A DNA stretch of 64,000 nt, taken from Patellaria atrata CBS 101060 (Eukaryota > Ascomycota > Dothideomycetes > Patellariales > Patellariaceae). The position numbers were made by a program, and so were the translations under genes. This document shows positions 1 to 64,000 of this stretch, in pieces. Below the pieces are notes generated by a model. The model made no database searches. It had not been told where the DNA came from and saw only the letters and a program-made list of their open reading frames with translations. The stretch's first letter is position 1. Every line of letters starts with the position of its first letter. Location of the stretch: NCBI GenBank assembly GCA_010093705.1, contig MU006089.1, positions 291,570 to 355,569 of the forward strand. Reading direction: 5' to 3'.

Positions 1-1
1 C

Positions 2-1954
2 ATATACGAAGCGCTCGTCAGCCGTGCTATCGAACACAAGCTCTCCGACCTCTTAACCCCCTCCGTTCTCCTTCCACTCCGCGCAAAAGCAGAACCCGCC
101 GAAGTTACCCCGACGTTATTTAAGATTCTGAGGATCCAAGACAGAGGATGGTCGAAAGAAGACTGGCAAGCATGGATAGATAATCTGGGTGTGGTGGAGT
201 GGAAAGATCTGATTGAGACCTTAGACCAGGGAGAGATCAAAGAATGGATTACGGGACCTGCGGATGATGAAGTGGATGAGGAAGGGATGGCGGAAGAGCA
301 AGGTTGTTTGCTAGATTCCTTTGAAATTGGAAATCTTTTGCTCCAGAACTTGCGGAACGTCAACCAAGCGTTATTACATTGCCGGGCTATCTTTGAGTCC
401 GAGCAAGATACAAAGGACATTTCTCGGGAGGAAATTGGCCAGGTTACCAGTGATATCGTAAAAGGACTCGACCTACTTGACGTTGCAGCTGCGTTCACTC
501 GAGAAACGAGCAAGGCCCAAACGGAGGAGTCGGTATTTGAACATAAGTATCCTGATCCTGCGACAGAATCATCAGATCAACATGAGAAGAAGAGTTCGAA
601 GAAGCGTAAACTGGATTCTAATACTAGCTCAAAACAATTACCTCCTCCCGATACAGATAGTTCAAGCAATCGAAATAGTATCGGAAGCAGACCGCAAGAA
701 CTGTCGAAAAAGCTTAAAGAATCCTTGATTTCTACTAGAGTACGCAGCTATAGCCACAAACATAACTTCCTCGCCCAGCCTACCGTTCCTGTAAACGACG
801 AGGACTATGAACTATACCTGAAGGATGTGTATAGGTTCGCGCGGCAAAGCGGCCTCAAGCGCAAACGCGCAATAGCATGCGTGATTGAAGCTGTTGAAGT
901 GCTACCTGAAACGTTGAGATGTCATCAACAGCTTTTGTTTGCGTCTCCATCAACTGAATTGTTGGATGGGAATTTGGAAGAACCTCCAACTGAAGATCAA
1001 GAAATGCCACTTATAGTCTCTGACGCGGAGACAGAGATCAAAACCCGAGCGCCAATAGTTCGTGAAGGGCAATTATTGACGCCGGTGGCAAGTTTTTCGA
1101 GGCAATATCCGGTAGAATTACCACATCCAAAACTGGAAGCCCCAGCTCGAAAGAATGATAACCAAACTGAGAGCGCTAGTAATGGGAGAAAAAAGAAGTT
1201 CAAGAAGGCCAAAGACATGCAAACTACACCTCAATCGAGTTCGTTGCAAAACTCATCGAAACCAGCTACTCTTGATGAATTTGACAGCTCTGATAGACGG
1301 AGTAAATCACTCCGCAAGCGAGAGAGAAAACGTGACCGCAAAGCAAACCAGAACCACTCATTCACTAACAGCTTACTCTCTGACAACAAGCGATTCCCTC
1401 AAGGCACGGTGACACCTTCGCAACATTTTGTTTCCACTAGTCCCGCTACAGAGGTAACCTCAATACTACAAGCACGATCGCCATCCCTAGAATTGGGTAC
1501 ATCTTTCTCTCACATTGGGCCGTCCATAAAATCATTTGAAAAGAGGTCTTCTTTTATGAACCAGAGACTGAACCTTCCTGGAAGGAGAATTATTCCTGAG
1601 AGTCCGGAAATTGGAGATAGCATTACTGTGTATTCTAGATCAAAGCGAGAGCGTGTCGATAGGGAAAATAAATCTAACTCGCAAAAGCACCTATTCGACT
1701 CGATCGCACCACAGACAATGCCTGGATCTACGGGTAAAGGAAATGAAGTCGAGAACTTCCTTACCCCCAATGGAGAAGCAATCCCCTACGGACTTCCAAC
1801 TTCCGCACGAAGACGTGTCTCATTTGATATGATATCTCCAATGGAGCAGCATTTTCCAAGCCCAATGATTCGCCCAGCGAAGCCGGCGATGAGGATTGGC
1901 CCGAATGCGAACAATGGAGAGAAGAGGGACCCTCTAGGGGAGAAAAACATTTAA
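2..1954 (+). CDS. Partial nuclear-type low-complexity protein (3' part; may be the N-terminal half of the glycosylase downstream)
   Basis: The frame is open from base 2, so the start lies left of the window. The first 180 residues or so look folded and helical (many Leu/Trp, e.g. GWSKEDWQAWIDNLG). The rest is polar and disordered, with basic runs (KKSSKKRKLD, SGRKKKFKKAK, SLRKRERKRDRK) that look like nuclear localisation signals. I recognise no family. The frame ends at 1954, but the region 1850-2002 is also open in another frame that continues into the glycosylase ORF. A GTAAAG donor at 1734 and a CAG acceptor ending at 1849 would remove 116 nt and join the two in frame. The candidate intron itself reads as plausible protein and its branch site is weak (TTGAT), so separate genes or a frame error remain possible. 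Confidence 0.6.
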   Translation: MYEALVSRAIEHKLSDLLTPSVLLPLRAKAEPAEVTPTLFKILRIQDRGWSKEDWQAWIDNLGVVEWKDLIETLDQGEIKEWITGPADDEVDEEGMAEEQGCLLDSFEIGNLLLQNLRNVNQALLHCRAIFESEQDTKDISREEIGQVTSDIVKGLDLLDVAAAFTRETSKAQTEESVFEHKYPDPATESSDQHEKKSSKKRKLDSNTSSKQLPPPDTDSSSNRNSIGSRPQELSKKLKESLISTRVRSYSHKHNFLAQPTVPVNDEDYELYLKDVYRFARQSGLKRKRAIACVIEAVEVLPETLRCHQQLLFASPSTELLDGNLEEPPTEDQEMPLIVSDAETEIKTRAPIVREGQLLTPVASFSRQYPVELPHPKLEAPARKNDNQTESASNGRKKKFKKAKDMQTTPQSSSLQNSSKPATLDEFDSSDRRSKSLRKRERKRDRKANQNHSFTNSLLSDNKRFPQGTVTPSQHFVSTSPATEVTSILQARSPSLELGTSFSHIGPSIKSFEKRSSFMNQRLNLPGRRIIPESPEIGDSITVYSRSKRERVDRENKSNSQKHLFDSIAPQTMPGSTGKGNEVENFLTPNGEAIPYGLPTSARRRVSFDMISPMEQHFPSPMIRPAKPAMRIGPNANNGEKRDPLGEKNI

Positions 1955-3243
1955 CACACTCTACTAATGATCATGAATCGGGAGCTGCGGCGGACTCGCA
2001 GTTGAAGATTCATGGAGCAGCGGTGGATACGAACAATCATAGACAGATACAGACCGCAGGATCTTCAAACTCCGGATCAGAAATGGATGCTCCTGGCGAT
2101 GACACTAGAGATCGCTATAGTCCAGTTGACTGGCACACAATTAATAGCTTTACCCAGTTTGAGAGGGGCATAGCTAGAAACATTGGACAATTACAGCATT
2201 CCTCTTCTCCCGCGCTGGAAACCAAAATTTTGGACCCTAATGGAAGTTCACAGCGGAGCGAGAATTACACAAGCGCCAAATCGGAACCATTTGGTACACC
2301 TCCGCTAAGAAACGGCGAGGAACACATACGATCTAATATCTCGGAAACCGAAGATCACTCCTTCTCCGGTCTATCAGAACTATTAGACTCATATCAAGAT
2401 TCTCCAAAAAAAAACAAATCCACACCTACGACTCCACGAAAACAAACGGGCAAATACTCACATCACTTCCCGCAGCTGACAGAAAAGAAAAACATACGAC
2501 CGCCACCAGGGACAATTTCCTGCTTACCATTTCCTCCACTCGAAGCTTCTTCATTTGGACTTATACAAGAAAAACTAGCGGCCGATCCCTTCATTCTACT
2601 AGTAGCAGTTGTATTCCTCAATAAAACAAAGGGAACGGCAGCAATACCTAAATTCTGGCAGTTAATCGAACGTTACCCTACTCCAGAAGCGCTTGCTGAA
2701 GCCGACAGCTGTGAGCTTACGGACATAATACAACAATTGGGCCTCCAGAACGAGCGGGCGAAAACACTTATCAATCTGGCCAATGTATGGGTTGCAGATC
2801 CCCCCTCGAAGGGAAGGAGACATAGAAAACTCAATTACCCTGAGCCTAGAGAGGGGTGCAATATTCTTCCAAGAGAAATACTCAAAGACGACGACGAGCG
2901 CTTCGGAGCGTGGGAGATTGCCCATCTACCTGGCTGCGGTGCATATGCCCTGGACAGTTGGCGCATCTTTTGCCGTGATAAACTCCGGGGCCTTGCTCTA
3001 GACTGGAATGGAACAGGTGCCGGCAGTCCATTTCAACCAGAGTGGATGAGAGTGGTCCCCAAGGATAAGGAGCTCAGGGCTTTTCTTCGATGGATGTGGT
3101 TGAAGCATGGATGGACGTGGGATCCAAAGACTGGCCGCAAAGAGAGAACTACGTTCGAGCTCCAGCAACAGGCCAAGGCTGGAGATATTGTGTGGGATTT
3201 ACAGAAGAGTCAACAGGTCGGTGTTACCAAGGAGTCGGATTGA
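1850..3243 (+). CDS. MBD4-like HhH-GPD DNA glycosylase (C-terminal catalytic part)
   Basis: The C-terminal 240 residues match the MBD4/ROS1-like branch of HhH-GPD base-excision glycosylases. The helical start reads KLAADPFILLVAVVFLNKT. A helix-hairpin-helix follows (LPGCGAYALDSWRIFC), in which the Asp of ALDS occupies the catalytic position, and the domain ends in LRWMWLKHGWTWDP. Family members remove T or U from G mismatches made by deamination of cytosine or 5-methylcytosine. There is no methyl-CpG-binding domain in view. About 200 disordered residues precede the domain. The start is uncertain. If this is an independent gene the first good in-frame ATG is at 2083. If it is the 3' exon of the upstream ORF it begins at 1850. 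The very short gap after the upstream stop favours one gene. The domain call is firm; the N-terminus is not. Confidence 0.75.
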
Positions 3244-4141
3244 GTAAGTTTTTCTTATTGGAGGTGGATATGTTATCCCTTGACTTGTCAGGGCTTCCTC
3301 AGTCTGCTATACAATACACTCAGCCATAGGACAGGCTATTCAGCAAAACACAAAAAACGAGGTCATTAAAAGAACTAAAGTTTGCCACAATTCCTTTAGA
3401 TGTAGAGCAAGCGTACGGAGTGCCTACAATGAGAAAGGAGAGATGATAGATGTTTACATGAGCATGGAGGTGGTCAATTTCATTTAGCGTGCAGGTCGTT
3501 GTTTGCTGGCAATGTAGCGCAACTAGGGACCGCTGTTATGCATCAGCTGGCCTAAAAACATCTATGGTCGTCTTTCCTACATAGATACCTAGATCTCTCA
3601 TTCCTCTAGCATTTCTAATGTTTTCTTTGCGGAGTTTTACTGTCTTGGTGGACGGCAGTGGGGACATTATGTGTCAAAAACTCTTATACCCCCAACTGGA
3701 TCTCAATTCCAACTTTGTATACAGCTTGAAATAGAATCCCAAAGTATCTAAAATATCGAGTTGAAGCATGAGTGATGCCGGTTCGCCAAGCCAACAGCAC
3801 GTCTTTGCAGACCACGTCACGGGCCCGGCCACCTCCAACTTTCGAACCTTCCATCTCACGATAATCGGCCGTTCTAACATATCAAATCCTCCAACATAGA
3901 GACAATCAGCCATTCACGGTCTTCCGTATCCTTATATAGACTCGCACCAGTCGGGCAGCAACAGGGAAACCGAGGCGTGGCGTGGATTTTGAATGTGCCC
4001 GCTATCCAATCACAACGTCCGTTGCGCTCTGTAACCGCCAGACGCTGTGCTCTTCAGTTACGTTACCGGGTTCCTAAGCCCGAATCGCTCACCAACATAG
4101 AGTCACCGATATTTCTGCTGTCTATATGATCGCTAGATATC
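3244..4141. other. Intergenic, about 0.9 kb
   Basis: Holds the 3' flank of the glycosylase and the promoter side of the 913-aa gene. Apart from a CCAAT box near the downstream start I see no gene or repeat. Short open frames on the minus strand have no family resemblance. Confidence 0.5.
4006..4010 (+). promoter_or_regulatory. CCAAT box upstream of the 913-aa gene
   Basis: A CCAAT pentamer in the context TATCCAATCACAA, 132-136 nt before the ATG. CCAAT is the core site of the fungal HAP/CBC complex. Assignment here rests only on the motif and its distance. Confidence 0.35.
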
Positions 4142-6883
4142 ATGTCATCAAGAGATTCAGATCCCCCCAGGCGTCGGAGGAAAGAATACGACGCAAAACC
4201 CAAGGACAAGGACAGGGACAAGGAGCGCCATCGAAGTCATAAATCTTCACGCCGCAAATCTGAAAAAGACCCTGAGCGTGAATCCAGCACGCGCGACCGT
4301 TCTCCGCCTACCCGCACTCGGTCGCATACACACTCGCATAAGAAGATGGCAGTATCGATTCCCGAGATGGAACGGCGGGCTTCCACCGCGTCGCCTGGCG
4401 CTTCTAGGACGAGTCTTCCGTATCCTAGCTTCTCGAAAGCACATAGTAAGGAGGCTGTCCGGAGTAAAGAAGAGTTTCCGACTCAGCCTAAAGTATCAAT
4501 GTACACTCCAGATCCAACAGATCTCGGCCAGGGAGACGAAACAAGTGAGGATATACCAAAAACGGGAACGCAGCAGACCGCAGGCGGAGGAGAAGCACCA
4601 CCTAGTCCACCGCTCACCGCAGTAGAGCCGGAGCTAAGAAGAACGAGCAGTGGTAACAGCATGAGGAGAGTGACAGTGGAAGTGGGCTCGGACGTGGAGG
4701 CCAGAAGAAAAATGTCTAAAGAGGGGTTGAGAGCGTCGTCGAGACCCAGGTCGTCAGCTTCAAAGTCAAGTTTGGGACAGACGGTGCAGATTATAGACGA
4801 TGGGTCTCAACTATCAGGTATTACGGAATCCTCGAAACCGAGCACTGTGCGGGAAGTGTCACCGATGGTTGTAATACTAGGAGATGGCTCTGGACTAGGT
4901 GCCCATGGAAGGAGGAGTAATCGGACGCCATCCGGGATAGGCTCGCAACGGAACTCCATAGTTACCCAGTCGACTACAGACTCTGACGCGACATCCATCG
5001 CTCCTGAGCGAAAAGCACAACCCAGACCCCCCGCGCTAATCAACCACAATGAGTCTTCCCCTCTATCTATCATGGAATCGTCTCCACGGACACCGACACC
5101 TCGAGACGTTACCTTTCCCCCTGTCGACCCAGACCAGAAAGATCCACCGATGGTTCAGATCTTCACAGACGATGACTTCCGAGCTCAATCCGTAGGAGCA
5201 ATGCATGCCCCCCCACCCCCTCCACCTCCTCCACCGCCTCCACCGCCCCCAACGATGAATACTGCAGATTTACCTCGTGTTGACTATCTACTTCACAACG
5301 GCGGGTTATCACAGCCACTCCCTAAGAACATGCTATCAGCAGTAACCCCGTCCGCCCCAGTCACCACTTACCATCAATATCAATCTCCTCGTATTGGCGA
5401 TCAAAACCCCCGTCTAAACGTCCAACAATTTTTCGCTCCAATCATAAATGTACTAGACGGTTACTCTCAGGTTCTCTCCAAAAATGGATCGATAGCAGTA
5501 GCGACGGGATATCGCTCTGTAGCGCGGCGTCTATTAGACCGGCTTGAGGCTGTATTTGCTCGCAATATCTCATCAGAAACGTGCGACTGCATAATGTGTA
5601 GATCAAATCCAAACCGCCCTCTATCTGAGGAAGAGGATACTGGTCTAAGTTGGGGTGAAATATTAGAATATGTCTCGGGCCGGCGAGAACTACCAATGTG
5701 GCCTCCATTTTCGATTGCACCAAATTCGGATGGTACAGAGGGACTCGGAATTATAGGCATGGAAGCTCCCATGCAAAAGATGGACATCGACGTCCCAGAA
5801 GAGTATCGAGCCCATTACGTCCGGCAGAACAAAAAAACCAAAAATACAGTGCAGAAATGGTTGGCAAGTCAACCAGATATGCCTTCAAGCCCTCCTCAGG
5901 ATGTTGATGATAACACCCTCACATTTGCAATCTTAACTCACCTTGAACCGGAGAAGAGACCTATTTTCAATGCACTGCTACGGGGCATGTCCACTTTACC
6001 AGCCTCACGTGCTCCAACGCCGATGGAGAACCCAAGATCTGAGTTATTGCAAAAGACATCTCTAGCATTGCAACGACTATACCGTCTCACAGACCCTCCG
6101 CGGGATGCTGAATGCACGTTATACTTATTGAACAATCCAGAATTGCATGGCATATTAGTAACCATTGCAGCGGTAAGTGCTGGAGAATGGGATCTTCTAA
6201 TATCTGGGAGATTCGATGGGTTCTTGTGGAGCGGGGCAGAAGACCCCTATCCGCGTCCCTTTGATCCGGGCACAATTTCTAGAGGACCATCCAGAGGACC
6301 GGTAGCAACACCGCTTTCCAGGACAACGACTCCATTCAGCATGGGCATCCCCTCCCGAGGTGCGACGCCATTCCGAGTCGGAACTCCTCATAACCCCATG
6401 TTCATGCCTTCACGATCTCAAACACCGGCAATAGGTGCAGGGTTTGGTGCACCCGTGCAGATGGACGAGGAAACCGAAATCGCCGTCCTTGCGGAAGTTG
6501 AACGAGAAATATACCTCGGGATGGAAGCGCTCGAAGACGCTTTTGAGGCTTTACATAGCAAAGCAGAAGGGGTCCGACGCGCGCTACGTGAGAGGAGCAC
6601 CGGCCTAGCCATGGCCGCGCAGGCCCGTCGAGGCTCCGGAGCCGAAGACATCGGGGTTAGGCTTGGCACACCGGCTTCCGGCATTGGGGGCTGGGGGGGA
6701 ATGGGGTGGGAAAGTGAGACAGACGATGGGGTTGATGATAGGAGCGAGATCGCACCAGATGATTCGGCGAGCAATATAAGTTATAATAGAAGGAGGGGTC
6801 CGAAGAGGAGGCATGCGAGGGCGACGCCAGCCCCGGTGGAGGAGGAGGATGAGAGTGGAACGGAAGAGGTGATGGTAAGGTAG
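4142..6883 (+). CDS. Conserved fungal protein, 913 aa, unknown function
   Basis: A single uninterrupted exon. Residues 1-415 are disordered and rich in Arg/Ser/Lys (SR-like N-terminus with RDKERHRSHKSSRR), followed by a proline tract of about 14 residues at roughly 357-370. Residues 423-700 form a folded block with strong helices (LNVQQFFAPIINVLDGYSQ) and a Cys cluster CDCIMC near residue 480 that could bind metal. A second helical stretch near residues 785-815 (EIAVLAEVEREIYLGMEALEDAF) could be a coiled coil, followed by a basic/acidic tail. No catalytic motif is visible. I cannot name a family and assign no function. The ATG at 4142 is the first in frame and has an acceptable context (TATCATG). 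Confidence 0.85.
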   Translation: MSSRDSDPPRRRRKEYDAKPKDKDRDKERHRSHKSSRRKSEKDPERESSTRDRSPPTRTRSHTHSHKKMAVSIPEMERRASTASPGASRTSLPYPSFSKAHSKEAVRSKEEFPTQPKVSMYTPDPTDLGQGDETSEDIPKTGTQQTAGGGEAPPSPPLTAVEPELRRTSSGNSMRRVTVEVGSDVEARRKMSKEGLRASSRPRSSASKSSLGQTVQIIDDGSQLSGITESSKPSTVREVSPMVVILGDGSGLGAHGRRSNRTPSGIGSQRNSIVTQSTTDSDATSIAPERKAQPRPPALINHNESSPLSIMESSPRTPTPRDVTFPPVDPDQKDPPMVQIFTDDDFRAQSVGAMHAPPPPPPPPPPPPPPTMNTADLPRVDYLLHNGGLSQPLPKNMLSAVTPSAPVTTYHQYQSPRIGDQNPRLNVQQFFAPIINVLDGYSQVLSKNGSIAVATGYRSVARRLLDRLEAVFARNISSETCDCIMCRSNPNRPLSEEEDTGLSWGEILEYVSGRRELPMWPPFSIAPNSDGTEGLGIIGMEAPMQKMDIDVPEEYRAHYVRQNKKTKNTVQKWLASQPDMPSSPPQDVDDNTLTFAILTHLEPEKRPIFNALLRGMSTLPASRAPTPMENPRSELLQKTSLALQRLYRLTDPPRDAECTLYLLNNPELHGILVTIAAVSAGEWDLLISGRFDGFLWSGAEDPYPRPFDPGTISRGPSRGPVATPLSRTTTPFSMGIPSRGATPFRVGTPHNPMFMPSRSQTPAIGAGFGAPVQMDEETEIAVLAEVEREIYLGMEALEDAFEALHSKAEGVRRALRERSTGLAMAAQARRGSGAEDIGVRLGTPASGIGGWGGMGWESETDDGVDDRSEIAPDDSASNISYNRRRGPKRRHARATPAPVEEEDESGTEEVMVR
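5208..5253 (+). repeat. Polyproline-coding C-rich tract
   Basis: Alternating CCC/CCT/CCA/CCG codons within the 913-aa gene encode an uninterrupted proline run, a likely ligand for SH3, WW or profilin-type domains. Confidence 0.7.
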
Positions 6884-8251
6884 ACGTTCAGGAGTCTACA
6901 TTGCCATAGGTAGTGGATGGTTTTTCCACGTTCAGAGCAGGTCCTTTGAGCTTTTAAGTTCGGGTATCTAATAGGGTAGTATAGGGATTGGGTTGTTTCT
7001 TCGTTGTACGTTTCCTACTCTTTTCCTTTCTTTCACTGAGTAGTTAGCCTTATCTGGACTTTTCTTTAACGGGCTTCCAGGGCGGGCATGTGGCGTCATA
7101 GGTGATGCGTTGCATATGGGCATCTTTGAATTCTAGGAAGTTATTGCTGTATACCAAATCTTCGATACCTATGGTTTTGGGTTAAGGCGAGTGAGTAAAT
7201 GATTATACCTGCTATGCTAGTTACAGTAACCATTGGTCCTGACGTGGCCGAAGCATTTGTTTACCATATTCCGTATTGTCCCTTGCATGATATGAATTTA
7301 CCTTTCGACCAATCTCCATGAGCGCGTGAACGAGAACACCAACGACGCGAAACGAAAGCGACAAAGCAACGTCAACGCGGTAACGAATCGATCGCTTTGT
7401 TTTGTTTTTGTTTTTTTTCTTTTCCATTTTATGGTTGCGGCCTGCTTTGCATTGCCACGTTGCAGTATCGTACAGTCCATAAGTGCAAAGTATAGTTGCA
7501 AACAAGTCTCGGGCATACTTTAGTATTGGATGAAACTATCTTGTTGAGCTCCTATGACATTGATAGAAGTCGTCGAATGTTTTATTTGTTTGGTTGATGG
7601 AGATTTATAGTCTGGAAGTGACACCTCCCACTTCCCCTCTCAAGGACCCCACGATTGTTATTACTGACTTACTGTATTATTCCTACGCAACCGGTGGAAT
7701 CTAGAGGCGATTCCAGACAAGGTTATCCATGCAATATATAAGCCCGGCGCATAAACAATCCGTGCGCGGATGATTGCACTGCTGAACTTGTCGTCAAGAC
7801 TTCTTTTCCCATCATATTTGGCTGTAGGGTCGTTTGTGTACTGTACAGTACACCCGGAATACCTCCACCGTACTGTACCTTCCCCCGGTCGAGCATCGTG
7901 AAATTGATTCGCAGCCGCAGTGAGTATCTCTGAGAGCATTGGAGTATCAGGGATTGGTGTGAGAGCTGGAAACCAACTGTTCACGAGGTAAGTGTACGCA
8001 GGATGCGTGGGAGTCGCTGTGTTTGGGAATGTGGGTTCGTGGAGCTCGTGCTAATAATGTCTCTACAGCTTCACCCAATTGTTTCACGACTATACGAATC
8101 TCACGTTTGCTGACGTCAATCCACGTCGGAACTCATTATCTTTTTCCTCCTCTCCCGAGCTTGAAAACTTGTCGACACATTCCCCTCCGCTCCAAGTGTG
8201 AAATTAAAAAACCGTGGCGCTTACTCGAAAGACTGAGAAGTCCTAATCACA
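6884..8251. other. Intergenic, about 1.4 kb, upstream of the kinase
   Basis: No supported gene. T-rich stretches occur around 7400-7430. A perfect 18-bp palindrome and a second GTACTGTAC word lie at 7836-7878. The region 8023-8251 is open in one frame ahead of the kinase start and is probably its 5' leader. Confidence 0.5.
7836..7853. repeat. Perfect 18-bp palindrome containing GTACTGTACAGTAC
   Basis: The sequence GTGTACTGTACAGTACAC reads the same on both strands. A second half-element, GTACTGTAC, sits at 7870-7878. The same word recurs in other intergenic regions of the window (see findings). Confidence 0.8.
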
Positions 8252-10643
8252 ATGGTGGGCTCCATGGAAGAAAGTATGAATGGGATGGTCGATCCAGAGA
8301 AATTGTACACAAAGCAGAATTGCATTGGTAAGATACAAGGCTGCATGCTGCTGGAATTCAACTGACTGAATCAGGTGGTGGTAGCTTTGGCAAAGTATAC
8401 AAAGGGTGAGACCGTCTCACTCCACAAGTGTTTAAAACAGAAGACTGATTGGGGCTGAACAGAGTCGACAAGAGAACGGGCCAGTCCGTCGCCATCAAGA
8501 TTATTGACGTCGAGAACGCCGAGGACGAAGTCGACGATATCATACAAGAAATCTCCATTCTCTCGGAGCTCAACTCGCCTTATGTTACTAAGTACTATGG
8601 GTCTTACCTCAAGGGCTCAGACCTCTGGATCATTATGGAATTCTGTTCCGGCGGTAGCTGCGCCGATTTGATGAAGCCAGGACTTATACCAGAGGATTAT
8701 ATCACGATCATTATAAGGGAATTGTTGATGGGCTTAGAATATCTCCACAGTGACAAGAAGTTACACAGAGATATCAAAGGTGGGTGACTAAAATCTGATA
8801 TGGCTGTGTGTATGCTAATCAATCAGCTGCGAATGTCCTCATGGGTGCGAATGGTCAAGTCAAGCTTGCGGATTTCGGTGTCTCCGGTCAACTCTCTGCG
8901 ACGATGACAAAGAAGAATACATTCGTGGGAACTCCATTTTGGATGGCGCCTGAAGTTATCAAGCAGTCTGGGTACGATCATAGAGCAGATATATGGTCTC
9001 TAGGTATCACCGCACTTGAACTGGCACTAGGCGAGCCCCCTTACTCAGACATCCACCCTATGAAGGTGTTATTCTTGATTCCGAAGAACCCACCTCCAAC
9101 TCTAGAGGGGAATTTCAGTAAAGCTTTCAAAGATTTCGTGGAACTATGCTTGAGAAAAGAGCCACGGGAGAGACCTTCAGCAAAAGAACTACTCAAGCAC
9201 CCATTCGTGCGGAAAGCTAAGAAGACAACATATTTGACAGAGCTAATAGAGCGGAATGAGCGATATCAAGCGCGCCATGGTAACAAGAGCTCTGAAGATG
9301 AGGAGAGCGACTCTAATGACGAACCGGAGTCGAGAGACTCCGAGAACGAAGATCTCTGGGACTTCGGCACTATCAGGCCAGCTGCAGGTAGAGCACATGG
9401 GTTGAGAGCAATGAACGATGCAGGAGCGAATTCAAGAAATCGGAAACCCTCGCCCTTGGATCTGGGAATACTACCACCCTCACCACGAAAAGTGGATCCA
9501 TTGTGTATCGGCGTTGAAAATGCTAACATGCAACCGAGGGACACTATCAAAGCGCCTATCTCACCAATCCCACCTCTATCTCCAACAAAGACTCCTGTCA
9601 CTTCTTTTACACCCCAATCTCCGGCAGCTGCCGCAAAGATCCCATTACCTCCATCGCCAGAGAAAATAAGAGGGCCTACTTTCCCGCGCCGAGAAGCGAC
9701 CTCGAAGTCAATACCACCATCATCATCTACGCCGCAACTTGCACGACCTTCCCCTCAAGAGGAGGATGCATTCTTACAGCAGTCCATCGCCGCAGATATG
9801 GCCCAGCTCGGACTAGGGTCTACCCGTGAACAGTCACCATTAAAACCGGCTGATCTAGCCACAGATATGGCCCAGCTCCGACTGGACTCTACCCCTGGAC
9901 TGTCAACTCAAAAACCCGTTAATCTAGCTCCGGCATTCGACTTTCCGACACCACCAGCAAAACCTATATTCAATCCACAAGTTAAAGCACTTACGTCCGA
10001 CCGACCACAAAAGCCACAACCAGATAGACAGCTCTCGCATATCTCTAACATCTCACTACAACAGCAACCTCTTCCCTCTTTTGGCCCGCCGACACAGCAA
10101 TATACACAATCTAAACCGCACCCACTAGCTTCTCATCCTGTATCAAGTCCTCCAATTGATGTAGTCGTTACCAAGAGAACAGCTCCTGATCTTTCTCCCT
10201 CAAAATCGGCTTCCATTCCTCATCATCCCCCCTCAAACCATCCTCTCCCCCAGTATTCTCATCGGCAACCACAACTTCAATCCTCCCAACCCCAACCAGC
10301 GCAAAACCAGGCCCAGGAACAAGAAATCACTGCTCTATCCAGCGTTGTCCTCCCAGCACTCGAATCGGCGCTGCATCGACGCACCTATAATCTAAACCTG
10401 CTGCAACAACAGCAGAATAGGTTACAACAGAACTCCCAGTCCGGCCAGCAAAAGAAAGATATGTATCAGGTCATGGCTGCACACGAGCAAATCAAGAAAC
10501 TAGTGAACAAGGCTGCTAGACTGTTTGCTGAAGTAGATGCTTGGGATACGGCCCAACCGGTTGGTATGGGTGGGGAGGTGGTGGGCTTCCTGGAAGGGTT
10601 CTTAGAGGAGGTGTTGGTGAGGGTTGAAGCGGAGGATGAGTAG
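8252..10643 (+). CDS. Ste20-family (GCKIII / MST-type) serine/threonine protein kinase
   Basis: Four exons: 8252-8327, 8375-8405, 8463-8779, 8827-10643, giving 746 aa. The kinase domain spans about residues 20-275: glycine loop [15 protein letters not shown] lysine, catalytic HRDIKAANVL, DFGVSG, and the GTPFWMAPE activation-segment signature of germinal-centre kinases. These kinases (Sid1/SepL, Nak1/Kic1, MST-1 in fungi) act upstream of NDR kinases in septation and polarity. I cannot tell which paralogue this is. An acidic segment ([22 protein letters not shown]) follows. Then comes a Pro/Ser/Gln-rich linker with a tandem 23-residue duplication. A conserved-looking helical C-terminus (residues about 635-740) is typical of GCKIII dimerisation tails. 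The ATG at 8252 has a good context (CACAATGG) and begins just before the kinase fold. Confidence 0.93.
9791..9928 (+). repeat. Tandem 69-bp (23-codon) duplication in the kinase tail
   Basis: Two adjacent copies begin at 9791 and 9860. They encode [17 protein letters not shown]... and [17 protein letters not shown]..., sharing the MAQL core. Divergence between copies suggests the duplication is not recent. Confidence 0.75.
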
Positions 10644-11381
10644 GCGAGTTTAGGGGTGAAGGTTGCGCTTTGGTGTGGCTTCGGTTGTAGAGGTATCTTT
10701 GGTTCAAGATGATGCTTGCAAGGCGTACTCGGTCCTGTCCTACTTTTGTGTTTTAGGGGGCATGGTTACGCATAGAGAGCGGATAAGGTAACGCTGTAAT
10801 GTGGTATACGTGACCATGAATTCATTTTAATGGATATGCTCTTGAATAATTATCACATCCTTCAAGATCATATGGTTTAGTCTTACTACCTTTGTATCAT
10901 TATTGAGTGCTATTATCATCGTGAAATACCTTATGAGTGGATATAGAAGTCATTTCGACCAATCGGAGCAGCCTCGGCTTCGCAACCGCATCATTACTTA
11001 CATATGCGATTAGGTAGGGTACACCAAACTTGTAATACTCTCAAAACGTCGGTTTTCGAGAAATTTATAAAGGTGGGTCTCTATTTATTGAATAATTCAT
11101 ATCTTACTGATCTCTCTGTTGTTCAATGCGATTCGATTTATGACTATGAGCATAGTGGGAGCTTCTACCGTACATTATCTTACTCTTTAGGAAGATGTCT
11201 CTATTTCCATTTTTCTTTGATCCAATTCCATACACGCTAAATTATCTCTATTGACTATTGAATTTGTTCCGGGACAAAATCTCTTGTTTCTACGAAGCCG
11301 TGCTTATCATAAGCCCGCCTGACTCCATTCACTTTGTCCTCTCTAACACCTTACTAGACTCTTCGCCTCGAAGTCATCGCC
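10644..11381. other. Intergenic, about 0.7 kb
   Basis: Region between the kinase and QNS1. An AT-rich stretch lies at 10800-11250. A CCAAT box (CGACCAATCGG) is at 10959-10963, about 420 nt before the QNS1 ATG. No gene is visible. Confidence 0.5.
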
Positions 11382-14300
11382 ATGGTTCAATTAGTGAAGT
11401 TGGCGACATGCCAGCTCAATCAATGGGTTCTGGACTTTGAAGGCAATGCCGCACGCATCATCGAATCCATCAAGCATGCTAAAGAGCAGGGTGCTACTTT
11501 CAGACTCGGCCCAGAGCTTGAGATTACTGGATATGGATGTCTGGATCACTTTTTGGAGAACGACACTTATGGTGAGTATCTCTGTTAGTATGGAGATTAT
11601 AACTGACCTTGACCCGTTGCACATAGATCATTCATGGGATATGGTAGGGACATAACATTCTAATCATGTGATGTTATGCTGGGAATGGATGGCTAATGTA
11701 GGGTTATTGAAGATTGAACGGATCATTACGCATCCAAACTGCCAGGATGTAAGTCCTTCCTGATGTTTTATACGACTCAGATAGTAACCAAATAGAATAG
11801 ATACTAATCGACCTGGGTATGCGTACTCCTATTCTGAAATGTTACTGTTGTACTTAACACCATCCTCTTTTAAGGGGCACCAATCATGCATAAGGGTCTC
11901 AGACTGAACTGTAGAGTTATCGTTCACAACAGCAAGATTGTCCTGGTCAGACCAAAACTATCACTTGCCAATGATGGTAACTTTAGAGAGGTTAGAATCT
12001 TCGAATGATATTTGGCACAGCTGTTCTGAAGACTGGGTTTAGATGCGGTATTTTACGCCTTGGCCGAAAGGAGTGCTCGAGGATGTGAGTAAGGTGTTCT
12101 TCACTACAATTTTGAGATACTTACAGACATTTGTAGTTTTATCTTCCAGACGTTATCCGAGAGTCTACAGGTCAAGTCAAATGTGAGATTGGGGAGTGTG
12201 TGCTCAGACTTCAAGATACCGTCCTAGCCCCTGAAACATGCGAAGGTTGGTTTACAACAGTCAACTCTTTAAGGGCGGTTACTAATCAGCATTTAGAATT
12301 ATTTACACCGAATGGTCCATCGATCGCTCAGGGGTTAGATGGTGTAGAAATTTTTACGAACGCGAGCGGTAGCCATCATAGTGTAAGTCTATAGATGGGG
12401 AAATTCCAAGTTGAGAATAGATTTCTAAATAACTCAGTTAAGGAAGCTAGATCAGAGGTTACAACTTATCCTTGAGGCTACGGTAAGTTATATCATACTC
12501 CATCTGCAATTTTCTTGCGTGTCTAGACCTTGAATAGAGAAAATCAGGAGGAGTATATATGTACAGCAATCAGTGCGGCGGAGGTAATCAATCCCTGAGG
12601 TAGAATGGTGACTCAATACTAAAGGTTCCATGTAGATGGTGACCGACTCTACTATGACGGTTGCGCGATGATCGTGATAAACGGCAAGATAAAGGCTCAG
12701 GGAAGTCAGTTCTCCCTAAAAGATGTCGAAGTTCTTACAGCTACTGTAGACCTCGTAAGTGATAACACCCCCCTTTGAATGCTGAAAAATAGATATTGAT
12801 TAATACAGGATGAAGTGAGGTAAACTACCCTTGTATCCTTCTAGCACCATATCCCTAACTGTTGAATAACAGGTCATACCGATTTGCTCCGAGTAGAGCG
12901 TAAGTCACCCAGATTATGTATTACCCTTGGACACTACTTATAATCTCAGCCTACAAGCAGTAGAGCAACTTCGCAATGGAAACAGCCTAAAGAGAATTGA
13001 ACTACTCGAGTATCGGTTGTCTCGCAAGAGTGCCGTTATTGATTTCAGCTTGAAACCTTCACCGACCCTCGAACCGCGGTACCACACACCTTCCGAAGAA
13101 ATTGGCATGTGTGGTGGTGCTTTCCTGTGGGATTATCTACGGTATTCTATTGGTTTTCATGCCCCGATAGTTATCACTTTACTAACTAATATCGTAGACG
13201 GAGCCGCCAAGCTGGCTACTTTATTCCCCTATCTGGTGGTAAGTTGACATCCTCATTATTCATCCCCTTTGTTAAGTGAAATGTTAGGTATCGATTCCTG
13301 CGCGACATCCGTCATGGTTTTCAAGTAAGTGCAGACCCATGTTCATAAGTTGAATATGTTGAGACTGACAGAATCTTGCAGTATGTGTAGAATGGTGCTC
13401 CAAGCTATTGATGAGGGCGATAAACAGGTCATAGCAGACGCTCGTCGTATTTCTGGAGAAGCTGAGGACTCAGATTGGCTACCGAAATCACCTCAGGAGC
13501 TATCCAACAAGATATTCCATACTTGCTTTATGGGCAGTGTGAATAGCTCGAAAGAGACTCGGTTTGTTCCCGTAGTATTATAGTCTGAGACAATATTAAC
13601 GTACGGTATAGTTCTCGAGCTAAAGAACTAGCTGCGAATATTGGAGCGTAAGCAGTTTTTATTAGGGCTGCAGATCTATAACTAATATCACTTAGCTATC
13701 ATATAGACTTAAATATCGACAGTGTAGTTACTGCTTTAACGACTATGTTCTCCGCGGTCACAAACTTCGTACCCAGGTTTAAGGTGAGTATTACTTCCTA
13801 GGCAAAACTCTAAAGACAATACACTCACATATTCTAAGCTACATGGTGGAACCGCGACGGAAAATTTAGCGTAAGTACAACAGTCTTTCACGTACACACA
13901 AATGGCTGATAGTGGTTAGACTCCAAAATATTCAAGCAAGACTACGAATGGTTATAGCTTACATGTAAGAGACTTCCCTTTTACGTACATCAATCCCCTA
14001 ATAAAAGCCGACAGGTTCGCGCAACTTCTACCGTCTGTAAGACAACGACCTGGAGGTGGCGGTCTACTAGTACTGGGAAGCGCGAGTGGGTGCCCCTTCT
14101 AGAATTCTCTATGCCATTTACTGACTTTAAAAAGATGTTGACGAATGTTTGCGTGGATGTAAGGAGAGCGGGACTCAACCTATTTATATATATCTGACTA
14201 ATTTGTTCATCATAAGACTTAACAAAGTACGATTGTTCTTCAGCAGATATCAACCCCATAGGTAGGAACACTTTACAAGTTCAAAAACTTCCTCAATTAA

Positions 14301-15091
14301 TCATGTAAAGGTGGCATCTCGAAGACCGATCTGAAAGGATTCATCGCGGTAGGTTAAAATGGCAGCAGAGTTCACCACTACAGCGCTGAATTACAGCAGT
14401 ATGCGCAAGAACACTACGACCTCCCTATTCTAGAAGGGTTTCTATCCGCTGTCCCAACAGCAGAGGTACGAAACCACTGTCCCACCCCAAACGAATTGCA
14501 TCTACTTACAAATATAATAGCTCGAGCCTATTTCGGAAACATATGTCCAGTCCGACGAAGCAGATATGGGCATGACTTACGACGAGCTCAGTCAATTTGG
14601 CACCCTCCGCAAGGTCCACCGACTTTCGGGATACGGGATGTGGCAGGCGCTGCTGCATCTCTGGGGAGATCGACTTTCTCCCAGACAGGTCTATGAGAAG
14701 ACGAGGTGGTTCTTTTGGTGTTGGGCCGCTAATAGGCATAAGATGACCGTCATGACGCCTGCGTTGCATATGGTGAGTCTATATTAGCGCAATTCCATGT
14801 CACTGTTTGTGTGATTGAGGGAAGTAAGAAAGAAAGGGAAAGGGGAAGCAGGTGTTGTTGAGCTTATAAGGTTAACGGAGTGATAGGAACAATACTCCCC
14901 GGATGATAATCGTTATGATTGTAAGTTTAACCCTTTCCTTTTGTAGGGAGTTTGTGATTAGATCCAGCAAAGTTAACGAATTGCTAGTACGTCCCTTCGT
15001 CTATCCCGTGTTCTCGTGGCCGTGGAAGAAGGTCGAGGACGCTTTGAAGGTATTTGAGAGCGAGGAAGCCAAGGCAAAAAAGACGGAGTGA
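11382..15091 (+). CDS. QNS1: Glutamine-dependent NAD+ synthetase, 29 exons
   Basis: Converts deamido-NAD to NAD using glutamine, the last step of NAD synthesis. My model joins 29 exons (11-252 nt), total 2145 nt, 714 aa. The N-terminal nitrilase-type glutaminase carries Glu45 ([10 protein letters not shown]), Lys114 ([11 protein letters not shown]) and Cys174 (APETCEELFTPNG), the expected Glu-Lys-Cys triad. The C-terminal synthetase has the PLSGGIDSC ATP-pyrophosphatase loop near 362-369, and also [22 protein letters not shown] and SPDDNRYD. Exons: 11382-11571, 11627-11643, 11713-11748, 11801-11816, 11875-11990, 12043-12084, 12137-12245, 12297-12382, 12438-12482, 12538-12583, 12636-12754, 12809-12819, 12873-12899, 12950-13141, 13198-13238, 13288-13324, 13382-13561, 13612-13647, 13696-13783, 13839-13870, 13920-13964, 14015-14085, 14135-14158, 14217-14261, 14311-14348, 14400-14465, 14521-14772, 14887-14920, 14988-15091. 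All phases close, so the gene looks intact. Confidence 0.95.
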
Positions 15092-15465
15092 GCAGGCTGG
15101 TAGTTCCTTCCGAAATAGGGATACATCCCGCAAGGAAGGTAACCGTTGGGCAACTATGAATGGCTTGTACTTACAGTACTATACGAGAATCAAGGAAAGT
15201 TATCAGACAGCTCATTAAATGAACCCACTCATACCCGACTGTATTATGCTAGTTCCTAGGTTGTTTATTACAACAAGGCCCTCCACTTCCCACATAGAAC
15301 TTAAATTAAAAGTAAACGAACGCATCCTAAGCTTCCCCTGTGTATACCACCCCCAAACATTAACACCCTACCATAACACCCGACATCAAAAACCCACCTG
15401 GCCTTCTGCGCCTAGAACCACCCTATCCCCATGCCCGAAATCCAGATCCGACAATACCTCCAGAA
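15092..15465. other. Convergent intergenic spacer
   Basis: Lies between the 3' ends of QNS1 (+) and the MARVEL-like gene (-). It contains a TACAGTACT word near 15173 and nothing else notable. Confidence 0.5.
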
Positions 15466-15567
15466 TCAACCTCGAACCGGATAAGGCGGCGCACCACCTG
15501 CGCCCGACGGCGAAAACACACTCCCCCTATTCCCCGCTCCCGCCCCCTGTCCTGCCCCCGTCGCCGG

Positions 15568-15603
<36 letters not shown>

Positions 15604-16424
15604 AGCATACTTCTCTCCCTCCGCAAGCGCCGTCTCCGTCCGCGCAAACGTCGACGTGGGAGCCGGATCCGGAGCCGGAGCCGGGTGAGCAAACGCCGGA
15701 TTGGGTCCCACGGGTACCGTGGCCGCCGCTTCCGTATCCCGCGCGTGCGCGGGAGCGGAACCGACAAGATGGCGACAATGACGTCCCGACAGTGCCACCA
15801 TCCCGAAAAGGAACAACGGAACCTCGAGGCCAGCGAAAACCGCAGCCGCGACGCCAGCGCGCCGGGCCGGTTTGCTGCCGCCGTAGAGATGGCGCGTATA
15901 TGCTTCTTTGCCGTAGAAGCGGTAGACGCGGTGGTAGGCGGACAGGAGGGTGGCGGCGACGAGCCAGAGGAGGAGGGCGAGGGTGTCGGTGGCGAGGGCG
16001 AGGCGGGTCGAGTGGTGTTTTGAGAGGGTGGCGTAGGAAAAGGGGGTTGAGAGGGGGAGGAGCGGGAGGAGGGTTAGGGTTGCGATTACGGCTGTTGTTA
16101 TGAGGGCGGGGCGGATCTGTTTGGCGGGGGGTTTGTTAGCTGGGATAAATTGGGGGGATTTGAGGGTTGATGGGGTTGGGAGATGGGTTTGTTTCGGACG
16201 GGATTATTGCAGGGGGGAAAGGGGAAATGGGTCTGAGGAGTTCATGGGAGACGTACGGGACCGCCATCGTTGACGCTGAGACCGTAAGCGACGAGCCCGA
16301 GGACGAGAATTGCGAGGAGAGCTTGGAGTATACGGAGGGGGAGAAACCACGATGGGACGGGTGCTGCGCCTCCACGGAGCCCTAGGGAAGAGAGGGGGGA
16401 ATGATGAGCACGTTCAGGAGGCAT
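15466..16424 (-). CDS. MARVEL-like four-TM membrane protein
   Basis: Two exons on the minus strand, 16424-16257 and 16116-15466, giving 272 aa. The intron runs 16256-16117 (140 nt; GTACGT donor, CTAAC branch site 16-20 nt before the AAACAG acceptor). Four hydrophobic helices can be read: LRILQALLAILVLGLVAYG, ALITTAVIATLTLLPLLPL, TLALLLWLVAATLLSAY and AGVAAAVFAGLEVPLFLFG. The order, the Arg before helix 1 and the YRFYG loop after helix 3 fit fungal MARVEL-domain proteins of the plasma membrane. The cytosolic tail of about 110 residues is Ala/Pro-rich with a (PA) run. The exon is very GC-rich, which creates long spurious open frames on the other strand (15219-16103). Function is inferred only from topology. 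Confidence 0.8.
15567..15606 (+). repeat. (GGAGCA)n simple repeat
   Basis: About six units of GGAGCA. Read on the minus strand they encode the alternating Ala/Pro stretch in the tail of the MARVEL-like protein. Confidence 0.85.
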
Positions 16425-17430
16425 TTTTTGCAGGTTCTTTCCCCGAATTGTGCAAGTAAAAAGATTCCCAGTGCCGTTTGAAAGAGCGAAGTTATCGAGG
16501 AAATCCTTCAGATGGAGCGAAAGCTTGAAGCTGAGACAAACATCGTTTTTGAGTGTAGGAATTCGCGATATCCGTTTCATGACGACAGGAGGGAACAAAG
16601 GTCACTATTACGGTTGCGTCGTAATGGTAAGGTATGAACGCGGTGATAAGGAATGAAGGCTCAACATAGGAATGTTGTGCGACCATAATGTTACCAAATG
16701 GGATCGAAGCGACACTGAGCGATTTCACCATTTCTGTAGTACACGAGTAAAATTGAAGAGCGACTATCGGAGGTATCAAGCTATGAGCTATGAGGAAACC
16801 AAGCGGATGACACCAAACCTTCATCAAGACAGACAGAACTAGTGTCCACTGTACAGTTCTTTAATACCAGCCCCAGACGCAACCCATTCCGAAAGAAAAC
16901 TCAGATGAGGGTAATATACAAATTACAATAGAGTTATTTATCAGAAAGAAAACAAAAGTAGCGGAAGACTCATGCCAACTGTGATAATATCCAGCCTCTC
17001 TTAGGGAGGACATGTGAAAACTTTTCCTGAAAGCAACTTGTTTTCGAAAAGAATTCGAGCGATGACGATATAACCAGAAAAAGATTCGCTCGTATGATGT
17101 GCAAACTATAAAACACTCTGGTAGGAAGAACACCTTTGCAACCCCTTACCATGGACCGGTCGTGAAAAAGAAAAACGCCGGTCTTTCCGCAATCCCCGCC
17201 GCCCATACCAGTTCTTGAACCGTTCAACCTGACCTACCCCAACACCTCTTTGTTTGCTCATTGGGTTTTTTCAGAAGTCGCTATCGTGTACGGGACTACT
17301 GCCGAGACAAATGTGATGACGCCGGCCAACTCCTCGTTATGTGGGTACTTTCGCAAAGCCAGTTCGATGACGCTGATAAGGAATTCAACAAGTATTACAA
17401 AATAAACTTCAGAATCGGTCGCGTATTTCC
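16425..17430. other. Intergenic, about 1 kb
   Basis: Promoter of the MARVEL-like gene and 3' flank of the C2H2 gene, both on the minus strand. A CTGTACAGT palindrome lies near 16849. No supported gene. Confidence 0.5.
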
Positions 17431-19434
17431 TTATCGACCTTGTTGTTGCGGTTGCTGTTGTTCTTTGAGGCTTGCAACTTCGTTTTGAAGTCTGTTGACT
17501 TCGTCTTGCGTTCTTGCCAAACGCGCTTCTATATCACGAACGTACGCCCATAGATCGGACTCTGCTCTTGCTCCTAAAACTTCGCGCATGCTGCCACCGC
17601 TACTCGGCGCGTGACTATGGCTGGATAAACTCCCAGGATTCGATGCATTCGTTGGACCACTCTGGCCTGGTTGTTGATGCAAGATGTTGGGGTGATGTTG
17701 AATGCCACTCATGTTTGCTTGCGGTGGCGGATTGGACATTGATTTAGGAATGGATATTCTAGGATCCGATGGGCTTAGGCCCGGGAGAGATGGTAGATGG
17801 GGAACGTTAGATGTGTTGACGGAAGGTGGTGGAAGGCCCATAGGAGATGAACCTCTGCCTGCACCGCGACTGTACTGAGATGGGTGAAGTTGATGTTGCA
17901 TATTGGGCGAGCGGGCGCCGGGTACCGATCCCGACTCCGGAACTCCAAGCCGATTATCGGTTTGGCCGGGAGACAGCGGCTTCGGACTTTCCGTCATCCC
18001 ACCTTGTGCATAGACACCTGCGCTCTGACCGGCGCTAAAATGTACAGAAGCCATGCTTGATCCTGGTTGTAGATTGGGGCTCAACGTGCTGGACTGATCC
18101 CTCGACGAAGCCGCACTTGTGCTAGGCGGATACATAGGTCGAAGGTTATTGCCCAACATTCTATTCCCCGCAACAGGAGGATAAGTACTTCCATGTTGAT
18201 TGTAGCTTGTCGAGGTGGAGCCCTGCCTCTGTGGATGCTTATGCGCCGGTTCACTTACTCTTCGACCGGAATTGGTGTTATCGTCCTCCATATTTTCATC
18301 ATCGTCATTTTCTTGTCCATGGTACATTAGTCCCTCCATGCCTTCCTCTTTTCCCTCTCCACCTTCTTCATCCACACCTCCAAAACTAGCCCTTCTACCC
18401 GCACAACCGCCTTGCCCTTTGTTATGTCGAGCCAAAGCATCTCCTCGAGCAAATCGTCGTCCACACTTAGGGCACGTGTGGGGTCTTTCCCCAGTATGAA
18501 GCTTGGTATGCCGCTTCAAGTCATGAAGTCTTCGAAATCTTGCTTGACATGTAGGGCATTCAAATGGTTTCTCCTGGCTGTGGGTCAAAAGATGACTTTT
18601 CAGATTATGATGCCTTGTGAAATCCGTCGAACAATAAGGACATTTGTGTCTTCTCGTCGTCGGAGACCGGGGAGTACTTTGAGGATAACCTGGCATGGGT
18701 AGGCTCATTCCTCTTGAGGGACCAGCATCCTGCTCTGGTGGAACGGGACCGGGAAATGTAAATGCTCTATTCGATGGCTGATCCTCGGGAGGATTGGAGG
18801 ATGGGCCTGCAGCGGGTTGCTGTCCGTTATTTTCTCCTAATATGTTATGAAGACTCTGTGGGCCAGCAATAGCTGTTTCGCTTGCCGTTACCGTCGGTGC
18901 AGTGGTGGTATCAACAGAACCAAAACTCGACATGCTCACTGGACTTGTTTGCATATTATCGACAGAGATGTTATCCGGTATCGATATTGCCTTGGATACT
19001 CTTGCGAGCGGTTCACTCATCTTCGTAATAGCATTTGGCGCATCGTTGGTTTTGCTCATGCCTGGATTCCCAAGCAGAGCGTTCAAAGCATTGGCGGCTG
19101 GGTTCGGACTTGTCTGACGGGAACCTTCATGCGCGCGTTGGTCGCGAAGCTTCCGTTGATCCGCCATTGCAGCCGCTCCGGTCAACGGCTGGGGAGAGTA
19201 TCGCGGCGACAAGCCGCGCTCCTGTGTCTTCGCCGATATGGGTTGAACGGCCGGATCGAATGGTTCTTGGGGGAATGAGATCTGTGGCTGTTTTGGTAAA
19301 CCTTGGTCTGTAGGCGCAGGCGCACCAGGTGGCTGAGAGGTTGAAGATATAGATATTGGTGTATTCGGGGTCGCGTTAGATGGTAGGAAACTTCCAGTAT
19401 GTGTGGGAGTTACAGCTCGAGTAGATGTAGCCAT
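17431..19434 (-). CDS. C2H2 zinc-finger transcription factor, 667 aa
   Basis: A single exon. Three consecutive fingers lie at about residues 265-285 (CPYC...H-x4-H), 293-313 (CPTC...H-x4-H) and 321-344. The third reads CPKCGRRFARGDALARH then GQGGC, so its last ligand is Cys (C2HC) instead of His. TGERPH-type linkers join fingers two and three. The protein is a likely sequence-specific DNA-binding regulator. The N-terminal 260 residues are Pro/Ser/Thr-rich and disordered. Immediately after the fingers is an acidic patch (residues about 354-385). The last 45 residues predict a coiled coil (DIEARLARTQDEVNRLQNEV) followed by a Gln run, which suggests dimerisation. I do not recognise a named orthologue; it is not CrzA, MsnA or CreA by finger sequence. 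Confidence 0.9.
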   Translation of the reverse strand: MATSTRAVTPTHTGSFLPSNATPNTPISISSTSQPPGAPAPTDQGLPKQPQISFPQEPFDPAVQPISAKTQERGLSPRYSPQPLTGAAAMADQRKLRDQRAHEGSRQTSPNPAANALNALLGNPGMSKTNDAPNAITKMSEPLARVSKAISIPDNISVDNMQTSPVSMSSFGSVDTTTAPTVTASETAIAGPQSLHNILGENNGQQPAAGPSSNPPEDQPSNRAFTFPGPVPPEQDAGPSRGMSLPMPGYPQSTPRSPTTRRHKCPYCSTDFTRHHNLKSHLLTHSQEKPFECPTCQARFRRLHDLKRHTKLHTGERPHTCPKCGRRFARGDALARHNKGQGGCAGRRASFGGVDEEGGEGKEEGMEGLMYHGQENDDDENMEDDNTNSGRRVSEPAHKHPQRQGSTSTSYNQHGSTYPPVAGNRMLGNNLRPMYPPSTSAASSRDQSSTLSPNLQPGSSMASVHFSAGQSAGVYAQGGMTESPKPLSPGQTDNRLGVPESGSVPGARSPNMQHQLHPSQYSRGAGRGSSPMGLPPPSVNTSNVPHLPSLPGLSPSDPRISIPKSMSNPPPQANMSGIQHHPNILHQQPGQSGPTNASNPGSLSSHSHAPSSGGSMREVLGARAESDLWAYVRDIEARLARTQDEVNRLQNEVASLKEQQQPQQQGR

Positions 19435-22400
19435 GAGATGGAATTTGATGGCGAGTGCTAAGTAACAAGTCTCTATGGGACTTAGAAAGACCGATTACTA
19501 TTACAACGCGACAGGTGTTAGCTTATCCACGCATTTCGAGATACACACATCAGATGGTAAGGGCGGATGATGTATCTCCATGAGAAGTGGATGGGGACAT
19601 GACGCCCACATACCCTGAGTATCTAGCCCCATCAAACCGTATAAAGGCCCGCGAATTAGATTTTTCAACTCATTCAATACACGATTAAAGGCCAAAACAT
19701 GTTTAAGGCATATCCGAGCACGCAGCGATGTCCGGTAAGGCAGGTTGAAGAGTAATGCAGGTACACGGTGTGCGCGTAGCGAGCTTGAGAAAGCTGTTTG
19801 GTTGTTGTTCGATTGTAGCTGCGGACGGGACGGAAGGTTCGTGGCAACCAGGTCACCACGATTGGCTCGAAGGATATAGGCGACAATAGAACAGAATGAA
19901 GGGGAACGTCGAATGGTGAGGTGTGAGTGTTGAGGGTTGAGATAACGGTGAAAGCGAGAACAGCTTTTGCGCGGGTCAGTTTTGGGGAACAAGCTTTTGG
20001 GACGGATAGCGGTGGTGGTTTGCAAGGGAGGGAATAGTTTGTGGTTTGTGTGTGGATGGTGGATGGTGGATGGTGGATGGTGGAGGAGTAAGCACCTCAG
20101 GATGATGGGGATTGAAGAGGCTGGAGAAAGTTCAGCTCGGCAAAGAACGAGCCTCTTTTTACAATATTAATCTCAGGTGTTTGAATCTCACAGGACACAG
20201 GGTGACATGGATAGAGTGATAGACGTAGCGAACGGGTTGCGACGAACCCGATGACGAAGGGGGACTGGAGTGGCTGGACGAAGTTTACCTTTAGGTTGTG
20301 TTGGGGCTGAGGTGATCTCTGGTGTAAAAGCGAAAAGTACAACCACGTAGGTACTGTACGAGTACTACTGTACCGACAGCGCAGTAATATGGATTAAATG
20401 GTTCCCACTACGAGTAACCCGTAAGGTACCGCCTTTAGCTGCAAAAATTGTCAAGCGATTGTATTCGCAGATGATGTTGTTTTAGGGGATACGGGTAGAT
20501 CGAAGGTTCGGTTCTTTCTCTTACGGGCGCTCTGATGGATGGTAGGTACGACCGAGTGACCTTGACCTTATTGCTGGCCTTGCTGGGATTTTTCGCTGTG
20601 GCTTAAGGTAAGTGAAGGCGAACAGACGAAGTCTGTCAGCTTGATTAGTTCTTTTCGCTCCTTTTTAATCATTACCTTTAAGACTCTTGAGGAGAAGCAT
20701 GCGAGGACAAAAAATGACTAAGGTACAGTAATTTAATTGTATCTTATTTTACCATCAATGACACTCGGCTGAGGTGGGAACTGGCCCCCCGCGGACCTCT
20801 ACCTCCTACAATAGGAATTTTTCCTACCTGAACGCTTCCTTGTTTTTTCTAATGATTGTTACATACCAATTATAACGCCTGTGCGAGATTGACATTTCTC
20901 TTTAGCTTGGCCACTCTCTGTTACAAGTACGATAATAATGGTACACAATAACACGACGTAGATGAGCGGGCCTGAACAGGGTGGGTAGTAGGAGATTTTG
21001 CCATACCTAATCGTGGCGCAGCATCATGTGTACTTCACAGATTGGATAGATGGGTTTAAGTCTTTTTTTGCTCCGACGAGAACCGAAACGATTCAAAACA
21101 AACGAACGATACAGTCCCGTCATCCAGCTTCGCGAGGCCGCCCGTCCACCGGTCCCACACGAGCCACCGATACCAACCATGACCCCGTCTCGTCGTCTCG
21201 CACGCATCATAATTTAATCCAAAAACGGTCTTGGTATGGAGTCATTGTGGGCGAAAAGAGAAAACGCATCATAAATTTGTCAGAGCGCCACTTGAACGCA
21301 CGGTTCGCTACGACTGCTTTCGTCCTCTTGGATCCAAAGGTGGTTGTGCTACTTCATGCCGCTTAACGGCAACCAAAGCAACTCTGGCAAGTTACTGCCA
21401 ATAACAATGCGGTTAAAGATACGTCCTCCTTTCTGTCCTCGCCTGCTCGCTTGCTGCCGGTGCTACTAGGGCTCCGATCCAAGCCAAACATCCGATGATT
21501 CGCCCTGGTAGGCTGGAGAGCAAAACGTAGCGCAGCGCAATAATCTCCCAGTCTGCCAATTGGTTTGAATTTCGAAGCCAGGCATTGGCGAGTAATCCAC
21601 TCGACGTCTTGCCTCTAGCCATCTAATAATCATTGATTGTTCGGTCATGCGCTGAAGAAGGAGCAACGTGCTTTTGTCCCAGCTTTACCCAGCTACCGTA
21701 TTTCGGAGCGCCCTCACAACCGTTGCCTGGGAGAGTGGGAGTCCTTAACGCTACGTGTACGGTTCGCCCCAGGTCCAAATTAGGGATCGTCGATGCTGGT
21801 ACTGCTAAGAGTTAGGATCAGCATGGAGTTCCTAAACGGCATTAGCGATGAAGTGGCTGGGAGACACAAAGCCACCTCTCAGCTGGTGAGGTGGAGCACT
21901 AGTCCACTACCGCCTCCCATTGGTGAAAACTCGCCATAGACAGATTCCTAAAGTGATTCTAAACTCTTGCTATGTGTAAAGGATAGGAGCTGTCGTGAGC
22001 TGGTAATCCTTCTGTCCTTAGATATAGATTAGATTCCAGTCTTCTAATAATCGTTGCAAAACAGCCGGAAGTCTGTTTATTCTTGAGTCAGATATGTTCA
22101 GAGCCGCTTTAACCCTAGTGATTCATCTGTGATTAGTTCTATGCGATCAGGCCTGTCAATATCGACCAGACCATATGAATGTCACATTGCCATTTCCAAG
22201 CTGTTCGCCCGTTCTTCCGCGTCCTCTTTGGGACATTATTGGTTGGATCTAATCCATTTCTTGACTTTCCTCACTCGTGTTCGGTTCGGTAAGGTATAGT
22301 TTCTGAACAGGACAAGGGCTACTATCGTCTTGATCCAAGGTCTTGAGCCTAGGTAGGTGAAGGGTACTGATGCTATATCTCCCTCTTATATCTGGCCTAA

Positions 22401-22617
22401 GAGTGCATGACTGGACGTAAATCAATAAACACATCGATGGTCATTTGACGAGGTTTGACTATTTCTTATGGTGGACATCTAAAGAGAGGTTTCAAATGAT
22501 AACTCAAACATCGAACACCTTTGCTCGACAGTGAAGAGAGTAAACATAATCCATTCCCGAGTAATACTGATTCTTGTCCTCAAGGATCGATGATCACGAC
22601 ATGTAGGTGCAGAGGAG
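19435..22617. other. Gene-free stretch, about 3.2 kb
   Basis: Lies between the start of the C2H2 gene and the end of PCH2, both minus. The first 600 nt are probably the C2H2 promoter and leader and contain a tandem repeat at 20053. GTACTGTAC-type words occur at 20351-20359 and 20723-20730. Open frames at 20998-21366 and 19501-20025 lack any family feature. Nothing else is recognised. Confidence 0.5.
20053..20084. repeat. (GGTGGAT)n short tandem repeat
   Basis: Four to five perfect heptamer copies lie about 0.6 kb upstream of the C2H2 gene. Probably a microsatellite. Confidence 0.85.
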
Positions 22618-24491
22618 CTATGTTCCCAAGTCCTTCTTTATTGATCCGTGTAGTTCCTCACCTACAGATATTGATAGAGCAGTCAATGCTTCTTGTATAT
22701 TACAGTGGTCATCGTTAGTATGCAATGCTAGGGCAAGAAAGGGAAGACGGCGAAGAGTGCGACCACTCAAGCCCTGAACATTAAGCCAGCTTCCTACAAT
22801 ATGGATACTAGAGATTTTTACTCACCTCACATCTTTCGCAAATGGTCCATAACTTTCTTGGAACAGAATCCGGTCGATTCCAATACTGGACATTCATCTC
22901 CGTATGCGTAGGGATAGACGGTGTGTCCACCAGCTCCCAGCCGGAAACAGGTAGGAGAGAGACTTCGTCGTTGGACGTCTCGCCTGTTTCGTTCTCAACA
23001 CTTTCCCCATTGGTTACAAGGCCACAGCGGATTAGTTCGTTCAGACATGATCGCAATATGTCATACGTAGCTCTGCGACACGGGTTGGGGACGTGTTGTT
23101 TGACATCAACTCTATCCAGAAATGCCGGATCCTTTGCGGTGTTAGTAAGAGTGAATATCCAATGCAGGGCGGTGTCGAACAATAGTCGATATGAGGTTGC
23201 TCGTGCAAAACACCATCACATTCGAATATCCGCGTAGCCTGTCGAGCGCAGTGAGAAGTTGATTTGTTGCCTGTAAAGATTGATTAACTCGGGTTTCAAT
23301 AAATTTGAGGTCCACTTACTCTCATAGCATCGCCGCATTCACTTCCGTGTGCAGCTTTGTCTCGAGATACTGTCAATGTCTCCACCTCATCAATAATGAC
23401 GCACACTAGAGTAGCATCATCATCTGCAATGGTTTGTACATTCTCAAACAGTCGCTCAACGAGCTTACTACTTTCACCAAACCATTTGCTCAGCAGTAAA
23501 TGCGAATTTAGTTCGACCAATCTGCTGCGTGTGAAGTACTTTCCTAATCGAATGGCGAGCTTTTGAGCAAGTGCACGACTATGAGTTGTATAATTAGCTA
23601 GAATTTGTACAATACGGTAAACTCGATCCATGATCAAGTCCAATTAAGTAATAATTGAATTATCGTATTGATATTGCAAGCTGGCACAAGGTTTATATAC
23701 CATAATGTCGTTTTTCCCGTTCCAGGAGGACCGTGAAGGAGAAGTAAGCGATTCCAGTTTACAATGTTCTGCTTTAGATCCGGGTTCTTCATTAAAGTCA
23801 CTGATCTAATTAGCAACAGAGCATAGAAAATTCGTTGTACGGGTTACGACTTACTCATCCTTGTGATGTACCTCAAAAGGCGAGCGGGAATCGGCTCATC
23901 ATAGATTAACCTAGAAAATATTAGAGAACTTCTTCAGGTAATAGTAACTATAGACCTACGTTTCCCAAAGGTCGACGAGTGCTTTGCTCGGAAGACGAGT
24001 GATTCGCGCTCGAACATTGGTTTCCTCCTCTTCTTCCCTGTTGGATGACTTCATAGGAGATGAGCCCTCCTCATCGCTGTCATGAATCTCGTACGATTGA
24101 ACGTCCAGATTCACATCTTGCAATTTGTGAAATGATGTCTGCCCATCGACACCGGAGAAGTCAACCACATTAATAGATTCAATGAGATTACCGCTTTGCA
24201 ATGTTTCTCCCTTTGGATAAGTATAAAGAAATAGTAAATTGGAGATGCCTTACCGAAGCCAAGTACTTTCTCATTAATCTTTAAATGTATAAAGCTCTTG
24301 AGCAACCAATCAGAAACTTCATTGCTTACCTACATCAAGATATATCAGCAATTTGAAGTGAGGATAAAGCGTCAAGTTGCAGAAGCTTGTCCTACAAGAT
24401 CTGTCCTGATGAAAGTACCAGGTGAACTTTTCAGGCGGACCTCAACATGTAAAGAAGGTCTAAGTTTCATTGCAGTTGTAATAAAAGACAT
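22618..24491 (-). CDS. PCH2: PCH2/TRIP13 AAA+ ATPase (pachytene checkpoint protein 2)
   Basis: Remodels HORMA-domain proteins (Hop1, Mad2) in meiosis and the spindle checkpoint. Nine exons on the minus strand: 24491-24396, 24329-24254, 24206-23960, 23910-23855, 23800-23701, 23578-23320, 23270-23181, 23131-22826, 22773-22618, giving 461 aa. The N-terminus has HVEVRLKSSP and the LKINEKVLGF strand. The AAA+ core follows: Walker A GPPGTGKT near 182-189, the LNSHLLLSKWFGESSKLV pore-loop region, Walker B VCVIIDEVE near 250-257, sensor 1 FCTSNL, the arginine region DPAFLDRVDVKQ, and sensor 2 GLSGRTLRRLP. Intron 7 uses a weak GTTCGA donor but has a perfect CTAAC branch site. An acidic insert (EEEEET) lies near residue 117. 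ATG choice: 24491, with a second in-frame Met at 24470. Confidence 0.95.
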
Positions 24492-24782
24492 ATCAAATAG
24501 TTACATTTACGGTAGATCATTTGATGATAGAAATCGGGGATTTGAATGACAAGCAAGGGGAGCCAGCTGCGGGTTGAAGTTCAAAAGCCGCCTTACTTGA
24601 AAAGAGTTAGTCCACTTGCATCACCATGCATGACTTTAGCTCTAACTTAGACAAGCTTTGCGTCCCGAGCCCGATCAATATCAACGCTGATCACCGTATC
24701 CTACGTCCATTTATCTATTTGAAGAATACTACGCCAAACAACACTTGCACATGCGGGAAACATATCAACAAGCACGTAGATA
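24492..24782. promoter_or_regulatory. Divergent promoter between PCH2 and CSC1
   Basis: A 291-bp spacer shared by the two diverging genes. No specific element recognised. Confidence 0.4.
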
Positions 24783-27608
24783 ATGGAGTTCGACGTTCAG
24801 CCGCTGGGTGGCCTACCCGGTGACCCACGTACCGAATCGAACCCTCGAGATACAGCAATTCAGCTTGGGATTTCCCTTGCGTTCGGTCTGGGAGCTTTTC
24901 TCACGTTCTGTGTAAGTACAGTCACTCTTCTATTCGCCTTATTTGCTCCTCTCTCCCTAAGTTTTTTCTAATTGACGACTCAGTTTCTGCGACCAAGATG
25001 GGCCGGACTATACGCAGCCCGTAAGAAGCATAAGGGTGAGGCGACTGAGCTTCCGGACTTACCAGACACTCTGTTTGGATGGATACCCGTTCTATGGAAA
25101 ATAACAGACCAGCAAGTGCTAGCTTCCGCAGGTCTTGACGCTTATGTGGTATGTGGTAGTTTGCGCTCCCTTTATGGTAACTATGAGTGCTAATGATGTG
25201 GTATACAGTTTCTTGCCTTTTTCAAGTTCGCCATCAAGTTCCTAGTCATCACCTCCTTCTTCGCTCTTGTCGTTATAAAACCAGTTCACGATCAGTATCC
25301 GGATGAAGATCCTAAACATAAACCGAACAGGACGGAAATAGCCAATAGCCCTTACCCTCTACGACCTAGATACGCCTTTGCGGAAAACCTACATGCAATG
25401 GGTCTTCCGGAGTATGAAAGCGATTATCTTTGGATGTACCTTGTTTTTGCGTACGTGTTTACGGGACTCATAATGTATCTCATAATCTCCGAAACAAGGA
25501 AAATAATCGAAATTCGTCAAGAGTACCTAGGGACGCAAACCACCCTAACAGACCGAACAATTCGTTTGTCGGGTATCCCGCCTGAACTTAGATCTGAGGA
25601 TAAAATAAAACAGTTTGTCGAAGAACTCGAAATAGGAAGGGTGGAGAGTGTGGCCTTGTGCCGGAATTGGAAGGAATTAGATGATCTTGTGTATCTAAGA
25701 ATGAGTACTTTGAGAAGATTAGAGGAGGCATGGACGGTGCATCTCGGTCATCGTCGTATTGAGCGTAGCCTTGAGACCCTCCCTATATCTCAGCCTTCTC
25801 CACCAGGCCCATATGTAGATGTTCAAGGAGATGGAGAAAGTACTCATCTTATGTCGGAGTATCGCAATGGATCCGCTGGTGGAACCCCTTACACGCGAGA
25901 ACGACCGAAAACCCGTGTTTGGTACGGGCGTTTCAAACTCCGATACCACGTTGTAGACGCGATTGACTACTTTGAAGAGAAACTGCGTCAATATGATGAG
26001 CAAATTACGGCTTTGAGAAAAAAGACATTCGAACCTACACCATTGGCTTTCGTTACTATGGATAGTGTAGCTAGTTGTGTAAGCGTTCACGACCCTATGA
26101 TTTGTTTTCCTTTTACATTTGTTAATCATTTCCAAGCAAATGGCAATTCAAGCTGTCCTTGACCCGTCTCCGTTGCAGCTATTAGCCAATACAAGTCCTT
26201 CGCCTTCCGACGTTGTCTGGCAGAACACCTACATTCCAAGATCTAAGAGAATGCTTCGAGCTTGGTCTATTACCCTACTTATCACGGTCCTTACTGTTGT
26301 ATGGACAGCGCTACTGATTCCCATTGCTGGTACATTAACGGACAAATCAATTAAAAAGGTTTGGCCAGAGCTTGGTAATTTGCTTGAAGGACACCCTGTT
26401 GCAAAGTCATTAGTTCAAACTCAACTTCCGACACTCCTGGTATCCCTACTCAATGTTCTTGTGCCATACTTATACGACTGTAAGAGACTGTCCAACACTT
26501 TCAATAAGGCTTCCCTAACTTCATCATAGGGCTTTCGAACCTTCAAGGGATGATTTCTCAGGGAGATGTCGAACTCTCCGTTATTTCCAAAAACTTCTTC
26601 TTCATATTCTTCAACTTCTTTATTGTTTTTACCGCCCTTGGAACAGCGACTACTTTCTACGATTTCTTCTCAAAGTTTGGAGACTCTATCAAGGATGCTT
26701 TTTCTATCGCACATACGCTGGCGCAATCCTTGCAACAGCTAACAATATTCTATGTGAATTTCATCATCCTCCAGAGCTTTGGATTATTTCCATTCAGGCT
26801 CTTGGAATTCGGTAGTGTCGTCCAGTATCCAATAGCTTTGATTGGTGCGAAGACACCTAGAGGTAAGGTTTCTTCATTCAATAGCACATACTTAGTACTA
26901 AGCTTCCTGATAGACTACGCTGAACTTGTACAGCCTCCTATATTCAGCTATGGGTTTTATTTACCCCAGACTATGTTAATCTTCATCATTTGTACAGTAT
27001 ACAGTGTTATGCGATCTTCGTACAAAGTTCTTCTTTCCGGTTTGGCCTACTTTATTCTTGGCCATTGGGTGCACAAATATCAACTTCTTTACGCTATGGA
27101 CCATCGTCAGCATTCAACTGGGCGGGGTTGGATGATGATTTGCGATCGCATCATTGTTGGAACTGTCCTGTTCCAGCTCACCACAGCGGGCCAACTTGCG
27201 CTTAAACTTGCCATAAAACGTTCAATACTCATTGTTCCTTTGATTGGCGCAACACTGTGGTTCAGCTATGTTTATAGCCGGACGTATAGGCCTCTAATGA
27301 AGTTTATTGCGCTGAAAAGTATACGACGTGCAGAGCATGGAGACGTTACGCTGGTCACATCCCACGAAGAACAAGATGCAAATGACGATTCTCTGCGCAG
27401 ATACGAAAGCAACACGCATAGTCGTCAAACCCTGGATGAGACTCGCGAAAGTGGTCTTCGATTTGTGAATCCGAGCTTGATTTGCCCGTAAGTAGTGACT
27501 TAACTAAACGCTGAATGTCTGCTAATCTTTAAAAGACTGGAAAACGTCTGGATAGTAGATCATAATGTTCGGGGTGAGCGCATAGACCCTTCTTCTAGAG
27601 CTCACTGA
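24783..27608 (+). CDS. CSC1: CSC1/OSCA/TMEM63-family (DUF221) cation channel
   Basis: Six exons: 24783-24911, 24984-25148, 25209-26078, 26137-26479, 26530-27487, 27536-27608, giving 845 aa, the usual length. Family members are mechanically or osmotically gated Ca2+-permeable channels of plasma and internal membranes. The N-terminal late-exocytosis domain has TM1 (GISLAFGLGAFLTFC) and the LRPRWAGLYAARKKH motif. TM2 and TM3 follow, then the cytosolic RNA-recognition-like domain (RLSGIPPELRSEDKIKQFVEEL, then AFVTMDSVAS). The C-terminal DUF221 TM block starts near RAWSITLLITVLTVVW and includes ISQGDVELSVISKNFFFIFFNFF. The last exon encodes a short tail (LENVWIVDHNVRGERID). A GGTGAG donor-like site at 27571 could extend the tail into another exon, so the extreme C-terminus is uncertain. 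Confidence 0.92.
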
Positions 27609-28121
27609 TTTGGAAACGTAACTTCCTTAATACATAATTTTACTATTATCCTGATTGGGATACCCTTTCCTTTTTGCATAGCGTCCGGTGATGTGCATCC
27701 AATTTCTCCATATGTATTGTTCTTTCCACATGTAAATATAACTCACCAATGTATATCTTCCTTCGACTCTCAAACCCACTGATTCCTGTACTTTTATCTT
27801 CAAGTCCCTACATATTGCTACTTTATTGCAGGTTTTACGTCCGTTGCAGCGCGACGGATACTTAACTCATCATCCTTTACTTCCACGTTTGACCTCATTC
27901 TTTCAAACCCCCGAAAGCCAATTCAAAGAGTTGGAGGAGAACCTCCCAGAGGAGGCTGAAAAGACACGTCGTCGCAGATCTTCCTCTCAGGGGGCGTAGC
28001 TGGACTTTATTCAACCCCGGCTTCTCCGACTCTGACAGTAACGATACCGCCCGTTCCGTCATTTTGTTCACGATCTGCTGTATCACAGTGTCAAAACTCG
28101 TCAGCAGAGCACTTACCTTCA
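27609..28121. other. Intergenic, about 0.5 kb
   Basis: Pyrimidine-rich leader region before the F-box gene (T/C tracts at 27650-27800). No gene seen. Confidence 0.5.
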
Positions 28122-31100
28122 ATGTCCATTGCACCCAAAGAAGACACAGCAACATGGATCGACGAGGATCAGAGGATCGAAAATAGATTTAGCCGATATG
28201 TGATTACTTCCAACATTGGAGGGAAAGCGGAGTCCGGGGTCACACACTACACTCGATCACCGGCTGTCCAAGCACTATCCAAGCTCGACTCACGTTCACG
28301 GCGCCGTTTCGCTGTACGATACCGTCGTGGTAAGTCAAAAGCTTATATATTACATCGCAGACGTCTGGTGAAACAATTCAATGTGCCCCGGTACCGTACA
28401 AAAACACGAAGGCCTTTCCGGACTGCCGTCGACTACTTGCTTAGATTACGTCGAAAGAGTACATCTCGATGGACTTTTCGTAGCGGAGCACGCAGATCAA
28501 ACAAGTTATGCCCAGTTACGACCCAGAACCCTCCCTTTAATGATTCCATCGATGTCGGTTCTTCCAACTATGGGGGAATGAGCGTTTACGGAAAGGTTCA
28601 ACTTTCATCCAAAAGTTTTGAGCTTGTTTCCCCTGGCACATTCATCTTTTCCAGTCCTGATCTTAGAACCTCGGACCACTCAGGGACAATTAGTCCCTCA
28701 GGATCTCAATTTTCCATGGAACCTTTCGTCATGCTCCAAAACAACGGAAGCTTGTATAGCTTCAGAACTGGCTCATTGGCTCTATACCGACGCCCGACGA
28801 GGACATCCTCGTATGAAAGTGGAGGCATTTCCGGCGTTTATGATGATGCGATTCTGGAGCCTCGTTCGAACAACAACCTAGAACTGACAATGTCGGAAGT
28901 TCTACTGAGTGTGAGTAACTCGTCAGAGACCACCCGTCAAAACCGACAAGGAATTGAATCCGTACTACCACATGGTTCTAGTCTTCTGAATTCGTTACCT
29001 TCAGCTGTTTTTGGCGGTATATTAAAGTACCTCGATATTGCCGCCTATAGAGCCCTTCGTCTGACTTCCCGAGACCTCCTTTCCATAATCCCGTTAGATA
29101 CACTGCCAAAAAGACCAAGAAAGCGCACTTATCCTGTAGAGATTCTACAGAACATATACAACTTTCTTACGCCGGTTGATTTCAATGCTTGCAGAAGGAC
29201 ATGCCGTTTATGGATGCTTGCCAGTCTCAATCGAAATCTTCTTGTTACAATGTTAAAGCGTGGAGGCTGGTGGAGTACTCTGCAGTCCGAATTGCTAGAA
29301 AGGGAAGCTAGAGTGAAAGAGAAGTCTAGCTTTCAAGAGAGTGATGAATGGATTATGAGCAAACGCATATCTCGAGAGTGTGCGCTATCCCATGGATGGT
29401 CTGGAAATGGTCTTCGTAGGATAGCTGGATCAAAAGACGAAGTACCTTTTACGGCACGCACACGAGTGGATTTCACGAATATTGCCTACAGATCAAATGG
29501 GCAGGAATGCAGACACAACAAATCGCTGCTATTCTTCGTTAGTATTTGCGATCGTTTCCTGCTGGTGGTAGAAGGAAGCATGATATATGTTTATCGGCTT
29601 GAAGGAGTTAATATACGATCGCTTACAAGGGTGCTCTGTCCTAGAAGAGTACTAGCTGTCAGTATGGATGCATCATCGAATAAATACAGCATTGCTGCAC
29701 TTCTTGAGGGTAGAATGGGCATGGTTTGCGATCTCCAATTTCCGCCGTCCGCGAACAAGGTATTACTGCCTTCCTCGCCTGCCCATGCAGGTAGAAATCA
29801 CGCTGAAGATCAAAAATTGTCAAGAGGAAGATGTCAGGCCCGGTGGAGATCATTCGAGTTCGAAGCACCACAAAACACCTTCCCAGTATTCAATACCATC
29901 AATGTGCACAACAACCACCAGACTGTAACACTCCACAATACCAGCTCAGAAATCCATCAAGGGCGAAACATCATTAATCAAGACTGGACGGTCAGGTTGC
30001 GGGGCACACACTGCCAGCCTGGTAACTCTCGTACAAGGAAACCAACAGTCACCGACATCACACGGTCTATCCCGCTTAATGTCGGCCCTCGTAGACTCTA
30101 TAGACACCTCTGTTCGGAAGACGATCCCCCGCGGAGCGTGGCTATCTGTCCCCAAAGACGGTGTGTTGCCTTCGGCTGCTCATCTGGGATAGAACTCTTG
30201 TGGGTAGACGCTCTTACCGGTCATGATCTCAACAGGTGGTTCCCCCTTACAGCGCCCAGTGACTTTCTTTACTTCCTTCCGCCTCGTAGTGGGCTTGACT
30301 CGTCTAAGAAACTCCGTCTGATATCTAGTGCATCGCATCCGAGTGAGAGGAAAGCACTCTGTCGACGGTTCTATGCAGATCGGCCTGCTCCATGTCTCTA
30401 CTGGGGCCTTTATGGACTTGAGAGCACGCCGTCTTTTAGAGCGGGGGCGACAGTTGGTTTTGATCACTATCGGGCACTACCTCTGAGTGACGGATATCAT
30501 GTTCTTTTCACGGATCCCGCGTCTTCCATGTTGTGCTTGGGAACCGATGCCCCTCTTGGAGGGCCGACTAAACTACTACGAAAGATCATGTTTATTCCAC
30601 CCGATGATGCGAAGATCCCGAGACTCTACTCTGTTTGCATGGATCTGAGATGGGGCGTCAGAATTGCGGCTGTCTACGAGAAACGAATAGTGCTGTTTAC
30701 TGTACCTCCAGATGTCTTTGCGCTGTCGACTTATGAGCATAGGTTAGAACGGGACCCGTTCCCCGACAGACTCGACTCCACACTGAGTATGCACTGGCTA
30801 GACTGGCTTGAGACTGCGGAATCTCGAGCACATAGTAGGGTACTCACCCCTTTCAACATCTGGCCGATCCATATCCAGGGCATCGAGATCGGTACTCTCG
30901 ACAATCTCGTCGATGTCTCAATTACCATGTCTCCCGAAATTGCGATCTGGGCGTTTAGCTCTGACGGTTGTGGTACATGCTGGCAATTTGGAAATAGCGA
31001 GGACTCGTCGTCCGCGATAGAGAAGATCGTCACCATAGATGGGCAGATCGTGGATGCTTACGAACTCGATGCTGACGACGATGTAATCATGTCCGACGCA

Positions 31101-31289
31101 TACGACGAACCTGAGCGCTCTGTGAGCTTTGATGGTACAGACTCTCAAGTGACGAGGGTGCCGGGAGTCTTTCATGTGGACCATGATGCGGATATTGAGA
31201 TGCACGATATACCTGAGGATGCTTGGTACGATGAAGTTGGAGATTTGTATACGATGGAGACGTTTAATGAGAAGAAATCGGGGTGGTGA
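28122..31289 (+). CDS. F-box protein with C-terminal beta-propeller-like region, 1055 aa
   Basis: A single exon. F-box proteins link substrates to SCF ubiquitin ligases through Skp1. Two F-box-like motifs occur in tandem between about residues 285 and 375: LNSLPSAVFGGILKYLDIAAYRALRLTSRDL, broken here as LNSLPSAVFGGILKYL / RALRLTSRDLL, and YPVEILQNIYNFLTP / ACRRTCRLWMLASL. The N-terminal 280 residues are basic and disordered. The remaining 650 residues contain repeated strand-turn segments with WD40-like flavour (PRSVAICPQRRCVAFGCSSG; IELLWVDALTGHDL; SVCMDLRWGVRIAAVYEK), as in many large fungal F-box proteins. Strict GH/WD repeats are not visible. The substrate is unknown. The tail is acidic (DADDDVIMSDAYDE). 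Confidence 0.85.
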   Translation: MSIAPKEDTATWIDEDQRIENRFSRYVITSNIGGKAESGVTHYTRSPAVQALSKLDSRSRRRFAVRYRRGKSKAYILHRRRLVKQFNVPRYRTKTRRPFRTAVDYLLRLRRKSTSRWTFRSGARRSNKLCPVTTQNPPFNDSIDVGSSNYGGMSVYGKVQLSSKSFELVSPGTFIFSSPDLRTSDHSGTISPSGSQFSMEPFVMLQNNGSLYSFRTGSLALYRRPTRTSSYESGGISGVYDDAILEPRSNNNLELTMSEVLLSVSNSSETTRQNRQGIESVLPHGSSLLNSLPSAVFGGILKYLDIAAYRALRLTSRDLLSIIPLDTLPKRPRKRTYPVEILQNIYNFLTPVDFNACRRTCRLWMLASLNRNLLVTMLKRGGWWSTLQSELLEREARVKEKSSFQESDEWIMSKRISRECALSHGWSGNGLRRIAGSKDEVPFTARTRVDFTNIAYRSNGQECRHNKSLLFFVSICDRFLLVVEGSMIYVYRLEGVNIRSLTRVLCPRRVLAVSMDASSNKYSIAALLEGRMGMVCDLQFPPSANKVLLPSSPAHAGRNHAEDQKLSRGRCQARWRSFEFEAPQNTFPVFNTINVHNNHQTVTLHNTSSEIHQGRNIINQDWTVRLRGTHCQPGNSRTRKPTVTDITRSIPLNVGPRRLYRHLCSEDDPPRSVAICPQRRCVAFGCSSGIELLWVDALTGHDLNRWFPLTAPSDFLYFLPPRSGLDSSKKLRLISSASHPSERKALCRRFYADRPAPCLYWGLYGLESTPSFRAGATVGFDHYRALPLSDGYHVLFTDPASSMLCLGTDAPLGGPTKLLRKIMFIPPDDAKIPRLYSVCMDLRWGVRIAAVYEKRIVLFTVPPDVFALSTYEHRLERDPFPDRLDSTLSMHWLDWLETAESRAHSRVLTPFNIWPIHIQGIEIGTLDNLVDVSITMSPEIAIWAFSSDGCGTCWQFGNSEDSSSAIEKIVTIDGQIVDAYELDADDDVIMSDAYDEPERSVSFDGTDSQVTRVPGVFHVDHDADIEMHDIPEDAWYDEVGDLYTMETFNEKKSGW

Positions 31290-32996
31290 GTGTGGTGAGT
31301 AGAAGTCCGCTATGTGGTGAGCACCCGCTGTAGGCTGTAACTTTCTCCTATACCCTACTTCTTCCTATCTACAGTACCTACCCTATAATACGAATCATGC
31401 TTTTCCACGCAAGGTCTTTGCTTGTGAGATTCAAAGTACCACTGCTCTGATAGCCTATCACCCTTCGGTTAATTCTCTTTCGCGGCATATGTTGAACTTA
31501 CTCCTCAGCTCCTGCTAAGCATAATTGTTTTCAATTGAAGAATTATAGCACAGTGATCTTGATATACCTTGTCTATTTCCCAGAATCTAAGACCCACCTC
31601 TTCTCATATAGCATTCTTTAATAATGTTTTAGTTTAAATGAATCTGTACCACCTCAAGAGCGCGTCACAGTGTAAACATAAACCCAAAAGACGATGGTAT
31701 GAGCATAACCGCCTGAGCCACCGTAAAACATACGGCCACGACATTCATGCGCAAGAAATCAAAAACGAAACCTACATTATGCCGTCATGGTTCTCCCTGC
31801 CTCGAAAAGGGAACGTTAAAAACAATCCCGGCCCATCACCGATCCCGAAGATGCAACATGCAAAACACCAACGGTCTTAAAGTTCCAAAATTAACAACAG
31901 ACGTCAACCTAAGTTGCTAATTATCGTCGGACCTTTCCCTTAGTCCCTTGAACTGGGGAGTTTATCGAGGCAAATATCCCGTTTGGGATTTATATGCTGG
32001 ATGTACTGTAAGTACCTGGGTACAGTACCTTAGTTACACTGCTTTGTTGCCTCCAACTGACAAGCATACCATCACCTTACTTCTAAGAAGCAAGACAGAG
32101 GTTAAAAACAGCACTTTTATGGAAGCATGTACGCCCATTACCAATCCTTTCTTTCCCAGAATACTCATCCGCCCATGATCACGGCTCTCGAGTATATCCC
32201 GATTCCCACATATCTCCCAACTTTCTCTCTCCCGGTCGTATCAGCCCCACGCCCCACGCCCCACGCCCCCCAACATCAACCCTCAACCCCCGAATTCGTT
32301 TCTAAATCTACAGTATGCGCGAAGAGCATCATGAAGCTACGAGGAAGTCCCGTTAGATAGGTCTCGGCACAGCCCAATCGACCTACCGAGTGTTTCCAGT
32401 TCGCTCCCTTCCGTAGCCGCCCGATCGGGCGCTTAGGGATTGGGCCTGATGGGGTGACCAGAGACCCACGAACTCCTGGGTTCGGCGGTTACACGAGCTG
32501 AGAAAGAGCAGAGAAGAAAATTGTCGGTCAGTTAGAGGACTTTTCAGCTGTCTCAATCGGTTCGAGTGGTCAGCTTAGAGTTAGATCAGGCTTTTCGATT
32601 GATGATGCTATCTAGAGTAGCTACTGATGGCTTTTGGTCAAAACGACCTGCTGGGACTGGTCCAGAGGAAGTGGTGAGAAAGGTAAAATATGAACAGTAG
32701 AATGAAAAATGCGTGATGATGTCGATAATCGCTTCCCTGTGCACCCTCTTCGTTTCCTGTGTGCATGCTTGCGTGTTCCGTCGCTCCTTCCTTCTTTTAA
32801 TGAATACCGCGCTATGATCGATAACCAAGATCCAACGTAAAAGTGAGATGTGAACCAAGGAAATACATAAAAACAATGCTAGTAAGGGTATATTAGGCCG
32901 CCTGCTGAAAAAGACATTAAAGCATGAAACATCAAAAGCAAAAGCATAACGCAGCACATGAATAATGATGCCACCGTCGTCATGATAGGGAAGGTA
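31290..32996. other. Convergent intergenic region, about 1.7 kb
   Basis: Lies between the 3' ends of the F-box gene (+) and the SAM+PH gene (-). GTACTGTA and GTACAGTAC words occur at 32003-32010 and 32020-32028, and a (CCCCACG) triplet repeat at 32245-32270. Small open frames have no family support. Confidence 0.5.
32245..32270. repeat. (CCCCACG)3 tandem heptamer
   Basis: Three direct copies of GCCCCAC in a C-rich stretch. No coding context. Confidence 0.7.
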
Positions 32997-35501
32997 CTAG
33001 ACGTCTTGCCCATTAATAACGACATCAAAGCCTTCACCCTTGGCCCTCAACGCCTTCGCAAGCATGAGCTCTCTCATCCAATCGATGCGCTCATCCCTCG
33101 TCTTCACGGCGAAGTGGTGCGTCTTGCCAGTAGCAGCCGACTTCCTCAGCATCTTATGCTCGCCCTCATGCGACGGGTGAACAGCCGGGACGAGCTGGAA
33201 CGCAAACGCGGCGTCCTGCGCGCCCTCCTGCTTCTTGCTACCGGAGCTGATCCCCAGGGCCTTGAACTTGGCGCTCAGCTTGTTGCTTGCAAGAGTGGAG
33301 CACGCGACGGCATAGTCGTCCACGTCGATGGTGTTCAAAGCCTGGCTGGAGGGAAGCTCGTTCTGGTGCATGGCTAGTTGGGTGCCTGTGAGCCGGAAAT
33401 GCTGGTCGTGCCACTCGTGTCGTAGCAGCTTCGTCTTACGCTTCTTCATCCATCCGGTATGGGCTGCACCGGGGTACTGGAACCCACGCGGAGCGCTGCC
33501 GCCGGCTTTCTTGAGCTGTGCGACACTATCCGCCGAAGTCGATGGCCGCGACTCACCATCAATGGTAGAGGACGAGCTATGAGAGTCGGAAGGGGAGAAG
33601 ACCTCGTTTTCGTTGAGCTGCGGGAGGGCGAAGGAGGGACGGCGCCAGTCATTTGTGCGTGAGGCACTGCGCGCGATCGGGTCGCGGTATTGCATGTTTG
33701 GCGGGACAGATTGGCTGGCGTCGCGGGCGATTGGACCGGGGAGGATGGCAGTGACGGGAACGTCCATTTCGGAGCAGGGAGTGCCGAAGCGGTACACCTG
33801 GCTTGGGGATGCAGTGGCGCTTCGGCAGGGTGTCACACCAGTATCGAGACCACGCGCTGACTGGATTCCGTAGGGGTTTGCGGAGGCGGATCGGGGGATG
33901 TTGAGCTTCGGTAGACTCTTAAGGTTCGAGTGAGGAGCTTGGGTCGTTGGAGGTTGTAATGGAGGAAATAGCTCCATGGGTGGGGTTGGGGGAGAATCGA
34001 TGGGCTCTTGAATCGGCAGAGGCATGCTAGGAGGATCCATATGCTGTAGGCTAAGGAACTGCTTGACGTTCTCCTGGGGATCACGCTGTTCGAGGTTGCG
34101 GAGCATATCTTCCTGCAAGATGAATTCAGGAAGTTGGCCGGGACCTAGGACATCCGAGGAGGCGACTACTGAAGGGATGGCTGTGGAAACGGGTCGGTAG
34201 ACATTCTCAACGCACTTCTCGGCCGTTGCGGCGTTTCCTGGATTTCCAGCGACGAAGATATGACCGCCCTTTTCAGGGGAGATCGGGAAACCATTCTCCA
34301 TTCCGTGCTCCTCATGCAGCTTCTGAAGCTGTCGTTTTTGCTTCCGCCACTTAGCGCAACGTTCACCTTTCGCGCATTTGTGTGGTTTCGGGAGGAGCTG
34401 CTCGATGGCTACGATGGAGACCGACTCAGCAGGCGTGATGGGATCATTGCGGGCGTTTCGCGGCTTTCGGCCACGTCCACGTCGATTTCCTCCTCCTGGG
34501 GTCATGGCGTCAAACCCGTCATCGTCACACTCATCCCCACCGTAGCGTGCTCTTGATGCGGATCGGTCGCGGTCGCGGGCACGGCTGTTAGCTCGACTAT
34601 TTGATCGAGTGTTCCGTGTGCAGGGCCGACTGATGTCCTGGAAGGGGGTGTATATCGGGCTCGTCCTACCCTCATTCCCTCTCAAGGCGTCGATTTCATT
34701 CCACAGTTGATGTCTCTTCCCAAATGACTGAATGTCTAGCTCCTTCAAATCCTCAAACTGCAAATCTAAAAGAACCTCCCCATTAATCTCATGCAACTCG
34801 AACTTGTATACGATTGACTCCTCGAAACCAGCCTGTGCCATCCAAGCTGCTACTTGCTGCGCACTCCAGTTCCTAACCTCCAAGCTATCAAGTTGGGCGA
34901 CAGCAGCTGATAGAGCGGTAAGCGGTCGACGACCGGTAACTGTATCAATCGATTGAAATCCAGTGTCTGTTCTTAACGGTGTATCTTTGGGAAGTAATGG
35001 GGACATTTGCAACGCGTAATCGAAATTGAAGTCGGATGATGCCTGGGAAGCTCTAAACAGATGCGGTCCTCTCGGTCCTTCCACCGCTTTCATCTCCGGC
35101 ATATACGAATCCCACTCATTCTTCCTATTCGAGTGAGGTGTGGAAACCTCGTCATATGTCGATATTGTCGTTTGACTTTTCCGACTCTCTCGCTGGATAA
35201 ATGAGCTCTTCATTCTTCCAACAAGCATATCTGGATCACTCACTGAGCTTAGAGTAAAGACGGGGGTATCCTCTTCGAATTCACTGTGATCTGACGACGA
35301 ATCTTCGAAGTCGGTATCGAAAATTTCAGTCGCTTCTGATAATGGCCTTGAGGTACTCGTTCGTGCAGCAAGAAAGGGTTGAAGCTTTCTCTGGAACATC
35401 TCCACGCCGGGCTCCAGCGGCGTAATTGGAGTCATGGCCTGCTGTAAATGCATGTTAGAGGCCAATTGATGGTATAGGAAGGGGTACCGCAAGCATACCA
35501 T
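32997..35501 (-). CDS. SAM + PH domain protein (Boi-like polarity scaffold)
   Basis: Best model: the start codon (35501-35499) is followed at once by a 57-nt intron (GTATGC donor, CTAAC branch site, TTTACAG acceptor), then one exon 35441-32997, giving 815 aa beginning M-QAMTPITPLEPG. The intron is a multiple of three and lacks a stop, so an 834-aa unspliced form is also possible. Domains: SAM at about 188-255 (VRNWSAQQVAAWMAQAGF ... ELHEINGEVLLDLQFEDLKEL), a conserved Cys/basic motif PKPHKCAKGERCAKW near 350, and a C-terminal PH domain at about 660-805 (HTGWMKKRKTKLLRHEWHDQ ... THHFAVKTRDERIDWMREL). Yeast Boi1/2 combine SH3, SAM and PH and act in polarised exocytosis; no SH3 is visible here. 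Long Pro/Ser linkers carry potential phosphorylation sites. Confidence 0.9.
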   Translation of the reverse strand: MVCLRYPFLYHQLASNMHLQQAMTPITPLEPGVEMFQRKLQPFLAARTSTSRPLSEATEIFDTDFEDSSSDHSEFEEDTPVFTLSSVSDPDMLVGRMKSSFIQRESRKSQTTISTYDEVSTPHSNRKNEWDSYMPEMKAVEGPRGPHLFRASQASSDFNFDYALQMSPLLPKDTPLRTDTGFQSIDTVTGRRPLTALSAAVAQLDSLEVRNWSAQQVAAWMAQAGFEESIVYKFELHEINGEVLLDLQFEDLKELDIQSFGKRHQLWNEIDALRGNEGRTSPIYTPFQDISRPCTRNTRSNSRANSRARDRDRSASRARYGGDECDDDGFDAMTPGGGNRRGRGRKPRNARNDPITPAESVSIVAIEQLLPKPHKCAKGERCAKWRKQKRQLQKLHEEHGMENGFPISPEKGGHIFVAGNPGNAATAEKCVENVYRPVSTAIPSVVASSDVLGPGQLPEFILQEDMLRNLEQRDPQENVKQFLSLQHMDPPSMPLPIQEPIDSPPTPPMELFPPLQPPTTQAPHSNLKSLPKLNIPRSASANPYGIQSARGLDTGVTPCRSATASPSQVYRFGTPCSEMDVPVTAILPGPIARDASQSVPPNMQYRDPIARSASRTNDWRRPSFALPQLNENEVFSPSDSHSSSSTIDGESRPSTSADSVAQLKKAGGSAPRGFQYPGAAHTGWMKKRKTKLLRHEWHDQHFRLTGTQLAMHQNELPSSQALNTIDVDDYAVACSTLASNKLSAKFKALGISSGSKKQEGAQDAAFAFQLVPAVHPSHEGEHKMLRKSAATGKTHHFAVKTRDERIDWMRELMLAKALRAKGEGFDVVINGQDV

Positions 35502-38500
35502 GATGAAGTCTTGGGGTGAAAGGTAATGCTGGAGTTACGATACAGATTATATTCTACTAAATGACTTTTGATCTACCGTTGCCGGTGTGTAAGACTCTAT
35601 CAAAGGAAATGCGAGCACGACATGTACGGAAACGGAGAAAAGACGTTCAAAAGCCCTTCGGGTGGAGGACGGCACAGTGGCTTTTTGTATATACTTACGG
35701 TGCATTATTGAGGAGAAGTATGCCCCCGGTCATGTCAGTGTGCTTTGGGCCGCAGAGGACTATCCAGATTGTGATGCGGCCGGCAGAATAGGGTGACAGG
35801 TCATGGCGGGATCAACAGAGGTTGGCTGGAGGAGTACGAACCTTACAGTAGGATCCATGTAGTTCTACTGTACTATCGATGCATAGATTGAATCCCTCTA
35901 GACCAAGAATTCCATCCCGCCAATCCGCTCATCGGAGGGTTGTAAGCACATGCAAAGATATGCATAAGCCAGAGTTAAGTCCAGCGCTTACACAGGGCCG
36001 CTCGCTTGGGGCACAGTACGCTTACACTCTCTGATTTGCTGACTCCACGAGAGACCTAAAAAAGTAGCTGGTGTAATAATGTCCACTCGTTGTCATGAAG
36101 TTCCAACAATAGTATTCTTTTTTGAATCTCTCTCCGATAGGAGCTCAAGAAAAGTCCTAGTTCTAAATCTAGGATCTTCCCGAGTCAGTCCCGAAATGGA
36201 TATCGGCCCATTATCATTTCGCTTCGGCACGATGGCGCGGGACGAGACCGTCAACCAGCTATCAAGTCTTAAGTTTTGAACGATCAGGTTGCATACCGGT
36301 ACAGCTTTGCTGCTGATCATCGTCACCCGTTTCCTGCCACCAAAAACGTTCATCATGCCCTTAATTCTTTAGTTTCTAGTTGCACAAAATGTGCTCCGCA
36401 TTGTAGTACTCCGTATTACCAGATATCCGTCAGGAACAAGTGTACAAAACAAAATTCAACATCACCAAGATTATCGTGGGGTGGGGTTGAAGATAACCGC
36501 TTACACCTATCATCTCTTCAATCACATCCAAGGGGATCTTCTTGATAATCGACCTGGTTACTCGTAGAATTACCCTTACCGCCTCTGCCGTCAATCAGTC
36601 GCTTTTAAGCTATTCCCCGAGCTTCAGTCGATCATCGAGATATCGCTGACCCCGGTAATTATCAATCGTGTTCGTGCTGACCTGAGGCGTTGTGACGAGC
36701 TTGAAATGTGTATATCGACGAAAGTTTAAAAAAGAGTTTTCCAACTCATCAACAATTCCTGATAGATTCGTAATGGGGGCGGTGGAGGGACAAAATTCTC
36801 ATTCGTCATTGAGAATTGGAGTCTCCGCATTGTGGAACCTGATGAAGATGCGAACCTGACCTTATGGCTTTTTGCCATCGGGACGCCGACCATCTCAATG
36901 GCCTCAATGAACAAATTCGCTGCTACTGACTGTTGCAGCTTGAGAAGCCCAACCGGCAACGTGCATGATGCACGCGACATCGAGTTATCGCGACTTCATG
37001 ACACAAAGGTCTCGAATTCGGCCGCATCGACATTGTACTTCGTAAACTTCCCCACTCACGCTTTCTGCTGGTACTACAAAACGAACAGGTACCACGGCCA
37101 TGACAATGGTTGCAGACACGTTTGAATCAGTGCTCATGCAGCGATGCGAACATGCAATTGATAAATTGAGTCAATGTTGCCAGTTCATCGGCACCTGACC
37201 GCTTCTTCAGAATTACAACTCAACAACGTCAACCTGGAACCTTACGGATTCAGGACTCGCGGAGGAGAAATCCTGAGAAGTGAATTCATATATCCGAAAG
37301 ACTAAGGAGAGACACGAGAATGTTCACCACATTTAACTCACATGACTGAAAACTAATGCGGGCGGAGCTGGTACAAGCAACAACTTTTGTGTATCCATAC
37401 ACCTTCTTCATGGCAGATGATGGGGGATTCAGTCATATCATTGGATATTTTGAGCAAACTGCTTGCTCGACTAATCTATTCGTCCCGTCTGGTAAGAACA
37501 ACTAGTGCATTATTCTAGTACCTTAGGAGGTGTGAAATCGCTGAGGGATTGGTTCACAAGACTTGTTTCGATATCGAGTCCAGTCCAGCTATTATTTGCA
37601 TCAAGACTCCGGTTCAACAAGCTCTTTCTATCTGGATCAATTACAGGAATTGCCTTTCGGATTGCGCGTGTCCAATACCTGAATGCCGAGGATGACTATT
37701 CAGCGGAGCGGTGGTAGTCATGTCCGTCATGAGCTGGACACCGCCGCATAGATTCGCAATCTGGAGGCTCAAGTTGCGGCGAGGCCTAAGAATGACCCAG
37801 ATTCCAGGTCATGATAGGCCTTGTTAACAGGATTTTTCTTCGCCTCCAGAAATCCTCCGCTCCCATCACTTGACTTTGTAACATGAGCGGCGGAAAGTAT
37901 CGGCTACAACGTCAACCAAGCAAGTCATCATGTCTCAAAGGGGGCCGAGTCAGAAGGCCGAAGTAGAAGGGACTTGCGCTCGTCGGTTGAAGACTCGAGG
38001 AAATAGAATATATCGAATTTGCAAGTCGGTAACCAATCGGACAACGCAGCCAGCGAGTATTCCTGTTTCCGTTGGAGTGAGTGGTTTTTTCCTGCCAAAT
38101 ACAAATATATTTTCTCAAGATCAGAAAGGATACTAATTATGGTGGAATATGTTGTCCGCCGTTGACAGCAGGATTAGCATGATAATTAATGGCTATCACG
38201 ACATCACGTTATTCCCGCCGGGAGGTCTTTGCTTGTACGGGGGCCTCTTGATAAGCACGATCAGTTAACGGAATATTAAATAATAATGATCCAAAATGAG
38301 AAGCGGGAGAGGGAAGATGCAGGAAGGCAAGCGAAATGAGCAATAATACACTACATAGGGGCTAGCGTGGCCAGATGGAAAGAAGAATAATTAATCTTCT
38401 TTTCTTAGAAACAAATTTTGTTAATTAGGCAAGAATTCGCAGACTTAATCGTGTTAAGAATTTCATGGGCAAATCTCGCAAAAGGAGATTCAGCACGGTT

Positions 38501-40013
38501 CACAAACACGACAGGACTCGGTGTGAGAACCTACAACCTTGAAAACGAAACCCCACACTCTTTTCTGCTGTGCTTCCTCACAAGTGCTCGATAAGCCTTA
38601 CGATTGGATAAAGCGGCACGCTCCCGAAATGCATAGCACCAAACTAAAAGGAGAAAGATAGCGAAGCTTGTCATGCACTACAACCGACTCTTCATCACAC
38701 TTTCCAGCCACTCACCTTCTCGACAGTCGACATCCACTCCCATCATCGAGCCTGCATCACGCTCTCTTTCCGTCTCGCCTCTGATTTCCAGATCCCTTCC
38801 AAAGTCGAGCAACCTCTGAAATCCTTTTGCTGCTTTAGAGCTGGTCTTTCTTCTGCCAAGGAGCCATTTTCTCCTTCCCAATTGGAAGAAGTGAGCACGT
38901 TCAAGATGTGGTGCTCCCATGACCATTTGCAAAATTCTCCGCAGGACAATCATGAGCCGACTGTAACGTTCCCGAGACATGAAGTGCTAGTCAAGATGGT
39001 AACAATTATACAGCAATTTTATGTAGCATACGTCCTGTTGCTGCGCTGTTGAAGTTACCTAGCACCCAAAAGAAATCGGAGCAGCATGAGTGAAGCTCAA
39101 CATTCAATTCCAAGAGCTTGGCAATGGGATCAATGCAACCGGGAATGATCGTCATCTCTTCATCTCGAAATGCGGACCGTCCGGCCAGTTATCAGCAAGC
39201 CACGCTGCAAGTGATGGTGATGAAGTGATGGGTTTGAGGAGAGTGATGATGCCCATTTCGCTTCCCATCCGGTTAACTACTTCTTGGCCAAAAGAGCTAG
39301 AACTGGGATGGGGGAGCAAAGACCAGGCCGGCGAAAAATAACAGTCGATGGGATATTGACGGTAAATTGCCCATTCGGATTTTATTAGCAAAGATAAGAG
39401 TTTAGGAGGAGCTAACCGTTATGGGTAGATTATGGCTGAATTGCGTGCAAAGGATGTATCGATTTCGAGCAAAATGGTAGAAGTTTATAAGTTTATGAGG
39501 GGTACAGAGCGCATTGACCAGAGAGAGGTACTCGTGGGCGGCTCGCAAAAATAGCCTCCAGTGAGGCCTGCCACCAAATCTTCTAGGCAGTCCGTCGAGC
39601 GAAGGAGTAGACGAATCATAACTGCATACGACCCCGGCTTGCAGACTGAATGATCAAGGGCCTTTCCGTCTTCTGCAGAACCCCATTTCGTGACCACAGA
39701 CCACTACAGACCAGCCGGCCATATCCAGAAATAGATCTTGCATTTTGCTACCTTTTCTTCAACTTCAGGAACATATAAGTCACAATCTCCTCCCTCCTTA
39801 ACTCGCCAAACAACACAGGCAGTCCGAGTAATTTGCTACCATTCCCCCCTCCAAACGAATTTGCTACCTTTGCTGGTCAGAGCTTCGCATATTCTTCCTT
39901 TAATTCTAGCATATCCCGGTCCAGCCACAACTGTCCCTTACAGATTTCCAGTCCCGGCCTTGGCTTTGGCCCGTCCTATTGTTTATCAGCCACGTTCTTT
40001 TCAGTATATATCA
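35502..40013. other. Gene-free divergent region, about 4.5 kb
   Basis: The largest gap in the window, between SAM+PH (-) and the PRO1-like regulator (+). It is AT-rich at 38120-38480, with a TACTGTAC word at 35866-35873. Open frames are short and unrelated to families I know. The last 270 nt before the PRO1 ATG are pyrimidine-rich and open in frame with exon 1. I see no transposon ends or long repeats. Confidence 0.5.
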
Positions 40014-42052
40014 ATGTCGTCTTCCGTTCCTACAACTTCAATCAAACCAGCTGCAACTATGGTTGGCACCAACACTTCGCTGAGCTCGAAGCCGGCTCCA
40101 CAAAAGATGCACAGGAGATCGCGATCTGGTATGTATGCACCGACCTTTGAGAGCTTGGACCCTAAACTGACCCGAGCTATACAGGCTGCTTCACATGCCG
40201 ATTGCGAAGGAAGAAGTGCGATGAGGGAAAGCCCGGGTGCAGAGCTTGCAAGCATCTTGGTCTCAAGTGCGAATACAAGAGACCAATGTGGTGGAGTAAC
40301 AATGAGCAGAGGAGACAGCAAAAGGAGATCATTAAGAACATCATCAAGCGAACGAAGCTTTCGGAGAAGCAAGCCCAAGCAGTAACAATGAGGACAACTT
40401 CGCCTCCCAGCTTGTGCCATTCACTTCCGACTTCAGATACCTTCTCCGACTCTGCAGCCCGAACAAGAGCAGTCTCAGTCGAGTCCCAATTCTCACTGGA
40501 CTGCGGCTTCAATCATGTGTCGACTCCTGATTACTTCTCCTCGATGGCTATGCCACCACCGCAATTCGCTCCATCTTATGCTTCTTACCCAGCTTTCTCG
40601 CCATATGAGGTCGACATCAAGACCGAGCGCCAGATGTTCATCAACGACATCCCGACGCGACGCGATTCCTCGATCTCCACCTTCAGCACTTACCAGCCTC
40701 CACCGCACTCCGGTCAAACCGTCACTGCCGAGAACTGGATCCAGCAGGACTACTTCGAGAGTCGCAGAGAGTCATATGCCGAGGAGCCATTGGACTTGAA
40801 CTTCTTCGATTTCCCTCATGGCCCCTGGACTCCCTCTCACCAGGCGATGATTCAAGTTGATGACTGCGATCAGCATCTTCTGAATCACTTCATCGACAAC
40901 GTCCTGCGCCTCATCTTCCCGATTCTCGAAGTGAACCAACATGGATCCGCACGAACTGATGTAATCCTTCCGGCTCTTGAGAATAACAAGACTTACCTGC
41001 ACTGCTGCCTCAGCATTTCCGCACAACACCTCAAGGCTACTCAAGGGCTTCAAGGAGATCAAATCGACAATGATATCATGCGCCATCGATATGCGACAAT
41101 CTCCGAGCTTTGCGAGGCTCTCAACCGCGATACCGACCACGTGCAGATCCTCGAAGCAACTCTTGGAATGATCTTCTTCCAATGCTCAGTTGGACGTCCG
41201 GATGATTCGCTTCCGGATATTCCATGGCATCAGCATTTCCAGGCCGCAACTAGCCTAGTCAACAAACTCGAGCTTCCTCAGAACCTCGTGGCACTCAATG
41301 GCAACAGCCACGCACAGCCTCCATTCAATATGACCTTGACAGCCTGGATCGACATCCTCGGAGCAACTATGCTTGGGCGGGCCCCAGCTTTTGCTGACAC
41401 CTATCGCGAGAAGAATATGGCGAACGCGGCAACTGGTCTTGCCGAGTTGATGGGATGCGACGATCGCATCATGTATCTCATTTCCGAAATCGCCTGCCTC
41501 GAAGCACTCAAGAATGATGGCATGGACGATGTTACCCTCTGCACTCACATCAAGCTTTTGGGCGACCAGATCAGCTTGACTGAGCCAGCACCAGGAACAG
41601 TCGGCGTTGCCTACTCTGGCACTGGGGCTATCCGTCCCAAGCAACTCAGCAAAAACATGACAGCGGTTTTCCGCATCGCCGCACGTATCTACCTTTGCAG
41701 CTTGGTTCCTGACTTCGATCGCCACCAACCTAGCATCGTCAACCTCGTGGCTATGCTCACTGAGCAAATGAACTGGATTCCAAATGCATCCGACGGCTTC
41801 GACCGCTCTCTAGTCTGGCCACTCCTCATCGGTGGTGCAGTTTCACTTCCAGACTCCACTTTCCGCAAGATGTTCTCCGACCGCTCTGCACTCTTGGGCG
41901 AGGCTTCTGAATTCGGTTCCTTCGGTCGCATCAAGGAGCTCCTCAAAGATGTGTGGCAACTCAACGACGACGCTTCCACTCGAGGAGAACGACAGAGCGT
42001 CCACTGGCGGGACGCGATGCGCTCAAAGGGGTGGGATTTCTTGTTGATCTAG
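40014..42052 (+). CDS. pro1: Zn2Cys6 transcription factor of the PRO1/ADV-1/NosA-RosA type
   Basis: Two exons, 40014-40128 and 40185-42052, giving 660 aa. The 56-nt intron falls inside the zinc-cluster lead-in (RRSRSG | CFTC). The cluster is CFTCRLRRKKC-x6-CRACKHLGLKC, with six Cys correctly spaced, followed by EYKRPMWWSNNEQRRQQKE, diagnostic in my recollection of PRO1/ADV-1. Those proteins control fruiting-body development, hyphal fusion and cell-wall signalling in Sordaria and Neurospora. The rest is a fungal_trans_2-type activation domain (LLNHFIDNVLRLIFPILEVNQ ... YLHCCLSISAQHLKA). The start could be 40014 (MSSSVPTTS) or 40059 (MVGTNTS). The frame is also open upstream to 39738 without sequence that looks conserved. 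The coding sequence is more GC3-rich than its flanks. Confidence 0.93.
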
Positions 42053-43381
42053 AAACCTACTTTTGAGCTTCCCTCGACGGGAAAAAAGCATCCTGGTCTG
42101 TCTTCTGCTCAGTTACAAACAACATTCATTACACAAACATTCACTACGACAATTACAAGCCAAAGCATAGCGCGGGATTGGAAGACCTTCTTTTCTCTGC
42201 ACATATTTTTCAACAGCATTATACCCTTTTGTAATCTTCCAGTATCTCTAGACGCATTCATGATCACCGGGTTTTGTGATCGGGGGTTTCCCGAAACGAG
42301 CAAAGGCGTTTGGGAAGGGATATCAGCATATGGGGACGAAATCATAACGGTCTTTTTCTCACGGCCGCACACTTACAATTTCCTTTATTTGTTCAGTGGG
42401 AAGAGAAGGAAGAAGACATTGTTTGGGATGAGTTTAGCCACTTCGTTTGCTTGGACTAGTGCAGCTCCAAAGCCTCTCTACCTATTGTATAATAATCCGC
42501 TTGAGGAAGAAGCATTAGGCTTCACTCCAAAAGAATGAACATTAGTACAAAAATCACTCCTCTGTTCCTAATCGGTGCAATGTGCTTTGAACTGTGACTA
42601 CCTACCTTGACATGCGATTTGGTCAGTGAACCCGAAGAGATCCGAAAGGTGCCCTGAACACTTGGGACGGAGGGTACCCAAGAGCTGCAGAGAGAGAGAG
42701 AGGGGGGCGGGGGGGAGGGGAAGCCCCTAACTACCCAGGGGATAGGGCTACCTACAGGTATACGGGTAACCTAAAAGGATAACTTTGTAAGCGTACAGCT
42801 TTAGGTGGGTTGATGGTGCACCTTGTGTTTCCGAGAGGGGCAAGAACTGAGGTGGTTTTTGGTGTGGTTTGCACTTTCCCCTCGACCCATGCAGCAGCAG
42901 CTCCCGGCAAGCGTGGGCCAGACAATCTAAATATAGTAGCGTAGATTAAACGGTTGCACCTCAGAGGGAAGAGAACGAACCTGATGTGCGTCTCGTCAAA
43001 AAAAAAAGCTGCAGCGCAGAAAACTCTTGGTAGCCTTGGGGTATTCGTCTCATACGCAAAGAGATGTCTCGGGTGGGGACTCGCTCCATTCTTCGTAATT
43101 TGTGCCAAAGTACTGCTGGGCCCCAATTCTTGCTTTGACAGGACAATAAGGGAACGTTGCTTACTTGCTACCGTCCCTCTGGTCACACACCTTTTTTGGC
43201 TTCCGAATACACCGCTGCGACGTTACTGACATTTTTTATTGATTTGGCTCTTTTTCTTGTTTAATCCTAAAGGCTTTGCCCCTTCTGTTGGTACAGTACC
43301 CCAGTGGAGGATTTGTGGTGTGGAGAGGTCTTGCATAGTAACCCTCTTTTCACTCTCTCCTACCGACTCTCTCTTTTAAAG
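42053..43381. other. Intergenic, about 1.3 kb
   Basis: Holds the PRO1 3' flank and the promoter of the next gene. A purine-only tract occurs at 42689-42722 and a GTACAGTAC word at 43291-43299, about 85 nt before the downstream ATG. No gene is supported. Confidence 0.5.
42689..42722 (+). repeat. (GA)n / G-rich purine tract
   Basis: A GAGAGAGAGAGA run followed by G6-C-G7-A-G4. Long homopurine tract, possible H-DNA or G-quadruplex former. Confidence 0.75.
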
Positions 43382-44536
43382 ATGGCGCAGCACCCCGCCA
43401 CTTCTCCCTCTGAACGCTTCGATCCCGTCGACACTTCGACACCATTGCACACGGCCAAAGATGAGGTCGAGTCTCCCAGCGTATCCAATGCCACGGCCCT
43501 AGCACGCTTCGAGTTTGAGCCAGGCCGCAGCAAAGATGGCACTAAGGTACTCATGGTCGAGTGGGAAGAGGACCATACGACGCGCAATGTGCGTGGCGAT
43601 TGGCACATAACGTGGGAAGGCAAAAGCACCGTTCTTCGAGCTGAGGACCAGACGAACAACGACATCAATCGACTGTACTTTCTGTTGCCCCCTGGAGTTG
43701 CCGTGCCTTCGATTGTCACATTAACGCATGAGGCGAAGGATAATTCTCGACAACCTGTGGTTTGGCGAACGAACCCCTTACCTGCAATCTTCCCTCCAGA
43801 ACTGGGAGCATCTGCGAGAGTAGCAGGTAAGAAAGGCGTGCTGCATACGATATGGGCCAAGAAGCGGTTGCAGGTGCTCCAGAAAGAGATTGATGCCGAG
43901 TCCAAGATCAACGCCGAAGGTGTAGGACTCCAGATGGCAATGCAAGAAAAAGAATGGATTGAGCAAAATTTTGGCGTTGCTCCTAAACCATTGGCGAAGC
44001 TCACCATACCCGGTGTCGGAGACAGCCCAGCGCCACTCAGTCCATCGAGTCCAAAATCCCCAGGTGGAGGCCGACTGCTGGAGAAACTGAAAGGCTTGAA
44101 ACTGGGAACGAGCTCCAACGAACTGGGGTCTAGTAAGAAAGATACGAATGACGAATCCCCTATATACAATCCGCTATCACCTGAGACCTCGGATGTTGCC
44201 GTTTCCTCCTTTTCCGCCTTTAAAGGGGAGAGACCCGCAGTCCCTCCGCAGCAACCACAAGCAAACGGTGTTCGAAGAGTAGCAGCTCAAGCACCTCCAG
44301 CAGCTATTCTCGCTCAGCAACAGCAACATGGAGGTATGGCATCACTGAATGCATTTGCCGAGGCTCCCTTCGCGTCTTTCGAATCGAGAGCGCCGCCCAG
44401 TCAGGTGGAAGAGGATAAAGAAGACGATTTGTTCGCTCTGCCGATGAGTCCACGGAGTCCAGAGATGGGGAAGAGTCCATTCTCCTTTGCGAAGAGCGAT
44501 ACGGCGAAATACATCAAGGAGGGCCAGATATCATAA
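43382..44536 (+). CDS. Conserved fungal protein, 384 aa, unknown function
   Basis: Single exon. I choose the ATG at 43382 (MAQHPATSPSERF) because conserved-looking sequence starts soon after and the upstream in-frame codons look like leader. Residues about 40-150 read as a compact beta-rich domain (ARFEFEPGRSKDGTKVLMVEWEED, then GDWHITWEGKSTVL and RLYFLLPPGVAVP). After that come PLPAIFPPELGASA and a helix (HTIWAKKRLQVLQKEIDAES), ending at KEWIEQNFG. The C-terminal half is Pro/Ser-rich and disordered with SPSSPKSP and DLFALPMSPRSP motifs. There is no TM or catalytic motif. I recall such proteins as widespread in Pezizomycotina but cannot name a role. Confidence 0.82.
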   Translation: MAQHPATSPSERFDPVDTSTPLHTAKDEVESPSVSNATALARFEFEPGRSKDGTKVLMVEWEEDHTTRNVRGDWHITWEGKSTVLRAEDQTNNDINRLYFLLPPGVAVPSIVTLTHEAKDNSRQPVVWRTNPLPAIFPPELGASARVAGKKGVLHTIWAKKRLQVLQKEIDAESKINAEGVGLQMAMQEKEWIEQNFGVAPKPLAKLTIPGVGDSPAPLSPSSPKSPGGGRLLEKLKGLKLGTSSNELGSSKKDTNDESPIYNPLSPETSDVAVSSFSAFKGERPAVPPQQPQANGVRRVAAQAPPAAILAQQQQHGGMASLNAFAEAPFASFESRAPPSQVEEDKEDDLFALPMSPRSPEMGKSPFSFAKSDTAKYIKEGQIS

Positions 44537-45353
44537 TGTCTTTCGAGGTTGATATCTCGTTCAAATCAGGGGATACACCTTGGTTCCTTTACGCGTGCTG
44601 TACGTTTGTCAGTGTACAGTACAGTACAGTCGTACTACCAAGTTTCTTTCGATGATGGCATCTCATCGGTTTGTACAGAGGTACGTCTGTTGTCGGAAAA
44701 CACGCCGGAGCGTAAGCGTACAGTAAACCAGGAGAATTATGACCAATTAAAGAGATACCGAACCCTTTATTTTGCTATGTTAGTTGGCGTTTAGCTCGGA
44801 GGTCTGTTCTTTAGACCAAAATTGTATGCTCATTAGCCTAACCTGATAATGATGCTGTACTTTGGAGTTTTTGTTGTCCTTAGTTTCCAATATATTGCCT
44901 TGGGAGTTTGTTTACCTTGCGGTTGGGTAATGTAGACGGAATTGTAGGCGTGATAGAACTAGGTCAAATTGTCACTCATCAAAAAAAAAAATCTATGTTC
45001 AAATCCTTTTGATACTCACGTCTAATCAACAACTTACCAACTGGAGGTTGATTAGCGAGGTTGCAATCCTCTTGCGGGTTGCGGCTCTGCTTCGGGTGCA
45101 GTATGTTGATCTGGTGGCTGCACGTCAGACCCCGGCAACGCCAAGCTCGGAACGAATGACGGGGAATCATGACTTCTATTTCAGAAGCTTCAGCTCGACA
45201 AACTACACCTCAATCTTACAACCCACTCCTATGCGCCGTCATCGACATTATCTCCATCTGCGCATACAAGTTATCTCTTTTCCTGGTGAGGGTAGTAAGT
45301 AATTCTACAGAAACTGAGCAATCCACTTGATTTCGCTCGAGTGTCGCGCGACA
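44537..45353. other. Intergenic, about 0.8 kb
   Basis: Contains GTACAGTACAGTACAGT at 44614-44630, i.e. overlapping copies of the recurrent word, and a poly-A run near 44982. No gene supported. Confidence 0.5.
44614..44630. repeat. Overlapping GTACAGTAC copies
   Basis: Three in-phase TACAG units, GTACAGTACAGTACAGT, flanked by CGTACTAC. The densest example of the intergenic word seen across the window. Confidence 0.75.
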
Positions 45354-47796
45354 ATGGCAGAATTCACCTTCGACGCGGAAGAAGACTTTGCTGAGGTAAA
45401 ACAACTGAACGAAAAAGTTGTAAGTATTGTCGAGTGCTCAGTGCATCTTACTCATCGATGTTGTACTAATCAGTTTATTAGCTTTCTGATCCGGATGATT
45501 TTGAGTCCTGGGAGAAGCTTGTAACAGCCGCACAAGGTCTCGAGGGAGGCCTCAACCGAAACTCGAGCGAACAAGCTATCACGTTTACGCGTATCGTCTA
45601 CGATAGTTTTCTCCAAAAGTTCCCATTGTTCTTCGGATACTGGAAGAAATATGCAGACCTTGAGTTTTCAATCGCTGGCACAGAGGCCGCCGAGATGGTG
45701 TGTACAGTCTCGCTGGGCGTACTCCTGCCCATTCAGCTGACGTATTGATAGATATACGAGCGTGGCGTCGCAAGTATCTCAAGCTCTGTTGATCTTTGGA
45801 CGAATTACTGCACCTTTAAGGTGGAGACCAGTCATGACTCGGATGTCATTCGAGAGTAAGTATCAATGGCAAAACTTTCCTTCCCCCATAACAGTCCATC
45901 GAACGTCAGCGCCGGTGCTAAGTCCCGGCAAGCGTCCTCCGGCTATCCACAGAGCACGCTCAAGCGAATTTTGCCATGGGTGAGAAAGTCTACACCAAGC
46001 ATCCCGCTGATTTACTTCTTACTCTCAATGTTCAGATTGTTTCCTTGTTTTCGCTCCGCTCATTACATCTAACTCGTGGGACGTTTAATTTTTCCCGAAA
46101 TTGCTGAAAATATGCATGGAAACTCTACTGCAAGAGACACGAGATCTGATCGATTCTACCTACACTGTTTGCTGCCCCTCCTCGTCCCCCCTAGCTCTCC
46201 CATAAATTTTTATGTGGCTAACCGTTCGGTTTAGACTTTTTGAGAGAGGTGCAAACTTTGTTGGTCTCGATTTTCTTTCCCATCCGTTTTGGGACAAGTA
46301 TCTAGAATTTGAAGAGCGTCTTGAAGCCCCGGATCGCATCTTTGCGATCCTCGATCGCATCATCTCGATTCCGATGCATCAGTACGCGCGCTACTTTGAG
46401 CGATATCGACAATTAGCTGCTCAACGTCCTGTTGCAGAGCTTATCCGCTCCGAGAATTTGGCACCGTTACGTGCAGAACTAGAACTTGAGTTAAACCAGA
46501 AACGCAAATCGGACGTTGAGACTGAGCGTGAGCTACGCGCAAGGATTGACGTCCTTCATCTCGAGGTCTTCCATAGAACTCAGACTGAAACGACAAAGAG
46601 GTGGACCTATGAGCAGGAGATCAAGAGGCCATATTTCCACGTTACCGAGCTGGACGATGCACAACTCGCTAATTGGCGCAAATACCTCGATTTTGAGGAA
46701 GCAGAGGGTGACTTCTCTCGGATAACTTTCCTGTACGAGCGTTGCCTGGTTACTTGTGCGTACTATGATGGATTCTGGATGCGGTATGCCAGATGGATGC
46801 ATCTACAACCGGGCAGGAATGAGGAGGTACGCCACATATATCAGCGTGCTTGCTCTTTCTTTGTGCCGATCGCAAAACCTGCAGTGCGCCTCCACTATGC
46901 GTGGTTTGAGGAAGCCTGTGGACGCATTGATGTGGCTCAAGCGATTTTCGAGTCAATCCTGATCAAGCAACCAAACTATGTCGAAACAATCATTGAGATT
47001 GCTCATCTCAGACGCCGTCATACGGGACTGGACTCGGCTTTTGCGATCCTTCAAGAGTACATTGACGCCAAAGATTCCGACTCTAGAACCAAAGCTGCGC
47101 TGGTTGCGGAATGTGCTGAGATGTTATGGAAGAACAAGGGCTCACCTGAAGAAGCACGAGCTCTATTTGAGAGGCATCAGCCTTACTACTCTGGAGTTAG
47201 CTATTTCTGGAACACGTACTTCAGGTTTGAGTTGGGGCAACCAACCAGTGAAGCGACAGAACGGACGCAATTTGTGCGCATCAAAAAGCTTCTCGCTGAT
47301 GTACGCAAAAGCGAATTACCGGCCCACAATATCAAGCAGCTTGCGCATGTATACATGGAATATCTACAGAAGCGTGGAGGTCCCGGGGCTGCGAAGGAGT
47401 ACATGCAGCTCGATCGTGAAGTAAACGGGTGAGTTCATCCCTTTTTCATCTCGCGTTGTGAACAAGCTTTTTAGAATGCGATATGACACCTTGATGGTTG
47501 GTACGCAACAGCACTGACGTATCGCCTTCCCGGTCTGCAGTCCTATAAGTGTGCAGAACCTGGGCAAGATTACAGGTACTGAATCTGGAGACTTGACAAA
47601 TGGTCATCCAGGCATTCATGTTGAGGACGATCTTGCTCATGGCAATGAAAATTCCTACAGCAAATTCGTTCAACTCCAGTCTGAGCAGACGACCATGGTC
47701 AACGGACAAGTAAGAGAGACCGACCAACTTGTCCAAAAGGCTTTCAAGTCGACTGATGATGCTCTAGCCGAAAATCGCGTAAACGGTGAACGGTGA
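45354..47796 (+). CDS. PRP39: U1 snRNP / pre-mRNA splicing factor PRP39 (HAT-repeat protein)
   Basis: Five exons: 45354-45419, 45482-45697, 45752-45855, 46235-47428, 47541-47796, giving 611 aa, close to the family length. PRP39 is a U1 snRNP-associated protein made of HAT helical repeats that helps define 5' splice sites. Recognisable HAT units include FLQKFPLFFGYWKKYADLE, LSHPFWDKYLEFEER, ANWRKYLDFEEAEGD, YDGFWMRYARWM and RLHYAWFEEACGR. The HAT register runs straight from IRE into LFERGANFVGLDFLSHPF across intron 3. That intron is 379 nt, six to eight times longer than the others here. The last exon is a polar tail rich in Glu/Asn/Asp with no repeat. Start ATG context is ACAATGG. Confidence 0.93.
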
Positions 47797-48387
47797 ACTG
47801 AAAAGTTTCATAGTAGCCTAATTATCTTTCAGATACGTGTCACCTGAGATTACCTTTCGAGATCTCCCTAGGCTCATCGGGGAGCTATCAATACAATTCT
47901 AGGAGCATTCCTCAACGGCGAATAGGATGGATCTTAATTGAAGAGTACAGGCGCAATGTAATCGCGGGTCTCCTTTGGTTCAGTCTGTGGGTTCTTAGTT
48001 CTCTGTACGTAACTGAAGTCAGTTGAATGAATAGAAGAAATGACGATGGTGATGTTACCTCAAAAGTGCAAGATTGGGAAATTCGATGTGACAATTTGAC
48101 CGAAGGTACATGAAATGTCAGAAGGGAAGTGTGCAGGTATACTATAAAGCTTAGTATGACTTAAGAGGCGGACAAGGGAGCTTATCCATGACCTTCCCCA
48201 AACGGGTTGTGAGCTCTCACATCCCTTGTTAACCAACATTCACCACTTAGCACAACCAGGATTCAGTCATCATGCTTCCTTCGCCTTCGCCCTCTTTTAC
48301 TTCTCTACCTCCCGCAATACCCTCTCTCTCTTCCCCCCCCCTTTCCCCCCTCTATCTCACTTCCTCAATTTCCCCTTTTCACCCACA
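47797..48387. other. Intergenic, about 0.6 kb
   Basis: Promoter side of the gamma-glutamyltransferase gene, with a strongly C/T-rich leader at 48290-48370 (runs of C7-C8). No gene seen. Confidence 0.5.
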
Positions 48388-50214
48388 ATGCCTCCCCTAA
48401 ATTCCACTCTCACCGCGTTGCTAGCTTTCGCCGGTCAACTCGCATTCGCAATCCCAACGGCCCATCGCATACCCAAACTCGGCGCCGTAGCTTCCGAGAC
48501 CTCGGAATGCAGTCGAGTAGGCATCGACCTGCTCAAAGCCGGAGGAAATGCGGCAGATGCTATGGTCGGGACGGTCTTTTGTGTTGGAGTTATCGGCATG
48601 TACCATAGTGGGGTGGGCGGCGGAGGGTTCATGCTCGTTAGAGGCAGCAATGGCAGTTATGAGTATATTGACTTCAGGGAGGCGGCACCAGCAGCAGCTT
48701 TTGAGGATATGTATACGAATGCTACGGAGAAGAGTCTGCTTGGGGGTTTGGCTAGGTGAGTGTCTTGTCACTTGCACGGTTACATTAACTATAACCTCAT
48801 AGTTAGTAGGTATATAAGCTGACAAGTTGCATAGTGGTGTACCCGGAGAATTGAGGGGACTCGAGTATTTACATAAGACCTACGGGGTCTTACCGTGGGC
48901 TAAAGTCATGGCGCCAGCTATCAAGTACGCCCGTTGCGGGTTCAAAGTCTCAGCGGATCTTGTGAGGAATATGAAATCTGTTTCGGCGGACTCTAACTTC
49001 CTGACCGAGGATCCAACATGGGCAATTGACTTTGCGCCAAATGGGCGTTTACTGCAGTTGAATGAAACCATCACCAGGAAGCGATATGCGGATACGTTGG
49101 AGTCTATTGCCCAGCAAGGTGCAGATGCTTTCTATACCGGCGCAATTGCAAATGCTACAATTCAAGCTCTGAGGAAGCAGAATGGGACCATGACGCTCGA
49201 GGACCTGAAGAACTACACTGTAGCTATTAGGAAGCCGGCAGAGATTGACTATAGAGGCTACAAGGTTCGGAGCGTTAGTGCTCCTGCTTCCGGTGCCGTG
49301 GCTCTAAGCATACTCAAGACGCTAGAAGGGTATGAAGGAGTGGGAGATCCAGCCCAGTTCAATCTAACAACCCACCGACTCGACGAAGCCATGAGATTCG
49401 CTTACGGCGCAGTAAGTTTCCCATAACCTCATAATATAAACATAACTCCGACTCATAAACCATTTAGCGTGCCAACCTCGGCGATCCCTCATTCCTCCCA
49501 AACCTCACTACCTACCAGACCGCAATGCTCTCATCCTTGCATGCCGCCGAAGTCCGGTCCTTGATCTCCGACGATTACTCCCACCCCAACGTATCCTACT
49601 ACTCCCCCGAAGGACTCGAATCGCTCGACACGCCCGGCACCAGTCACATATCCGTCGCCGATTCCACCGGGATGGCCGTCTCCCTCACCACGACCGTAAA
49701 CCTGCTTTTCGGCTCCAAACTGATGGTCCCGGAGACCGGCGTCATCATGAACAACGAGATGAACGACTTCAGCATCCCCGGCAGCAGCAACGCCTTCGGC
49801 TACGTCCCGAGCCCAGCCAACTACGTCCGCCCCGGCAAGCGGCCTCTCTCCTCCATCTCTGCGAGTATCGTCGAGACCCCGGACGGGGAATTCTACTTCG
49901 CGATCGGCGCCGCCGGCGGGAGCCGCATCATCACCGCCACCACGCAGAACATCGTCAACGTCTTGGATCGCGGCTTCGACACGCACGATGCGCTCGCGCA
50001 ACCGAGACTGCACGATCAGCTGACGCCCAACTTGGCCAGTCTGGAGTACAGCTTTGACAACGGCACCGCGGAGTTTTTGCGAGAGAGGGGCCATAACGTC
50101 ACGTACGTGGCCGAGGGTATGAGTGCCGCGCAGGGGGTTAGGAGGCTGGGGAATGGGACTTTCGAGGCGGCGGGGGAGCCGAGGCAGGGGAATAGTGGGG
50201 GCTTTGCTGTGTAG
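48388..50214 (+). CDS. Gamma-glutamyltransferase (glutathione hydrolase), secretory
   Basis: Three exons, 48388-48755, 48835-49411, 49468-50214, giving 563 aa. Cleaves the gamma-glutamyl bond of glutathione outside the cytosol (vacuole or cell surface). The first 22 or so residues form a signal peptide (LTALLAFAGQLAFA). The heavy chain has GAVASETSECSRVGIDLLKAGGNA and GVGGGGFMLV. The autoprocessing/nucleophile Thr is at about 373 in DTPGTSHISVADS, followed by AVSLTTTVNLLFGSK. The small chain has GKRPLSSISASIV and GAAGGSRIITATTQNIVNVL. Several Asn-X-Ser/Thr sites (NGS, NAT, NLT, NVS, NGT) fit a glycosylated secretory protein. The third exon is markedly GC-rich. All phases close. Confidence 0.95.
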
Positions 50215-50979
50215 GAGAGGAAAGGCGGGATGGGGGTTGATCATGGTTATGATGATAATGATATGGAAGGAGTGATGTGTAATCTTAGCGACTTAGCGAC
50301 TTGAAGTGCTTATGGATGATGATATGAAGTGGTCATGAAACAACTTGAGGTTGGTATCAAGGCCGGGGAACTGGGGATGGCGGGAATTGTACATATACGA
50401 AATATAACCCCATTACATGATCACCTATTTTCGTCCAAAGCACAACTTAATATTTGCCGAAGAATCAGACAGGACACTTATGGAAGTATGCGCGCGATTG
50501 AAAGCAGACGAACGACAGATGTCTTCGTACCGCGCAGCTTTGAAGCAAGGGAGACATATAATGAATGAAGAAGTAGGTTAGAAGGAATAGCTCTTGTAGC
50601 GAAGAAGCGTCTCGCCCAGAAAGAAAGGAAGGAAGATTTGAGAAGAACAGACTTTTATATACTCTCGAAGGACGTCAACGTAGTTTTGAACTTTTGCTAC
50701 CATACTTCTATCTTCTTACAGAAAAATACAAAATAAACAAACACGAACAAATGCAACCCAGGCCAAGTCCACCGTCTATCCAAGCTCCGAACCTGAAGAC
50801 CCTCTTTCACCTCCCGTATCACAGAACCTCCCCATTATGCTTAAATTACCTATACACGCGCCGCCAAACGCCATATCCCAATGCAGCTCTTGCAAAGATC
50901 CGCCCTCGCAACCACGAAATGCAATCCATACCCCCTTTCCGTTTCCTTCTTCCCCCTGGTAGTTGTGACAACATATCCT
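50215..50979. other. Convergent intergenic spacer, about 0.8 kb
   Basis: Between the 3' ends of the GGT gene (+) and SEC59 (-). Open frames here have no family resemblance. C-rich near 50990 at the SEC59 end. Confidence 0.5.
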
Positions 50980-53870
50980 TTACAATCCCACCCCCCTAAC
51001 AACCAACCACAACACAACAGGCACGACAACATTATCATTCCCACCCGTCAGCACCGCCTCGCAAAAGCTCGCCGCAACCGCAGATGCTCCCGCCTTCCCC
51101 ACCACCACCGGCCATCCCTGTTGTCCTAGTCCAGCATTATCCCACCTACCAAGCTTGAGCCATAATTTCGCCGCCACTAGTCCAACCGTGACGGCAATTG
51201 CAAACGCAGCGGAGCCCTCTAGACTCTTCCCACCGGTCCACGGCCACTTCCTGCGTCCATATCGCCGTCCGATAAGGCTCGCGGCCGCATCGCCCATACC
51301 GACACACACGACGCCAGCGATCATGCCGATATCCCTCTCTTTGACCTCCCATCCCTGCCACGGATCGTCGCCTTCGAGTGTGGAAGCAGCAAGGGAGAGC
51401 CAGAGCGGAATCGCGCATCCGATTAGTAGAAACATGTGGCTGATAACCACCGGACCCCTTAGATCTCGGCCATCAACGTACGGCGTCAGAAATGCAGCTA
51501 AAGGTTTCGATAGCGGGGGTAATTGTGACGCGCGGAGCAGATCCAGCAGCAAAAACGCAACGAGGGCGAGAGCGAGCGCCAAGGACGCGAAAGCTGGGTC
51601 GACGAAGGTCGTCGGCAAGAACATGGCAACCATCATGCCGTGAAAGACCTTGCGACGGGTGTCTACTTCGAAGTTTTTTGGTATGCGAAGGACGGTTGTG
51701 AGGCCTGCGATGAGGATGATGAGATGGTAGGCGATGAGGACGAGGCGAATATTAGCGGCGCCGAGGAGAGAGCGGAGAGACGGAATGGTGAGAATGCGGA
51801 GAGACTGAAGAGAGAAAATGAAGGGGAAGTTCTGTAGAGGTGGAAGAGGGATCCAGTCATCCAGGTTCATGTCAACGATTCGGAAGCGGACGGGCCGGAG
51901 GTTACCGAAGAGGTAGCCGATGGCCCAGCCGAAGGGATCGGCGCCGAAGACAGCGTATTTCGAGATGATGAGGCGTAAAGGGCCGAGAACTATTGCGATC
52001 ATAACTAGATAAATGTATATAGCGTATATCCATTTCTTCTTGTTCGCTTGTTCAGGTGTTAAGGAGAGGAAGTACTGCTGCGCTCCGGACTTGGAAGTGT
52101 TTCGACGTCTCAATCGTCTTTGTGGGGATAGACTCTTCTTTAGAACGGCGGGAAGCGTGTTCCGCCTCCTTATGGAGCTTGGGCTCGGGGCGTTGTTGGG
52201 TAAGATAAATGGTTCTTGGATTTGCTCGGTGGCTGAGTTAGTCTCCCTCTCAAAAGCCCCCTTCAAGGCGCTCTTGATATCGCTAACTTGTATCTGGAGA
52301 CTACTATTCTGTTTGTGGGTATGGTAAGGACTACTCTCATCCGCGGAGCTCTCAGGTAATGAATGCTGAGCAGATGAAGGAGGCGACCAGCCAGTAGCCA
52401 CACTAAAGTCCCTCTTCAAACTCGATGTGAGTAATCTTATAAAAGACTCCCTGTTCTTTACTATATTCCCAGCTCTTTTCAGTTTCCACTTCGGAACTCG
52501 CGCCAATGCCACGCCATATCGTAGCACCGACCCACCAAAAGCGAATAGACAAAGCGCCCCAACCCAAATTAGTGTACTAAGTATTATCATTTGCGGAGAT
52601 TCGGCGAATAATAGAAGATTGACAAGGGAGATGGATAGCAGCTGAAGTTCTGCTGGAAGTAAACTTGTGGCGGTTAAATATCTTAATGGGGGTAAAAGCG
52701 CTTGGTGAAGTGCATATAATGAAACGATTATTTCTGGATCTAAACCCCCAGGTGGTAATTTTAACATATATGGTTTTGGTGCGAGAATTTTGGAAGGTAT
52801 TTCAGTATTTTGGGACATAATCAAGGGGAGAACGGATATGAGCCAATGAACACAGTCATACCCATACCCTGCGCTCCTATAAGGGATCAACTGTGATGGT
52901 ATTGTTGAAAGGCTGAGAACCAGGTTCGGGAGTAGAATTCTCTCATTCTTGGGAGTAATAGATAAGGCTACGAGGATTGGGAGAATTGTAGGATATATCA
53001 AGGGGGCTGGGTCGAATATCGAAGGAAGTGTCACTCGCTGCCGAGGATCTACGTATGACGAAGGACTTCGGGCTCGAGCATAAAGATACAGACGGGGTGG
53101 ATATAATGCCACGAGCGAGGTCAGAGTCAAAGCATGGCTTAGAAGTTCTGCTAGAGGTCCTATTAGCAGCCTGTAAGATATGACTTCGATATGGCATTAC
53201 CTCTGTGCCAATTGAACGCAGATTGAGGGACAGTATCCCGACTGAAGACTATACACCCAATTGTAGCAAGAAGGCCTAATTCAGACACTCGCCTGAGGAC
53301 CTCTGTACGTCGTCTTTTGATGAATCTCGCCCGAGCTGCTTTCGTGTCCTCTTCATGCGATGAATTCTTAAGTCGCAATTTAAAGTAGTCTTGTGATGGC
53401 CGCCTAGCATCCTCCAGATATGATGGTGTTAGAAGAGGACTTGTTCCACCATCTTGGCGGATATCTCGCCCGTCTCGTAAGCCTTTGCGAGCCTTAATAG
53501 GTGGTGCAGGAAGAGCTCTGACGTATCCATATTCGTCATCCGCCTCAGTACCACTCTCGCTTGGGGAATTCGAACTTCTCTTCCTTATCCTTTCTAAATC
53601 TACTTTAGAGGAGTTGATGCCCGAGTCTGAACGCGTTGGCGAATCTATGGAGAGCGAAGAACTGGATGACGTTGTGGGCCGGGAGTAAGTAGGAGATGCT
53701 CGAGGACGAGGACCAGGACCATTTTGCCCACTCACACCATGACGGAGGTATGGATGAGGTGACCGTGAAAGAAACCTTACTGAATCATACTCGGACCTCT
53801 CGTCTTGTGCTGAGCTGGATTGTCGAGCATCGGGAGAGTCGGGATCCAGAAGATCAGTGGTGCCGCTCAT
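50980..53870 (-). CDS. SEC59: Dolichol kinase (SEC59) with long N-terminal extension
   Basis: Two exons on the minus strand, 53870-53201 and 53159-50980, giving 949 aa. The intron is only 41 nt (GTAATG ... CTGCTAATAG). The product phosphorylates dolichol with CTP in the ER membrane to supply lipid carrier for N-glycosylation, O-mannosylation and GPI anchors. The C-terminus holds the kinase signature GMGDAAASLIGRRYGRRK then WTGGKSLEGSAAF in a block of hydrophobic helices. There is also FHGMMVAMFLP, typical of dolichol-kinase/DGK1 CTP-dependent enzymes. The first 190 or so residues are Ser/Pro/Arg-rich and cytosolic, then RVSELGLLATIGCIVF begins the membrane part. Yeast Sec59 is about 519 aa, so the fungal N-terminal extension and a central disordered loop (residues about 470-540) account for the extra length. 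Confidence 0.92.
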
Positions 53871-54632
53871 TGCTTTCGTGAGAAAGGAAGAGGGAATGGG
53901 TAAGATGAAGTCATGGCGGTGCCGGTGATTAATTCATTACGCTTCTCGAATGCAGGTTTACGCGTTCCTGGGAGAATGAGGGAACACTTTGGTCGGTGGG
54001 TGAGAACTACGAAAAGTAGGGGTTGAGGCATCCCTAGGTGTTCTTTCACATGCTGCATAGGTTCGGGACAAGGTAATTACAGAAATGTTGGGAATCAGCC
54101 CTGCCATCCACATACTGTGAATACTTTTCAAATTTTCCTTATTTGTTTTTGTACTGAATATCTTCGAGATGTTATTCGCTCCAAAATTCTTATGATACGC
54201 ATGTTGATGAGGTAAACATGTCACGGAAAATAATTCAGAGGCTCATTACCAGTAATTATCTATGACCTCCACTATCGTTGGCCCATACCACACTAGGCGG
54301 TCAACAAGGGCTGAAAGTTACTTCAATATATCAAGAAAAGCACGAGGAGCGGTAATCTGTTGTCCTAAAGGTTAGTCACACGGAAGCTTTGGGCGATAAT
54401 TCTGTATTCAATTCTGGAATTTGAAAAGCCAATTCATAATACACTACACTGCTGCTGGATCGAGAGCACCATCCCACTCTATCGCACATAGGAAAGACCA
54501 GACGCTTCGACTGTTTTCAATGATGCTATACAAATGATTCTGGAAACGTGGTCTTCAAATCGCTTCCAGTTTTCGGACTAGGGGTAGATCGTAGGGAGTA
54601 GCTATTTACAAGCACTTTAAGGTGTTGGCTTT
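53871..54632. other. Intergenic, about 0.8 kb
   Basis: SEC59 promoter and CYT1 3' flank, both minus strand. AT-rich around 54100-54260. No gene seen. Confidence 0.5.
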
Positions 54633-55940
54633 CTACGCTTTCTCCCCAACCTTGCTTTCGACTCTCTTCGGTGCCTGGGACGGATATGGAGGGTTATAAA
54701 TAAGCTTCCGGGTCTTGATCGTTGACCATTTGTATCTTCAAGGTATTAATGTCAGTGTCTTGCAGTTTTTCGGATCTGAAATACGTACTTCTTGACCCAG
54801 ATGCTCACTCCGAACAGCAACCCTCCAAGAGCCAGAACTTTCCAGCCCATCTTTTTCCTCTCATCCGATTCCGGCTCAGCTGCCCAATGCAGAAATTCCA
54901 CGACATCCTTGGCCATCTGTGAGGTTGTGGCGGGAGTCTCATCCTCGTATTCGACGAGACCATCATAGAGTACACGAGCCATGGCAATACCAGTGCCGGG
55001 GAAATATGGGTTGAAGTTCAAGCCCTCTTGTACAGTTGCTCCTGCTGGAGGTTCCTCAGGGTAACCAGTCAACAAGCTGAAAATGTAGTCACAACCTCCG
55101 TGCCTAGCTTTCACCATCAAGCTGAGATCGGGAGGGAGAGCTCCGTTATTTGCGGCGCGAGCGGCTTCATCGTTTTTGTAGGGGCTTGGTATGTAATCTG
55201 AAAGCTTTCCAGGTCTCTTCTCGATCTCTCCCTCGTCATTGGGGTCGGTATCGTACTCGTTCTGTTCTGCCAATGCTTTCGCTTCATCCACCGTCATGAT
55301 TGTGCCGACTAAAGTTCGGTAGGGAATTCTTTGAAGTGAGTGGCAGGCTGCGCAGACTTCTTGGTAAACTTGGAAGCCTCGACGAAGACTGATAATGTCA
55401 ATTTATGGTTGAAGGCAAATAGACGATCGTGCTTACGCTTGATGATCGAATGTCTTCGACCATTTTGTGTGCACCCAAGGATATTTTGTAGCGTGTAAAC
55501 TACAAGCAGGTGTATTGTTAGTATCCGTATGCTTGAGCTTCTCCACCCCAAATAACGTTTGTCCGGGATTGACAGCGCATCCAGGAGGCGTCTAAATAAT
55601 CTTACCCTTCCTCAGTTGGTGTCATAGCATGCATAGGTTGCCCATATAGATGATAGTACCACGCAATTGTGCCAATGGCGAAGACTGTTGCGGCGGAGCC
55701 AGCAGCGGTGCTCTTCCATGTCGCTGCGTCTTCCGCGCTGGAAGTTGAGGTTGATGTGGCGCGCTGAACATCGGATCAGTTAGCAATGTTTCTTTTGAGA
55801 TCAATTCGAGATAAGACTTGATATGGCTGGATGCATAAATCTAGTAGAGGGGGTATCCGTACAGTCGTAGTTCTACTCGTTGCATTTCGTGCGGTAGCTC
55901 CGACCGAGCGAACCGATCGAAGGCTCGACCTCGCCAACAT
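54633..55940 (-). CDS. CYT1: Cytochrome c1, respiratory complex III
   Basis: Five exons on the minus strand: 55940-55863, 55763-55606, 55499-55437, 55388-54789, 54735-54633, giving 333 aa. Haem-bearing subunit of the bc1 complex, anchored in the inner membrane and passing electrons to cytochrome c. The mitochondrial presequence is Arg/Ser-rich (MLARSSLRSVRSVGATARN), followed by a sorting segment with hydrophobic AATVFAIGTIAWYY. The haem motif CAACH is at about 112-116, followed by LQRIPYRTLVG. The axial-Met region FNPYFPGTGIAMAR, the TM anchor VLALGGLLFGVSIWV and the matrix tail KWSTIKTRKLIYNPP complete the protein. The last intron interrupts VKK|YKW; ignoring it gives a false end at 54752. 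Confidence 0.96.
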
Positions 55941-56663
55941 GGTGATTCGAAGCTGAATCAGGAGCCGACGAGATAAGAGAAGGGATGACGACTCAATTGG
56001 CGGTTTGTAGGAAGTTGAAGAGTTCCGGTGTTGAGGAAGCGTAGTCCTGCTCCCGGTTAACCTGATCGTCTTTCTTTTGCACTAATAATCATCCAACCCC
56101 TGATTGGTTGAATGTTTTGTAGGACGGATACATTAGCTATTGTTAGCTACAATTATTGTATTGAATATTATATACTATTGATAAAATAAGTTGGATATCA
56201 CTTCTAAAATTAATCCAAAGCAATCCAATTTCTCAGTTATATCGATTTGTAATAAGATACTAGCTTTCACGACTTACAAGCTCCGTAAATGGAATGGGGA
56301 TTGCGTATCACAAGCTCTAGCACAGAACAACACCATAACGATTCAAAGATGAGATAATTGTTGATCTCTTTCAAACGGAAATCTATTAAAATAGATTATT
56401 ATATGCTCGGATCATTGCTTAACAGCACTTGATAACGTCAATTTACCGGACGCACAAGCTGGATATAGACCTAGCTATTGGCAGCCGGTTCGCACATCGA
56501 TACGCGGTAATAACAGCCCGCACTCAATCGATTCTCGTTCAGAAGTAACCGGCGGCTTATTTAGAGTAATATGTCTCCTTAGTGGAGATAATCCCGCCGC
56601 TATCGCTTATGTAATAGGCACTAGCGTATATCTAAAAGACTGTGAATAAGGTTTACCACCTAC
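55941..56663. other. Intergenic, about 0.7 kb, AT-rich core
   Basis: CYT1 promoter plus EMC2 3' flank. The core 56110-56260 is unusually rich in TpA steps (ATATTATATACTATTGAT), unlike its neighbours. A RIP-like mutated relic is possible, but no element can be named. Confidence 0.5.
56103..56107 (-). promoter_or_regulatory. CCAAT box upstream of CYT1
   Basis: Reads TCAACCAATCAG on the minus strand, about 165 nt upstream of the CYT1 ATG. In yeast CYT1 is a known target of the CCAAT-binding HAP complex, so this is a plausible conserved element. Confidence 0.45.
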
Positions 56664-57797
56664 CTATCGGTCTATTGTTTGGGTATCTTTGTTCACTAAT
56701 TCTCTTGTAGCATGCACTTCGGCTGGATCAAAGCCTTCCCATCCTGCCTCTCCTGCAGTGCTTCGTCTCACAATTTCAGCCAGCTTCCGCGTCGCTGCCT
56801 CATTGAGCTTTTCGACGGTCTTCACTGATGGAGGTGCGAGGTCACCATTTTGAGGGTCTGATAGAGCAGATTTTGAAACTGTCTGTAGTTCTGAAAGAAG
56901 ACGTTTCGTGGACTGTATAAGTGGATTAGAAATATGAACGGAAGTGATGAGTGGGAGAGACCAACAACTTTAAGGCCATAATAACCTCTTAGATAGTCAT
57001 CACAAAGCTCTATGCTGCGGCAGAAACGGCGCATAGATTCAACGAGCCCTTTCAAGGAATTACTATCACTCGGCGAGGATATGTAGAGGATTTCCCCTAA
57101 ACGAGCGTGGACCTTGACAATGATTAGTCGATACTATTGAATGAGAATTGAAAGTCTCTACATACACTCCACGCATTGGGGGTTATTAAGAGCACTTCTT
57201 CCAGGCAGTATATGGCTTGAGAGTACAAGCTTTGGGCGAAATACAGTTCAGAAAGCTCAGCCCAAGCTTCCACATCCGTAGGTGATACATCTAATAAATC
57301 CACCAGCGTTGTGATCGCATTCGTCGGCCTTGACATTGACTTTAGGAGAGCTGCGCGCCGTTTGCGAACCAACTGGGAGGTATTAGAATGTTATCTATCC
57401 AAACATGCATAGTCCAATATACCATTAGTGTCGAATCCTCTTCTAATATCTTATCATATCTTTCCAGCGATTTCTCTAATGCCTTATTGTCTTCAGCGAA
57501 TGCTTCCTGATACATCCCCCTGAGAACTAGAATCTTCTCATTCGTCTCTCCAAAGCGCTCCGTCAGCCGGTCAAGACAAACACGAGCAGACTTGTCATCG
57601 CCGGTCCGTAAGCAGGATAATAACAAGTTCTCTATGGTAGTCCATATTTCGGGGGTCTCCGAGGATGTGAGAAGGGATAGCGGGTATGGTAGAGAACTTG
57701 ACACAGAGATTTTGAGGACCTGGGGTGCTTGCTGTGACAATCGCAAGGAATCGGCAGGCGAGATCTGCGGCGGAGGATAGAGCAATTCGGCCGACAT
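56664..57797 (-). CDS. EMC2: ER membrane protein complex subunit 2 (TPR protein)
   Basis: Four exons on the minus strand: 57797-57423, 57372-57166, 57112-56966, 56912-56664, giving 325 aa. EMC2 is the cytosolic TPR scaffold of the EMC insertase, which places tail-anchored and multipass proteins in the ER membrane. TPR helices are visible: IENLLLSCLRTGDDKSARVCLDRL, RKRRAALLKSMSRPTNAITTLVDLL, VEAWAELSELYFAQSLYSQAIYCLEEVL, WSVHARLGEILYI, and DDYLRGYYGLKV continuing into STKRLLSEL. Intron 3 must use a GTTGGT donor to keep frame (AAAGTT|GTTGGT). The exon 2 boundary may be off by one base in my reading. Divergent from AP-3 delta, 384 bp apart. Confidence 0.92.
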
Positions 57798-58181
57798 GGT
57801 GAGGAAACAGTATGGTAGATTTATAGAACGAATTCAGAGTGAACTTTCACTAATCTCTGGCGCCTTATTAAACTGAGCTTCAAGAACTGTGCTGTATGTA
57901 GTCTGGCCGGCGAAATGTCGGCATAGTTCTAGAGTTCCGCATGTCATCAACTCTCCACCAGCTCGTATACTTCCCGTGTTTCTCCCAATACTCTGAACAC
58001 GAAGCGAAGATATACCGTACAGAGAATTCTACTATGGAAACTAGGGTTTGACTCCAAACCGGTCATGCCCTCCGCTCCATAAAAATGGCTCTCTGCTTCA
58101 AACTGCAGCACCGACCTGCCCTACTACTCCCCGTCTTAGCATATCAGAGGTGAATGTGGCGCCGGGTCGCTTATAACGAGA
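57798..58181. promoter_or_regulatory. Divergent promoter between EMC2 and AP-3 delta
   Basis: A 384-bp spacer. An ATG at 58154 lies upstream of, and out of frame with, the AP-3 delta start; its frame would overlap the main one. No clear core promoter element recognised. Confidence 0.4.
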
Positions 58182-61100
58182 ATGTATGAGTATCTATAAT
58201 CAAGCCGGCATCCATTGCTGATAACATTTAGGTTCGAAAAATCATTATACGACCTCATCCGGGGGATGAGGAATCACAGGGGGAAGGAGCGTGAATATAT
58301 CCAAGAGAGTATTCGAGAATGTCGTAAGGAGATCAAGAGCCAGGATATGGGTCAGTGGTTCATACTAAGATTGGATGTGTGGACACATGCTGAAGGACGG
58401 CAGATCTCAAGGCTACGGCGCTTCTAAAGCTGACCTATCTGGAAATGTTCGGCCACGATATGTCATGGGCCTCATTCAATGTCCTGGAAGTTATGTCCTC
58501 GCAGAAGTACCCTCAAAAGAAAGTTGGATACCTCGCCGCCATACAAAGCTTCCGTCCAGATACTGAGGTTCTGATGTTGGCGGAAAACCTACTGAAGAAA
58601 GTGGGTGCTTGTTATATAGTTCAGATGAAGGTTCTTGCTGATAATGATAAAGGACTTGACGTCTCCAACCCCTATCATAATAGCTCTTCCTCTAACTGCG
58701 ATCCCACACGTAATCAACTCTTCGATGGCTAATTCTCTCCTATCGGATCTACTCCCTAGGCTTACACACTCGCAACCTGCTATCCGCAAGAAGACCATTG
58801 TGACTTTATATAGACTAGCATTGGTGTATCCGGAGACTCTCCGCCCTGCGTGGCCTAAAATCAAGGAACGTCTCTTGGACGATGACGAAGACTCAAGTGT
58901 CACAGCAGCAATAGTCAATGTTGTCTGTGAGCTCAGTTGGCGTCGCCCGCAAGACTTCCTTCCGCTTGCTCCAAGATTATTTGACCTGCTCGTCCAACGA
59001 GAAAACAACTGGATGGCTATAAAAATCATAAAGCTCGTGAGTGTCCAGCTTCATGGTCACGGAATGAGTCCTAATATTGCAGTTTGCTACTTTAACCCCT
59101 TTAGAGCCTCGTCTCATTAAGAAACTTCTTCCACCGCTAACGACAATCATTAAAACGACTCCAGCAATGTCATTGCTATACGAATGTATCAACGGCATAA
59201 TACAAGGTGGTATCCTTGAGGGAGCTGGAGGGACCACTGAAGGTGAAGAGATCGCTCGCCTTTGCGTTGGGAAGCTCCGAAGTATGCTCGTGGTTGAGGG
59301 CGATCCCAACCGTAAGTTCAATCGCCTCGATTTCAAGCAGTGGACTATTAACTAACAATCAATAGTGAAATATGTCGCACTTCTTGCGTTCGACAAGATA
59401 GTAAAATCACACTCGCATCTTGTTGCATTGCATCAGGACGTCATACTGGATTGTATTGATGATGCAGATATTTCCATACGAATGCGGGCTCTTGATCTAG
59501 TGGTTGGTATGGTCAACAGCGATAACCTAACCACAATTGTCGGGAAACTGATGCGACAGCTTCGACATGCCCCCATAGCTTCTGCTGTTGATAATCCGGC
59601 AAATGACCGCTCCACGGCTAACGGGGTAGAGCCTTTAGCCGATTCGGAGGACGAGGATCCCGAAGAACCACTCGGTCCCGCGGAGACGAAATATGATCAA
59701 ACTCCACCGTTACCCGAAGATTATAGGATCGGCGTTATTCGAAGAATACTGGAGATGTGCTCATGGGAGACATATGTAAACATTACCGACTTCGAATGGT
59801 ATATCGACGTTCTTGTTCAGCTTGTGAGGGTATGTCCGGCCCTGAAAGCTACAGGTAAGGTTGGAGAAGATCACATCTACTCAGGTGGCCCATTATCAAG
59901 CCAGAGTGACATATCACATGAGATAGGTGATGAACTCCGCAATGTCGCTGTAAGAGTTAAGAGTGTGCGTGCGGAGGCTATAAACGCGGCCCAGAACCTG
60001 ATCCTTCTCGATCGTCGGGAGCAGATGTTTCCAGCCGCTGGTAATGGCGGCCAAGGTGTTCTTGAATATTCTGCTTGGCTCGTTGGGGAGTTTTCATCCT
60101 ACCTCAACAATCCGCATGGTGTTCTGACGTCCCTAGTTCATCCATCAACAGCGCAGTTACCATCAAACGTGCTCACAATCTATGTTCAAGCAGTGCCCAA
60201 GGTTTTTGTGTCACTTACCGGCGGTCAACAATACTCGTGGACTCGAGAACGGAAAACCTCGGTTTCTCTTCTATTAGCTAGGATAGTGCATTTTTTAGAA
60301 CCGTTAGCAGTCCACCCGAGCCTAGAGGTTCAGGAGCGAGCAGTAGAGTTTCTAGACCTGATGAAACTGGTCTCCGAGGCAGTATCTGGACAGGAACCGG
60401 CTACTACTGAGGATGACTATGCTGATCCACCTCTATTACTAACACAAGCGATACCTTCTCTTTTTACAGGGCAAGAACTGAACCCTGTGGCAATAGGCGC
60501 TCAGCGGAAGGTCCCTCTACCCGACGATCTAGACTTCGATGCTCCCATCAACGAAAACTTGCATTCCCTTCTGCAGCAAGCCGAGCATGATATTCCGGCA
60601 GGTGCAGATGAAGATGATATGTACTACTTTTATAACCAACCACCATCAGCATATGTCCAGCCACAAACTGCTGCAGATCGATTGGGTAGTGCTCCAATCG
60701 AAGTGACATCTTATCAGCAGGCCGACGAAGGATATCTAGATCCAGACATTCTAGCAAAACGGAAAGCCGAAAAAAGAGAGAGAAACAGGGATGATCCATT
60801 TTATATCGGTACTGATCACAGATCAGGCACTTCAACTCCAATACATAATATAATTAAGAATACCAATGAGGAACTGGATGTAGATTCTATACCGATCATG
60901 AATCTTGATCTAGAGGGGAGTGATCGGGCCTTAGAAACAAGAGCGAGAACAGATACAGCTAAGCGGAAACCACGCAGACACTTTGAGATTATGACAGACG
61001 AGAATATCGGGTCAGATGATCCAATATCTTCGAGAGATTCGTCGCGATCCGATCTCGTAAGGCCATCCCAAGCAAAGGGAAAGAGGTCGGTTCTGGTAGT

Positions 61101-61494
61101 TGACTCAAGTGGTCTGGGATCACTATCTCTAGAAGATGATAGAAATTCCGGAAAGCTCGACGTAGAACTGCGGGAAGCGGAAGCAAAAGCGCTAAAAGAA
61201 GTGGAGCGTCTAAGACTGGAGATGCAGCGTGCTTCCGAAAGAATATTAGCTAAAGATGTCCCAGAGGAGGGGATTTTGGTCAAGCGGAAAAAGAAGAAGA
61301 AACCTAGGGAGGTGGAGGTTTCAGAGTCGGTAGAGCCAGGGGAAGTACCAGTAGTAAAGAAGAAGAAAAAGAAGCCTAAGGAGAGTGAAGGAAGTACCGC
61401 TGCTGACGGGGAAACTGAAGTCAAACCAAAGAAGAAAAATAAGAAGGTGAGAGAAGTTGGCTTAGAGGAGGGGGAAGCAGTTGGAGGCTCTTGA
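58182..61494 (+). CDS. APL5: AP-3 adaptor complex subunit delta
   Basis: Six exons: 58182-58183 (the first two bases of the start codon), 58232-58350, 58404-58600, 58653-59036, 59083-59311, 59366-61494, giving 1019 aa. Large adaptin of the AP-3 coat that sorts cargo from Golgi/endosome to vacuole. The conserved N-terminus MFEKSLYDLIRGMRNH is recovered only if AT and G are joined over the 48-nt intron 58184-58231. Adaptin HEAT helices follow: KATALLKLTYLEMFGHDMSW, VGYLAAIQSFRPDTEVLMLAENLLKKDL, AIRKKTIVTLYRLALVYPE, LKYVALLAFDKIVKSH. The hinge and tail (residues about 690-1019) are charged, ending in several Lys blocks (KRKKKKKPRE, KKKKKKPKE, KPKKKNKK), as in fungal delta subunits. Confidence 0.95.
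58184..58231 (+). other. Intron splitting the AP-3 delta initiation codon
   Basis: GTATGA donor, CTGATAAC branch region and TTTAG acceptor, 48 nt, typical of the introns here. Splicing joins ...GAGAAT to GTTCGAAAA, creating AT|G. The next in-frame ATG (MRNH) would delete the conserved first 12 residues. Confidence 0.75.
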
Positions 61495-61828
61495 TATCCC
61501 AATCTGGCTCGTATGGGCGGATTTTGGATCTTTTGATCTGTGTATAGCGGCATATACCATCAATGTATGAAGTACGAATCGTCAACATTCGCACTGAGCA
61601 AGAAATTGAATCCCATTTGTTATTCGTAGATCTCCTTCAGATCCGCTCCCTCGCATGTGATTCTAAAGGCAACCCTTTTTACCATGCTATGCCCAAACGC
61701 CCAACACGCGGTGAAAGAGTACAGCGCTAAAGGTCTTGTATACAATGCAATGTGTTCTCATCTTCCTCGTCCTTGTCAACTGCCCCCTTTTATGACTCGA
61801 CCCTTTCGTCTAGTATTGTCCTAATGAC
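61495..61828. other. Convergent spacer
   Basis: Between the 3' ends of AP-3 delta (+) and the SERP1-like gene (-). No feature recognised. Confidence 0.5.
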
Positions 61829-62173
61829 TTAAAAGAACAGCCGTATCAGCTCGAAGATGAGGCCTCCACACAGAACGAACGCAAGTACCACTAGAACATT
61901 CGTTAGTCTCTATACAATGGCTGATACTTGTAGGACAGGAGCTCGTTCGTTTTACATACCTATCCATCCCTTCGAGATCGGGCTTTTCTGTACAGCTGTA
62001 CTCTTCTTCACCGCTGTGACGGGCTTGCCTCGCTTTGCGCTCTCGGATTTGGCGAATCGCTCGTTCGCGGCGCGCTGTTGAGGAGTTTGAGCCTGTGGGA
62101 GAGAGTTATTAGTTGTGAATCTCAGTTTGGGATCGGGACTGGGGCACTGATGATCTCTAGGGGGGCGAACCAT
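61829..62173 (-). CDS. YSY6: SERP1/RAMP4/Ysy6-type ER stress-associated peptide, 65 aa
   Basis: Three exons on the minus strand, 62173-62171 (the ATG alone), 62092-61960 and 61890-61829. The protein starts MAQTPQQRAANERFAKSE, continues RGKPVTAVKKSTAVQKSPIS, and ends in a single TM anchor, VVLAFVLCGGLIFELIRLFF. This is the classic tail-anchored layout of RAMP4, a Sec61-associated protein that stabilises nascent membrane proteins. The 78-nt intron after the ATG has a weak GTTCGC donor but a good CTAAT branch site and CCCACAG acceptor. Reading through it gives an N-terminal insert absent from the family as I know it. Length 65 aa is usual. Shares a divergent promoter with the gene at 62497. Confidence 0.93.
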
Positions 62174-62496
62174 TGTTGTATGATTGAAGATTGTTTCGTG
62201 GGGTAAGATGTAAGAGATTGAAGGTCTAGATATGTCGATATCCCAAGAGCTTTTGAAAAATCTGGTAATTCTAGGTCGGTACGCAGTAAATCACGTTGCG
62301 ATTAATTTATATCGAGTGTTCGAGTTGCGGGAGACGTGGAGGTTTACGATCTTCGTGACAGCTTTCCCCGGTTGCCGAGGAAGCTTGAACTTTTAACGAC
62401 AGACGATCTGGGAGACCACGTTGTCTATTTCACCTCAAGTGCACTAAGACTACTTGAGAATCTCCTATAGAGGTTTTTTGAGCTTCTCCTTTGAAG
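62174..62496. promoter_or_regulatory. Divergent promoter between YSY6 and the small mitochondrial-type gene
   Basis: A 323-bp spacer with AT-rich centre (ATTAATTTATATCGAG near 62300). No specific element assigned. Confidence 0.4.
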
Positions 62497-62960
62497 ATGA
62501 CTCCTATCCGCCCCGCTGTTCGACTCATCGCATCGCGTCCGTCGTTGCGGCCCCGAAGCTTTTACAGATGGAAGGGGAGCTATCAGCCTCCGACCCCAAT
62601 CCCCCAACAAGGCATTAAGAGTGGAAATACTGCTGGAAATGGAGAGGGAGGGAATCTTCATGTATGTCATAGTTTTAATTAAGGGTATTGTTGTATTTAT
62701 AATTGACTGACTATCTATAGCGCAACTTTTACAAGACCTTCGGTCGACCCCTGATGAAGGTCGTCGCGCTCGCATTTCTGACCTCACAAACAGTATGGTT
62801 AGGGTGGCTTTGGCTTGAGGGCATGGAGACGCGGAGGGAGAAGACTGGTGCGTATCTTGTGCTTCATGTCCATTGGAATGGGGTTGATCGTCAGGTAGGG
62901 GAGATCGAGACGCTTCAGGAGAAGCTGAAAGAGTTGACTGAGAAGAAGACGGAGTCCTGA
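62497..62960 (+). CDS. Small mitochondrial-type single-TM protein
   Basis: Exons 62497-62661 and 62721-62960, giving 134 aa. An optional in-frame intron 62848-62898 (51 nt, GTGCGT ... GGTAG) would shorten it to 117 aa and join KTG to EIETLQEKLKELTEKK. The N-terminus is Arg-rich without acids (RPAVRLIASRPSLRPRSFYRW), a good mitochondrial presequence. Then RNFYKTFGRPLMKVVALAFLTSQTVWLGWLWLE (in two parts: RNFYKTFGRPLMKV and ALAFLTSQTVWLGWLW) gives one membrane helix, followed by a short coiled coil. This looks like an inner-membrane accessory protein, but I do not recognise a named family. The ATG at 62497 is the first in the transcript-like region. Confidence 0.75.
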
Positions 62961-64000
62961 AGGTTCTATAAGGATTTTCATATACAAGAAGCGCCACGGC
63001 AACCACTTGCCCAGCTCCAGACGGAGGTGAGATGCATAGATACTCAATGGTTGGCTATATGCCAATTAGAGTACTGTCGAAACGGTGATGAATGGTTCAG
63101 CATGTTCAGTCATCCTGCTTCGGTAGTTGCCGATACCATCGAAAGTTCGGGATCCCGTAGTTCTACACAACGAGCGTGGAGGATAAACCTACCTGGTTGC
63201 CCGTCAAACGCCCGGATACTAGTCCCCGGTGCTCTTTTATACGGTGCGTAAGGGCGAAAATGTTCCCTCCTGAGGGTACGGACATATATTAATAGACGCG
63301 TCGGATTTGAATGAAGTTGATTCCTAAGACTGGAAACGATCATCCAACGGGGCAGACCGAGCAAGTCCTCATCAGTGAGGAGTATATATTATATCCCGTA
63401 CTAAGGACCTCATTGCTTCCCGTGGCTAGTAACATGCTGCGAATAACTATAGTCATCCAAAAAAAAAAAAACCATTAAATGTTTACTTTTACCAGTGATA
63501 AGGCCATCAGCCCGGTGATATGCCCCTTTTACGCAGAATGGTAGCTCCCCTTACGCGGTCAGGAACAACGATCCACTGGTTACTGGTATCTTTTGATACA
63601 AGATGAACCCCATATACTCCGCTTAAACCCTACCGCTGAAGAATGATACAGTAATATAGAACAAGGTTTTCCTTTCTCGTACCTAGTCCACAAACCGCCT
63701 TGGTGGATATGCCTACAATGATCGGAGATACCTTCACACATCGTTTGTACAATCAACGAGTCAAACAAGAGCGATATGTATTCTCTCCACTCTCTACTTT
63801 TTTCGTCTGTGTTTGATATGTGACCCAGCTCAATGCCGGATCCCCATTTTTCCATTATTCTTTTCAGCTCAGATCATGGCAACGGAAAAGGTGATAAGGT
63901 ACCTTACTAGAAGTATTACTGTACCGGAAGGTGCCCTCTCCCAGCTTTACGACTTCCTAAGCAGTAAAGTGACACTCTTCCGTTTGAATTGATCTCGCGT
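62961..64000. other. Right-end intergenic region, about 1 kb
   Basis: No supported gene. A poly-A run at 63460-63471 and a TACTGTAC word at 63917-63924. Short open frames look random. Confidence 0.5.

Follow-up and report, generated by a model that had tools for sequence, protein, structure and literature searches.

An extreme of intron number in QNS1 of Patellaria atrata, foreshadowed in Fusarium

Intron-rich relatives

The human counterpart of fungal QNS1 is NADSYN1, a multi-exon gene with 20 introns. The means by which genes gain introns have long been debated, and such gains tend to be found scattered over many genes. In fungi, QNS1 itself has been noticed before. According to the available part of a comparison of four Fusarium species (F. 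verticillioides, F. circinatum, F. oxysporum, and F. graminearum), the gene carries 14, 14, 14, and 12 introns, which makes it second of 226 core genes with a mean of 2.53, and no other gene there is reported to differ in intron phase between the four (PMC5677156). The top gene in that ranking is CTP synthetase, and core-gene introns are short, with a median of 57 nt (PMC5677156). A second case is the alpha-amylase genes of Agaricomycotina, described in the accessible text as having many short introns (8-22, mean 13.3), far more than the genome average, with no identifiable source (PMC3584928). Those genes arose by bacterial transfer in intron-rich basidiomycetes, whereas the gene considered here appears to be native, and the genome around it is poor in introns.

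This gene is the QNS1 of Patellaria atrata, and it has 28 introns. It lies in a stretch of 64,000 nucleotides (the window; positions 291570-355569 of contig 1, in a genome of 28.29 Mb and 46 contigs). The likeness to Fusarium is close: the same gene, in filamentous ascomycetes, intron-rich in both, with short introns and a similar phase ratio. What differs is degree, 12-14 introns there against 28 here, compared by number, not position. From print, then, and for one genus, there is an intron-rich orthologue in another class of Pezizomycotina (PMC5677156), which weakens any claim that an intron-rich QNS1 is unique to this fungus. The precedent removes much of the surprise; the doubling to 28 stays unexplained. 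In the literature searched, mostly outside subscription papers, nothing describes a QNS1 with 28 introns. The 28-intron gene is real and extreme in degree, and print had foreshadowed it.

The gene and its product

Spliced protein-to-DNA alignment gives the structure in Table 1, in which 28 introns separate 29 exons of a 2145-nt coding sequence for 714 amino acids. An earlier reading of the sequence alone had arrived at exactly this count, with the same start and stop. The first guide for the alignment was a provisional sequence of yeast Qns1, and for that reason the alignment was repeated with four other guides. Three of them, from a Poribacterium (L037), an Anaerolineae bacterium (L065), and a protist (L068), each return 28 of the 28 junctions of the yeast-guided model, unchanged with or without branch-site scoring. 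The human guide (6ofb) returns 27, plus one spurious terminal intron, the mismatch at one junction being due to the tandem acceptor CAGCAG at intron 25. An ab initio finder that uses no homology, its codon tables trained on the same genome and its splice weights set by hand, also predicts one gene with the same ends and 28 introns, but its coding sequence is 1914 nt long, so several of its junctions differ from those of the spliced alignment.

Table 1. QNS1 and its exons, in window coordinates
Feature	Position	Strand	Basis
QNS1 gene, start to stop codon, 29 exons/28 introns, glutamine-dependent NAD+ synthetase	11382..15091	+	spliced alignment, ab initio, human 6ofb E 7.2e-242, Pfam CN_hydrolase + NAD_synthase
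exon 1, holds glutaminase E motif (residue 43 on; role presumed)	11382..11571	+	spliced alignment
exon 2, 17 nt	11627..11643	+	spliced alignment
exon 3	11713..11748	+	spliced alignment
exon 4, 16 nt	11801..11816	+	spliced alignment
exon 5, glutaminase K motif VRPKLSLAN (role presumed); then weak donor GTTAGA	11875..11990	+	spliced alignment
exon 6	12043..12084	+	spliced alignment
exon 7; then intron 7 (GTTGGT, 51 nt, sole frame-keeping intron if retained)	12137..12245	+	spliced alignment
exon 8; glutaminase C motif APETCEELF split by intron 7 (role presumed)	12297..12382	+	spliced alignment
exon 9	12438..12482	+	spliced alignment
exon 10	12538..12583	+	spliced alignment
exon 11	12636..12754	+	spliced alignment
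exon 12, 11-nt micro-exon	12809..12819	+	spliced alignment, identical with all guides
exon 13, 27 nt	12873..12899	+	spliced alignment
exon 14; then weak donor GTATTC	12950..13141	+	spliced alignment
exon 15, beginning of synthetase SGGIDS motif, split by intron 15	13198..13238	+	spliced alignment
exon 16	13288..13324	+	spliced alignment
exon 17; then weak donor GTTTGT	13382..13561	+	spliced alignment
exon 18	13612..13647	+	spliced alignment
exon 19	13696..13783	+	spliced alignment
exon 20	13839..13870	+	spliced alignment
exon 21	13920..13964	+	spliced alignment
exon 22	14015..14085	+	spliced alignment
exon 23, 24 nt	14135..14158	+	spliced alignment
exon 24	14217..14261	+	spliced alignment
exon 25	14311..14348	+	spliced alignment
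exon 26; tandem acceptor CAGCAG before it (start 14397 or 14400, both possible)	14400..14465	+	spliced alignment
exon 27, longest, 252 nt	14521..14772	+	spliced alignment
exon 28; longest intron (114 nt) precedes	14887..14920	+	spliced alignment
exon 29, including stop codon	14988..15091	+	spliced alignment

The introns are short: 25 of the 28 measure 48-58 nt, and only introns 2, 27, and 28 (69, 114, and 67 nt) are longer. The shortest exons, 11, 16, and 17 nt, lie in the range of 11-17 nt that had been claimed, and the four donors that had been called weak are indeed there, at introns 5, 7, 14, and 17. Retention of any of 27 introns would lose the reading frame, the exception being intron 7, which is free of stops. 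I infer that the cell splices out all 28.

The translated product matches human NADSYN1, a full-length orthologue with both domains, over residues 4-695. It has the Pfam domains PF00795 (CN_hydrolase, 118.9 bits) and PF02540 (NAD_synthase, 86.3 bits) in the order found in QNS1/NADSYN1, an N-terminal CN-hydrolase glutaminase fused to a C-terminal NAD synthase. Among NCBIfam models, TIGR00552 alone passes its cut-off, and it is a domain model. The E motif stands at residue 43, VRPKLSLAN at 111, APETCEELF at 170, and SGGIDS at 363; I take the first three to be the E-K-C glutaminase triad and the last to be the SGGxDS P-loop. The catalytic motifs are in place, and the gene encodes a glutamine-dependent NAD synthetase in full.

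QNS1 is apparently the only copy in the genome: all 11 protein matches there fall within its locus. A search of the same genome with PF02540 gave one match (29 bits, above the cut-off) in a 572-aa frame. As a second QNS1 this candidate was rejected, since the frame reads by eye as what is presumably GMP synthase; the search is in any case a poor test for copies, because it missed the split QNS1 itself. The enzyme is essential in yeast. Since the gene here is intact and the only copy found, it is presumably expressed.

How far QNS1 stands out

QNS1 has 13.07 introns per kb of coding sequence, compared with 1.10 in 46 other predicted genes (111 introns in all), the densest of which reaches 6.26. 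QNS1 is about twelve times as dense in introns as is usual in the sample, 304 kb or roughly 1% of the genome, comprising the window and loci L017-L036 and L072-L075, partly masked (15,047 of the first 264,000 bases). The background is an ordinary one. The value of 1.10 falls inside the 0.81-1.16 introns per kb given for conserved regions of euascomycetes in the part of PMC2246297 at hand.

The 46 genes exclude those with masked bases, a score of 50 or less, or a coding sequence below 600 nt. An exportin-1 gene fell outside the set by its score of 38.6; it has 11 introns in 2289 nt and counts against the uniqueness of QNS1. Its prediction ends close to the edge of its locus; its best match is 4fgv with 1121 bits, which I take to be the Chaetomium protein, and the next, presumably from yeast, has 808 bits. 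That match and the intron density agree with a filamentous ascomycete; the 5.8S rRNA model RF00002 matched none of the 39 candidates scored out of 839 in this genome. A gene of the MutS family, read as MSH4, has 14 introns in one prediction and 11 with the settings changed. Intron-rich genes thus form a tail in this genome, and in the 1% or so sampled QNS1 lies at its far end.

The sequence-only reading had described QNS1 as far beyond every other gene of the window, all of which were given zero to eight introns. As a matter of density the outlier stands; its uniqueness is weakened by Fusarium QNS1, the MutS gene, and exportin-1. The range holds for 10 of the 12 other predicted genes in the window, with 0-4 introns each, and fails for two with 9 and 12, which look like fusions of neighboring genes, one of them containing PRP39.

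Richness in introns does not carry over from Fusarium for every gene. Judged from match coordinates only, CTP synthetase seems to have few introns here over the part covered: 881 nt of DNA hold positions 30-265 of its N-terminal domain, which take about 708 nt to encode, and the domain ends within an open frame of 382 amino acids.

Properties of the introns

The introns of QNS1 were compared with 93 introns from 40 other predicted genes. Donors of the form GTRAGT are commoner in QNS1 (13 of 28 vs 18 of 93, p 0.006), strict CTRAY branch sites rarer (11 of 28 vs 57 of 93, p 0.05), median GC lower (0.377 vs 0.430, p 9e-5), and lengths slightly shorter (median 52.5 vs 58 nt, p 0.037). The looser form YTNAY occurs in 24 of 28 and 83 of 93. 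These contrasts are suggestive only, because one set of introns was guided by protein and the other predicted ab initio. Several branch sites in QNS1 are weak.

The thirds of the coding sequence hold 10, 8, and 10 introns, an even spread (KS p 0.85); the variation in exon length is that expected of random breaks. Phases stand at 11:9:8, indistinguishable (p 0.99) from the 215:172:147 reported for Fusarium core genes in the available part of PMC5677156. Fungal intron gains are described as having no significant positional bias in what is accessible of PMC532390. Phase and spread are nonetheless weak evidence, because an even spread also fits retention without loss at the 3' end.

Where the introns came from

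I propose that QNS1 of Patellaria, the fungus's own, intact gene, is of a kind that in filamentous ascomycetes keeps its introns and collects more, and that its 28 introns are mostly gains no longer recognizable as such, laid over older ones. I put the probability of this at about 0.6. The count would be so extreme because the gene keeps its introns and goes on adding others. Some would be older and shared; most would be specific to the lineage, and old enough for the source sequence to have become unrecognizable. Gains would then outnumber retained introns, with a cause specific to QNS1.

The first matter to be weighed is how many introns might have been inherited. For the reconstructed ascomycete ancestor, the accessible text of PMC2246297 gives no fewer than 2.77 introns per kb of conserved region, and an average ancestral stock for QNS1 would therefore be about 6, not 28. 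In principle the ancestor of the clade could have had all 28. On that rival reading, QNS1 was equally rich in introns in some early ancestor of the fungi, and few have been lost since in this lineage, perhaps owing to poor transcription of the gene where loss mediated by reverse transcripts occurs. Such pure retention draws on an intron-rich fungal ancestor (PMC2246297), on Fusarium QNS1, on the even spread without 5' bias, which fits an absence of cDNA-mediated loss, and on the other conserved genes here that are rich in introns (the MutS gene and exportin-1). Against it, 28 is twice the Fusarium number, and 13.1 per kb is above even the human average of 6.7 per kb (PMC2246297).

Shared positions might be expected to decide the matter, and the comparators at hand are poor. 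A search for QNS1 relatives in genome contigs found 34 loci, 33 of them bacterial by title and reading and one a eukaryotic contaminant, the protist locus L068; viral contigs held none. The L068 gene has 20 GT-AG introns of 28-41 nt, not counting a last predicted intron (6494-6613) judged spurious and one 33-nt stretch that is not GT-AG. None of the 28 introns matches one of the 20 exactly and one lies within 1 nt, where chance gives a mean of 0.78 (p 0.55). L068 was set aside as a test of ancestry, its sharing being not above chance and the organism probably too distant. Its introns, about 33 nt long and those of a protist, may all be its own gains.

The human gene offers one boundary, deduced from the variant c.1765-7T>A as given in the available part of PMC10866660. 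It maps between residues 598 and 599 of the Patellaria protein and is not shared, the nearest intron here coming after residue 585. The accessible portions of PMC8227568, PMC8535205, PMC10745350, and PMC9925382 contain no human intron boundaries. Together, L068, the human boundary, and the density figures lean thinly toward gain, and retention of the whole set is a doubtful reading that nonetheless deserves a hearing.

A different view is that QNS1 is a recurrent hotspot of intron gain, filled independently in lineages of filamentous ascomycetes and in other eukaryotes such as the L068 protist, with no copied sequence left. I regard this as possible but speculative. If it is true, something about the transcription, R-loops, or chromatin of QNS1 would attract gain or block loss, and the synthesis of NAD would be unusually exposed to the efficiency of splicing.

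The sequence-only reading had also raised transfer from an intron-rich donor. QNS1 might have come from a basidiomycete or another intron-rich fungus and displaced the native gene. Its introns and exons have sizes fitting for a basidiomycete gene, the introns run slightly shorter than in other genes here, and its protein has the longest branch in a small tree. In leave-one-out scoring, though, 13, 23, and 28 of 43 genes score below QNS1 for codons, dicodons, and synonymous choice; foreign usage would stand apart, and this is mid-range. The codon usage is native. In the small tree QNS1 groups with the provisional yeast guide; the trees covered human, that yeast sequence, L068, and bacteria, one of them leaving out L046, a two-piece match. 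The trait is found within ascomycetes, in Fusarium (PMC5677156). Transfer found no support and is improbable.

Nor is it easy to see the introns as recent copies. A recent burst of copying into QNS1, by introner-like elements or in the manner of stwintrons, where an internal intron interrupts a splice element of an external one, could be read into the somewhat different GC, GTRAGT donors, and CTRAY share of its introns. Aligned all against all, however, they reach a best local score of 11.0, where shuffled sequences give a mean maximum of 10.7, which bears out the earlier remark that the introns resemble one another too little for recent introner-like copies. They are no more like their flanking exons (mean 6.3 vs 6.1 shuffled), and an origin by tandem duplication was rejected on that ground. 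Searched against the 28.3-Mb genome, the DNA of the gene matches only itself, a search that could miss diverged copies of 50 nt. The hallmark of introners, many near-identical introns throughout a genome, was thus not seen within the gene or, within the reach of that search, elsewhere in the genome. Old copies would be invisible by these means; recent copying is very improbable.

That the gene model is over-split, or that a decayed pseudogene has been taken for exons and introns, is scarcely credible: the model has several weak donors and branch sites, but three guides from retrieved sequences give 28 of 28 junctions and the human guide 27, the protein is full-length with its catalytic motifs, and this is the only copy found of an enzyme essential in yeast.

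What 28 introns may mean

That each fungal intron is recognized as a unit is established knowledge of splicing. The sizes here, introns of about 50 nt and exons down to 11 nt, suggest the same: the 28 would be ordinary short GT-AG introns, presumably removed singly by intron definition. With so many in series, even a small rate of failure per intron would cut the yield of full-length mRNA, and a regulatory role for this cost is conceivable.

QNS1, with 28 introns here and 12-14 in Fusarium, offers a compact site at which many gains and losses might be dated on a single tree, and it bears on whether properties of a gene protect or attract introns. As a place to study intron gain it is of moderate interest. 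On the practical side, genes like it are prone to mis-annotation.

A last observation concerns the protein, which appears from the alignment to be somewhat fast-evolving. Columns in which seven sequences agree and one differs number 27 for QNS1, 21 for L068, and 18 for human, compared with 10 for the provisional yeast sequence and between 4 and 11 for the four bacteria.

Bacterial relatives of the fungal enzyme

A scan of the genome_contigs collection found eukaryote-like NAD synthetases in 33 MAG loci, 30 from Poribacteria and 3 from Anaerolineae (L037-L067, L069, L070). They are 52.5-56.7% identical to the P. atrata QNS1 protein and, in all cases but one, match almost the entire protein in a single continuous stretch (in L046 the match is split into two pieces). 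The solved bacterial enzyme 3ilv is much more distant from the fungal protein. When 3ilv roots the tree, as a very distant outgroup (branch length 7.2), and L046 is left out, the eukaryotic NAD synthetases in it nest within the Poribacteria/Anaerolineae set (supports 87/75/78). The nesting hints at a bacterial source, or at transfer.

Then there is L068, a further contig matching QNS1. The NAD synthetase gene on this contig is interrupted by 20 GT-AG introns, each only 28-41 nt, and also contains one 33-nt stretch that is not GT-AG. The contig looks eukaryotic despite its Verrucomicrobiaceae label, and it looks like contamination from a protist with ultra-short introns.

Other genes of P. atrata

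Features discussed, with coordinates (all in P. atrata except L068)
Feature	Location	Strand	Remark
Ab initio prediction joining two genes	window 45354-50214	+	PRP39 and downstream gene
NAD synthetase gene	L068:3677-6530		contig filed as Verrucomicrobiaceae MAG
MutS-family gene	L021:4048-7192	-	11-14 predicted introns
Exportin-1 (CRM1) gene	L072:114-3095	-	11 predicted introns, model incomplete
CTP synthetase	G000:C14:385704-386584		apparently intron-poor over stretch seen

The fused prediction is an annotation trap, one predicted gene made from two: the splicing factor PRP39 and a neighbor that resembles a gamma-glutamyltranspeptidase. The second-highest intron density in the genome sample, counting predicted introns, belongs to the MutS-family gene, which we take to be MSH4-like. 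The top PDB match of the exportin is 4fgv. In Fusarium, according to PMC5677156, CTP synthetase tops the core genes with 15 introns, whereas the P. atrata gene appears poor in them within the stretch seen.
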